From Hexactinellida sp. DTS-2022 (lineage: Eukaryota > Porifera > Hexactinellida), in NCBI GenBank assembly GCA_028753945.1, contig JAPNXP010000001.1, positions 7,492,501-7,556,500 of the forward strand: a DNA stretch of 64,000 nucleotides, in the 5' to 3' direction. Position 1 is the first letter of the stretch, and every line of letters starts with the position of its first letter. Positions 1 through 64,000 of the stretch are shown here, piece by piece. Position numbers and translations under genes: made by a program. A model generated the notes under the pieces. It searched no databases. It was not told where the DNA came from and saw only the letters and a list, made by a program, of their open reading frames with translations.

Positions 1-325
1 TATAACTATATAGGAACATGGTATCAAGGTAGACATAGCACACTTCAGAATTGAGCTATGTCATCATTTGATTACGTAATCGCTATTTTTGGTGGGTATT
101 ATGGTGTTTTTATAGCCTGCTTATAACATAGTTAGACGCGTTATAAATGTTCAAGATTTGAACATGATGATGCCCAGGACTTGTTAAAAGAAATATATTG
201 AAATTATAAATGGAATGTTGACACATTCCTCGGTTGCCATGGATATGGATATTTCCTAAAATGAGCCATAACTCAAAAACTATCGATTTTATGTAAACTA
301 GGCTAGTACTGATCTATCCGCAATA

Positions 326-490
326 AGTTACTTCCTATTCATTGATAATGCATTATATATGCCTAACTAAAAAAAATTTGAGATAATAAGATAATTAGCA
401 CTTAATTCCTTATGAGATAATACACTTATTATCTCAAAGATTATTGTAGTTAGGCATATATAATGTATTATCAATGAATAGGAAGTTACC
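326..490. repeat. Palindromic MITE-like element
   Basis: About 44-bp arms at 326-369 and 447-490 are inverted copies of each other with few mismatches. The ~75-bp centre is itself partly palindromic around ATAATA tracts. No ORF. This is consistent with a small non-autonomous DNA transposon; the superfamily was not determined and no clear target duplication was seen. Positions 1-325 and 491-748 hold nothing I can assign, apart from a short tract at 520-600 repeating CTGGACA-like words. Confidence 0.6.
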
Positions 491-748
491 TAGCTAGGGT
501 GACCAGATGGCTTTGACCGAAAACCTGGACATTTTCCATTTTTGGCCAAAAAAACTGGAGATTTCCTGGACACGTAAAATCCAAAAACTGGACAAATCTA
601 AAACCGTGATAAATCTCATATTATGAGCGTAGGAGGGCTAAAATTGTATATTCCATACTCTGATATATAAGAGTATATAATTTCATGTTAAAATTGTTCA
701 CTCAAATTCACGATAAGCCATTGTTTATACTCTATTCTACTTTAGTAA

Positions 749-1920
749 TACGAGCCCTTCGGTCTCGGTCGCTTCGCGACGGATCACTCTCTCACAAAAG
801 TCGCTTCGCGACTTTTGTTCTTTCGTGTTAGGCACTACCGTTACAATTAACGGCCGCTTCGCGGCCTTTCCCTCCCCAAAAGCAATCACATTAATAATGA
901 GTTTTAATAGCTCAATAAATTTCAGTTGCACGATAAGAAAGCTCGAATCAGAATAATATTAAAAGAAAAACAGGCAATAGAATAGACAAATGATTGATTG
1001 GTTAAATTAATTTATTTTCAATCAATCAAATTGGAGCCTCAGAAAATCTTTCTATTATGCACAATCTATTTATACTAATTGAAGAAATCTGCTAATCCAT
1101 ACTAACAAACCCTCGAATTTAATTGGCTAACATATTTTGTCACCTTCAAATGTGAATATTTCTCTTCAAAAACCAATAGATCGTTGTCGCAGTACAAAAT
1201 TACCCCTGTATACAAATTTTCAGCTTTCTAGGACTCGTAGTCTTTCCAATTAATTCTGGACAAACAAACAAACAAACACACAAACAAACAAACAAACACA
1301 CAAACAAACAAACAAACACACAACAATTCCTCTTTTAATATACGAGCCCTTCGGTCTCGGTCGCTTCGCGACGGATTACTCTCTCACAAAAGTCGCTTCG
1401 CGACTTTTGTTCGTTCGTGCTAGGCACTACACAATACAATTATCGGCCGCTTCGCGGCCTTTCCCTCCCCAAAAGCAATCACATTAATAATGAGTTTTAA
1501 AAGCTCAATAAATTTCAGTTACACGATAAGAAAGCTCGAATCAAAATAATACTAAAAGAAAAACAGGCAATAGAATAGACAAATGATTGATTGGTTAAGT
1601 TAATTTATTTTCAATCAATCAAATTGGAGCCTCAGAAAATATTTCTATTATGCACAATCTATTTATACTAATTGATGAAATCTGCTAATCCATACTAACA
1701 AACCCTCGAATTTAATTGGCTAACAAATTTTGACACCTTAAAATGTTAATATTTCTCTTCAAAAACCAATAGATCGTTGTCGCAGTACAAAATTACCCCT
1801 GTATACAAATTTTCAGCTTTCTGGGACTCGTAGTCTTTCCAATTAATTCTGGACAAACAAACAAACACACAAACAAACAAACACACAAACACACAAACAG
1901 ACAACAATTCCTCTTTTTAT
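749..1920. repeat. 592-bp tandem duplication with TTC-loop hairpins
   Basis: Two head-to-tail copies (749-1340 and 1341-1920) are nearly identical. Each starts with a cluster of small GC-rich hairpins that share the core CGC-TTC-GCG but have different outer stems (GTCGC/GCGAC, AAAGTCGC/GCGACTTT, GGCCGC/GCGGCC). Each ends with an (AAAC)n simple repeat. No coding capacity. A diverged inverted copy of the unit's 3' part lies at 18695-18890, so the family is dispersed. The superfamily is unknown. Confidence 0.8.
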
Positions 1921-1960
1921 ATATAGATAGATAGAAAATATACCTCAGTTTATCTTATAG

Positions 1961-3508
1961 TAAAAAGTCCAGTGCGCATGCGCATGAGACCCAGTGTGCA
2001 TGCGCATTAACCCCAGTGCGCATGCGCATTAACCCCAGTGTGCATGCACATTAATTAACCCCAGTGCGCATGCGCATTAACCCCAGTGTGCATGCGCATT
2101 AAAATTGCGGTTGGCCTGGAATGTGAGACTAAAACTGAAAATGGCTGTTTTCTACTTATACCAATGACCCCAAGTCATCCTTTTTAATAGGCCAATAATT
2201 TGTGTGTATAATATATATATATGTAAAATAATTTAATAAACTATTCGAAATTCTGGGTCTAACGAACTTACCAAGTTACAAGATGGCTGAAAAACTAACG
2301 TTCTGTGATTTACACGTTTCAAATCCTACCATAAATGCTCTTAATCCTGAAATATCTGATGACAAGATTACCTCATTGGAATCATAGGCGTCAAGTTTTG
2401 GAAAATATAATCAAAGATGGGGGAGCCACTTGGGGGGTTCTGGGGGGGCCACTGGGATCTTTACTAAATATTTCCAGATTTGTTTCTTTAGAAACAAAAT
2501 CAGGATATATTGAGTAACAAAGGTGATTCTCACCTTCTATCATCCCTTGGTCGATCAAAAGGACCACTTTCATATAAAAATTAAATCGACCGATAGGTCC
2601 GGGTGTGCTCCCAGCCCCCCCCCCCCCCCCCCCAAACCCCAAACCCCAAACTTGGCGCCTATGATTGGAATTACAAGTCTAGGGGACTTCTACAACAGGT
2701 AATTATTAGATCTTCAATAAAACGTCGATTATCCAAACAGCGCGAAGACAACTAAATTTATATAATTTTCAGACTTATAATCTCGCATGTTGTAACGAAC
2801 TGTATGTAGTGATCAACTAAGAACAAAATGAAGATGATATTAAATAACAATAGTTTTGTTGCGTGTAAAATTGTATTATTGTATTGAATTTGAAACGTAT
2901 TTAGAGCTTTCTCTTTCTACTGAATAAATATGCTAAATACATAAAACAGCAAATACTTGATGAGATTTTTTTGGAGCCTGGCGCAAGTCGCAAGTATTTT
3001 GCTTTCAAAATGATTTCTAAAATTAATCCATTTATATGGAGCATAATGTACTTCCGGTGTTAATAATTCCTAGTAATTGGAATTTTTGAATTAAATTTTC
3101 AGTGAATTATAGAGATTGCTAAATATGCAATAAAAAAATTAAACTTGTTTTTTTTGGAAGGTGAGGGTTCAGCCTTATTCAACTTGGGGGTCGGGCCTTG
3201 ACTTTCAATAAATGAGATAATTTAAGAATAAAGTAACGAACCTAATTGGCAGTGGACAATCCAAGAGATGAGTTTCCTTAACGTTTCTACATTCATAGTT
3301 GAGAAATCTTTTTCTAATAATGAGTTCATTTCCTTATCCTGGGCAGGTTTTCGAAATAGGAAAAAGAAATCAAAAAAGAATTAATACGTACTATACCAAA
3401 TGGAATGACAGTAGACGCGTGCGATGCGTGTTGAGCCTAATGCGCATGCGCACTGGGGTTAATGTGCATGCACACTGGGTCTCATGCGCATGCGCACTGG
3501 ACTTTTTA
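1961..3508. mobile_element. 1.5-kb element with minisatellite terminal inverted repeats
   Basis: The left end (1961-2105) has AAAAAGTCC followed by six ~22-bp units containing TGCGCATGCGCA-like cores. The right end (3420-3508) is the inverse: three such units and then GGACTTTTT. This makes long terminal inverted repeats around a ~1.3-kb AT-rich interior without a credible ORF. A hAT-like insertion sits inside at 2383-2663. The flanks carry a similar direct word, ATACCTC(C)AGTTTAT, on both sides but not immediately adjacent, so the target duplication is unsure. Confidence 0.6.
2383..2663. mobile_element. hAT-like non-autonomous element, CATAGGCGTC family
   Basis: The 281-bp element starts CATAGGCGTC and ends GGCGCCTATG. 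A perfect 8-bp target duplication, ATTGGAAT, flanks it at 2375-2382 and 2664-2671, as expected for hAT transposition. The interior has G-rich and C-rich tracts and no real gene. It is nested in the 1961-3508 element. Same family as 28959-29248 and 33646-34387. Confidence 0.8.
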
Positions 3509-4889
3509 ATACCTCCAGTTTATAGGCACTCTAGTTAATATCTAAATCAGGGGACTATCAAAATTTGTCTGTATTACCTTCCAATTCGTATTACCGTGAG
3601 CTTATTCCATATAATTTATAGCCCAATTACTACAATATTACTAAATAAGAACTTTAAATATTCTGATATATCATGTGAAATAAAATGAAAATATAAATAC
3701 AAATGTTGAAATTAAGGATACAAATGTTGAAATGAAGTTGACAAATTTCTATGATAAATGAGGAATACAAATGAGACCAACTATGAACTTAACAGTAGTA
3801 ATTACTATTGCATTGTAGTCCAGCGTCATAGCCATAAATTTCACAAGATTGTTCATTTTTTTGATAAAAGCACCAAAATTTGTACACATGTACTTTGATG
3901 TAGTGCGAACATTTTTGGATATTGAGGCAATTGAAAGAATGTCTATATCGGCCATGACAGCTCGCCAAAGTAACCACGTCCGATAGTGTTCGCCGGACGT
4001 GTTTCCCATAAAAACTTGTTCAAATTAGGTTATATCGTCTTTCTATTGTTGAATTCGGTTTCAAAGTAAAATTTCCGAAAATTTGATATATCACATCATG
4101 GCCTACTATAATACGGCTATACATGCTGCCGAATCATAGTAGAAAATAAGAGTCCAGTTTTGTAATTTAATTCTAAGCTAAACTATGCTTCCTATTGGCA
4201 TAATTTACATTGTGTATGGGGTAATCAACCATTGCGAGTCCAATGGAACCACTTTTGAGATTCTGATATTTGTGGTTAAGCTGTTTAGGCGCCATTTAAC
4301 GATGACATCACAAAAATACAAAATATACAATTCGAGTCTAAAGAACTACGAGAAAATGAAAATAATTTGCTAATATACTTAGTATACATTTTCCGAATAT
4401 ATAATGAGAATGAATATATATAAACCAGCAATTATATAGATTTTATGGACGAAAATAGTAAGTTGTAATTCGGATAATACTTGTATTTTAGCATGTGGTT
4501 GCTTTAGAATTTTTAAAATTTTTAGAATGTCGCCATTTTGTGATTTAGTAGCCTTTGGGGTATGAAATAAATTCCTATTTTAGTATTCGTGTTATAAAAT
4601 TATTAGAAAGTAAGAAGAAAATGAAATTTATGATATTTGAATTTTTTTTCATTTTACCATAAATTGTTACCGTCATCGTTAAATGGCGCCTAAACAGCTT
4701 AACGACAAATCTCAGAATCTCAAAAGTGGTTCCATTGGACTCGCAATGGTTGATTACCCCATACACAATGTAAATTATGCCAATAGGAAGCATAGTTTAG
4801 CTTAGAATTAAATTACAAAACTGGACTCTTATTTTCTACTATGATTCGGCAGCATGTATAGCCGTATTATAGTAGGCCATGATCACATG

Positions 4890-5231
4890 CATACCTGCCA
4901 ACCGTACAGGGATTCCCTGTACAGTACAGGGATTTTAGCCATTTTGCTGTTCTGTACAGGGAATTATTACATTTGTACAGGGATTTTAAGTCGGGACAAA
5001 ATTAATGATTGTAGGTCAAATACACCTAAAAAATGTCTTTACTCTCAAAATGTAGCATTTTGTTTAAGTAACAATTCCTAATTAAGCGTATAGTGTTTGT
5101 CTCGCTCATGTAGGGAAATTTCCCTACATGAGCGAGATAAAAATTCTTGGGTGTACAGGGATTTTTGCCAATGTACAGGGGAAAATTGGAGCTCCGTACA
5201 GGGATACGACTCAAATAGGTTGGCAGGTATG
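4890..5231. mobile_element. TIR element CATACCTGCCAACC with 6-bp target duplication
   Basis: The 342-bp element begins CATACCTGCCAACC and ends GGTTGGCAGGTATG. CACATG flanks it at 4884-4889 and 5232-5237. GTACAGGGA words recur at both ends. A second copy of the same family lies at 33895-34294 with a different 6-bp duplication (CGAAAT). The superfamily is not assigned. Confidence 0.75.
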
Positions 5232-5611
5232 CACATGACCATATTTGGAAGAATTTTTTTCCATAGCAACGCTGGAATGTATCAGGAATGTCCCCAATGT
5301 GTCAAAAATTCCTTTCTCCAATTGTGTCCTTACCCAATCGAGTGACCCCTCTTTCGACTCCGCTCAACTACCCGAGTATACTTATGCACATACCGACCCT
5401 GTAAAACGTGATTTGATGAATATCGAATAATTTTATCAAATCACGTTTTACAGGGTCGGTATGTGCATAAGTATACTCAGGTAGTTGAGCGGAGTCGAAA
5501 GAGGGGTCACTCGATTGGGTAAGGACACAATTGGAGAAAGGAATTTTTGACACATTCCTGATACATTCCAGCGTTGCTATGGAAAAATTCTTCCAAATAT
5601 GGTCATGTGAT
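5232..5611. repeat. Near-perfect 380-bp hairpin element
   Basis: Two ~180-bp arms (5232-5415 and 5430-5611) are almost exact reverse complements, broken by one ~10-bp insertion in the left arm; the loop is under 20 bp. The ends are CACATGACC and GGTCATGTG. A diverged end of the same family occurs at 8707-8775. The high arm identity suggests recent insertion or arm-to-arm conversion. Confidence 0.75.
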
Positions 5612-5997
5612 ATATCAAATTTTCGGAAATTTCACTTCGAAACCGAATTCAACAATAGAAAGACGATATAACCTAATTTGAACAAGTTTTTATGGGAAAC
5701 ACGTCCGGCGAACACTATCGGACGTGGTTACTTTGGCGAGCTGTCATGGCCGATATAGACATTCTTTCAATTGCCTCAATATCCAAAAATGTTCGCACTA
5801 CATCAAAGTACATGTGTACAAATTTTGGTGCTTTTATCAAAAAAATGAACAATTATATGGCTGTGCCGCTGCACTATTGGTGATTATTAACAAAAGCCAG
5901 TCCTTTAAAAATGAATGACCAATACAATTTTACACTGTCACTGGCTTTCCTAATCGAATAAAGCAGAATCCTGTTATTTCAATCAGATATTCACTTT

Positions 5998-6137
5998 CAG
6001 GGGCGGCGCGGCCATTCAACAGATCGGGTGTAACCCGAATTTTTTAGGGTGCCGCCCCTAATAGGCGCTCCCAATAGGTGGACACCCTAATAGGCGCCCC
6101 TGAACCCGATGGACTCAGGGGCGCCGCGCCGCCCATG
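5998..6137. mobile_element. 140-bp hAT-like MITE
   Basis: Ends CAGGGGCGGCGCGG and CCGCGCCGCCCATG. Flanks TTCACTTT and TTTACTTT form a 7/8-match 8-bp duplication. The interior has repeated TAGGCGCCC words. No ORF. The CAGGG start and 8-bp duplication fit hAT. Confidence 0.65.
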
Positions 6138-6265
6138 TTTACTTTACAATAGTCAGTGATCTCTTTAATTTAAATATAAACAATTCTAAACCGAATAGAA
6201 TTGATGAACTAGAATCTAGATCGAATAAATTAATAGTGAAAAGAAATGTAGACCATAGTGGTGAT

Positions 6266-6756
6266 CAGACCTGGGGCTGATTACTAGTGAGTGATTACGA
6301 TTACGATTACGATTACATCCTTCAGAAAAAGCTTGATTATGATTACGATTACGATTACAGGAAAAGTTGTAATCTATTACAATTGATTACAATTTCATTT
6401 TCTTTATGATCCAATTACGATCGTTCCGATTAAGCACCGGAGTTTCATTCGCTCGAAAAATAAGGCCCATGTGCATGGGGGTGGGCCGGATATATCTTTG
6501 GGGGTGCAATGAGATCAGCGAACCCTCAAACTATATCCTTATTTAAAGTTATTGTGGAAAATTTGAGGGGGGGCCGAGTGAAAATTTGGGGGGGCCTGGT
6601 GCCATACCTGGGGCTGATTACTAGTGGTTGATTACGATTACGATTACAATTACATCCTTCAAAAAAAGCTTGATTATGATTACGATTACGATTACAGGAA
6701 AAGTTGTAATCGATTACAATCGATTACGATTGTAATCGTAATCAGCCCCAAGCCTG
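6266..6756. mobile_element. hAT-like element filled with GATTAC repeats
   Basis: Starts CAGACCTGGGGCTGATTAC and ends GTAATCAGCCCCAAGCCTG. A perfect 8-bp duplication, GTGGTGAT, flanks it (6258-6265 and 6757-6764). The interior has two arrays of GATTAC words (6285-6400 and 6625-6745) and a second internal copy of the left end near 6606, so it looks like an element duplicated or inserted into itself. No ORF. Confidence 0.8.
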
Positions 6757-6984
6757 GTGGTGATTCATTAAATCAAATATGAATTTGTTAAACAAATAAA
6801 AAAATCTAATATTGAGAATTTGTGCAAGGAGGCGGTTCGAGGGTAAATTGTTGACAAGGGGCGCCCCGAAAAAAGTTTGAGAAACACTGTTATACACGGA
6901 CATTCGTTAATATCTAGAAAATTGTCAGTTTTAATTAGCATAAATATTCAACAATACAGGCGCTGATTAGTATTTCCCAATTTA

Positions 6985-7376
6985 TTAATGTGCCGACTAT
7001 ACTATAGTATAGTGGCCCAGTATTGAAAGATTGCCTTTATTATTCTGTAGCCGACTATACTTAGTATAGTTAGTATAGATCATCAAAACATTAGTATAGT
7101 ATCATCAAAAATATTTATTCTGTAGAACTTTAGAATGTATTTATTAGAAATGCAGCCTAATTTATAAGTATTAGGATATAATTTGTCCATCTCCCCCATT
7201 TATAGAGGTCATTTTTTGTATGGTGATACTAATTCCTTTATAATTAAGGTCCCCCATTCCCCACTTCCCCGCTTATAGAGGATCATTTGTATGGAAATGA
7301 AGGAATATGGACCAAAATTCCCCCGCTTATAGAGGTTCCCCATCTATAGAGACCCCGCTTATAGAGGTTGTACTGT
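6985..7376. repeat. TATACTATAGTATA motif and pogo-like MITE end
   Basis: At 6990-7100 the palindrome TATACTATAGTATA and GTGCCGAC/GGCCCAGT words recur; the same words flank repeats at 12370-12480 and 18430. From about 7185 to 7376 are repeats of CCCGCTTATAGAGG, ending TACTGTA, which resembles the pogo/Tigger-type MITE ends seen elsewhere in the window. The left end is unclear. Confidence 0.45.
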
Positions 7377-7845
7377 ATCATTAATCTCAGAGATGATACA
7401 ATATAGAAACAAACTTTCAAATCATCAATTGGTCCTTATGCCACGTACCACCTATACAAGTGGGTCTTGACACCTTGAGGTGATGATGACTTTTTTTTAC
7501 AATTTTGTGAATTAAATAATTCGCATGGGTTGGTTAGAGTTGGGTGAATACCCAACACGCACTTAGAATGCTGAGTCAGCACACATTATATTCTACTGAA
7601 ACTTGAATATCTCTCAAATGAAGTGAGCTAAATGGAAACTCCCACCACTCTAGGGTCGTTGCCTTCTGAAACACCTTTCTGAAATAATTTAACACCTTCA
7701 TTGTGATGATGACTGGGCGTAAAAAAAATCCAAAATTGCAGCTGTGCCGACAGCATTTTCCTTGGAGGCATTATCAATAAACCACCATCAAAATATAGTG
7801 CCACCAAAGGAACATGCGTCGGCACAGCTGCAATTTTGGATTTTT
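7377..7845 (-). repeat. Dispersed copy of hairpin-satellite unit
   Basis: On the minus strand this matches the first ~470 bp of the units arrayed at 46.3-53.95 kb. The ~120-nt hairpin is at 7721-7845, followed by the same AAGGTGTTA, hairpin-like GTTGGGT..ACCCAAC and TCATCATCACCTCAAGG words. The unit is cut short at 7376 by a MITE. Confidence 0.75.
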
Positions 7846-7916
7846 ATGATATGCTATTGTAGTGTCTTTCCTGTATTTTATCTCCTCTACATTGATCAGT
7901 CAATTATTGTCTAGTT

Positions 7917-8294
7917 ATGAACAAGATTTTGTTCGTATTGATCAACACAACTAATCAAGGGGTATTCTGCTCCAATACGAGACTTGTACTACTGATAACC
8001 AGGAGATACGATTCTAGATATTCAAAGGTCAAACCAAAACTGAGACCAAAATCTAATTTACCACAAGAGGATACACTAACCCTGAACAAAAAAATCCGAA
8101 CCGTTATCGCATTAGGAATATTCATTGCTTGGTTCGCTTACATTGGTGTCGATCTGATAAAAACTGGTTACAAGTACATCATGGACTATCATACAAGTGA
8201 GATAAAGCAGGTAGAGACCATTGAGGAGATTGTGGAATTTAAACTGCCATTCGGGAAGAAATCCAAGAAAGAGGAGACTGATTGCAACAAATAA
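7917..8294 (+). CDS. Hypothetical small single-pass membrane protein, possibly mitochondrial
   Basis: 125-aa ORF from the ATG at 7917. The first 60 residues are rich in Arg/Lys and almost without acidic residues (ITRRYDSRYSKVKPKLRPK), compatible with a mitochondrial presequence. One membrane segment lies near residues 65-84 (VIALGIFIAWFAYIGVDLI). It is followed by a soluble tail, acidic in its middle (EIKQVETIEEIVEF) and then basic (GKKSKK). An AATAAA overlaps the stop. Composition and the clear TM segment argue for a real gene, but I do not recognise the family and cannot exclude upstream exons. It lies ~0.9 kb upstream of OPA1 on the same strand, beside repeats. The mitochondrial location is inference only. 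Confidence 0.5.
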   Translation: MNKILFVLINTTNQGVFCSNTRLVLLITRRYDSRYSKVKPKLRPKSNLPQEDTLTLNKKIRTVIALGIFIAWFAYIGVDLIKTGYKYIMDYHTSEIKQVETIEEIVEFKLPFGKKSKKEETDCNK

Positions 8295-8357
8295 ATTGCG
8301 CTAGATTAGTAGTTTTATCAATGTTTTGATTACTACAAATATTTCTTCACTTATTAC

Positions 8358-8547
8358 TACAGTGGAGTCTCTGAATATCGGACACGTTGGGGAAATGGCT
8401 TCTGTCCGTTGTAGAGAGTTGTCCGCATCTCGGAGACTGGTCCATAATTATTACATGTATGGTAATTTAATTCCGTTCCAATCGTCTTGTCGGTTATAGA
8501 GGGGTTGTCCGCTTCTCGGAGTGTCCGTTTTGGGAGACTCCACTGTA
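8358..8547. mobile_element. pogo/Tigger-like MITE
   Basis: TACAGTGGAGTCTC at the left and GAGACTCCACTGTA at the right, with TA at each end. The interior repeats CGGACA/TGTCCG words on both strands. This layout (TA duplication, CAGT start, interior copies of the end sequence) is typical of pogo-group MITEs; many relatives occur in the window. Confidence 0.7.
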
Positions 8548-8639
8548 TTTAAAATTAATTAAAATAATATGAATATTAATACTATTAATTAAAGTACTTA
8601 AATTGAATTTTTCAGGGCCACAGAATAGCAGTTGTATCC

Positions 8640-8935
8640 CTTTTGTAACAATTGCATTGCTTACATGTTTCATTATTGTTCCGCTGTGTCTGTATTTTTT
8701 ATACGGATGTTGGCACATTCTTAATACATTCCAGCTTTGCTATGGAAATTTTTTCCAAATAGGGTATGTGATATACATAGGCGTCGTAACCCGCCCGGGT
8801 GCCCGGGAATGTCCGGGCGGCCCGGAAGGGTTGCCCCTATGCTACTAATACTATACCCGGAGTTTACCCGGGCATTTCCCGGAATTTCCGTGCGGCCATA
8901 GGATTGACCTTTGCATTTACGACGCAAATTTAGCA
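8640..8935. mobile_element. Degenerate DNA-transposon fragments
   Basis: 8707-8775 matches the end of the 5232-5611 hairpin element. 8777 onward begins CATAGGCGTCGTAACCCG and has CCGGG-rich repeats, with a decayed right end near 8930 (TTTACGACGC). It looks like a worn member of the CATAGGCGTC hAT-like family. No gene. Confidence 0.45.
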
Positions 8936-9219
8936 CTGAGTACAAATATGGTAATTTTAATAAATTGATTACATCTGATTTGAGAAAGTTTGTTCCGGGG
9001 AGTGTCGCCGATTTACTATGAAAAAGCAAACACAGCCACCCGTATAAAAAATGTTCCCCAAAACAGATTTTAGCTGTTTTTGGATATGTTATTCTACGGA
9101 GAAATGCGTTTCTAATGATACTGAAATCAACTTCGTATGAATTTTCCTAGTTCAAACTTTACGACCAGACGTATGAACTTTGTTTCAGTAGCACACTAGT
9201 GATAACTTCTAGACTATAC

Positions 9220-12200
9220 ATGTTGAGGATAGCATCCCAGTGTGGAAGCAGCAGTGCCAGGAGGAGACTCTACAAAGCTATCTCTCTCAATAGCGCCCAG
9301 TCCCACAAGGCTGCGTATTCTGCAGTCAATAAGTCGGGAGGGAGTGTGAGGCTCTTGAAGTGGTCTCTGCTGTCCGCGACGGGTGTGTACGGGTCTGTGT
9401 ACCTGCTGTACTATGCAGCTAGGGACAGAGTGCAGCAGCTGGGCTGGCTGGAGAGATATTCTCCCTCCCGCCTCGCGACTAAACTTCAAGACATGTGGGC
9501 CACACTTCCCTCGCTACAGGAACAGAGTAAGCTAAATGCAAACAGCTACAAAAGCAGCTCCCCTCCTAAGAGGGAAGCTCCGAGGCCGAGCGCGCCAGTG
9601 GAGCCAGTCAAGAAGAGCCCGGCCCCGCCTGACTCCAGCAGTCCCCTCTCGGGGCTAGCCGGCGGAAGCAGGAATCTCATCGAGCTGTACCACGAGGTGC
9701 TGGAGCTGCTGGGCGGGTTCCAGGAGCCGGAGCCGGGGGAGGGCGGCGGGGCCTCGGACCAGCTGCCCCGGGTAGTCGTGGTTGGGGACCAGAGTGCCGG
9801 CAAGACTAGCGTTCTGGAGATGCTGACTCGCGCGAGGATGTTCCCTCGAGGGGCGGGAGAGATGATGACACGCTCCCCAGTCATGGTAACTCTTGTAGAA
9901 GGTACTGCATTTAATCCATGGTCCACAGGCTATTGACTCTCTTCTCAGGGCCAGAGCATGAAGCGGAGTTCACCAGCGATCACTCGCTCTTCAGTCTTTC
10001 CTCGGAAAGCGGCTGTGCGGCCCTGCGAAAGGAGATCGAGCGGAGGATGAGGCGGAACATCTCAGAGGGACAGACGGTCAGTGCAGAGCCGGTCTCTCTC
10101 GTTGTCCGCGGTCCGGGGCTCTGCAGAATGGTGCTGGTAGATCTACCTGGCGTGATCAGCACCGTGACAACCGGAATGGCATCAGACACGCGAGAGGCAA
10201 TATTCGGCATCTGTCGCAAGTTCATGTCAAACCCCAATGCGATAATCCTGTGTGTGCAGGACGCCTCTGTGGACTTTGAGCGGAGCAATGTGACCGAGAT
10301 GGTCTCGGAGGCAGACCCCGAGGGGAGGCGGACGTTTGTGGTCCTCACTAAGGTGGACCTAGCGGAGCGGGAGGGGATCCGACCGGAGAGGATCCAGAGT
10401 CTCCTGTCCGGGGACCTCCTCCCCATGTCGGCCAGAGGGTACCACGCAGTCGTGACTGGGAGGGGGCGAGCTGAGGACTCTATCAGCGAGATAGAGAGAT
10501 ACGAGGCCGAATTCTTCACTGAGTCGGTGCTATCTACCGGGGGGCACATCCCCCCTAGCCAGGCGGGCATGGGGTCGCTCAGCGAGGCAGTGAGTCTCTT
10601 CTTCTGGAGTCTGGTCAGGGACAGCACGGAGGAGCAGCTGATGAGGTTCCAAGAAGCGCACGAGACGCTCAACCTGGAGTGGAACAGCTCCTTCCCCTCC
10701 CAGCGGATCATGGACAGGGATGAGCTCTTCGACACTGCTAAGGGTGTCATTCTAGACGCCGTGACTAGGTTAGCAACGGTGCTTTGTTATCCCTGGTCCA
10801 CTTGTATTCTCAGTACAGACTACCTTGTGTAGACTAACGCAGCTGCACGGCTCTGAGTGGGAGGAGGAGATGCGCGCTCTGCTCCGGAAGGAGCTCCTGC
10901 CCCAGCTGTTCGCAGAGGTCATGTACCCCGCGTATGTGGCGGGCTCATCTGGGTCCAGTCTGGGGACCTCTCCCGGAGGGTATTCTTATGTAAAGTTCAA
11001 AATAAAATCTGAAACGATTATGCGACAGAAATGGTGTCAGACCTGGCTGCCTGCCCTGGTGGCTGACCTGGGACGGGATATGTTGCTGCAGGAGTTGTTA
11101 CAAGAGGTGAGTCAACCATATGGCACATTCCATTTGTTCTCTGACAACAAGTGCATTTCCATTCTAATATTATTCGACTTAGTATTTGAGTCGTCTGGTA
11201 CCATACAATTTCTTACAAAGATAATACATTATTACGTTGAATTAGCATTTAGTATAAAAACTTTAATAGTATTTACAGTGGAACTCGGATAATACATACG
11301 TATGTACCCCTCCTCGAAGGAATAATGAGTACATTATATCTTAGTACATACTAGCAACTTTAACCTTCCTGAAAATACGTACAATTTACTTAGCTTAATT
11401 AATTGCAACATCGGCCGACTATTAACCGAGACAAATATCCAGGAACTAATATATCTCAATGGTGGGCAGCTTAGCTAAACTATAGTTCGTTTTTAATAAA
11501 AATCCAAAATTGCAGCCTGTGCCGACGCATGTTCCTTTGGTGGCACTATATTTTGTTGGTTGTTTATTGATAGTGCCTCCAAAGGAACATGCTGTCGGCG
11601 CAGGCTGCAATTTTGGATTTTTTTTCGCCAAGTCATCAACGCCCAAGGTGTGAAGAAGCATTTGTTAATTGGTCCGAGTCACAAGGAACGGTAGATAAAT
11701 TTGAAGTTTGTTTCTATCTTAAACCATCTTGAGTTTGATGCCATTCATTCATTATGTATTGATAATAAATTATATTATTAGTTATTTATCTTAGCAATGT
11801 TATCCACGGTTGAGTTGAATTAAGTCAACAAATTCCTTATATTATATTATTATATTTAATCCATTGTATAGTAATACTACAATTAAATAGAAGCCAGCTG
11901 GAATTTATAAGTTAAATCAATTTAATTATTGCAAGTTGAGACAATAGAGTAGGATTTAACAAGTTAAATCAATATAATTATTACAAGTTGAAACAATGGA
12001 ATTAGATTTCACAGTTTTACTGAAATTGAAGTGTGAGTAAACAAAGAAGTTTCAACCCCCATTTATGGCAGAAATTGACCCCTTTATTGAAAAATTTCTT
12101 CTCCCATCAGACGCAGAATTTTATGGCGAATCCAAATGTGAAATAAAATTTTGGGGTTTAGTAAAACATTTTTTGAGTTATGGACCAGACAAATTTTGAA

Positions 12201-15200
12201 AGGTGTTAAAGATGTGTCAAAAATTTGTTAATACAAAATCGTAACCCCAGGTGCAAATTAGACGTCGACTCCGAATCTACATGCCAAGTTTCAGCCCTCT
12301 ATGTATACAGGTGTGGCCAGGGCACCTGCTACGGAGAAATAATAATAATATAAATAAAGGCAGTGATTCTAATACTGGGCCACTATACTATAGTATAGTC
12401 GGCACAGTAATAATAAAAATAATAATAAAGGCAGTGATTCTAATACTGGGCCACTATACTATAGTATAGTCGGCACAGTAAAAAACATTTCTTTCACACA
12501 CCAACATTATGCAAGACAGTATTTTTCAGATATTGAGGCTCTTGAGTCTTGAAAGTAATGTCATTTTTTAATTGGAGAAGCGTTGTAGAATGATATATTC
12601 GGGTTGTTGCCTATAATTGATTACTTAATGATTGCTAACTAATCCTGCACTATGATTCTCATTATATACAACAACTCATATTTAGGGAGCCCATTGTCCA
12701 TATTACTTTCGCTCAGTTATTTGTGTTTTTGAGTTGTGTGTTTTCACACCATTCCTAATAGGTAATAATTTAGAAAACTGACGATCTGTAGAGTTAGACG
12801 TACGAAATGTATTATTAATGGGAAGTTATATTACAGGAGTGCTTTAGTCATAATAGTTTAACTCTAATATGTGTGGAATTTGAGTTATGTACTTTTAACA
12901 CCTCTATATAATGATTAGCACTTAGCCTCTACATGCCACCAAATTGTTCATTTTATGATAACAGTCTCAAAACTGGTTAAAATTATTATACAGTACAGGG
13001 TTTGATACATAAATTTTTCCTGGGGGGGGGGGGAACTTTCCTAGAAACAGACTCTTCCCTTGGATAAAGGAGCAGCATATACATGTATAGGCCAAAATAA
13101 GACAATTCTTGGGATGGGGGCATCTTTCCTGGGGGGGGGGGATCCCAGGCCCCCCCTCTGTATCACACCCTGCAGTAGAACTCAGTTATAACGTACCTGG
13201 ATTAGTACGTAGTTCGGCTTAGTAAGTACTTATATCATATTCCCGAGTGGGTACATTATAACCAAATTTTACTGCAGTAAGAAATTTTTAATATATTGAA
13301 CATCGGCTACGTGAAATTGGACATTTGTCAGCCATTAGTGGCAGTTGTCCAAAATTGCTGTCATCCAAAATTTACAATGTTGAATGATCTTATCTTGTAA
13401 AATGTATTAGTCATACTACAGGTCAGTATACATTAAGCAGGGCAATATAGCATTTGGAAAATGCTTACACTGGTGGACACTTGGGCAGCATCTTGTTACA
13501 ACAGCTGGGAGCTTGTGTTATAATATGTCGAGAACAGGAATCTGTATCAATAACCAGTGTCTGCCATTGAATGTAGGTAACTGCCCACTTGTATGTTGTC
13601 CCATACACCACAGGATGGATCCGAGCATTTACTAGGAGTAAGACAGCTGAGCTGTATTCAATGTGCTTTGAAGCCAGCTTGTCACCATATATTACCAAAC
13701 GTATTGTACCCTGTTACTAGTGTCATCAGTTGACAGGGCTCTTTGCATTCTGGCATACTTAATATACTGTCAGTAAAGCTCTGACGATATTATAATGGCA
13801 TTCTCACCTAGTCTGCGAAAGATTATCTTCCAATTAGAGCTTTTCTGTTTTCTTATTCAACTACAGCTTGTAGTTCTTCCTAGCTACAGGACAGTAGAAT
13901 AGCGGGTTGGTTGTGACATTTGGCAGACAATCTGTCGATAGCATGTCTGATTAACATAGCATTCTATAATAAGATGCATTCATGTAGTTGAGACATTCTA
14001 ATAGTAATGCAAACACGAACTATCTCTTCATTCTAAATAGCCATTATGCAAGATAAAGCTAATTGCAATTCAGATTACTGGCTACAAATATAATATAGAG
14101 TATTACAGTAGACTCTCTTTAATACACACCAAGGGGACTTTCGAGATTTATTCGTATTCTTTTTAAGTCCGTATTAACCGGAGTCGCTTGCCGTTTGTAT
14201 AAGGTAGGGGAATTATACCTGTACTCCTTTACCGATATTTCGCTTATCCGTGTTCATATTAACAAGAGTCTAGTATATATTGCGTGGTCGGAAAATAATA
14301 TTTGGTTTTGTCTGAGTTATTAAATCTAATAAGTATCCCAAGGACTGAGTCGGTATCAGTGTATGGAATGTATCTTACCTGTCTACCTCATAGCACGTGT
14401 GTGTAGGTGGATGGAAATCTGTCTCTGACCAGTCAGACCCGTCTGTTCGACCCGCTCCAGCAGGAGCTGATTGCCCGCCTAAAGACGCAGTACGAGTGGA
14501 AGCCCGCGTCTCGCGAGCGCATCAAGTCCTGTCTACAGTCCGTGATGCGGGACCGGGAGATCCGCTCGGAGCGGGAGTGGCAGCAGGGGCTGGATTTCAT
14601 GAAGCGCAGCGTGCACGAGCGGCTGCAGACGGAGAGATTGAATGTACAGAGTGCTATCGGCAGCCAGAGTTGGGTATCCTGGCAGCGACTCACTCCACAG
14701 CAGAAGCTGAACTCCGCTGTGCTAGACGAACTCAAGAAAATAGTGCATTCTCAAGGCGGTAAGCTCTAATTCCTAAACCTATTGTGTAGTACAGTATATA
14801 ATATTACTATTGTACCCATAGGAGACTATCTCTGCGTAAATCTCAAGCGAGATGACATGGACAATGTTAAAAAGAATCTGTCTTACAGGAACTTTTCTGT
14901 AAACGATGCTCAAATCCGTTTTGTATGGGAGACCGTGCTGAGAGAGAAACAGCTGGAAAAAACGGACTCGAAGGGGCTTAGGTGCATGAGAACATTCCAC
15001 AGACAGCAAACAGACCCCAGCGTAGCTGTGGAGTGCCACGAAGTGTACCTGTTCCACTTGGTGCAGCAGATACTCGGCACTGTCAGCAAGGAGGCCAGGA
15101 TCCAGATGCAGGGGGAGAGCCAGGAGCTGGAGCAGCGAGTGAGAGCTATTCTCCTCGCGCTATCCACTCCCGAGCAGAAGAAACTGCTGCTGAGAGGAGA

Positions 15201-15300
15201 ACTGGTGGACCTGTCCGACCGGATCCAGCGAGTGAGAGAGATAATAGACAAACTCGACTGCTTCTCTATCCGCCTGTCTGAGGAACACGATGTTATTTAA
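9220..15300 (+). CDS. OPA1: OPA1-type mitochondrial dynamin-like GTPase
   Basis: Exons 9220-9901, 9949-10768, 10833-11106, 14407-14758 and 14822-15300 join in phase to 868 aa (human OPA1 is about 960). Family role: inner-membrane fusion and cristae shape. N-terminus [19 protein letters not shown] is a typical mitochondrial presequence; a TM segment lies near residues 48-67. GTPase motifs: GDQSAGKTS (about 189-197), MMTRSP, DLPG (about 292) and TKVDLAE (about 361). The middle/stalk includes [11 protein letters not shown], and a GED-like coiled C-terminus follows. I chose the ATG at 9220; an acceptor-like TTTCAG at 9183-9188 suggests a 5' UTR exon. Introns 1, 2 and 4 are 47, 64 and 63 bp, while intron 3 is 3.3 kb of transposons. 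No frame damage. Very sure of the family. Confidence 0.95.
11272..11440. mobile_element. pogo-like MITE remnant in OPA1 intron 3
   Basis: Begins TACAGTGGAACTCGGATAAT, with the interior repeating ATACATACG/GTACATAC words as in the 41291-41468 element. The right end is not preserved. Confidence 0.45.
11498..12350 (+). repeat. Monomer of the hairpin satellite inside OPA1 intron 3
   Basis: Starts exactly at the hairpin (11498-11626) and runs to GGAGAAATAATAATA. This is the same start and end points as a unit in the array. By eye, 11740-12345 is nearly identical to 51400-52016. A solo copy with unit-precise ends implies the family moves as a defined unit. Plus orientation, same as the array. Confidence 0.8.
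12350..12480. repeat. Short tandem duplication with TATACTATAGTATA
   Basis: Two ~67-bp copies of a segment containing AATAATAA, GGCAGTGATTCTAATACTGG and the palindrome TATACTATAGTATA, directly after the satellite monomer. Related words are at 6990-7100 and 18430-18480. Confidence 0.6.
12996..13172. mobile_element. Small TIR element with G-tracts
   Basis: Ends CAGGGTTTGATACAT and TGTATCACACCCTG form inverted repeats. Two CCTGGGGGGGGG tracts lie inside. CAGGG ends suggest hAT-like. No clear target duplication because it abuts the MITE at 13170. Confidence 0.5.
13170..13273. mobile_element. pogo-like MITE in OPA1 intron 3
   Basis: CTGCAGTAGAACTCAGTTATA at the left mirrors the right end TATAACCAAATTTTACTGCAG. 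The interior has GTACGTAGTTCGGC as in the 41291 element. 13274-14104 of the intron holds no feature I can support. Confidence 0.5.
14105..14277. mobile_element. pogo-like MITE in OPA1 intron 3
   Basis: TACAGTAGACTCTC at the left and GAGTCTAGTATA at the right. The interior repeats CGTATT/TTAACCGG words. It ends about 130 bp before exon 4. Confidence 0.5.
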
Positions 15301-15416
15301 ACGTTCCGATTCACACTATAGGTAGCAGAGGAATTATCCTACAGCAAACCAATGACACTTCGCAACAAACTTAAAGGACCATGATTTTAATTGTGTTAAT
15401 TGTTGTAATGACAACA

Positions 15417-15422
15417 AATAAA
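15417..15422 (+). promoter_or_regulatory. OPA1 poly(A) signal
   Basis: AATAAA 117 bp after the OPA1 stop codon, the first canonical signal downstream. From here to 15984 no gene is seen; 15560-15830 has decayed repeat words (GAGCGCGCC, TAGGCGTA) and 15838-15975 repeats GGACATTATGCAAATTG. Confidence 0.6.
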
Positions 15423-15984
15423 GTTAGTTTCAGATGTTCTGAGTTATTTTATTAGATTATTCAACTTATGAAACAAGGAATTTAACAAAGTCTGAGAAAT
15501 AATTGGCTTATTTATTTAATGACGATTAATTTGATTGAGTGTGGATGTTGCAGATATGCACTTTTGGTGTACCGCGTACCAGGGGTTTATCCAGGAGCGC
15601 GCCATACGCCTAGTCCTAGAGGCGTATTAATTGGGATATGTTTGTGTTTAGCGCGAAAATTATCGAAAGTCCCCATAGAGTAATACAAAACTAACCTTTT
15701 AGGCGTACATAATTCATACTTTAGTGACCTTAGGACAGTTAGGAGTGTTCAATTCTACTCCTGTATAATACCCTGACGTGTACGTACACCGGTTGTATAT
15801 GCACTCTATGAATATATTGGCTACAAGTGTACGTACATGTTATCTGGCAATATAAAAATTGGGCATTATGCAAAATGTCTGGACATTATGCATATTGCTG
15901 GACATTATGCAAATTGTCTGGTTGGTATGATAGCATTATACAAATTGCGCCACGAAGGAGACATCTTGCAAAATGCCTAAAGAG

Positions 15985-16606
15985 CAGGGTTGCCAATCCA
16001 ATCCAATCCAATCGAGCCATTTTGGGAAAATCGGCAATCCAAATTTCGTCAATCGATATTCGGATGGCAATCCAATCGACAATCGACAATCCAAATATCA
16101 TCGATAATTTTCGATTGTTTCTTCGATCTTTTTCGATTGTTTCTTCTATTTTATTCGATGTTTCTTCGATTTTTTCGATTGTATTTTCGAATGTTTCTTC
16201 GATTTTTTCGATTGTTACTCTTCAATATTTATATCCAAAACAGTAATGTTTCAAACTTCTAACATATATTATTGGGTTTAATTTACGAGCAATTTGAGCA
16301 TTTTAGATTTTTGCATGTAGAGATTAAAAAACAATCAATCGAAAGAAATCGAAACAATCCAATCGATATAAAATGCAGCTATCCAAACGATATAAAATGC
16401 AGCAATCCAATCGATTAAACATGCAGCAATCTAATCGATAAAAATTGAAGCAATCCAATCGACAATCCAATCGATAAAATTCGAAGCAATCCAATCGACA
16501 ATCCAATCGATAAAAATCGAAGCAATCCAATGGACAAACCAATTGATGAAAAATGCAGCAATCGGCAATCGATAATTTTCTCGATTGAACTGGATTGGCA
16601 ACCCTG
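15985..16606. mobile_element. hAT-like element filled with CAATCGATA minisatellite
   Basis: Ends CAGGGTTGCCAATCC and GGATTGGCAACCCTG. Flanks CTAAAGAG and TTTAAGAG match 6/8. The interior is two arrays of variants of CAATCGATA / TTTCGATTG on opposite strands (16030-16210 and 16330-16570) around a ~110-bp unique centre. Long Cys/Asp-rich frames here are by-products of the repeat. It is inserted into an ATTATGCAAA repeat patch that continues at 16610-16680. Confidence 0.7.
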
Positions 16607-16935
16607 TTTAAGAGTTTGCAAATTGCTACAAAAACCTGCATTTTGCATATTGCCTGGGCATTATGCAAAAACGCATTTTGGTTTATTTTTAATGTCAATG
16701 GGTGCATATGAATTTTAACTAAGTATTGTGAATTCCTGTGTAGTTATGTTACAAGTTCAGTCTACTATACAGCCATTTGTAAATACGCTCCTAATCCTGA
16801 TCTGATCCAATTTTCATACGCCTAAATCACAAATTAATGTTAAGGTATAGGAGAGGATCAATATTGCACTCCTAAATTCAAATTTTCCCATATCATGCTC
16901 CAAAAGGTTTGTCTCGCGCTCCTGTATAATTCCTT

Positions 16936-17029
16936 GGATACAACACCGGGTTTTTCTAACTAATCGGTTTTTCTTACTTTATTTACATACAAAGAATTGG
17001 TTAGAAAAAACTGGTTTAGACTGTATAAC
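16936..17029. mobile_element. Short pogo-like MITE, CCGGTTTTTTCTAAC type
   Basis: ACCGGGTTTTTCTAAC at the left and GTTAGAAAAAACTGG...GACTGTA at the right. Same family as 19435-19618. Degenerate left end. Confidence 0.45.
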
Positions 17030-17289
17030 ATCTGATTATAATTGATAAGATACATTTAGAATCATGCGATGCATTTCGATAAACAGTATAACTGATAATA
17101 AAATGCTACTAAGATCACGTATCACCAGTCGAACTCAACAGATTCTCTTAACTCACGAAAACATGTTGCTAATTTTGATGCTTTTTCCATGCCTAGCCTA
17201 TTCCTGAATTTAGTCTGAACAAGACTCAAGTTAGAAAAACAGTCTGATTAGTCAAGGGAGGTTTGTACAGCTACCTTAATTAATAATAT

Positions 17290-17400
17290 AGTTTAAACCA
17301 CTTTAGCCTATAAAAAGGGGTTTTGCCCGGCCCGGTTTAAACCGGGTTTAACCCTGGGTTTAAACCGGGGGTGGGTTTAACTTGCCAACCCTGCATTTTT
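17290..17400. repeat. GGTTTAAACC palindrome cluster
   Basis: Four GGTTTAAACC-type palindromes alternate with CCCGG words and end with TTGCCAACCCTG, which resembles the end of the 15985-16606 element in inverse. Probably a fragment of a related motif-filled element. Confidence 0.45.
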
Positions 17401-17470
17401 ATCAAAGTAATTTACGCGCCGTCTGTCATCATCATAGCATATTACTGTTATATTAATACAATATTATAGT

Positions 17471-17735
17471 TACCGTATTTCCCCGAATAAGCGCCGGGGG
17501 CTTGAATAAGCGCCGGGTCAATAAAAATGACTTTGATATGATAAAAATTTATACACATTAATTGATCACTGTAATATAATTCCATTGATTTTGACAACTT
17601 CGGTAGGTATACTGTTGGTGGAAACCATTAAAACCGACCTAAATATTATATTCTCGATTTTTCACAAATATTTCACGATAATTTTGGCCCACGAAAACAA
17701 TAAGCGCCGGGGCGCTTATTCGGGGAAATACGGTA
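17471..17735. mobile_element. MITE with ACCGTATTTCCCCG ends
   Basis: About 24-bp terminal inverted repeats, starting ACCGTATTTCCCCGAATAAG and ending with its reverse complement, with TA on both sides. A second internal copy of the AATAAGCGCCGG word sits near each end. AT-rich interior, no gene. Probably a Tc1/mariner-type MITE from the TA duplication. Confidence 0.75.
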
Positions 17736-17885
17736 TATTATATTTATATCGAATATACAATTTCAGAATCATTGTTATTTCATAACTCGATAAGAAGGAA
17801 TTCACAATATACTTAGTCACAATTCAAAAGCACAATATTGACATTAAAAATAAACAAAAATATGTATACACTAGTGTATATGTCG

Positions 17886-18003
17886 CAGGCGAAATTGAGT
17901 TTCAGTCCAAATTGAGTCTCAATTTCGCCTAGTCCAAAATGAGTCTCAATTTGGATTAGGCGAGATAGAGACTCAATTTGGACTGAAACTCAATTTCGCC
18001 TAC
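17886..18003. repeat. 118-bp nested palindrome
   Basis: The outer arms (GGCGAAATTGAGTTTCAG and reverse complement) enclose repeated GAGTCTCAATTT words on both strands, so the whole block folds on itself. No gene. Confidence 0.6.
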
Positions 18004-18429
18004 AACATATAATGTATACTTGTAGCCAATATATAGTCCATAGAGTCATAATATATATATATACAAGTACGTACATGTTTATAAATTCCTACCAAAAGTA
18101 GCTGAGTAATGTTTTCCACTTTGTGACTATGATTAAACTATTATAACATTAACAAAAAGGTAATTTCCACTGTATTTTGAGTCTTGAATTTGATTTAATG
18201 CTTTGTCATCCAAACGAACGAATATTCGAAGATTAATTCGTTTCTAAAAAGGTTGTTCGTTACATTTCGAATATTCGTTTCAGCCCTAAATACAACAATA
18301 CATAATAGATAACAAGAGAATTACAATTGCTTGGAAGGCAACATAAGTTATGACCTCCTGCCTCCTGGTTAGAATACTACCGGTCTCCCCGTATTTTGAC
18401 ATTTGTAATTCTTTTAAATATTATTCACA

Positions 18430-18690
18430 AACTTTTTACTGTGCCGACTACTATGTGGGCCAGTATTGAATCCACTGCTTTTTTTATTTTTTTATTATTT
18501 CTCTGTATAAGGTGCCTTGGTGGCCTGGTCAGCGCTTTATAGTTGATGGGCTGAAAATTGGCATATTAGGTGCAGAGTTACAGTCTATTTTGCACCTGGG
18601 GTTACCATTTTTTGATTAACATATTTTGGACACATTATTAACACCTTTAAAATCTGTCTGGTCAATAACTCAAAAAATCTTATGATAAAA
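18430..18690 (-). repeat. Partial hairpin-satellite unit, 3' part
   Basis: Reverse complement of the unit's end: AAAGGTGTTAA, GTAACCCCAGGTGCAAAAT, TCAGCCC and AGAGAAATAAT words in the same order as 12180-12400. The hairpin part is missing. Confidence 0.6.
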
Positions 18691-18694
18691 AGAT

Positions 18695-18890
18695 TTTTTG
18701 TTTGTTTGTTTGTTTGGAATTAATTGAGGAACTGGTAAGAGCTACAGACTTGAAATTTTGCAGGGGACTGGGGAATATTGCAACTAGGAACATGTTCTAA
18801 TTCCTAAGAAAAATATTATCATCTTCCCTCCCAAAAGGTGACAAACCTTTTAGCAATTAAATTCGAGGGTTACAGTATTGATTAGTCGCT
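18695..18890. repeat. Diverged inverted copy of the 592-bp repeat
   Basis: TTTGTTTGTTTG, GGAATTAATTGAGG, then AAATTTTGCAGGGG and AATTAAATTCGAGGG follow the order of 1740-1900 in reverse complement. No gene from here to 19127. Confidence 0.55.
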
Positions 18891-19127
18891 AGCATTCAAT
18901 TAGTATAACAGGATTTTAGTGTCTCTATCAATTGTTAAGTTTGCATTATAAAATACATAAATGAGACTGTATTTAATTGGTCGAGAGTATATTTATGCAT
19001 CCAATCAGTTATTTGTGTTCCGACGGTCTAGCCATACATTTCTAACATTCCATTGTGCCTATTTGATATCTAATTATTATCAATCAAATTGAATCAATAC
19101 AACAACTGTTTTCCAACTGGGTCCAAG

Positions 19128-19240
19128 CAGTGCCGGCTTTAGCTCTTTCGATCAAATACTAATTGAATATGTAATTTTCGCCCCCTAAATCTTGGCGCCC
19201 CACGCAGTTGCTTGTGTTGCGTGTGCTAAAGCCGGCCCTG
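19128..19240. mobile_element. 113-bp hAT-like MITE
   Basis: CAGTGCCGGCTTTAGC and GCTAAAGCCGGCCCTG ends, flanked by GGTCCAAG and GGTCCAAA (7/8 match, 8-bp duplication). GC-rich ends of this kind are typical hAT MITEs. Confidence 0.75.
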
Positions 19241-19434
19241 GGTCCAAAGAGTTGTACAGTTCCTTAATGATTGTTAATTTACCATTTTTTGAGTTTGTAT
19301 ATTACACACGGACAACAGCCACAAACTTACCTATAAAATTGTCTGTTTAAATTAGCATCGATAATATGATTCAATATATTATTCCGGCGCTTACTGGGTT
19401 AATTATTATTTCTAAATAATTTTATTTGTCCTTA

Positions 19435-19618
19435 TACAGTTAGAACTTAGAACCGGTTTTTTCTAACCATTTCTTTTCGTAAAAAATAGTTTAAAAATAC
19501 CGCCATTAGTTAGAAAAAAACGATGAAAAATACTAGTAAATTGGAATTTCTTACAAAATATTGTATCACTAATAGTTAGAATAAACCTATAAGTTAGAAT
19601 AAACCGGTTTCGACTGTA
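19435..19618. mobile_element. pogo-like MITE, ACCGGTTTTTTCTAAC type
   Basis: TACAGTTAGAACTTAGAACC at the left, GGTTTCGACTGTA at the right; the interior repeats GTTAGAATAAACC. TA at both ends. Related to 16936-17029. Confidence 0.6.
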
Positions 19619-20078
19619 TAAACCTAAAGGTGGGGTGCACGGATATAATATACTGCATAGGGGGCCACAGCTGAAAGAGGTTGGGATCCCTGCTCTGCTA
19701 CCCATATGCTGTACAGTAGAATTTGCTAAATGTTACTATACAACGGTCATTTGTATAGGCTAGCGGCCAGTTAAAATAATTCCTAAATGATTCCCCGTAA
19801 TATAATCAACACATGTATATGAGGCCTTCGAACGTTACGTAACGTTTCCAAGGGGAGAAGGATTACGATGTGACGAACCGTATTTTTTTACAAATGCCAA
19901 AAAACGTGACGTAGGAAGAGGGGATGTATAATTTTCGTTAATTACCTAAACGAGCCGCTTGTCAGTATACAATATGTTCAAAATTCTTTTAATTGTTCGT
20001 AATGGATGAGATAATACATCAGTGTGTGATTAGTAACCAATGTAGCATACTGAATTATAGTCAACACAAAAATTAAAC

Positions 20079-20192
20079 AAATCTAAAATTACAGTTTTGC
20101 CAACAGGATTGGAGGCACTATATTTTGGTGGTTGGTTTGTGAATAGTGCTTCTAAAAGAAAATGGTGTCGGCCCACTAATTTTAGATTTTTT
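20079..20192 (+). repeat. Diverged solo copy of the satellite hairpin
   Basis: Left arm AAATCTAAAATTACAG, right arm CTAATTTTAGATTT, with GGAGGCACTATATTTTGGTGG between. Relative to the array, C>T in the left arm is matched by G>A in the right arm, so pairing is kept despite divergence. 19619-20078 holds nothing else supported. Confidence 0.6.
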
Positions 20193-20299
20193 ATTACATT
20201 ATTTTAATCAATATTTATTGTTGTTTTCGACACTTATCATCGGTTATCTTAGATTATTAATACAGTAACCACTAGCCAGTATTAATACATATAATGATA

Positions 20300-20490
20300 T
20301 ACAGTGGAGCCTCCCATAACGGACACTCCAAATAGCGGACAACCTCTAAATAACGGACAACCCTCGTGGCACGGATTTATTTGTTTAGCATATGTCTAAT
20401 AGAAAAGCAACCTCTAAATAGCGGACAACTTCTAAATAACGGACAATGGTTCCGGTCCCAAGGTGTCCGTTGTTCAGAGGCTCTACTGTA
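20300..20490. mobile_element. pogo/Tigger-like MITE
   Basis: TACAGTGGAGCCTCCC and GAGGCTCTACTGTA ends with TA duplication; the interior repeats CTAAATAGCGGACAA. Closest in style to 8358-8547. Confidence 0.7.
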
Positions 20491-20912
20491 TTTAAAGTGT
20501 GATCTGACTGAACCTATGTTCTGATTAGCGATGGTTGGCAATTGTAGCTTAGCAGTTACTACTCTGAGACTATTTCTACATTAGTTATATAAGAACTTAT
20601 ATTCTATATTCAAACCTCTTGACGTTGAACAAGTAATTGCATAATATTGACTATTATTTACCTCCATTGTATTATATTACAGCGTTGTTCTGCAATCTTG
20701 CTTAGTTATTCACGAATTAATATAATGCACAAATTTCTTCTCTTTGTAAAATAACTTATTAATCTTAGTTTATCGAAGCACGTAGCAGCACTTGAATACT
20801 TCCTTGTTAAAGTCTCAGGATAATTATTACATAATTATATTTACAGGAATCAAAACAATATTTGAACATATTCTGGATTCTGTATTTAATTGATTTGCGA
20901 TTAACAGCTAGA

Positions 20913-21704
20913 ATGAAGCTACAGCATAGACTTGAAATCTATCCAATAATATTTGTCTTATGGACTGTACTCGGCGTTGCAATTACGTTTTCAATTGGTA
21001 CTGCACTTGAACACTTCTCATATGTAATTCCAGCCATTAGTGCCACTGGAGAGTTCCCCCCTGAAAACGGGATATTCACCTTTGTAGTGACTATCTCAGC
21101 CTTCTTCTTTCTGATCATAAGCACGATTAGATTTAAGCAGATTGTCGATGCCAGGGAAGATTACCATATAGTTATTAGAATCCTGAACTTTATCGGCTAT
21201 TTAGCTGCTGTTTTGGTAATTATTGGCATTCTTATTGTCGGCTGTTTTGACTTGGCTGATCGACAAACTCTCCCTGTGCATATTACAGGAGCTTTTCTGG
21301 TTTATGGCCCGGGATTCTTCTACTATGTAATCCAGACAATAATTGGACCTTTTGTTAACCCCATGCGTTGGTGGAGATGGACGATCCTTATATCCAGGAT
21401 AGCTCTTCTCTGTATAGGCGCTTTAATGCTATTTCTATACTGCGTATCTTGGGGATTATATGTTCATTTCCGTAGCAACGCAACAAGCCTATTGGCATCT
21501 TATCAAATGAGTAACTCCACTAACAGCCCCAGTCACATAACGCGTACCCTACACAACCTAGCTCAATGGTTCATGGTTGCTAGCTTTTATGCATTGGCGT
21601 TAACTTTCATTCCAGAATTCTATAGAATAGAACTTATCTTCCGAATTCAAAATAGGAAACGGAAGAGAGATGAGATGTCAAACTCTTCAATCCAGTCTTT
21701 CTGA
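20913..21704 (+). CDS. DRAM/Frag1-family multi-pass membrane protein
   Basis: 263 aa from the ATG at 20913, matching the usual DRAM2 length (about 266). Family role: lysosome/Golgi-type membrane proteins that modulate autophagy (DRAM1/2) or related TMEM150 proteins. Visible family features: an early segment PIIFVLWTVLGVAITFSIG, a lumenal loop PAISATGEFPPENGIF (the family has a D/ATG..PE motif here), RFKQIVDA after TM2, HITGAFLVYGPG, and the C-terminal LAQWFMVASFYALALTFIPEF. About six hydrophobic segments and a short basic cytosolic tail (RKRKRDEM). An acceptor-like TTTACAG at 20840-20846 indicates at least one 5' UTR exon upstream. The open frame extends upstream without ATG, so the start rests on the first Met and family length. 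DRAM versus TMEM150 subfamily is not resolved. Confidence 0.85.
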   Translation: MKLQHRLEIYPIIFVLWTVLGVAITFSIGTALEHFSYVIPAISATGEFPPENGIFTFVVTISAFFFLIISTIRFKQIVDAREDYHIVIRILNFIGYLAAVLVIIGILIVGCFDLADRQTLPVHITGAFLVYGPGFFYYVIQTIIGPFVNPMRWWRWTILISRIALLCIGALMLFLYCVSWGLYVHFRSNATSLLASYQMSNSTNSPSHITRTLHNLAQWFMVASFYALALTFIPEFYRIELIFRIQNRKRKRDEMSNSSIQSF

Positions 21705-22257
21705 ACAGTTTGTAGAATATTGTTAAACTCATAGTACGTTTGTTATATTTGCTTTCTTTAATTAATTGTTCGAAGTATGTGCTTTCTATATTTTTTGCAA
21801 GCAATGAATTCCGATGGCTATAAAATTTGTAACTTTGGAATTTGTATCTAATGGTCATTGAACAACTACTTCATGTATCTCTAATGGTCTAAAATAATTT
21901 AGTTTTTCAACTATATTCAAATTATCTTAAGTTTGCTTCTCTTCTTACAAGTTTTTACTCTCAAATGTTTAAAAAAAATTAAAGTCTACATGACTACATC
22001 TCCATAGGCGACTTTTCTAATAACTTTAGATATTGTATATGCGAGATTGTTCTAAAGCATTCATATTATTTAATTAAAATCCACATGATGACCTTTTCTA
22101 CTTGGTGGACTATTAAAAAACCAGATCTTACTACTTACATGTAGTTCATAGTACATACTCCGTGATAGTTAACTGTACAGTATACACCCTCTATTTAATT
22201 AATTGCTTGTACTAATACATTATACTATGTTAGTATACTATGAATATGTATTACCTT

Positions 22258-22420
22258 CAGTGGTTTTTTTTAAGGATTTGCTCAGAGGGCCCTGCCAACA
22301 ATTAGAGGCCCTCACTCTACATTTCATGATATTGGGTACTTAGCACGTTAAAAATTAGAGGCCCATGGAGAAAAAATAGAGGTCCATTTTGGGCCTCTAA
22401 TTTGCCTTAAAAAATCACTG
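22258..22420. mobile_element. 163-bp hAT-like MITE
   Basis: CAGTGGTTTTTTTTAAGG and CCTTAAAAAATCACTG ends, with a perfect 8-bp duplication ATTACCTT at 22250-22257 and 22421-22428. The interior repeats AGAGGCCC. 21705-22249 (3' of the DRAM-like gene) has no other feature. Confidence 0.8.
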
Positions 22421-22758
22421 ATTACCTTTGATGTAACCTAAGTGCAAATATTCTCTAGTAGGCCACCTGAGGCCTTTTCCCACTGGAGGATTATTAGAGA
22501 GAACAGACTGTAATTAAAATGGTGGTTACATTCACAGTTTCATTCAAACGAGCGGCACGCATCTAGAGGCGCGTACATTTAAACTTGTTTGTCTAGGGCC
22601 CTAGGCGCACATAATATTGAAATACAAAGTGATCATTTATGTGTCAAAGTTCAAGCTTAGGTATGTATGCTTTTCACTTTTTACCCTGGATGAATTATCG
22701 GTTACATTTACTAGCCGCCTATCAAAACGTGGTGGAGAGTTGAGAGCAGTCCATTTAA

Positions 22759-23191
22759 CAGGGTTCTCCCGCTTTTTTGCCTTTTTTTCTCTCATCCTCC
22801 CGACCTCCCGCCAAACTTTTAAAACTCCCGCTTTTTGGAAATTGTTTATATATTTAGATTTTATGATAATTAAGTAAAATAACGGGATTTGTTTAAATTA
22901 TTCAAGTAAATTAGTCAACCTACGAGCAACAAGTTTTTTTAGTTTTAGTTTTTTTTCAAGATTTTCTAGTTGTAGTTCTTAATTTTCAGTTTTTTTTCGA
23001 GTATCAAGTTTTTTTTCCTAATTGTAGATATCAAAACATACTAAATAATCATATTATATCGTTCTATTCATGTTAGATTTTTAAAAATAGCATATATATT
23101 GAGTCTCCCGCTTTTCTCCCGCTTTTTGGTAAAACTCCCGCCAAAATTGGCAAAATCTCCCGCTTTTTTGTTTTCAGAGGTTGGCACCCTG
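22759..23191. mobile_element. Element filled with CTCCCGCTTTTT motif
   Basis: Starts CAGGGTTCTCCCGC and ends GGTTGGCACCCTG. At least eight copies of CTCCCGC with T-runs lie near both ends, and T-rich tracts fill the centre. AGTCCA lies on both sides, which may be part of a duplication. Resembles the other CAGGG-ended motif-filled elements. Confidence 0.5.
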
Positions 23192-24142
23192 AGTCCAATA
23201 GAAGAGCAAATCTTGTGAAATGATGTTCGGGCCTGCTTCGTATAACCTGGATCAGATTAATATCGATATCTGATTGTTGATATTAATATTTTCTAACGTC
23301 AATTCGTAATTTTAATTAATTCTTTAATGACCGACCTATAAATATAACCGCGTCGAATTGTGTTCAAGAATTGAGTAATTGTCTCAAGGAGACTGCCTTC
23401 TCAATTTGCTGACGGTTACTTACAGGACAGTTTATTTCTACGAGAGCAGAAAATGGTCATAAGTGTGCCTTTTGGCTCTTCCTGAACATAAATAAAAGAT
23501 TGATTCCGATGCACAAGTTTATTGTAGATAGAAAAGTTGTTCAAAAGGAATTTATAGTAATTAATTGATTATCCATCTTATCGCCATATCTGATTTCGCT
23601 ATTTAGTTATATTAAGCACATTTGTTTTGTGTTGGAAGTCCTGGTACTTATTTCGATTTCATCCTACATCTGTACCTCTGCTTGATGCAGTTGAAAGTTC
23701 GGCTGAAGCCAGATTCTCTACTAGGAGTGATTCGATAGAGTGAATAATAGAGAATCTCTCTTTACTCACAACAGCTGATGCGCTACTTCTATCCATGGTA
23801 TCTATTCAATTTGGCTTGAAACCCTCTAGTAACCTGAGACTAATGTTAGCTAACTTTTCCAAGGGCTTTCATAGCCTCATTATATGCAAAGGGGAATATA
23901 TAGAGGATTTCCAAGTAGAATATCGGTTAGAATTTATCGTTAATTTGAACACGAGTCACGATTATATATGGTATTGTAGAATTGATATCAACTCAGTACA
24001 GCTTGTGTTTTTCAATAAGAGAATGTTAATCGGATTGTAGATTACAAATCCCAGATCACTGTTCAAGACTATCTATATGCCCTCAATATTGTTTTTGCAA
24101 AATAGTTACTCATATTTAATGGGATCCTATAAATCAAGGCCC
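23192..24142. other. Intergenic, presumed TNNI3K promoter side
   Basis: No repeat or coding region that I can support. An 81-aa frame at 23795-24040 has no recognisable features. The segment directly precedes the first coding exon of the kinase gene, so the promoter and 5' UTR should lie here; no TATA box is convincing. Confidence 0.4.
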
Positions 24143-27100
24143 ATGAACCAAATTGTGTCAGGTAAGATGTATAGTTTAATTAATATATTGATTAGTTTCT
24201 TAAAACAACCGATTTTTATGGCTTTCTAAGTTTGTGTTTAAACTTATAGGAAGTTGATTTTAACGAATTGAGTTGGGTTTAATTATTGGAAACGCAGCTC
24301 AACAATTGCGCTAGATATACCTATGCTACAATGCAAGTTTACTGCTGAATACAAAGACTGTAGCAATGATTTATTGTTGCATATTGATTTGCTACTAACG
24401 ATTATTGCAAATGTATCAATTTATCTCATTTTTTTTCTTAATTTTCTCATTACATCGAAATATCGAATAAAGCTAATTACACATTCGACATCAACTTAAA
24501 TCCGTTTGGAGAAACGTACGAATGTTCGTTTTATCAGTTAAATCTCAATCATTTATTCAATACTTTATGAGTTGTGATATATTGAGACCGTGGGCAGTGA
24601 GGTTATAACTTATAAGCCTACACTTTAGCAGCTCCAGGTTGTGCAATTTTACATCATTAAAATATCTTTATTAAAGAATATTGCGATTCAATATATTTAT
24701 TTTGAATCTATTCTCGTATTTTTTTTTCATTTGATGCTTACTCCATCGTTAATTTATTTAGTCCCTAAGCTCGCGCCCCCGCATTATATATACTAATGCA
24801 TTTATTGAAATCATTTCCATTTAATATATAAGTAATATAACAACATAAAGTCATGCGATCACACTTCTGAATTTGATGGTATTTCATTTGCATAAATAAG
24901 CGTTAAGGCCCGTATAAATTTATGCATCAGTCAATAAATTTGTGAAATTAAATGAATCATTACTAATGAACACATCTGTCAGCTATAACTAACTATATTG
25001 AATATATTTGGTGTAATCTTGTGAATGTACTGTGAAGGAATTGTGTCTTTATGACATTATTCGTGTTTTGATGTTTTCTGATTCAGAAACAAAGATCGCA
25101 TCTCGAGTGTCCGAACATTACTTGAAACCTCGTTAATACCTATATTGCATATCTGGCAGATGTCACAATACTTATCCCAATGTCAACAATTAATACTCCA
25201 TACAAATCTTACCACCTGGCATAATGAATAATCTCACTACTAATTCCATTAACATGGAAAACGGTTTCTATTAATCTGTTGATAAAATGAGATGTATTAG
25301 TCACGTGATTTTGTTTACTTGTTTATTTTTATTTCCCAGATCAATGGAATAAAAAGTTGAGTGAAAACTACGAACATCTACACTCTCGTATTAGTGATGA
25401 ATTGAATGCAGTGCCAGATACTGGCTGGTCAATGCTGCACATAGCTTGTTGGTGAGTTTAATGTGTATGTGCACCCAGGATTTCATCTAGGCGTATGCAA
25501 CGCGCCTCCAGGTGCGTAATTTTAAAAGGAAACTATTCTAGGCGCGCGGGAAATTTTGCCTGGATAAAAGCCTGTGTACACCTGATACACCAATTGTGTA
25601 TTCGTAGTCTCCATTCATTATTGTACTTTTATATCTGTTAAAAGATTCCCTATACAGTCAACTCCGCTTAATAGAGCCACCGGTTAATCGGTTTCTCCGC
25701 TTAATCGGGTCAAAACAATCTGGTCCCGAGGTGGCTCTATTAAGCGGAGTCGACTGTATCTTGTTTCTTATTTGGGGATAAATACAGTTCATTATTTACA
25801 AAAGTTATATTAATTAGTGAGGATGAACTGGACCCTGTACTCGAGTTGTTACACACTCACTCGGTCTACCAACCGACTCAACCTGAGCACTTGACCCCTC
25901 TCCACATAGCCTGCATTAATGGTTAGTGAATAAGCCTCTTAGTTATATGCAATCCATAATCAATTTTAATATAAAACGGATTTGGATATATTTAATTATT
26001 TCGGATCAGTTAATTGCTTATAATATTTAGCTCGCTATAAAATAGTTAAAGTTCTGTTGGAGCAGAGTGCTGACGTAACAGTATTATCTCTTCATGGATT
26101 CTCGCCTGTTCACATTGCTGCTTCCAAGGTACAAACTAACTATTCTATTAACAGAAATATATTAATTATATTGAAAAATATAATACATAATAATAGTACA
26201 GTTGTTTCTAGTTTGTGGAAACAATTGATAAATTGAATGATCTTGTATATTTTCTCAAAACGAGTTATTGAGCTTTGAATACAAGCATTCATTTGTAGTG
26301 ATAGAGCGCATTTTCCAAAAATAATTTGACAATTCATAGTACTTAGTACGGTTAAAACTATTAATAAATACATATCGTTTTTATATGACTCTCTAGGGTG
26401 ATTGCATTCTTCTTAGCCAGCTACTGTCTACAGATATCAAACAAGTTAACGTTCGGTGCCAGTACGGGGGTCTGTCCCCACTCCACATTGCTTCTTTCAA
26501 AGGTCATTCAAATGTTAGTACAAAGTTTTATTCGTATTCAAGCTAACGTACCAATATTCTAAATGTATGGAAGGACAATCACACCAGTTGGGTTTCCCAA
26601 ATATTAATCAACTTGGACTCTATACCTTAGCTTATCATACTGCCAATTTGGTGTGTGAATTTTCCGTCATTAATTCTTTTTTAGAAAGTTCCTAATAAAA
26701 TATATTTCTAACATAAATGAAATTAGCGGCTGAAGAACGTTTAGGCCACTGTTTATATTAAAGTATTCAGCTCCACCACTCGCATCATATTTCCTACAGC
26801 ACTTTACTGCCATTCTAGTTAATATTGTCAATTTGTGGTAAGATTAATAACACAAGCATAAATTATAACTCGTATTATTACCTAACTTCAGGGAATTCAC
26901 ACATTAAAGTACACTCAACCTCTGAGATCCGGACCGTTCAGATACGGGCACCCTTATTGGTGTGAAGCCTAGCTAAAAATGTATTCATTTTACCATTAAT
27001 GGAGTTTAATAACAAAATTATATAACAAATACGTACATATCTTATATTATCCACAACCCGTTAAAAACATCAGTTTTTATTTTTTAAATGAATCTGAAAA

Positions 27101-30100
27101 ATGTGGATTACACACTTTAGAATTGCACATATCAGACAATGTATTTATAAGATCCGGGAAAATTCCCAGTTACGGGCACTTTGCAGACAACAGTTTCCGG
27201 ATAAGGGAGGTTTGAGTGTATTAACAAAATGAATTATACATTAAATATTAGCTATGGCGTCACCAATTAATGATATAATTATATCCCGTCCGCATCCTCA
27301 GAGAGAATTCGTGTGGAGCTGAAACAAGATCATCATTAATTTACACTGGCCTTAGCTTTAAAGGCGCTAGAGAATCATCGTTAAAACACCAAAATGCTGT
27401 TAATAGCCAATATGTCCTTAACAGCATTGTTTTGCTAAAAGGGATCCTTATTGATGAGAAAGCTAAGTTACCAATTGTCAGGAAGAACTATAGCAAAAAC
27501 AGCCACATTTCTACCTTTCATGCTAATTAATTTGCGTATATTTTATCTAGCTGGAATAACGAGTAAAATTATAGAGTATTTGTTGTAGGCAGTGGAGTAC
27601 CTTCTGAACCATGGCGCTGATCCCGAGCTACGAGACCTAATAGACTTCTCTCCTCTGCACATAGCCTGCTACTTCGGACACACAGAGGTAGTATATCCTA
27701 GTTATAGCATGCCACTGTTTCCAGTCTATACTGTTTATTGGTACGACTGATTGATAGTCTCGCTTTTCTTCTGAACATGGGAATTCGAATGTCTTATTTG
27801 TTGATAGATAATTATAATATTGATTATGCTTTTTGGGTAATAGCCAAAACAATATCGCAAAATAACTCTTGCTAGGAAATTTCGCTGTTTAATTAATAAG
27901 CTCAAAATGCCCATAGAAGTATATTATTATAGTATCTTAAATATATTATCAATTCATGTTGGACCTATCTACTTGGCATATGATTTATTTCAATAATTTC
28001 CTGAATTAATAACCCATGGGCATAAGTCGCCCAGTTTAAGGTATACAGGTTATGAAGCATCGCAGAGAATTTCCTTATGATCTTATATCAGGCGTAATAA
28101 ATATATACCGTTTATAGGGCCGGGGCTTTGGCCAAACTGATCATGACACCTATGATACCATTACTCTTGAGTACGCCATGATTAGGTATCCACTGTAGTA
28201 GTCTCTAACTGAGGGAGTATTGTAGGTTGTAGAAGCTCTTCTTACTCACGGGGCAGATATTAACGTAGAGGGACAGATCAACGACACGCCTCTGCACGTG
28301 TCTTGTTCCAGGGGACACACGGGGCTGTCTCTACTCCTCATTAATATGTTTAACCCGAACAGTAAGTCAGTATATAGCTAAGACTTGTAAGGTTACCATC
28401 AGTTGTTTAGTACTCGCAACTGATAACGAGAGACAACTGAGTCTGCACATAGCCGCTCGACTAGGGATGGTATCTGTTATTGACGCACTGTTGAATTCTG
28501 ATAAGAACATAACCCCCCACGCTCTCAACATATACAAAGATACACCTCTGCACATGTAAGCTAATTCTCATTCCTAATGCATTCCAAACGCTCGTTGACA
28601 TCCCTCTAATTAACAGAGCTTGCTACAGCGGTCAGCTGGGAGCTACCAAGAGGCTGCTGAAGGCTAGCGAGGACAGCCTGTCGATAGAGAACATATTCAG
28701 TGAGACACCTTTCCACAGGTAATAGATAAACGGACAATTCTAATGTTAACTTATTGATGTGTTAGCAATTAACCCAATAAAGTAAACAACTACAACAACA
28801 ATTAGTTTTTTTAATAGAAGGCAAAAATTCTGTCGATTGATTTCTTAATATTTCTTATAAAATTTATTGTTGCAGTTGTTATTAATTATCAAATAATAAC
28901 TACTACTAACTACTACGCAACAATTTTAATTTCAGAAATTTATAAGTGTACTTCCAACCATAGGCGTCATTAATGGGGGGGCAGGGGGCAGGCCCCCCTA
29001 GTTTTTAAAACTGGGGGGGCCGAGTATCCCAGGCCCCCCCAGTTTATTAACCTCGATGTTTCATAGATTGATTGTTTTTCCAATGAATGCGACTATTCAT
29101 TCGCAAGGTGTTACAAAAACAAATTGTTAATTTATTGTTAATTGTGTAATGATATTAACAATGAGATAATATTAATAATGAGGTATAGAGATAAACCTTT
29201 TTTGGCCCCCCCAGATTTTGAAGGATACCAAAAATATCGACGCCTATGCTTCCAACAGTTAGATAAACAATTAATTAGTTATTACAAGTAGGTCGCGTAT
29301 TTCTAATATATGAAAATTGTCTTTTACGCGTATCACGTAATACAGGGGTCGGCAATTATGTTTCACTATAACCCCATTTCAGTGCTCAGCACATCAATGT
29401 TACCCCGAATCCAGAAACTAAATTGATAAACATAAAGAACAAGATGTTTCATTTATAGACGAGACAACCGGAGTAAAACTACTGAATTTAATTCTGTTCA
29501 TAGCTTGTATAATGTCTAAAGTGGCACTTGCTACCCTTAATAATATCAGCAAACTGTGTCTGTATTTTGACAGTTGACATCTTATATCGCTTTCCGGAAG
29601 GTCTCGTTACCCCCAGAAAACATGAAATTACCCCCAATGGGGTAATTTACCCCTAATTGCCGACCACTGACGTAATATATTCATGTACATATGTAGAATA
29701 TCGAACTTATAATTACAGTCATAATAATATTTCCCCCCGTCCATATATTAAAATATTTCACTTTCCTAATAGTTAATTTGTCATTTGCCCTATGTATTAT
29801 ACAAATTTTAGATACAAATATTTCCAGATTTGTATTCCTGGTACTACAAGTTATATTACTGTTTGTCTGCTGGACACTCACACACATATTCTTCTAACGA
29901 ATGTATGTATCTATTTAGTGCTTGTACCAATGGGACGAATATAGACTTGATAAAGCTGTTGTTAGACTCTCCAAAGGTTGATATCAACATGCAAGGGAGA
30001 GATGGCCACACAGGTAACTAATTGGAATCCTAATTAGAATACTGTGTATTATTAATACAAATGTTTAAGGCTTGCATAGCGCGTGCTACCACGGACACGA

Positions 30101-33100
30101 AGAGGTTGTACAGTTCCTACTTGAGAACGGGGCTAATGCGCACCTAATGGCGCGGGGACAAGAGAGCGACCAGCTGTACGACGAGTCCTGTTTAATGTGG
30201 GCTTATGAGAAAGGTAGGTCGCGAGTACAGGTACATTCTGTTCTCTCTAATAGTCCACCAGTCGGAAAATGGCCCAATGTGGACTATTAGAGAACATGGA
30301 CTATTACTGATATAGAAATAGTTGATTTGGACAAGTAAATAAGTGGACTATTCGAAAAGTGGACAATTATAGAGAACAGACTGTAGTGTGTTTACTTATA
30401 TTTGATGATTGGATGTTCTATTTAACACAGGTTATGATGAAGTGATAACAATCTTAAAGCGTAAAGCTAGACCTCCTATGGAAGAAAACGGCAGTGTAGG
30501 AGACTACTCCCCTTCTAGCTCAGATTCATGTGAGTACATCTAGGTTACACTGGAGATATCTTATACATATAACAAGAGTAGAACTAACGATGTAACTAAT
30601 TAATCTCAAAAGATAAGTACGTATACGTCCAAAAGTTCTTACTAACTTAAGTTTCTAAATTTACACAAATTTCTTAGATAATTCTTTTGGTTATTTTATA
30701 ATCTCTGACTTTAACTTATACAGTCAGGTTCTTTTATTATGAACATTCAAGGGACCAAAAATTGTGTTCATAATAGAGAGATTTCATAATAAGCGAACTC
30801 AACTTAATACAAACCCTATGTAAGTTGTTAAATTGGGACCGTAGGGTTTGTTCATAATAAAAAATCTTCATATTAAGCAGACGAAATCTTGTTCATAATA
30901 AGCAGACCTGACTGTACTATACTTCTCCCTTCTTCAAATTAAAGCGGTGTTCATAACTAATAATCTTCCAGATATTTCGGTTGACGACGTTGGCGTTGAG
31001 ATCACATTCCATTTCTACCGTACTATAATTTTTCTCAGCCTTCCTTAACGCTCTGCTGTAGTAAGCAATCACTTGCCCGTCCTGTTCTACACTCCTCCCA
31101 AACCGGTTCCACTTGCGTCTGTACATAAAATATATTTCTTCCCAAAATTAGGACAATTTAAGTTTCTTAAATGCAACATCCACTTCTTCACTCCACGTGA
31201 ATGCGGTATCTGTAACTAACAGGGAATTTAACGGTTGTGTAATTGAAGCAAATTTGTTGCCCATAAAACTTTTTTGATATTTTTGATTCGTGGGTTGTGG
31301 CCAGTTTACGATAGATTCCACCCTACAATTCTGGGGTGACATCCCCAACTCAGAAAAAGTATGACCCAAATAATTGATCGATTGTTTTCCGATCCCACAT
31401 TTTCGTCCACGTAACGTCAATTTGTGTTTGCGAAGCCGTTGAAATACTTCGCATAGATCTTTCCGATGTGATTCCATATCTCGAGAAAATACTAAAATAT
31501 CATCGATTAAATTATCTTTGAGTGATCCAGTCCACTCAAAACTTGATCCATTATTCTTTGAAAGAAACTGGGTCCACCGGACGTGTGTCCGAAGGGAAGG
31601 ACGTTGAATTCGTAGAGTCCCATTCCAGGTCCTGGAGAAAAGGCAGTTTTCTCGCGATCTAAATCTATTACAGGTATCTGCCAGTAGCCTGACTTCAGGT
31701 CCAGTTTTGTAAAAAATTTCATGCCACTCAGTTTGTCCTGAACATGATCGGGAAGAGGTAGTGGGTACGCATCTTTCTGCGTGACTTTATTTAAACTCCG
31801 ATAATCAATACAAAATTGAAGACTGCTGTCTTTCTTCTTGACAAGCACTGGGGGAGCCAGCCATGAACCATTTGAAACCTTTATAACGCCCTTGCTAAGC
31901 ATTTCCTCAATTTGTGAATACATTTCTCGCTGATAGGCTTGTGGTATCATCTAGGCGGCAGCTTGATAGGAGGTGCGTTCCTCATATGGATCGGGATTGG
32001 TTCAACGTTTGCCACCCCAGGTACAGAAAGAAAAAGCTCCTGAAAGTACTTGATTATGTCTGTAAATTCCGCCTTGGTATCTGGATATTCAATACTACGT
32101 ATATGAATTGTCGTACTTAGGAACGGCTCCTAGACAATCCCAATCTTCCTCTTCTTGATCCATTGAATTAGAAGCTGAATAAGCTTCCGGGTATTTAGCC
32201 TGTGAACGGGACATGAATGTTGTATGTTCTCAGAATCATTTTGAAGATCTAAGGTAGTTATCCTCCCGGTTGTAGGTCCAATAGCTACTCTATTAGCAAA
32301 GTCAAGGCTGATTCGATGATTTGAAAAAAGTCAATCCCTAGAATACAATTTGTAATAAGAGAAGATGCTATAATGAATTTTTGAAGTGATCGAAATTTGC
32401 CAATCGTATTTCCAACTCTGCCTCGCCCAGAGATTGCATCTTATTCCCGGTTGCTGTTAATAACAGTTGTTCTGTTGATCTAGGGATGATATCCTTTACT
32501 CTTCTAAATGTGGTATTTGAAATAAGACTAACGGAAGATCCACTATCCAGCATCAATTTCTGCTACAATGTATAGGCGTCGGAGCTGCAGCGGCTGGGGC
32601 GGCCATGGCCGCCCCACTTTTTGTTGAAATTAAATAAATACAGCATATTGGCTGAGGATGTCCTCGGCCATCCTCAGATCAATTTCTACTCTTCGTCGAA
32701 CCACTTTCTTAGGAACAAATAATATACTTATGACGAAAAGTGGAGCGGCCTAGCGGTCACCCATTGCCAGGCCCGTTTTGGTCGCTCACTAACTCTGTTA
32801 AAATACAATTATGGCCGCCCCACTTTTATTTTGCTTCCGACGCCTCTGCAATGTACATATATTTCACAAGTTTACAAAGAGCTACGAAGCGGGACCTTGT
32901 TTCGGCTCTCCAACAAGTCCCTTGAAGTTTAAATTTTGTCCCACGGGTGGTTCCGGGCAATTCCTCATTATGTGTCCTGTTTGTCTACAATTATAACATC
33001 GCACTTGTCGAACTGGATTCGAAGTAAATGTCCGAGGACTAGGACAATTTTGTACGGTATGCCCTCTTCCTCCACATACAAAACACTTGAACTCCCTGGG

Positions 33101-36100
33101 TTTCCCTCATTCTGAATACTGACCACGACCCCTTTGTATCGAGTAGACATAATCCTGATTGTCTGCGAAATTCGTTTTTGAAATCTTTTCTGTTATTACC
33201 TTGACACTTTCATCAATCGCATCTTGAGCAAGATATTTCTCGTTCGTCCCACTGTGCGTATTTTCCATTACCGAGGTGTCTATTACTGTTTTAATTGTAG
33301 CCACGTTCTCTGAAGTCGTGTGTAAGACTTCATGCATGCGTATAACTACTTGAACCCTCTTCATAGCTTCCTCTGTCTTCTTAACGTCAGGTGATGTACG
33401 AATATTTTCGTAAACAAATTTTGGAAGCCCCCGTATATATTGTTCAAAGAGTAGTTGTTCCTTCGCTCCTTCCTCCATTTCTGGAAATGCTCTCTTTAGA
33501 AGGCGTTTAAGCTCATCAGATACCTCTGAGGGGTCTCACCCGGATAGATCGAACGCCCATGAAATTCACTTAAGGAAATGAACTTGATATCCTCCGGTTT
33601 AAAGGCATTTTGCAACGTTGTCTTGACAGTATTGTACACTTTTCCCATAGGCGTCGAACTTTCCAATTTTTCTGAAAATCTGGGGGGGGCAGCCAGAGAA
33701 CATTTATATGACATTTATTTTATTTTGCAATTAATACGCAAAAATCACGCATAAATAGTAAATAAATAACGTAAGAGAGATGCAAATTTACTGAGAAGCT
33801 TTATGTAACTTTGAAATTTTTGGCAAATTAAATGCTGTTATCCTCCACTGTTTCAACTAATTTTCAAGAGAAACGCCAGCTGAGGGGACGAAATCATACT
33901 TGCCAAACCTACAGGGATTCCCTGTACAGTACAGGGATTTAAACATTTTTTTGGCGATTTTTAATTTACTAATTATGTTTCAAATAATGCCTAAAATGTC
34001 TACAGTGATAAGAGTATATTCTGCCGTGCATTCTGCATTGGCCACATAAAGGCACAACTGGTTTATATATATATATATATATTCAAGCGTTCAGGGATTC
34101 CCTGTACAATATATAATTCAATGCTTTCTCCTTTCCCAGTACTAATTTAGCAATGTAAGTGAATAGTAATTCCTTGGACGAGCGAGCGCAGCGAGCGAGA
34201 GATTTTTGAGGGTGTGTACATGGATTTTGGCCAATGTACAGGGGAAAATTGGAGCCCTGTACAGGGACATGACTCAAATAGGTTGGCAGGTATGCGAAAT
34301 CTGGGGGGGGCGAGACCTATGCTGCCCCCCCCGACATTTTTTCGGGGGGGGCAGGCCCCCCCCGCCCCCCCTGCAACGACGCCTATGACTTTTCCTATCA
34401 TCCAAGTTCAGGGACTTGTATACCTCGAGTGCTTCACCCTTTAGGCAAGTACCAATCATTAGAGGTTTCTTTTCATTTGACCATTCATTAGCTAATGAGC
34501 AAATTTCGTAATGATTCAAAACATCATCGATGTCACCACTTTCGAACTAATCAACTTGTACGTAGTTCGCCATCTGGGTAGTCGTTTTCAACCACTCTCT
34601 GCTACCAATATAACAAGAGTAGAACTAACGATGTAACTAATTAATCTCAAAAGATAAGTATACGTCCAAAAGTTCCTACTAAGTACTAACTTAACTGAGA
34701 CAGAACACGTATTCAAATTACACTTAAGATAATGAGATCGGTTTCCCAGTTTATCATACTCTCCTCTAGCGGACCTCTACCAGGTAGCAGTTCCATCTCC
34801 TATCGGAAAGATCAGGAGCATGACAAAAGGTAACTTCATTGCATTTTAAGAGTAACCAAGGGTGTACAAGTAAGTATGGAAAATACACAACCATAAGAAA
34901 GCCTCTTGAATCCAATACAAATATATTATTCTATGTCAAAAACTCAGAAGCAAATGTGCAAAGTGATGTTAAAATGTCTGATATGACTTTACATGAGTAC
35001 ATACTTGATCTTAGCTGATTGCAATTTGCTTAATTTATAAACTAAAATTTTAATTAGTCCTAACATAAGTACAGAGGGTGGTAAGCTCTGTTTTAATTTT
35101 CTTACTAAAATTGTCTAAATACAACTTTGCATATAGTCTTGTTAAAAATAAATATTTGACATTAAGAACTAACTACGTATACATATAAATATAATATTCA
35201 CAGTTAACAAGGGTTACTGCCTGTAGAGAAAGCAGACATTATGCAACTGAGGGAGACATTGGAGGTTAAGGGTGCTCTGTACTGATATTTTGACACCCGA
35301 CGACCTAATGTTTTTATTGCGATTTTGGATAGTACTAATATATCTAAGATATCCCTGAAAATATTAGAGTTCTACTATGTATATATCCTTAGTTATGAAC
35401 TAGACAATGTCAATATAGGCCTAATCCATACTAGCCAAATATTTACAAAAATTTTTTAGGTTAGTTTTTAGCGCGAAACATGTCAATTATAAAATATACC
35501 TGAGTCAATACTCAATGTTTTAAATCGAACCGAAATATGCTTTTTCTTTAATCTACTCTATGTTATTGTCATTTTTGTGAAATTGGTCAAAAAAACCCCA
35601 CTATTTTTCATTAAAAGTATACTAATTCAATTTTTTTGTATTATATTGCCAAAACTGCCCGCTTTTAAAACATGCGCCTACATATACTGAGCATTTTAAA
35701 AAAAAGTTTGACTTTCTAGAATAAAAATTCTCTTTTTTACATCCATATGCCCAAATGGTCTTTTTTTACACCTTCATAATTAGCATTTAATTAATTTGTG
35801 TCGAAGTGGCTGAGTCCAGAATATGAAAGTGCGAGGAAAAGGAGTTCCTAAACTGCATAAAATAGATAATGTCATTTGAAATTGAATTAGACTATTTTTA
35901 GAAATTTAGAGCTAAGCTCTATCTCATTTGGATCAGAAGTTGGATTTTTGTCAGCTTTTTAACATATTGCCACTTTGACACCACCATATTTGGGCATTTG
36001 AAATCAGAACACATCATTCGAATTATAATATAATCCCAAAAGTTTATCCAATGATGAAGAAATAGTATCATGATGTGACTAGAATTTTAGAGCTAGTCTC

Positions 36101-39100
36101 TGCTGTCCAGAGATCAAGAGTTACAAAATTTGCTTCGTCATCAAAATTGGGCACATCAAATTACCATATATGGTCATGTTAAAAAGTGTGACACCTAGAG
36201 TCCTAAAATGTATTATAAACGTATAGAAAGTCAGGTATTTACAGTATTTTCTAATGCCTATGATCATTTTATCTCAAAGCGTTTCTGAAATATCAACAGG
36301 TGTGAAATGTCAGATTTTTTGCCCCCTTCTGTGGCCCAAAAGTCCATAACTTATCGAATAATGATTGGATCGTGTTGTGTAACGTCTCATTTTGTGCGCA
36401 AATGCTATTTCCATATTTGTATAACCAAATTGGTGTTTTATATAATACTTTATTGTATATTTGAGGGCCTTGAGGTGTGAAAATATGACAAAACAGACAA
36501 AACCATAGTCATAAATTGGTCATAACTCATGATATATTATTGTAAAAGTGTTAAAAACAAATGCTACGCATAGATAAGAAGCTGGCGCATTTTTATGAAG
36601 AATAACAGAATTATTCTGCTGTCCAATTTCCCACAGTAATATATGATCACCGGGTACTTACATACCCTTCATATTCTTTTATGCCCCTAATTTCCTAATT
36701 TTTGACATATTCCTGAACTTTTTGACGTGAACCTGTATATTTTGACCTGTAGATTCCGAAATTTTTAATTTTGGGAACAATATATGGCAGTGTAGAATTT
36801 TATCACCTCTTTTGATGTTGAAATTCGGAAAAATTCGTGGGCCGCAGCCTTAGAATGCTTATAAAACCAAAAATAATAATCAGAAAGTCAAAAAATTTCT
36901 CTGGGGTAACACATGATGCATCCTCAGACCCTTGAACTAGAATTGAAAAATTTTTCTTCTAACATTTTATAACGATAGTTTAGTGCACGACTGCGTTTTA
37001 TGATTATTTTGAAAAAATGCCCTTTAGCATCGTTTCTTCTGCAAAAATAAATAAAATAAAAATTATTACTGAGAGGAAATAGTCTCATAATAATATGTTC
37101 TAAAATTCAAAAAGATTCAACAATTTTTGAAAAAATGTCATGCCCATATAAGGAAGTCGACGTCTTATTTTATTAAAAAACACCATCTTGATTGAAAATT
37201 AAGAAAAAAAAAATCATAGAAGTCAATCTCTATCTCATCTAGAGTATTCCTAGTAGTAAATTATGCAATTCTGAGATTCACCGTGAACGCCCGAATATCA
37301 ATACAGATTACCCTTAAGTATCAGATCAAACTGAGCGAGATTGAGATACTTGAGCCTGTTGGAAGTGGTTAGTATCAATTCTGTATTAATTGTAATTAAC
37401 GAAATAATATTATCAATATCCATTTCAATTGTATATTCTGTAGGCTCTTTTGGTAAGGTTTACAAGGGCAGATGGCTAGGCAAACAGGTAGCAATCAAAA
37501 AGTGAGTTTACATTAATACTGCATAAATTATTGCTACGTATTAACATTAAGGGAATACTTGTGTAGAGTACAGTTTAGTATAAAGTACTAAAAAAACATT
37601 CACTCTAAACTACGTATTTATAGATACAGAGTTTCTTCACTCTCCTGTAAATCAGACATAGACCTATTCTGTAGGGAAGTGTCCATACTGTGTGAAGTCA
37701 GCCATCCCAATGTGGTATGTGTATTTATAGTAGTTAGAATTCTCAGTAATTAAATCATTATAATTTGTAATTTTTGTAGATTAAATTTGTTGGAGCATGT
37801 TTAGACGAACCCAGTGTGAGTTGTATATAATAATAATTCAAATACACAGAGGCTCAATCTAACTAGCCAGTTCGACACTATTTTATTATTTATTGTATTT
37901 TCTCTTAGCAATTCGCAATACTAACACACTTTGCAGAGGGTGGATCTCTCTACGCACTCCTCCATGAACAGAAAAGGTGAGATTAACGTAATGCAGAATG
38001 GGGCGGATTAGGGTCGCTTTGTGGCTATAAAGTATTTGTGCACTTTCCACTTACAGCAATATCAGGTGCCTCTTACTCAGTCACTGGATCCGCCTCAGCA
38101 ATCGTATCAATATAATGCATTAATTAAACATTATATCTGTTCAGGGTGTTAGACATTCCTATTAAGTACGGAATAGCGATAGATGTAGCCAGAGGAATGG
38201 CATATCTCCATCAGTTGCCTACACCCATAATGCACAGAGACCTCAACAGGTAGGCTACTAATAATACGAATTAAATAGCGAGCTATTTTACAGAAGGTAT
38301 AGCAATTGTATTGATAGCAATGACTTTAGACCCAGAGAACTTAATGACTTGATTCTCTAATAACAAGTTGCATAGTAGCAACACCTGTTAGCAGACCACT
38401 GTCATGTTATGGTCTGACAGATAGCTCTAAGGGATTTTGTAACTACAGTTGCACTCGCTGATTAAATACCTATCCAATGTCAATACGAGGTTAAAAAACC
38501 CTTGCTAATCCGAACCCTTAGGTCCGTAGTAAATTGGATTGATAAAAAAAGCCAATATGAGGGTGCACTGTACATATCATTTCACAATTATTTTTCTACG
38601 CCGTTATTCTCTAGTCACAACATCCTACTTGATCAGGACGGTAAAGGTCTTATCGCGGATTTTGGAGGTAAGATACACAGGTTATTTCTAGCTTCTAATA
38701 ATTAATACAACAGTTCTCATAACAAAATGTTTCTAGAGTCAACCTTTTTGAAATCTCCTGAAGAAGAGAATCTTACTAAGCAACCAGGGGTAAGTCACAA
38801 CTTATATAGTAAATAAATATGAGTACAGTGTTTAACATATTCAAACTTATTATTGGCCAACCTAAGCCCGCAGCGTTTTAGTAGTTAAATAGTTTATTGC
38901 GACTATGCCATCAGATCACTATGTTTGTTAAGCACTGGTAAACTATAATTTATATTATTCTTAATTTAATTCTTTATATTCAGAATCTTCGCTGGATGGC
39001 CCCAGAGATATTTACCCAATCTACAAGGTACAGCATAGAGGCAGATATGTTCTCATTCTCGCTCTGTTTGTGGGAGATATTCACTGGTGAGCTGCCTCTC

Positions 39101-40506
39101 CAAGAAAGAAAGCCAGGCAAGTATCTATATCTAATTTAATTAATTAATTCCATTAAGAAGGCTGTGAACAGTTCATGAATGATTCCTTCAGTTAAATACC
39201 AGGTATTATCATTCAATAAATTCACTGATCTTTCTGTGTAGCTCAAGCTGCCTACGACATGTCCTACATGAATGTACGTCCGACAGTTCCTCTCATTTTC
39301 CCGCGGCCCCTGACACAGCTCATACAAACAGGCTGGGCTCTTAGTCCCGAGGTGACTTGTTACTACATTACTATTGCCAGAGTACTGTATTATGTGTTCT
39401 TTATAGGAGCGTCCCACCTTCCAACAAGCTTACGAAACGCTGACCAACATCGCCAGCGGTTTGCAAACGAATTCCAGTAATGTAAGTTTAAAACTAATTA
39501 AATTGTCTCTGCTTAATTTGGACAGTTGATCTAAGAACTTTGTCCAATTAACGGAGTACGTAGTATATATTAAATACAGGCTTAGGTAATTAACTATTGA
39601 TATCTAGAGCACGTCTCGCTCTACACATTCCAGCCCCTACCTGACATCAAGGAGAAAGTTTGAGGACAACAACTCCAACCTAGATCTAGATGCTGTGACA
39701 ATATCGCGAGCATCTAATGAGTCAGGTAACTGCATTATTGATGTTTTGTTTTTTCTAGAAATGAATCATAATTTGTTTATTATCTCTGAAAAGACACGTT
39801 TCTATGTTAGCTAATTCTATTATTACAATTATATTTCGATCAGTCGATACCATAATTCGATACAATTGATGTTGTGTTCTAAAGCTAAAGCCCTGGAAAT
39901 AATTCAGTGAATTCTAATCAGTATGTTTCGTTTGACGTTGCTTTCTGTATTAACGAAATTTCGCAGAGATGCAATAATTAGCAAATGATATCTATTTCGC
40001 ATCAGATGAGCATTTCTATGGACGTCCGTACATTCCAATTTAATCAGGAATGATTCCTATCAATAAATTAGTAATATATCTAGGTTAAATAAGTACATAT
40101 AAACCGATTGATAGTTGATATGATAATCTCACATAGCAAGGAGTTGTGATTATTTTGTCACTCACACAGAGAACATGTTATATTTATATTCATTTAATTC
40201 TTTTAAAAAAATAGTATTATCATTATGTACTCCCCATAATTATTACATACACACCTCATTTAGCCTATGTAACAGACCCGCTATCAACGAAACGCATCTC
40301 TTCTACCAACTAATCTCACGGCAACTCCTTCAAACCAATACACTCAAGAAATTAGTTCGATCTTTCAAAATGTTTTAAAATTGGCTTGGAAGATTTGATG
40401 GATATTCACTTTTAACATTTTTATTTCAGTATTGTCCACTTTCATCTGTATAGCTGTAGTAACTATTCAAATTTTCAGGTATTCAAATAGAATTAATATT
40501 GCTTAA
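24143..40506 (+). CDS. TNNI3K: TNNI3K-like ankyrin-repeat protein kinase
   Basis: Exons in phase (~801 aa; human 835): 24143-24161, 25340-25451, 25818-25921, 26031-26128, 26397-26513, 27589-27687, 28226-28361, 28411-28555, 28617-28718, 29919-30013, 30070-30213, 30431-30529, 34770-34829, 35227-35264, 37307-37367, 37444-37501, 37624-37714, 37780-37815, 37909-37976, 38145-38249, 38615-38667, 38737-38789, 38984-39116, 39242-39351, 39407-39481, 39608-39725, 40430-40506. N-terminus [17 protein letters not shown] matches the family's DEWKKKVSESY. About ten ankyrin repeats ([28 protein letters not shown]), then the linker [16 protein letters not shown] kinase: [28 protein letters not shown]. Intron 23 has a GC donor. 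Exon 15 could start at 37319 instead. The last exon is the least certain. Confidence 0.92.
25653..25758. mobile_element. pogo-like MITE in TNNI3K intron 2
   Basis: TACAGTCAACTCCGCTTAAT at the left, reverse complement AAGCGGAGTCGACTGTA at the right, TA on both sides. The interior repeats CGGTTAATCGG. Upstream at 25470-25565 is a small decayed element with TAGGCG words. Confidence 0.7.
26910..27220. mobile_element. pogo-like MITE in TNNI3K intron 5
   Basis: TACACTCAACCTCTGAGATCC at the left and GGGAGGTTTGAGTGTA at the right; the interior holds repeated GATCCGG and CGGGCAC words. 311 bp. No ORF. Confidence 0.6.
28959..29248. mobile_element. hAT-like element, CATAGGCGTC family, TNNI3K intron 9
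   Basis: Starts CATAGGCGTC, ends GACGCCTATG, 290 bp, with a perfect 8-bp duplication CTTCCAAC (28951-28958 and 29249-29256). G- and C-runs (GGGGGG, CCCCCC) lie just inside the ends. 29340-29680 of the same intron holds a further decayed repeat with CCCC..AATTGCC words. Confidence 0.85.
30232..30384. mobile_element. pogo-like MITE in TNNI3K intron 11
   Basis: TACATTCTGTTCTCTCTAAT at the left versus ATAGAGAACAGACTGTA at the right. Repeated GTGGACTATT words inside. Ends about 45 bp before exon 12. Confidence 0.55.
30719..30916. mobile_element. pogo-like MITE inside the LTR element
   Basis: TACAGTCAGGTTC and GACCTGACTGTA ends, TA duplication; the interior repeats TTCATAATAAGC. It replaced or interrupted the 3' region of pol. 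Confidence 0.7.
30917..33714 (-). pseudogene. gag-pol remnant of the Gypsy-type element
   Basis: Reading on the minus strand: a gag capsid-like segment (33107-33714, with [11 protein letters not shown]), two CCHC zinc knuckles (C-x2-C-x4-H-x4-C) at 32950-33090, an aspartic protease segment with LDSGSS (32368-32556), an RT fingers/palm segment (31507-31950), the rest of RT (31148-31500) and an RNase H fragment with [14 protein letters not shown] (30917-31126). Frames are broken by shifts and stops, one of them just before the RT catalytic IDD box. A hAT-like element splits gag from its 5' side and another lies at 32571-32848 between protease and the zinc knuckles. The integrase is missing. The element is dead; it could only be mobilised by another copy. 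Confidence 0.8.
32571..32848. mobile_element. hAT-like element inside pol remnant
   Basis: Starts (T)ATAGGCGTCGGAGC and ends GCTTCCGACGCCTCTG. GGCCGCCCCAC words occur at both ends in the same strand sense. Flanking ACAATGTA / GCAATGTA is a near match. Family relation to CATAGGCGTC elements is likely. Confidence 0.6.
33646..34387. mobile_element. hAT-like element inside gag remnant
   Basis: CATAGGCGTCGAAC to CAACGACGCCTATG with a perfect 8-bp duplication ACTTTTCC (33638-33645 and 34388-34395). G-runs near the left end and C-runs near the right. Its length is doubled by the younger element at 33895-34294. Confidence 0.85.
33895..34294. mobile_element. Second copy of CATACCTGCCAACC family, nested
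   Basis: Starts CATACTTGCCAAACC and ends GGTTGGCAGGTATG, flanked by CGAAAT at 33889-33894 and 34295-34300 (6 bp). Shares GTACAGGGATTCCCTGTACA and GACTCAAATAGG with the copy at 4890-5231. It is the innermost of three nested insertions. Confidence 0.8.
34597..34607 (-). promoter_or_regulatory. Primer-binding site, initiator tRNA-Met type
   Basis: The minus strand reads TGGTAGCAGAG directly after the 5' LTR. These 11 bases are complementary to the 3' end of metazoan initiator tRNA-Met (CTCTGCTACCA). The next bases diverge. Confidence 0.7.
35265..37306. other. TNNI3K intron 14, no assignable content
   Basis: 2.0 kb of AT-rich DNA without ORFs, terminal repeats or copies of the window's other repeat families that I can see. 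Confidence 0.4.
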
Positions 40507-40733
40507 TCATTTTATTATTTAGCAGATCAGATAATATAATCGATTAGCCAACCATTGGCCTCTAATACGCTTAACTTGATCTTGTGAACTCGCTAATTAT
40601 TGCACCAGGATCACATGAACAATTTGCTAATGTAAAAAATTAACTTTATTTCAAACGTGACAAGCCAAGGCAGTGAAGGCAGTGTTTAATTATAAAATTT
40701 AATAGGTTGTGCTTTAATTACTGTATTAACTTC

Positions 40734-40739
40734 AATAAA
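40734..40739 (+). promoter_or_regulatory. Probable TNNI3K poly(A) signal
   Basis: AATAAA 228 bp after the proposed stop at 40504-40506; the next good candidate after the last exon. Confidence 0.5.
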
Positions 40740-40799
40740 ATATAATTTATTCAATGTATATGTTATATCAATTTTGTAAAATCAACATACAAACTAAAC

Positions 40800-41092
40800 T
40801 TTAATTTGTAAAATAGTTCATTTTGTAAAATCAACATTTGACATTTGACATTTGACCAAATCGATTTTACAAAACCAACTAATAAAATATGTTGATTTTG
40901 TAAAATGAACTATTTTCAGAATGTCGATTTTGTAAAATAAATGTTACAGTTTATGGACGTGCCTGGTGTATCCCCGTGCACACTGGTATACCCGCGTGGA
41001 CACCAGGTTTTTCTTCTGGTGTGCACGCGTGCACACCAGGCACGTCCATAAACTGCAACATAAACATATTTTATTAGTTGAATTTGTAAACC
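40800..41092. repeat. Nested inverted repeats 3' of TNNI3K
   Basis: 40806-40843 and 40886-40921 are inverted copies (TTTTGTAAAATCAACAT). A second palindrome at 40944-41060 has GC-rich arms (TTTATGGACGTGCCTGGTGT and reverse complement) around GTGCACAC words. An outer pair (CAACTAATAAAATATGTTGA and its inverse at about 41065-41088) encloses the second. Possibly two fold-back elements, one inside the other. Confidence 0.55.
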
Positions 41093-41290
41093 CACACTTA
41101 AAATGGCCCGAGCGTTTTCAAATAACCATACAAGACACTTTGTTTAAAGCCTGGTTCTTTTATCTTGTTATGTGTTACATGCTTACTCAGTTAAGCATGG
41201 CTTTTACCCTCGTTCCACACCTTGACAGAGAATGTTGATTCATGTTGATTTTATAAAATCAACAATTGACAAAATCTACACAACATACGT

Positions 41291-41468
41291 ACAGTAGAAC
41301 TCGGTTAGTACGTACTTCGGCTTAGTATATACTACTAGTATTTTTTAACCAAGTTTACAAAGCAGTATGTATTTCTATGTAGAGTAAACTCGGTTAGTAC
41401 GTACACTCGGATAATACGTACTTATTTTCCATTCCCGAGGGGGTACGTTATAACCGAGTTCTACTGTA
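41291..41468. mobile_element. pogo-like MITE, AGAACTCGGTTA type
   Basis: TACAGTAGAACTCGGTTAGT at the left and TAACCGAGTTCTACTGTA at the right; an internal copy of the end lies at 41383. The same family as 13170-13273 and 11272-11440. Confidence 0.75.
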
Positions 41469-41724
41469 GTTGTATCATTCTCGGGATAGTAAGCCCTACC
41501 CACTACCACTATGTAGTGGTACAGAAAAATGAATGTGAAATAGACTCAAATAGTAAGTTAATAATATACTCTCATTAACAACAAATTAAGAATCTCTGAC
41601 TAAACTACAAGACGGAAGTATAATTCTAGTAGCATATACGAAATATGATACAAACAGCCTGAGGTAATTTATTAAGAATAAGCACTCACATAACACATTC
41701 GGAAGAGGGTATAGTACAGTGTAG

Positions 41725-43005
41725 CTAAGCACTAGACTTGAAGACACGGACAATGTCCGTTATGGGAGTGCGACACATGGGGCACTTGTGGTTACCCCCG
41801 ATGAGCTCGTACCCACAGGGCTGACACACACACATGTGTCCGCAGCGATAGACAACAGAGTCTATTTTGTTCTGAGTGCAGACGACACACACGCCAAAAG
41901 ACTCGGGCACCACCGTACTGGGTTCGGGGTCCCCTGAGGAGGTCACGTTTGGGGACTGCGGGGCGGACACTGCCACAGCTGGGGCTATTGGCCCGGTACA
42001 ACCGGCCTGCATGGCTGCACTGACCTCCTGCCGGATGGAGCGCTGTATGTACTGCTGCACCTCGAATGAGACGCGCATCATTCTCTGCATCTCCGTCATC
42101 TGCAGTCGCATCTCCTCCACCTGTCGCGTCAGGTCTCGCATGGCGTGGCTGCTCCCGCTGCTCACTGGGAGAGTCGCGTTGGCCGTGAAAGTGCCAGCCT
42201 CCGGATTAACGGGCAGTCGCTCTGTGCCCATCTGTCGCTGCACCTCTTCTAGTATCTCCTCTGGCTCCATCCCGTCCTCGATCCTCCCGGCCCTCTGGCG
42301 GAGGTGCAGCTCCAGCGTCCCGCGGAACTGGCCGGCCAGGGTCGTGCTGACCACCTGGTTCGCGACGAGGTTTCGCAGGTCCGCTACGATGGTCTCTCTC
42401 TGGTGCTCGCTCAGGTTGTACCTGGACAACCTCTGTCCTATGTCATCCGGGAGAGATGGCGTGACAGTATTCCTACGATAGCCCGATCTACTGCGGTGTC
42501 TATGCGGGGTGGAGGCAAAGGCAGGTCTCCTGGGAGTGGGACTCACTCTGTTGGAGGAAGTCCTCCTACTCGTTCGCGGAGAATTCCTGTGTGCTCTCTG
42601 GCCCTCAGGTTCCACCTCTGCCTCCTCATCTCTCACGCGGGATCGAATTCGAGGTTTGGCACGCTTCTTTCGCCCAGCCTCAGCAGAATTCGATTCAGTT
42701 TGCATCTTGTAGGCATCTTTTAGCGTCGACTCTAGTTTCTCCCGGAACTGGTTCACTCCCAACGCCTGAGATACGATTCCCTGCTTGAATAATCCCACGA
42801 CTTCGAATTTTATATTCTTATTCATTTTGGTGCTTACTTGCGGTCCCTCGCCTCCTGTCTCAGAATTGGGACCTACTTTACAACCCTCAACAACTTTGTC
42901 GGATTTTAACCCTTCGTCCGTTTGTGCAGTCTTTAAATCATGGTCCTCTTCGATTATAAGTTTCAATTTATGTTGGTCATTAGTGCTCTGAGGAAGAGAA
43001 GCCAT
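41725..43005 (-). CDS. Single-exon protein with C-terminal RING, likely E3 ubiquitin ligase
   Basis: 426 aa from the ATG at 43005. The C-terminus (residues 373-411) is a C3HC4 RING: CVVC, then CGHMCVCQPC, then CPMC, followed by RTPITDIVRVFKS. This type, with a CGHMC core and a short V/I-rich tail after the last Cys pair, resembles the RING of Neuralized-type ligases. Residues ~110-170 are an Arg/Ser/Pro-rich low-complexity stretch with RHRSRSGYRR. Residues ~185-300 are helical with repeated short amphipathic segments (QRLSRYNLSEHQRE), and ~288-330 is a likely coiled coil (MRDLTRQVEEMRLQMTEM). No Neuralized NHR domain is visible. GC-rich coding sequence in AT-rich surroundings supports a real gene. 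A minus-strand AATAAA lies near 41668. Substrates unknown. Confidence 0.85.
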   Translation of the reverse strand: MASLPQSTNDQHKLKLIIEEDHDLKTAQTDEGLKSDKVVEGCKVGPNSETGGEGPQVSTKMNKNIKFEVVGLFKQGIVSQALGVNQFREKLESTLKDAYKMQTESNSAEAGRKKRAKPRIRSRVRDEEAEVEPEGQRAHRNSPRTSRRTSSNRVSPTPRRPAFASTPHRHRSRSGYRRNTVTPSLPDDIGQRLSRYNLSEHQRETIVADLRNLVANQVVSTTLAGQFRGTLELHLRQRAGRIEDGMEPEEILEEVQRQMGTERLPVNPEAGTFTANATLPVSSGSSHAMRDLTRQVEEMRLQMTEMQRMMRVSFEVQQYIQRSIRQEVSAAMQAGCTGPIAPAVAVSAPQSPNVTSSGDPEPSTVVPESFGVCVVCTQNKIDSVVYRCGHMCVCQPCGYELIGGNHKCPMCRTPITDIVRVFKSSA

Positions 43006-44622
43006 TCTACTATACTTCTATAATTATATTAGTCAGTGCTGATTCCTCCACAATCTCATTCTCTTCCTATTTATATGCAGACTCATACAATGGCTTATCC
43101 AGTTCAAAGCAATGTCCTATTTTTAGAATTATACTAAAATAAGATTTCATTGAACGCAGAATCTGGAGATAATCGGAATTAGATTGACATCAGAATCTTG
43201 ATAAATTCTATTAATTCTAATTTTAGTATGAATAGGTTGCATAGAGTTTATAGTTGGTTGGTAGTACCGGTGCCTATATTGAAATAGTGCCTGCACATCT
43301 ACCAATATGTGGAGACAATATAATATACTTATTTGAATAAAACATGTTGCATATCCTAGTTTTCAACCTCACTTTAATAATAGCTATTACAAAATATTAA
43401 AGCTGCAACTGTCCCAGTCCGCGGTTTACTTATTTTCTAATTGAGCTACCTACCCAGTAATATGCCAACTAGCTTATAGAATAAACAGCTATCCCCTATG
43501 GTTGGGTAAGAGACATATTCGGTATGTTTGTTCATGCACAATGTAAAGAATGCATACAAGTAGAGTCCCTAAATTTAGACCGTTTCAACTCCAAAATATT
43601 CTTCAATTCAATACATCGGATCTAGAGTATCGTCTAATATACCCTTTACCTGAGCTGTATAATACGCATATCACGTATTTACACGTAATACGTTAAAGTT
43701 TATTCACTTACACTAAAAATATGTTCTTATTTCTTAGGTATTTTCTAATTGAAATACTTATATATTTATGTAGAAAATAATGTACAATATCGATTTAATG
43801 TGACAACTAACATATATTTACAGTAATAATAGTTTTCCCGTCTTGTTTGATACCTATTAACTACTATGTATAATTCGTTATACGTGAGGGATAATTCACG
43901 TATTATACGACTTTGCCCTACTATGCAATTTAGATATTGTGATTATTACAATGAAACCATAAATTTATCATTAAAACACTTTAATAATTAGAATCAAGAT
44001 ATGTAGCGTCGAAACAACTATGATGATTTGCACTGGGTTATGATACATGATTCGAGATGCAAATTCTGAGTTTCATAACGAGAAACGATGGTCGATTTTT
44101 CACACCCGCCTCAATTTTTACGAGTTTTTAGACACGAATTTTTAGTAGAAACAAATAACATTAAGTATTACAACAATTTTCTAAAATGAAAATTTTAATT
44201 AGATATCAATAGTTTTAACATAGCGTAATATAGTGAACCATTTCAATGGGAAAATTCCAAAAATACTCAAGTTTTCTAAAAATTTCCAAATATACTCCAC
44301 AATACTCCACTAAATTGTAAATATACTAACGTTTTTCCATAATACGTGGCGCCTGCAATGGTAAATAAAAACGTGGCACTGGTTATAGTTCGTTCTACCT
44401 AATATTGGAAGTGAATTCTATTTTCTCTTGCCCCTTCGATATTTATATTCGAAATATGAATAAAACACTGTAGCAAATGAAGAAAATACTTGCTGTATAC
44501 TACTTTCTCTAACTTCCATTCCAACATTCCAGTAAATATAGTGAGTCATTAGTGACAAAAATCAAATTGCAACCTACATGATTATTAAATCCAGCAATTA
44601 TTGGCAATGTTTATTTTACCAA
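43006..44622. other. Intergenic, no gene seen
   Basis: AT-rich, contains the RING gene's presumed promoter immediately above 43005. No repeats with clear ends recognised. Confidence 0.4.
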
Positions 44623-45149
44623 CAGTGGCGTCGAACTTTCCATTTTTCGGAAAATCATCCCGGGACGAGTTATAATTTTTAAAAATTTCACCTAGTATAA
44701 AACTTGTTTTTCCGAAAAGTTGTTTACCTATAATATTGTGTAACTTTTTTCCAAAAAGTCTGTTTTATGTTGATGAAAATTACCCGCTAAATCGCTATCT
44801 ATTCTGACACAACACATACATTGCATTCTTTAACTTTAACGGTTCGAAATTTCGAATTAAGTTCGGCCGAACCAAAATAGCATAGTTCTTGATGAACTAA
44901 ATAATAAATAGGTAAATATAGGTTCATCCGAATCAAATAGGTTCGTGCTGAACTAGGCGCAAAAAAACTTTCCCGCGGGTAAATTTCGACTGTCACCGAT
45001 TTATGTTAATTAATTACCTTCCGAGCAGAGATGATATGGATCGATTTAGAATTTTTAGTTCAGCCGAACCAAATTTGTTGGGTTCCACTCGAATTAACTT
45101 CGTCTAAATATGTTCACCCGAACCAAATAGGTTCGTGTCAAACAAACGT

Positions 45150-46045
45150 CAGGGGCGTCAGAAGGAGGGGGCACGTGCCCCCCTCAAAAATCTCGGTGCC
45201 TCCCTCATCTGTGCATCCCCTCGCCTGAGCCCCTTCCCCTGTCCAAATAGATGAAATAACAACACCAATGATACACATGAGTTCAAATGTCATGATACCA
45301 CTGCTCTTATCCGAAGTGAAACTATCAAAAAAGACATAAAATCACGTTGGGTTTATAGTACAGGGAATGAAAGGTTCACGAACGGACAGAATTGATGCAA
45401 TTCAGTTCATCTCAAATCGACGCACGTTCAGTTCGTTCAAGTTCACCTCCTAACTTCAGCTCCTCCAGCGTTCGTTCAGTTCGTTCATGGGCTGACCCGC
45501 GTTCGTTCAATCCGTTCAATTAAGTTCGTTCAGTTCGTTTAGTTCGTTCAATTCGTTCAGTTCAGTTAGTTCAGTGTACAGTGAGTGGGTCGAACTATTC
45601 CGTTTATGCTAGACTGTTCGATACTCCAAGCTTTATTGAAGTTCAGGTTAAGAAGCTAGAATCTAAGCTAACAGACATGAGTCCACTAGAGATGTCCTGA
45701 ATTACCACTTTTGCAGTCACCTATTATATTTAATGGATAAATATTTCTAATTTATCTTTATTCAGTTTAGTTCGTTCAGTTCAGTTCGTTCAATCCGTTC
45801 AATTCGTTCAATTCAGTTCGTTCAGTTCGTTCTATTGCCGTTCGGAAACCGTTGGCGTTCGTTCAGTTCGTTCACCGTGAATTGCTTAAAAGCCCTGCGT
45901 TCAGTTCGTTCATTTCAAGTTCAATAAGTTCGTTCGTGAACCTTTCATTCCCTGGAACTTTATACTACTAAGAATTAGCTTTTTGTCTGTGCCCCCTCTA
46001 AATTCTGATTGCCCCCTACCCGATTTCACGCTTCCGACGCCCCTG
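45150..46045. mobile_element. hAT-like element with perfect 8-bp duplication
   Basis: CAGGGGCGTCAGA to TCCGACGCCCCTG, flanked by ACAAACGT at 45142-45149 and 46046-46053. GGGGGCAC / TGCCCCCT words lie inside the ends. Nested in 44623-46289 and itself host of 45361-45954. Confidence 0.85.
45361..45954. mobile_element. Element filled with GTTCGTTCA minisatellite
   Basis: Starts CAGGGAATGAAAGGTTCACG and ends with its inverse, CGTGAACCTTTCATTCCCTG. The interior has dozens of GTTCGTTCA / GTTCAGTTC words in two blocks around a ~150-bp unique centre (45570-45760). No clear target duplication directly at the ends. Confidence 0.7.
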
Positions 46046-46319
46046 ACAAACGTATGAAACTTTTCCAGCGATTTTCGCAGTGGGTCCAAACATGCAGTAA
46101 ATTTGCTCAAACTAGTTTAGAAACAATAAAAATAGCAATCCATGTTATATACATCCAAATTATTACGAAACACCACCAAAAAATCACCGAATTTCGGCAG
46201 ATTTATGTCGGGGCGAAACAGTGGCCGCCCGGCATGATTCTTTCATGCCGGGGCACGCCCCGTCCGCCCTGGCATGTTTGACGCCTATGCTCACCAACAG
46301 AATATCTTCAGAATTCTCA

Positions 46320-49300
46320 AATGAATTCTGGTCAGATTTAAATCAATATAATTATCGCAAGTTGAAACAATAGTGAAAGATTTAACAAGTTAAATCAATA
46401 AATTTATCACAAGTTGAAACAATAGAATTAGATTTAACAGTTTTACTGAATCTGAAGTGTGAGGAAATACAGGAGATTGGCACCCCAATTATGGCACAAA
46501 CCTAGGCCAAATTGAACATTTTCGATTTGCCAAAAGGTGTATAATTTAATTCACTATCCAAATATGTAAATTTAATCAAGCTCACTATTTATTATTTCAT
46601 GTTATGACCAGGCTTGTCAAAAGGTCCCGCATTGTCAGGTCACGTCAGGTCATTGTGGAAAAAAATCATACAGGTCAGGTCAGGTCAAGTCTTTCACATT
46701 CTCAGGTCAATTTCAGGTCATTTCAGGTCACTGCATGAGGAATTATAGCAATGCCTAATAGTTTTATATAGTATTATATTTTTATAGTACTACTAGGTAC
46801 TAGTACTAGTCTACTATATATTATTTAATGTTATGAAGTATAATTAGATTAAATAGGTGTTAAGAAAATTTGAACGGAAATTGTATCCCCAGGTGCAAAT
46901 TAGACGGTCACTACGAACCTACATGCCAAGTTTCAGCCCTTAATGTATAAAGGTGAGGGCAGGGTACCGTCTACGGAGAAATAATAAAAAATCCAAAATT
47001 GCAGCCTGTGCCGACGCATGTTCCTTTGGTTGCACTATATTTGGTGGTGGTTTATTGATAGTGCCTCCAAAGGAACATGCTGTCGCCACTGGCTGCAATT
47101 TTGGATTTTTTTTTCGCCATTTCATCATCACTATGAAGGTGTTAAATTATTTCAGAAAAGGTGTTTCAGAAGGCATCGACCCTTAGAGTGGTGGAAGTTT
47201 CCATTTAGCTCACTTCATTTTAGAGATATTCAAGTTTGAGTATAATATAAAAGGTGAAGACTCAGCATTTTTTATGTCTGTGTTTGGTCATCACCCAACA
47301 CCAACCAACCCATTTTATATATAGAATTCACAAAATTGTAAAAACACATTGTTTTAACGATGTCATCATCACCTCAAGGTGTCTATACCCATTTGTAGAG
47401 GTGTTACGTGGCATAAGGATCAATTGATAAATTGGAAGTTTGTTTCTATCTTATTTGATTTCTGAGATTTATGATATTTAATTAATTAGTATAAATATTA
47501 ATTAATATTATTTATAATTTAACACCAATTTCAATGTCAACTTACAATTATTAAATTAAATTATTTTGTCATGAATAATAAATTAATTATTTTGTTATCA
47601 AATTTCAATTAAGCACTCTCGATAACCCTTAATAAACAAATTATAAGCATCTATATAAGTAATATACTGACTGAATTAATTATAATTAATTACGTCAGTA
47701 TATTAACAGTCCAATAATATTCTCGCAGAAGTAAATATAATCACATAATCTGTCGTTGTTGTGAAATATATAATCTTTTTTTTCAATTGGAAAATAGAAG
47801 CCTACTCGATCTCACAAGTTGAATCAATATAATAATAACGAGTTGAAACAATAGAATTAGATTTAACACTTCAATTGAACTGAAGTGTTAGTAAACAAAG
47901 GGATTTTGCAACTCAATTGTGGCACAAACGAAGCGCAATTTGAAAATTCGTGCACTGAGAAAAGGTGTAGAATTTAATTCTCTATCGAATGCATATAAAT
48001 TAAATATTCTCGCACTATTTAATGTTATTTTTCCAATATTAAACAGGTGCAAAAATGTGTCCAAAAAAATGTAATAAAAAATCGTGACCCCAGGTGCACA
48101 TCTGTAACTCATGAGACACATATCCTGAAAATTTCAGTTCTTAGTTACTAAAACTCTGTTCTGTGGAGGATCTACGGACCAATAATAATAATAATAAAAA
48201 AAAAATCCAAAATTGCAGCTGTGCCGACGCATGTTCCTTTGGTGGCACTATATTTGGTGGTTGGTTAATTGATAGTGCCTCCAAAGGAACATGCTGTCGG
48301 CACAGCTGCAATTTTGGATTTTTTTTGTGCCATGTCATCATCACAATAAAGGTGTTAAAATATTTTAAAAAGGTGTTACAGAAGGCATCGACCCTTAGAG
48401 TGGTGGAAGTTTCCATTTACTTCACTTCATTTTAGAGATATTCAAGTTTGAGTAGAATATAATAGCTGATGACTCAGCATTTTATATGTGAGTGTTGGGC
48501 CATCACCCAACATCAACTAACCCATTTTAAATATCGAATTAACAAAATTGTAAAAACACATTTTTTTAACGATGTCATCATCACCTCAAGGTGTCAAGAC
48601 CCACTTGTATAGTTGGCACGTTCCATAAGGACCAATTGATAACTATAAATTTTGTTTCTATCTTGTAACATCTCTGAGATTAATGAAATTTAGCTAATTT
48701 GTATAAATATTTAATAAATTTATTAATTATTTAACACCATTATTATGTACAGCAAAATAAATTAAATTAAATTATTTGCAATTATTATTAATTTTAATTT
48801 AATTTCACAATGATATTTGAATTCAGCGCACTCGATAACCCCAATAAGCCAATTGGAACCGTCTCTATAAGTTAAACACAGAGCGAATTAATTAGAATTA
48901 AATATGTCATGTATCCATTGTGCAAGAATATTCTAAGCTGAAATAAATATAATCACATAATCTGTCGTTGTTAAGGAATGTAGAATCTTAGTTTTCAATT
49001 GGAAAATAGAAGCCTACTCGATCTCACAAGTTGAATCAATCTAATAACAACGAGTTGAAACAATAGAATTAGATTTAACACTTTCAATTGAACTGAAGTG
49101 TTAGTAAACAAAGGAAACTTGCAACTCAATTGTGGCACAAACTAAGTACAATTTGAAAATTCGTGCACTGTGAAAAGGTGTAAAATTTAATTCTCTATCG
49201 AATGCATATAAATTTAATTTTCGGATACTATTTATTGTTCCTGTTTCAATATTAAACCGGTGTAAAAATGTGTCCAAAAAAGGTGATAAAATATTGTGAC

Positions 49301-52300
49301 CCCAGGTGCACATCTATAACCCATGAGACACCTATGCTGAAAATTTGGGTTCTTAGGTAATTAAACTCTGTTCTGTGGAGTGGCTACGGATAAATAATAA
49401 AAATCCAAAATTGCAGCCTGTGCCGACGCATGTTCCTTTGGTGGCACTATATTTTGGTGTGGTTTATTGATAGTGCCTCCTATGGAACATGCTGTCGGCA
49501 CAGGCTGCAATTTTGGATTTTTTTTCCGCCATGTCATCATCACTACGAAGGTGTTAAATTATTTCAGAAAGGTGTTTCAAAAGGCAACGACCCTTAGTGA
49601 GTTGTAAATTTCTTTTATGCTCACTTCATTTCAAAGATATTCAAGTTTCAGTGGAATATAATAGCTGATGACTCAGCATTTTTTATGTGAGCTCTGGGTC
49701 ATCACCCAAAACGAACCGACCCATTTGAATTATATAATTCACAAAATTGTGAAAACACATTTTTTTTACGATGTCATCATCACCTCAAGGTGTCAAGACC
49801 CACTTGTAGAGGTGTTACGTGGCATAAGGATCAATTGATAAATTGGAAGTTTGTTTCTATCTTATTTGATTTCTGAGATTTATGATATTTAATTAATTAG
49901 TATAAATATTAATTAATATTATTTATAATTTAACACCAATTTCAATGTCAACTTACAATTATTAAATTAAATTATTTTGTCATGAATAATAAATTAATTA
50001 TTTTGTTATCAAATTTCAATTAAGCACTCTCGATAACCCCTAATAAACAAATTATAAGCATCTATATAAGTAATATACTGACTGAATTAATTATAATTAA
50101 TTACGTCAGAATATTAACAGTCCAATAATATTCTCGCAGAAGTAAATATAATCACATAATCTGTCGTTGTTGTGAAATATATAATCTTTTTTTTCAATTG
50201 GAAAATAGAAGCCTACTCGATCTCACAAGTTGAATCAATATAATAATAACGAGTTGAAACAATAGAATTAGATTTAACACTTTCAATTGAATTGAAGTGT
50301 TAGTAAACAAAGGAATTTTCCAACTCAATTGTGGCACAAACGAAACCCAATTTAAAAATTCGTGCACTGTGATAAGGTGTAGAATTTAATTCTCTATCGA
50401 ATGCATATAAATAGAATATTCGCGCACTATTTATTGTTCTTTTTCTAATATTAAACAGGTGCAAAAATGTGTCCAAAAAAATGTGATAATAAAACGTGAC
50501 CCCAGGTGCACATCTGTAACCCATGAGACACATATCCTGAAAATTTGGGCTCTTAGTTAGTAAAACTCTGTTCAGTAGAGAGGCTACGGACTAATAAAAA
50601 AATCCAAAATTGCAGCTGTGCCGACGCATGTTCCTTTGGTGGCACTATATTTTGGTGGTGGTTTATTGATAGTGCCTCCAATGGGACATGCTGTCAGCAC
50701 AGCTGCAATTTTGGATTTTTTTCGCTATGTCATCATCACTATGAAGGTGTTAAAATATATCAAAAGGTGTTACAGAAGCCATCGACCCTTAGAGTGGCGG
50801 AAGTTTCCATTTAGTTCACTTCATTTTAGAGATATTCAAGTTTGAGTAGAATATAATAGCTGATGACTCAGCATTTTTTATGTGAGTGTTGGGTCTTCAC
50901 CCAACTTCAAATAACCCATTTTAAATATCGAATTCACAAAATTGTAAAAATACATTTTTTTGACGATGTCATCATCACCTCAAGGTGTCAAGACTCACTT
51001 GTATAGGTGGTACGTGGCATAAGGACCAATTGATAAATTGAAAGTTTGTTTCTATCTTGTATCATCTCTGAGATTAATGAAATTTAGCTAATTAGTATAA
51101 ATATTTAATTAATAAATTAATAATTTAACATCATTATTATGTACAGCAAAATAAATAAAGTTCAATTATTTGCACTTATTATTAATTTAAATCGAATTTC
51201 ACTATTATATTTGAATTCAGCGCACTCGATAACCCCAATAATCCAATTGGAACCGTCTATAAGTAAAATACAAAAGGAATAAATTATAATAAATTACGTC
51301 AGTACATTAATTGTGCAAGAATATTCTCGCGAAATAAATATAATCACTTTATCTGTCGTTGTTGTGGAATGTAAAATGTTAACGGTTCTATCATAAACCA
51401 TCTTTAGTTTAATGCCATTCATTATGTATTGATAATAAATTATATTATTAGTTATTTATTTTAGCAATGTTATCCATGGTTGGTTGAGTTGAGTCAACAA
51501 ATTCCTTATATTATATTATTTAATTTAATCAATTGTATAGTAATACTAAAATTAAATAGAAGCCAGCTGGAATTTATAAGTTAAATCAATATAATTATCG
51601 CAAGTTGAATCACTAGAGTAGGATTTAAAAAGTTAAATCAATATAATTATTACAAGTTGAAACAATAGAATTAGATTTAACACTTTACTGAAATTGAAGT
51701 GTCAGTAAACAAAGAAATTTCAACCCCCATTTATGGCAGAAATTGACCCCTTTATTGAAAAATTTCTTCTCCCATCAGACGCAGAATTTTATGGCGAATC
51801 CAAATGTGAAGTAAAATTTTGGGGTTTAGTAAAACATTTTTTGAGTTATGGACCAGACAAATTTTGAAAGGTGTTAAAGATGTGTCAAAAATTTGTTAAT
51901 ACAAAATCGTAACCCCAGGTGCAAATTAGACGTCGACTCCGAATCTACATGCCAAGTTTCAGCCCTCTATGTATACAGGTGTGGCCAGGGCACCTGCTAC
52001 GGAGAAATAATAATAATAAAATCCAAAATTGCAGCCTGTGCCGACGCATGCTCCTTTGGTGGCACTATATTTTGTTGGTAGCTTATTGATAGTGCCTCCA
52101 AAGAAACATGCTGTCGGCGCAAGCTGCAATTTTGGATTTTTTTTTTCGCCAATTCATCATCACTATAAAGGTGTTAAATTATTTCAGAAAGGTGTTTCAG
52201 AATGCTACGACCCTGAGAGTGGTGGAAGTTTCCATTTAGTTCACTTCATTTTAGAGATATTCAAGTTTGAGTAGAATATAATAGCTGATGACTCAGCATA

Positions 52301-53950
52301 TTTTATGTGAGTGTTGGGTCATCACCCAACATCAACTAACCTATTTTAAATATCAAATTAGCAAAATTGTAAAAACACATTTTTTTAACGATGTCATCAT
52401 CACCTCAAGGTGTCAAGACCCACTTGTATAGGTGGCACGTGCCATAAGGACCAATTGATAATTTGAAAGTTTGTTTCTATCTTCTATGATCTCTGAGATT
52501 TATGATATTTAATTAATTAGTATAAATAATTATTAATAATATTTATAATTTAACACCAATTTCAATGTCAACTTATATTTATTAAGTTTAATTATTTTGT
52601 CATAAATAATTAATTAATTAATTTGGCTATCAAATTTCAATTCCGCACACTCGATAACCCCTAATAAACAAATTGGGAGCATCTATATAAGTCATATACT
52701 GACTTAATTAATTATTATTAATTACGTCAGTATATTAACAGTGTAAGAGTATTCTTCCAGAAGGAAATATAATCACATAATCTGTCGTTGTTATGGAATG
52801 TAGAATCTTAGTTTTCAATTGGAAAATAGAAGCCTACTCGATCTCACAAGTTGAATCAATATAATAATAACGAGTTGAAACAATAGAATTAGATTTAACA
52901 CTTTCAATTGAACTGAAGTGTTAGTAAACAAAGGAAACTTGCAACTCAATTGTGGCACAAACTAAGTACAATTTGAAAATTCGTGCACTGTGAAAAGGTG
53001 TAGAATTATATTCTCTATCGAATGCATATAAATTTAATTTTCGGGTACTATTTATTGTTCCTGTTTCAATATTAAACAGGTGCAAAAATGTGTCCAAAAA
53101 AATGTAATAAAAAATCGTGACCCCAGGTGCACATCTGTAACCCATGAGACACTTGTCCTGAAAATTTCAGTTCTTAGTTAATTAAACTCTGTTCTGTGGA
53201 GAGGATACGGAAGGATAATAATAATAATAAAATCCAAAATTGCAGCCTGTGCCGACGCATGCTCCTTTGGTGGCACTATATTTTTATGGTGGTTTATTGA
53301 TAGTGCCTCCAAAGGAACATGCTGTCAGCACAGGCTGCAATTTTGGATTTTTTTTCGTCAAGTCATCAATGCCCAAGGTGTGAAGAAGCATTTGTTAATT
53401 GATCCGAGTCACAAGGAACGGTAGATAAATTTTAAGTTTGTTTCTATCATAAACCATCTAGAGTTTAATGCCATTCATTCATTTTGTATTGATAATAAAT
53501 ACATTATTAGTTAGTTATTTTAGCAATGTTATCCACGGTGATTTGAGTTTAGTCAACAAATTCCTTTTATTATTATATTATATTTAATCCATTGTATAGT
53601 AATACTACAATTAAATAGAAGCCAGCTGGAATTTATAAGTTGATCAATATATTTATCGCAAGTTGAAACAATATAGTAAGTTTTAACAAGTTAAATCAAT
53701 ATAATTATCGCAAGTTGAACAAATGGAATTAGATTTCACAGTTTTACTGAAACTGAAGTGTGAGTAAACAAAGAAATTTCAACCCCCATTTATGGCAGAA
53801 ATTAAACCCATTATTAAAAAATTTCTTCTCCCATCAGACGCAGAGTTTTGTGAATTGAAGGTTAAGTATAACATTATTGAGTTATGGACCAGACAAGCTC
53901 TGGCCAGGGCACCGTCTACCGAGAAAAAATGATAATAAAGATGTTTGTAA
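46320..53950 (+). repeat. Tandem array of ~1.2-1.4 kb hairpin-bearing units
   Basis: Units start at hairpins 46986, 48201, 49398, 50596, 52018 and 53229, after a hairpin-less partial unit from ~46320; spacing is about 1.2 kb, once 1.4 kb. Each hairpin is ~120 nt with ~50-bp arms (AAAATCCAAAATTGCAG and inverse) and a ~20-nt loop. Then follow the AAGGTGTTA segment, a small GTTGGGT..ACCCAAC hairpin, an AT-rich body, and an end segment CCCCAGGTGCA..GGAGAAATAATAAT. 47400-47900 and 49810-50330 are almost identical, so units alternate in a 2.4-kb higher-order pattern. No coding capacity. The array decays near 53950. Confidence 0.9.
46610..46740 (+). repeat. CAGGTCA repeat patch
   Basis: About eight AGGTCA words in 130 bp, inserted in the partial first unit of the array. 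It looks like one more motif-filled insertion, but no terminal repeats could be fixed. Confidence 0.5.
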
Positions 53951-54235
53951 TTATAGATTTTTTTCTCTGCATAGGCGGGCATTACATGTAATATACGTAT
54001 TGTGCAATAAGTATATTCGTTAATACGTATTTGAATTCACCATACAGAATACTGTTTGAAATCTATGAAGAATTTCAATTCGGTCCCTCAAGGGCTGCTG
54101 ATAGGAATCAGTGGGTGCACTTGGGACACACCTCAGTGCCTTTTCCCCGATTTTCCCCAAAATCAATTCTCAAAAGAATTCCATTCAAAATTTGGAAAAA
54201 AACAACAATGAGTTCTACACTCTATACTATTACAA
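53951..54235. other. Junction between satellite array and Helitron
   Basis: No gene and no match to other repeats in the window. The Helitron's 3' terminus (its strand is minus) should be here or in the repeat block that follows; the exact end cannot be read without other copies. Confidence 0.35.
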
Positions 54236-54239
54236 ACCG

Positions 54240-54960
54240 TTTAGTATACCTACTTGAATCACGTAAGCCAGGTGTTCCTAGACACTTGATTTCTCAAGCC
54301 AGGTCTATCTACACACTTGTAGACAAGCCAGGTGTAAATATAAGACACTTGATTGCTCAAGCCAGGTCTCTCTACACACTTGTAAACAAGCCAGGTGTAA
54401 ACACACTTACTTCAAGCTAGGTATCTTGTATACACATTCAATGTTATACGCTTAAACCAGGTGCTAGTATAGCGGACAGAACCAAGCCCAGATAAATATA
54501 TCAATTGTACACATCTCCAATATACAAATAAAGCTATACACGTATAATCAGAAATCGATAAATAAGTACACGTAACATCAGGTGCTATAAGACTCTGAGT
54601 AACACTAATAAAAGTGTTACACGCCTGTTCTACAAACCTGATGCTAAGACTCAGTGTAACTACATTAATTACACGCTGTTCTACAAGCCAGGTACTCTTA
54701 CACACTTGTTCATGCCCAAGTGTTAGAGACACTGTGTAACACTAATTAAAGTGATACACACTTGTTCTACTAGCCAGGCCTTTCTGCATCCTTGTTCTAC
54801 AAGCAAGTCTTACTACACACTTGTGCCAAAACTCAAGTGACATGAGAGTAAGACACAATGTAACACTAATTAAAGTGTTACATCTTGTTCTACAAGCCTG
54901 GTCATCACTCATGACCTTTGTTCTACAAGCCGGGTCTTTTTGCACCAATGTGTACTCAAT
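54240..54960. repeat. Subterminal degenerate tandem repeats of the Helitron
   Basis: At least a dozen degenerate copies of ACAAGCCAGGT alternate with ACACTTGT and GTGTAACACTAATTAAAGTG words. It lies between the transposase stop (54996) and the presumed 3' end. An ORF through part of it merely translates the repeat. Confidence 0.65.
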
Positions 54961-54995
54961 ATGCATCCAATACATAAATAGGTATCAACATATTC

Positions 54996-57900
54996 TTAAT
55001 AAACAGAATTATGAGCATTATTAACTGGATACAATGCGTCATAATGATTAGAACAAGATCCAGAGAAATTAATACTATGAAACAACACAACAAGGTGTCT
55101 CCCTCCATATATTGGATCCCTTGGTTTACCTATCATATTCTCAGTATACACATCAGTTATTACCCACTTAGAAGGGTCTGTAACAACAGCATTAATGTAA
55201 CTAACATTAATACCAGCTAAGATTCCAAACATAATAAGTTCATTAACAGTTCCCCAAGAGTAATTACGCCGCATATTACTCAAGTGTTGCTGAATAGTAA
55301 CTGCATTATAGCCTTGGATCCCACAGAAAGCAGCAACATAAGGACTTTGTTCAAATGTGTCTATTAGAGAACCACGGATATTATGATGCTCACTTTCATC
55401 ACCGAAAATAATGTGAGACAATGTTCTAAAGAAACAATTCCCATCACTTGTTACAGGAACTATCCTGAAATTAAACCGATCTCTTACATTTGTACGCATA
55501 AAATCATAATAACCAGTAGCTGAGACTCTAGACCCAGTATAGTTAGTCGGTCTTAAAGGTATTCTCTGTAGATTAATGCATGCTGCTAATGACTGTCTCA
55601 TCGCAAATGTGAATGAATTAGCATTGTCATATGCAACTACAGGAGGCAGCACAGGAGTAGGGATGTATACATGACTAACAATTACATCCTGAATATCCTT
55701 GGTTGTATTATCAATTGGTATTTGGTCAATATCAATAATATCAAGTTGACTAGTAGCATGTGATATAATTGGTTTATTATCCACATTACTACAGTCACTA
55801 ACAACAGTTCCAAGAGAAATCAACATTGGCTTATGATCACTAAAGTATGATTCATAAAAACCAGATGAACAGGTCAAGTTTTTAGTGAATACACAATCAA
55901 GCTGAGATCCATAATTAGTGGATACTCCAGACAAAGATTGCATCATCCCTATATTTGCAAAATACTGTATCAATGTATCTCTCTCAGGAGATCGGGCAAA
56001 TAAATCTATATTGAAGTCCCCAGTAATTATCAAGGGATCAGAGTTATCAATTTTACTTAGAACCTGATCAAGCTCAGAGTAAAATTCCTTCATTGGGGAT
56101 TGTGGTGATCGGTATATAGACATTACCACGACAGGTTTATCGATTATCATGGGATCATAGAACTGGATAATCAATATCTCGATCCTAGCGCCATTATGAC
56201 AGCCTGAGTGTGCAACTAAAGACTTACACACCGCTGGATTTCGGGAGTATATGTGTGTACCAGAACCAGGAAGTCTAGCACTACTATCAATTCTACCAAT
56301 GAGAGTATGACCAGGGATATTAAAGTTATCAGTGGCTAAAGTCATTGTCTCCTGCAAGATTAACACTTGGGATTGCAATATGAGTGGATCTAAGGTCAAG
56401 TCTTCCCAGTGTTTGTTCAATGAACGAACATTGTGTACATAGATATCTGGACTAGTTAGTGGAATAGACCAGATAATATCACAGTGTTCTCTTAACCGCT
56501 TAAGTTCTAAGTGGACAGGATCTTTTTCAGATAACTTATTAGTTAGTTTTAGAATACCAACTACAAACAGACCTGATGCAGATTTAGCCCTACTGAGCGC
56601 AGTGTATAACGCATTACGTAGCAAACGTATTTCTATATGGACTACAACACAATCGTAAGTATCGCCTTGACTCTTATGAATTGTAAGAGCTTCAGCTACT
56701 ATGAAAGGAAACTGCTTCCTAACTATCTTATAACAACTCACACTTTTCCCTCTCTGGAAACGTCGTGTTTCCAATCCAATAGGGGTCCAGTTCCTTGAAA
56801 TTGCACTATCTCTAAGATAACGATGTTGAGACTTCGCTCGTTTGTCCTTTCCTACAGTAGGATCGTCAAACTCAATCCAGAGGATACAGGGAACTCGTTC
56901 CAGAGAATCGCTCTTGGTACCATAAACTATTCTCTTCAAGAGGCCAGTAGCCCCATTAACCAGACCATCTTGTATATCGTTATTCAGCGTCATGAGGTAT
57001 CTAGCGCCCAGCTTCAAGAAAAGCTCATAGGGTAGTCCCTGGGTGTCACACACCTTTAGGTGTTTAATAATGTTACTCAGCTTGTCAGTAATACCACCAG
57101 CAGTATCTCCTACTAAAGAATCAATAGCTATAAATCTAAAACCTTCAGTGGTTAATGCATTGAGAACAATTTCGTTATGAGCATTAACACTGGCGTTAGT
57201 ACTAAACAGATGGATAGATTTTATGGGAAGATTCTCATAAGAATCTTTCGCAATAATTCTACTGGTAAAAAGATTTGTGTCATCCTCAGTTAAACAACAG
57301 TTAGCAAAATTGTTCAATGCTAATGCAAATTTCTGATCATCTTTTTGTCTCATTATTTCCGTCAGTTCTATATATGAGAATTTTTCCCAAAGGTACGGAC
57401 CAACCAGTCCGTCGTAATTATTGGTACTGGATACTGAAATTTGAAATACATAGCTATCCTTAACCGGACGTAACTGATGGAAATCTCCAACACAGATGAT
57501 GGAGACACCACCAAAGTCCAGTGAATTATCCATAATGGCTTTCAATCGCTTATTAACCTGAGACAAAATTTTACTACCAACCATGGATATTTCATCTATT
57601 ATGATAACTTTCAAACAGCTTAGCTTACTTCTTAATGTGTTACAAACATCAGAAGACAGGTTGGGCATTTCGCCGTTAAACTCCGTTACAGGTAGAGCAA
57701 ATGCAGAATGTAGTGTCATACCACGGATATTAAAAGCAGCTTTACCTGTAGGAGCTGTTAGCAGTACCTTAATAGCATCAGGCTTAGTGCCAGGTAGTGA
57801 ATTCATAAATCTTACCAAACCTTCGTATAAGACTCGTACCACCGTACTCTTACCAACACCAGCACCTCCTCCTATATAGAGATACATAGGCAGCTGCTTA

Positions 57901-60900
57901 ATAGTCTTAAAGCAGTGCAGAGTGTGGAGGAATACAGTCCGCTGAACCTTGTTCAAACTGCGACACATCTCAAGGAATACCTCCTCAGTATTCATGTTAG
58001 GAATAGTGAAGAATCCTCCTACAGATTTAGTTCCGGGGTCACTATTGGGATCTACAGTCCAGGGATTGTCGTTCCCTGGATTGTCTACCTGAAAGTCAGT
58101 ATCCTCAATAACCACTGCACCCTCATTGTTCATTATTTCCTCAATAGCAATCCCATCAAAGTTTAGCTCATCAGGGTCCAAGTCCTCGAGGATATTAATA
58201 GCCTCGTCAATTGAGGATTGGTCTCTGCTTTCAAATAGTTCCCTATTCTGAGTAATCAGAGTAAGATGGGTAGCAAACATAGACTTAAAGTCGATATTGT
58301 CAGTATCATTAGTGTCAGTTCTCCATGGTACAAACAGCATTAACTGTTCTCTATAAAAGTTAACTTCGTCCTGTATAATACTATACCTTCTAAATCGGAT
58401 AATTTTAGCTTTACGACGGAGTCTCATAAAACCTGTATCTTTGAGAGGAAATAATCTCGGATTATCGACCAGGGACGCTGCCTCGTCTTCCATATTTTCC
58501 TCATCAAAGTCGGGATTAGTTTTACACATACGCTTACTAGATTGGAATTCATACCAAGCTGCAAACTCAGCTAGGCATGTTTCCTCTAACTCGTCAGGTC
58601 GTTGCATGTAGTGCTCAATTAAACCTGACAGAAGTATATCTACAGAATCCTGTTCCATACCCATTAGAACGGGTTTGGACTTGAGTATCCTAACCCGTTT
58701 ATTAGCAGGATTGGTGTTAATATAGACATTAGCTCTACTGCACTTAGAGAGAGGGAGACTGAGGAGATGGTAAGAAACCTCCTGAGCTGATACCTCGCTA
58801 CAGCTCTGAAATTTGTATGCTATTCCCCTCAGTCTCTCCTTAATTGTGGCATTGCCTGCTTTCAGATGCATTAAGGCATCTCTCAATAACTTAGACATCC
58901 CACGCTGGGACTTTCCGATATACGAAATAACGTAAACAGCACAAGCGTATGGATCTAATATGTATTGGAGATCCATATTAGCTTTCCATAAATGCAAAAT
59001 AGTCGTATTATGAGCATTGATCCGCATTTCATTCAAATTTCGTTTCAGAAATATAGTTGGTCTATTTATACAAGATCTCAATGCAGTTATGTATTGCTCT
59101 TCGGTAACATAGAGTTCATTAAAGAAATCCTGTATCGTTATACTACCCAAGTCAGTATCGCTCTTATCATAGGTGTCAATTAGCGTATATATTTTCTTAG
59201 CAGTCTCCTTAAGAGCTGCATTAGCAGCTATCTCCTCTTTGGTAGCCGTACTGGCATCAAACTCCAATGGTTCTAGAATTTTACTTGATACCATTGGAGG
59301 GTACGGAATACCAAACCTACAGCGCCGAAACGACTTTTTTTTATAACACGTATTTGTGTGCTTATGTCGCTGTAACTTAATATCATTCTCAGTTATTATA
59401 CTAGTCTCATCTGGCAATTTACATGAGATAGTACGATCAATAAAATCTATTACTTCATTTAAAGGATTGTGATCATACTTAGGGGCATCTTGTACCCAAA
59501 GTAACGAATGCACATGTGGGGACCCTCTTTGCTGGAATTCTATTCTCAAATAGTAATCAGTCAATTTACCAAGGGGACTAACCTCTGATCGAAGCACCTT
59601 AAATAGCTCCTTCGAGCGATGATCAAAGTACCTAGCACAAGTGACAGGATCTCTCCTTATCAGATCTGCTCTCTCGCTCCACTGGAATTCCAGAACCTCT
59701 TCAACAGACAGCTTAACGTCATCTAGGATCTGTTTCAGTATCCTGAGTAGCTCTAGCCATTTAGTCTCAGCAGCAGACAGAGTTAGAAAGAACGTGGGAC
59801 ATCCCAGCTGTCTTATCATAGACATCAGTTCTCTCTGTTTCTGCTGCCAGAATGCAGGTGTAGACCGGACTTGCTTCAAGAACTTAAAAGCCTCATCGTC
59901 CTCAACCATTCTCTCCAGATTCTCGTCATTGAGAACATCAGACACAGTTATAGCCTGTCCGTCATTAGACTTTGTTTTTCTCATACAAATACTGATGGCA
60001 CTGTTAAGACTAGCTGTTTCTACCAGTTTGTACTTGAGAAGCAGCAGAGGGATGTTAGTGCTACATCTCCTATCATATCTAGGGAAGTCTCATTAGAAGT
60101 ATTTAAAATAATATTGAAACTTAGTTAATTGTAATTTAAATAAACAAATATGTTATTGGACCATGGATATAACATAGTAATTAAACTTTAAATGATATCC
60201 ATGGTTGAGTAAGAAAATTATGTATATAGTAGAGATTGAGATTATAAGTATATTATTAGATAATAACTAACCTCAAGATGTCAGACTTTGATTTCTTGAG
60301 GATAGTCAGGTCCTCCGGTAAGTCTCTCTTGAGACCAGCAAACACACAAGGGTAAGCTAGTTCCTCTATAAACCTATCCGTGGTTAAGTACAGAGGCTTC
60401 CTCCCTTCTCCAGGAGCCAATTTCATTAGCAGGTTCTCATTAGACAGCAGCAGTGTGTCTAGAGAACCAGGGTTAATGGGGAGATCATCCTTGGTCTCAT
60501 CCCAATCGTCAATCTCCTTCAACAACTCCTCAAGGTTATCGAAGAGATCCTCAATACCAGGAATAGTCTCAGAACCATGTTCCTCTTGTTCTTCATCTAT
60601 AACTATATCACAAGGCTCGTCATTCGGGTTAACAATAAAATTAACATTACCAGAACCAGTTCGTGTTACAGAGCTAACCCAGTTCTCTGATACTACTACC
60701 TTCTCTAGCTTGAAGAGCTCAGTGGTAGAGAGATAGAGAGCGGCTTCTAACACTACATTCGGTCTTATCGTTTCGTATAAATAGGGTTTCGCGAACGATA
60801 ACTTACGAAACAATTGTAACTGAATGGTTTGGGACTGTAAGAATGTCCTAGGTAACTGATTAACGGTCTTATCTACGTCTATGGGAACATTAACAACCAT

Positions 60901-63224
60901 TCCATGCAGTCCGTGCTGTCTCTCCCTGCCCAGAGATCTGATGTTCATGAACTCGTGTCTGGGAGATACCAGTCTCTGTTCAATCACAGTCAGACCAGTT
61001 AGCTCAGGAGGGATCTCGGGGAAAGACAAGCCACGGCATAACGCTATCTTAGGGACTCTGCCATCTTTGATGTTAATGAGACAGGTCTTACATACATACT
61101 CAATGTTAACTGTCTCATAGAAAAAAACCTAAATAGAAATAATTATAGAATAAGATTAACCGAAAATTATATTTAATACCTACATAATCAATAAATCATT
61201 TATATTTTAAATCTTATTATATTTAAAGAAATTGAAAATAATACCAAAGGAGTATAATATATTTACCTGTTTTACGAAATCCTGTTTGCACTCATTCGTT
61301 GAAACAAGTTTCTCTCTCTTAAGAATCACTACTGTTTTCCTGAAATGGAGACATCCACAGCAAGAACAAACAAAAGTGGGCCCTTCAGCAATCTCAGATA
61401 GATATTTGAGGATAATTGACTTAAGTGCACCTCGCATAGTTCTATACCTATCTAACTCTGCGAGGTTGTGCTTCATTTTCTCTTTAGAGTCTATCCGTTT
61501 CTTGGCAATAGCGTCATTATGCTTTGCCCTCTCAGCCGGATCCTTGAGCTTATCTGCAACAGCGGCATTATGTTTAGCCCTCTCAGCTGGATCTTTGAGC
61601 TTATCTGCAACAGCGGCATTATGTTTCGCCCTCTCAGCTGGATCCTTGAGCTTATTCGCAACAGAGGCATTATATTTAGTCCTCTCAGCTGGATCCTTGA
61701 GCATATTTGTCATTCTCTTCGACCTATCATTATTATACTTCGCTCTAGTTTCGGGATCCTCTCGATCTTTTTTGACATTCGCAAGTCTTGTTTCGTTTTC
61801 ATTATCACGAAACTCAGTATCATCCGTTCTCCTCTTTTTAATAGCATCTTTCTTTCTATCCTTAGTAGCTCTATACCCTTTCCTTTTGCGAGACTTAGGA
61901 GTAGAGATCGGTGCGCTCTTGCTAGGAGTAGCACAACTAGAGGAGCACTGACTAGACAGCCCGAGATCATTCATCGGTACAACCTGAGAAGTAATCGGGG
62001 TACGCTGAATGTCCTGGCTTAGATCAGCATTCATTTCAGATTCCGAATCTTCGTTAGTTTCTCCTTGCGAGCATAACTGTACTTCCATTGGATTCAATTC
62101 TCGGATAGTAAGATCAGTTGAAATATCCATAGTATCTAAAATATTGTATTGTGGGTATAGGGATAATTTAAATAAAATACCCAATACCAGTGGCGGCGCT
62201 AGCCAGCCGCCACTGGTGGGGCACAATTATGTCACAGGTGGGGCACTTACATTAATGAGGTGGGGGGCACTTACATTAATGAGGTGGGGCACACTTAAAT
62301 TCAGGTGGGGCACAGGCCCCACCTGGCCCCAGCCGCCCCACCCTCGCCCCGCCTCTGCCCAATAATCAAATTGTATTTCAGCTTATTTAACTTATAATTA
62401 AATTAAGTTTGAATTGTAAATAATTAAAACAACAATCGGCTATATTAATTAAAGTAAGTATAATTATTACAAAAGATATATAAATATCTTATTATTTCGT
62501 TACTAATGTGAATAATAGAATTGAAGTCATAACTATAAATGTGCAAATGTTTAATTAATTAACAGTAAGTATAATTATTACAAAAGAGATATAAATAGTT
62601 TATTATTTCGTTACTAATTTGAATATTATAATTGAAATCATCAACTGTAAATGTGCAAGTGTTTTCATTGCACTTCTGTGAAACACATCTTCACTTAAAA
62701 AAAAACTAACAGTAATTATCAAGCAGCATAGTTTGTAATGTAATATAATACGTATACCTCTTATAGTTACAGACTTATAGTATCAGTGTACTTAGTGTAT
62801 GGAGAAGATGGTTGATTTAGATAAAAACCGTTAACTATTAATTTTAAGAATTATCGATGACATCCTTTCATAGTTAATTAATTAAATTAATTAAATGGAT
62901 AATTCGCTTGGAAAATATGCAAAAATACATAATGAATAAACTTCATAATTAAATGACAATGAAATAATTACCGGTTTCAGAAGAGAAGTCTTCAGAAGAT
63001 GAGGCATTAGGATCTCCTCCGGTAGGTCCAGGATTTAACTCTACTCCGCCGATCACAAGGAGCATCCTGATTACAACCAATAACAGGCAACACGATAGTG
63101 CTAATATCGGATCCGCCTGTTTCGTAATGGGGTAGAAATTATGTGTCTCATCACAGGCTCTAGGTAATCTACCTTTTCCTCCCCAGCCTCCAATTCGTGA
63201 TCTCCAAAGCTCAAGAGAAATCAT
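54996..63224 (-). CDS. Helentron Rep-helicase-endonuclease-OTU protein
   Basis: Exons 63224-62972, 62135-61267, 61128-60272 and 60078-54996 join in phase to 2353 aa; all introns are GT-AG. Order: hydrophobic stretch (39-58) plus 2A-like GGVELNPGP (59-67); four LKDPAERxK repeats (~230-300); Cys cluster VCSCCGC (~342); CKTC and FPEIPPELTGL of the DUF6570-like region; HUH box PHVHSLL (~848) and YVISYIGK tyrosines (~1042, 1046) of the Rep nickase; PIF1 helicase with GGGAGVGKST (~1396); APE-like endonuclease (~1880-2080) with ILQET, TGDFNID and SDHKP; OTU protease (~2198-2345) with DGNCFFR and NHYD. Rep nicks and rejoins DNA, and the helicase unwinds it for rolling-circle transposition; roles of endonuclease and OTU in Helitrons are not settled. 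I chose the ATG at 63224 because it joins in phase. Confidence 0.9.
62188..62357. mobile_element. hAT-like MITE inside Helitron intron 1
   Basis: CAGTGGCGGCGCTAGCC to CCGCCTCTG with flanks CCCAATAC and CCCAATAA (7/8, 8 bp). The interior repeats GTGGGGCAC. It creates a false upstream extension of the transposase ORF to 62226. Confidence 0.75.
62448..62680. repeat. ~115-bp tandem duplication in Helitron intron 1
   Basis: Two copies of AGTAAGTATAATTATTACAA... ending AATGTGCAA, at ~62455-62560 and ~62568-62672. No coding. The rest of the intron (62681-62971) is AT-rich without features. Confidence 0.65.
62972..63224 (-). other. First coding exon with 2A-like motif
   Basis: 84 codons plus one base. 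Residues 39-58 are strongly hydrophobic and run straight into GGVELNPGP. The classical 2A core is D-V/I-E-x-N-P-G-P; here the Asp is Gly, the rest is intact. The donor ACCG|GTAATT joins the acceptor TTTTAG|ATACTATGG at 62136 in frame, making ...SSET-DTMDISTDL. Confidence 0.75.
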
Positions 63225-63226
63225 AT

Positions 63227-63589
63227 CTATTCAATAAATAAATGTAATAATTAACAATGGTGATGACATTTTATAATCTCTGTTATTATTTCAAGTTTAC
63301 TAATGAACGTTTAATTAATTTTAAATTAACTAAATATGATAAATTGATATATTAATTAACTACATCATGTAAAGAATAGTCGACTTGATAAAATAAAATT
63401 GTAAAATGATTAATCTCAACTGATAAATTAATTGACAAGAAATTAAAATAATCAATACTACTTACCTCAAAAATGTATGAGCTTTGTTTAGTTTGGAAAA
63501 TAATGAAAGAAAATAGAAATAGTCAATGAAATAATGGATAAGTTAGTTTGAATTAAAACACCAAATTTGTAGTATATATATATATATAA
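63227..63589 (-). promoter_or_regulatory. Helitron leader: TATA tract and 5' UTR intron
   Basis: The minus strand has a TATATATA tract at 63589-63572. A strong donor TTTTTGAG|GTAAGT lies at 63466/63465 and an acceptor TTGAATAG at 63228/63227, two bases before the ATG at 63224. This predicts a 239-bp leader intron. Transcription start inferred only. Confidence 0.5.
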
Positions 63590-63649
63590 TCAGCAATGAA
63601 TGCCTAATAAAGGGAAACCTGTTTGTGTGAGTTATTTGTGATGCAACAA

Positions 63650-64000
63650 TCTGAATGTAACAAGCTGAAATATACGCCTACTCGAACTCATAAGCTGAAT
63701 AAATATAGTTATCACTAGTTGAAACACTAGAATTAGATTAACGCTTGTAATTGAAATGAAGTGTTAGTAAACAAAGGGAATTTGCAAATCAATTGTGGGA
63801 CAAACTAAGCGTAATTTGAAAATTCGTGAACAGTGAAAAGGTGTAGAATAAAATTCTCTATCGAATGCATATCAATTGAATATTCGCGCACTATTTATTG
63901 TTACTGTTGGAACATTAAACAGGTGTAAAATGTGTCAAAACTAATGGAATAAAAAATGTTGACCCCAGGTGCACATCTGTAAACCATGAGACACCTACCC
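63650..64000 (+). repeat. Hairpin-satellite unit beyond the Helitron
   Basis: Matches 47800-48120 in order (GCCTACTCG, AGTTGAAACA, GAAGTGTTAGTAAACAAAGG, CCCCAGGTGCACATCTG), same orientation as the array at 46.3-53.95 kb, and runs off the window just before the expected next hairpin. Confidence 0.85.

Follow-up and report, generated by a model that had tools for sequence, protein, structure and literature searches.

The window, the whole 64,000-nucleotide stretch of Hexactinellida sp. DTS-2022 DNA that was analysed, carries towards its end, on the minus strand, an apparently intact Helentron in long open frames. The largest of these, of 1,697 codons (54996-60089), encodes a Helitron_like_N (Rep) domain (59499-59942; PF14214, E 4.1e-28 in the window protein), a PIF1 helicase (57297-57956; PF05970, E 2.3e-24), an endonuclease domain (55824-56384; PF03372, E 4.4e-8, and PF14529, E 2.9e-8) and an OTU-like C-terminus, recognised by eye only and unlisted by Pfam at E 0.01. 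The endonuclease domain is what marks Helentrons, and PF14214 and PF05970 are found in one frame of 1,697 amino acids with the AP-type endonuclease C-terminal. Rep, PIF1 helicase and endonuclease are likewise what the element has in common with the endonuclease-bearing Helitrons, or Helentrons, treated in the accessible part of PMC4067079.

Further 5′ on the same strand an open frame with a DUF6570 domain (60256-61128, ends approximate; PF20209, E 2.7e-15) lies in the region of exon 3, and is preceded by exon 2 (61267-62135), here termed ORF1, which encodes a basic region, a 51-nt tandem repeat (KDPAER..) and a zinc-finger-like CSCCG end, and whose donor, CAG/GTAAAT, was assigned by inspection. 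The repeat (61505-61706) is in frame and consists of KDPAERAKHNAAVADKL-like units, the number of which varies among the copies read. Elsewhere in the window are host-like genes for a dynamin-family GTPase (PF00350; 9151-10832, plus strand), a member of the Frag1/DRAM family (PF10277; 20835-21704, plus strand) and a RING-finger protein (PF13920; 41725-43017, minus strand).

The leader exon and its predicted junction

Exon 1 (62972-63224, minus strand) comprises 84 codons plus 1 nt and its translation is free of stops. The 84-residue peptide contains MLLVIGGVELNPGPTGG and has the layout MISLELWRSRIGGWGGKGRL...ILALSCCLLLVVIRMLLVIGGVELNPGPTGG...SSET. Its N-terminus, MISLELWRSRIGGWGGKGR (63168-63224), is followed at leader residues 40-58 by a hydrophobic stretch (63051-63107; mean Kyte-Doolittle 2.95) that abuts the 2A/StopGo core GGVELNPGP (63024-63050), where skipping is predicted between the last Gly and the Pro. 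R8 and I11 are invariant in 8/8 aligned leaders, as are M1, L55, G59, E62, N64, P65, G66 and P67. The octapeptide GVELNPGP fits the consensus (D/G/C/N)(V/I)ExNPGP given in the accessible part of a survey of viral sites (PMC12846837). The first-pass annotation had described a Helentron whose N-terminus carries a 2A-like motif, and the 84-codon exon, with GGVELNPGP and with Helentron domains downstream, bears this out.

That annotation also had the exon in phase with the transposase. The predicted intron (62136-62971, 836 nt, phase 1) has its GT donor at 62971 and its AG acceptor at 62136, and the junction reads ..SSET-D-TMDIST..; a 24-nt tandem repeat is present within it at 62240-62301. In the subfamily to which the window copy belongs, A, an in-frame junction is kept at 8 distinct loci, the window copy included, that have an intact core and both splice sites inside the DNA examined, with introns of 563-919 nt plus one of 7,921 nt. 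A tandem triplet with decayed cores (L010-L012) also has the in-frame junction; no acceptor was found for L004 and L009 within the 1,752 nt examined, and L013 gave no donor match. Helentron B (L037) has an intron of 118 nt and the in-frame junction ..DSEL-ETMDVS... The intron is absent from subfamily F copies L046-L048, where the leader runs into ORF1 as a single frame that reaches TPISSQ.VPLNDL..SSQ, the landmarks found after the splice in A (TPITSQVVPMNDL..SSQ). Among the 23 F copies taken as full-length (alignment covering positions 1-64, identity no lower than 72%), 18 have leader and ORF1 in one open frame of 349 codons or more; the frames of the remaining five measure 68, 195, 195, 208 and 221 amino acids, and in three of these five a stop falls within the match. 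Because of the in-frame A junctions and the uninterrupted F frame, taken together, it is very likely that exon 1 is spliced in the window as predicted.

Helentron copies, mosaic structure and selection

A leader or a recognisable piece of one lies upstream, on the same strand and within 12 kb, of 30 of 150 Helitron_like_N matches tested (38 of Helentron type, the 35 best and 77 others, from 151 in all). All 30 fall within the 38 matches of Helentron type, a band delimited by visual judgement of bit score and open frame in which two matches represent one locus, and none is among the other 112. The annotation had made its proposal depend on the region being conserved and in frame in related Helentrons, and the motif is indeed kept in related copies. 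The distance of the leader from Helitron_like_N is mostly 2.1-3.4 kb; two leaders are 6.9 and 10.2 kb away, and three of the 30 match just a short part of the query (C11:1374844, C12:2675862 and C6:4299506). Eight of the 38 gave no leader match in the same 12 kb on the same strand, among them one with a 1,699-amino-acid frame (C1:9199953), for which none was seen in the 501 nt inspected upstream. Decayed cores also occur, with NSGP in L010-L012, NPGF in L015 and NPGL in L026. The three leaders L010-L012 (G000:C11:9014641-9033017) have the same sequence, are 8.5-9.6 kb apart and all have NSGP; they are a local amplification of one decayed copy.

The two ends of these elements have diverged to very different extents. 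Between subfamilies the frame with Rep and helicase is 94-96% identical (dS 0.10-0.13) and the leaders are 44-55% identical (dS from 1.9 to saturation), while ORF1 has a dS of 1.1-3.0 in its N-terminal part and of 0.14-0.32 in its zinc-finger-like part. Given diverged leaders and ORF1 N-termini against a near-uniform Rep-helicase frame, the copies are, to judge by these comparisons, mosaics in which an old, diverged 5′ part is joined to a near-uniform 3′ part, with the switch inside ORF1 before CSCCG. Two F copies differ by a dS of 0.43 in the leader versus 0.11 in the N-terminal part of ORF1. When the mosaic copies L036, L037 and L046-L048 are set beside window positions 54996-63224, their 3′ part (DUF6570, Rep and helicase) is about 92-97% identical.

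Within the leader the core stands apart. Between the window and subfamily B it has a pS of 0.955 and a pN of 0.0 over its 9 codons. For 27 copies with a recognisable core, compared within families with B (L020) counted with A, and with the decayed or truncated L010-L012, L015-L019, L022-L024 and L050 left out, variable codons with synonymous changes only versus those with nonsynonymous changes number 17:4 in the core and 47:94 in the rest of the leader (Fisher P 5.4e-5); adding the decayed L010 and L015 weakens the difference to 15:7 versus 45:96 (P 0.0017), and both P values are guides only, since the copies were partly chosen for the core and related copies are not independent. The pattern of substitution indicates that the core is under purifying selection despite saturated synonymous sites.

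Related leaders on other elements

A degenerate DNA pattern for the core, which also allows Glu at the core Asp/Gly position and omits the Val codon GTG, occurs once in the window versus not at all in 100 shuffles, and at a minimum of 114 sites in the genome (112.4 Mb, 18 contigs) versus none for the reversed pattern. Forty-six of the 100 sites itemised out of the 114 are without a leader match and are mostly of GD type; these 100 include none on contig C18, so that ‘no pattern’ on that contig reflects the itemisation. Leader-peptide matches number 116 at E up to 10, the weakest of them being fragments, and the genome counts are lower bounds. On these counts the GGVELNPGP exon in the window is neither due to chance nor unique. 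What recurs is a module of about 65 residues (60-67) with the order MISxExWRxRIGxW, linker and GG(V/I)ExNPGP, roughly 25-55% identical between families. The sites without a leader match were sampled at three places (L051-L053), on further elements, and at one of these (L052, 8 copies) a GD-type leader starts MGVDLCTLRNHIGIFNSR and is a distant relative of the others.

The presence of related leaders on further types of element is a point that was absent from the earlier annotation. In family C one frame of 879 codons (L040) holds both the leader and a PF20700 (Mutator-like) transposase (E 1.1e-37). When all 116 PF20700 matches are considered, a leader is present within 3 kb at 10, corresponding to 9 loci, and at each locus 499-585 nt separate it from the nearest PF20700 match downstream. 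Three of the Mutator-like copies (L025, L029 and L030) carry EHPGP. Family D (L042-L045) is a dispersed repeat with the leader and an OTU domain (PF02338, E 2.3e-9), the two sharing one repeated block but being in separate frames; no Pfam transposase was detected up to E 10 in the frames tried. In L042 the OTU domain is followed, at a distance of about 3 kb, by a Ulp1-like peptidase with a PHD finger, which is outside the block shared with L043. For families C and D, the stretches examined (L040 and L038 for C) yielded no recognisable terminal inverted repeats.

In a tree of 18 leaders, which is weakened by long branches, the Mutator-like leaders group together with support (97/94), as do the OTU leaders (100/98), and no single Helentron group is resolved (2 changes; together in 8% of bootstrap trees). 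Recent swapping of leaders between element types was considered and is not supported by this tree. A more tentative proposal, which we regard as a real possibility but stop short of favouring, is that the leader is an ancient portable StopGo cassette, common to at least three unrelated lineages (Helentrons, Mutator-like elements and the OTU family), that it would act in trans with the 2A serving to detach it, and that it would be the first instance of ribosome skipping on DNA transposons.

Probable ribosome skipping and the alternatives to it

Gly at the core Asp position had been taken as a sign that activity might be weakened or lost, and it had been suggested that an alignment of other genomic copies would reveal whether Asp is ancestral. 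Gly, not Asp, is present in all 15 Helentron copies aligned. The accessible part of the viral survey, in which the core is widened to (D/G/C/N)(V/I)ExNPGP, reports G at p12 as prevalent as D (PMC12846837), and since viral StopGo sites use the two equally the substitution is no sign of weakness, contrary to the earlier expectation. Upstream context still matters, as in the same text the change of D12 to Ala abolishes activity of the FMDV 2A and G-type sites are thought to require compensating residues upstream (PMC12846837). The LLxIGG before the window core resembles motif 5 of that survey, (A/G/S)G ending at p12, though the four motifs assayed in the part available exclude it (PMC12846837). 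As rare variants including H at p16 were over 95% active in natural viral contexts there (PMC12846837), the EHPGP copies of the Mutator-like elements are, by analogy, not obviously dead.

We consider it probable, from sequence comparison, that exon 1 is the translated N-terminal leader of the Helentron and that GGVELNPGP functions as a StopGo (2A) site at which leader and transposase part. Ribosomes would make a 66-residue leader and release it at ...NPG, and translation would resume at the Pro to give a separate, leader-free Rep/helicase/endonuclease protein of roughly 2,250-2,300 residues; the ‘2.3-kDa’ remainder spoken of in the first-pass annotation should accordingly be read as a product of about 2,300 residues. 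The leader is likewise found at the beginning of a Mutator-like transposase and in the OTU repeat, so that 2A would allow one kind of leader to ride on unrelated proteins. Where present, the hydrophobic stretch is separated from the skip point by 5-9 residues (8 in A and B), and so would still sit in the ribosome tunnel at the time of skipping. A freed hydrophobic leader might then resemble a tail-anchored membrane peptide, and the stretch would be a signal anchor only on protein that had escaped skipping.

The WRxRIG start common to the different element types suggests that the leader itself does something, perhaps in trans, and this bears on an alternative that would make it a by-product. 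Excess transposase is often harmful to its element, and a 2A that halts a share of the ribosomes after the leader would lower the transposase dose. A model described in the accessible text of PMC4981915 allows for 2A terminating translation by some of the ribosomes. A pure throttle of this type has no need of the MISxExWRxRIG part, which is remote from the core yet conserved between element types, and we think it unlikely to be the explanation.

Less plausible still is that routing to membranes is what has been selected, with partial skipping yielding a cytosolic or nuclear transposase and a membrane-routed fusion, as for the dual-targeting signals of sea urchin NLRs. The SpNLR2A of the accessible part of PMC4981915 is a shown case of an N-terminal 2A doubling as a signal sequence, and the maximum 19-residue Kyte-Doolittle value, 2.95 for the window copy, is 2.5-3.0 among scored leaders of types A, B, C, D and GD, which have a strong hydrophobic stretch before the core. 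In subfamily F, represented by 23 full-length copies, the core (GGIEINPGP) is intact in the three copies read, but the two leaders scored have maxima of only 1.05 and 1.13, without a transmembrane-like stretch; in addition, a secretory route would seem of no obvious use to a transposase. Since F keeps the core without such a stretch, membrane targeting is not general, strong as the hydrophobic stretch is in the window copy, for which the annotation had suggested that a fraction of the product might be steered to membranes. Skipping being the common denominator and membrane targeting not, this counts against dual targeting of the sea urchin type as the general purpose. Least credible is that exon 1 is a plain hydrophobic N-terminus or a cryptic 5′ exon, with NPGP kept by descent without recoding or the exon untranslated, for while ORF1 has its own ATG (62130) at which translation could start without exon 1, A and B have identical amino acids in the core with synonymous sites saturated, constraint on the core exceeds that on the remainder of the leader, the leader-ORF1 frame is continuous in F, and the pattern is in strong excess over its reverse (114 versus 0).

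Compared with known systems, a leader freed by StopGo from a DNA transposon protein would be a departure. Most known cases of recoding by 2A are from RNA viruses and retrotransposons. Its occurrence on APE-type non-LTR retrotransposons was reportedly described by Odon et al. in 2013, and L1Tc is said to have it likewise. Those elements are also cellular and mobile with an in-frame 2A, but they are of the RNA-copying class I, whereas the rolling-circle and Mutator-like elements here are of class II. The paper of Rao et al. from 2025 is, judging by its title, a survey of eukaryotic 2A sequences and may include cases from DNA transposons. The hosts named in the accessible part of a 2024 review are viruses, non-LTR retrotransposons and NLR receptors (PMC11512398). 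In titles, the beginnings of abstracts and passages of PMC5009743, a search outside which the 2013 and 2025 papers lay, no description of a DNA transposon with a natural 2A was found, and titles and abstract beginnings (including that of PMC4067079) make no mention of a 2A leader on known Helentrons.

With the StopGo sites of RNA viruses, as presented in the available text of PMC12846837, the window has in common a core with G at p12, the motif 5-like (A/G/S)G and hydrophobic, L-rich residues before the core; the viral sites separate parts of a polyprotein, whereas in the window the 2A comes after the N-terminal leader of a DNA transposon. SpNLR2A, in the accessible part of PMC4981915, is likewise a 2A-like sequence at the N-terminus, for which a second role as a signal has been predicted or shown, but has 26 residues, belongs to an immune receptor and was found by an Asp-type motif; the leaders described here span 60-67 residues, have a conserved WRxRIG start, carry Gly in the core and precede a transposase. 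If the StopGo reading is true, a conserved 2A on Helentrons and Mutator-like transposons would extend ribosome skipping to class II elements and raise the question of why one leader peptide should be common to elements whose machinery is unrelated. Diverged yet conserved, the leaders, one of them without a transmembrane-like stretch and one with HPGP, would provide a natural set for exploring the requirements of Gly-type 2A. The leader, the Helentron proteins and the Mutator-like protein had no confirmed relative in the collections viral_contigs and genome_contigs, which says little about animals as these are viral and prokaryotic. The GG-type core, taken purely as a pattern, matches four stretches in viral_contigs.
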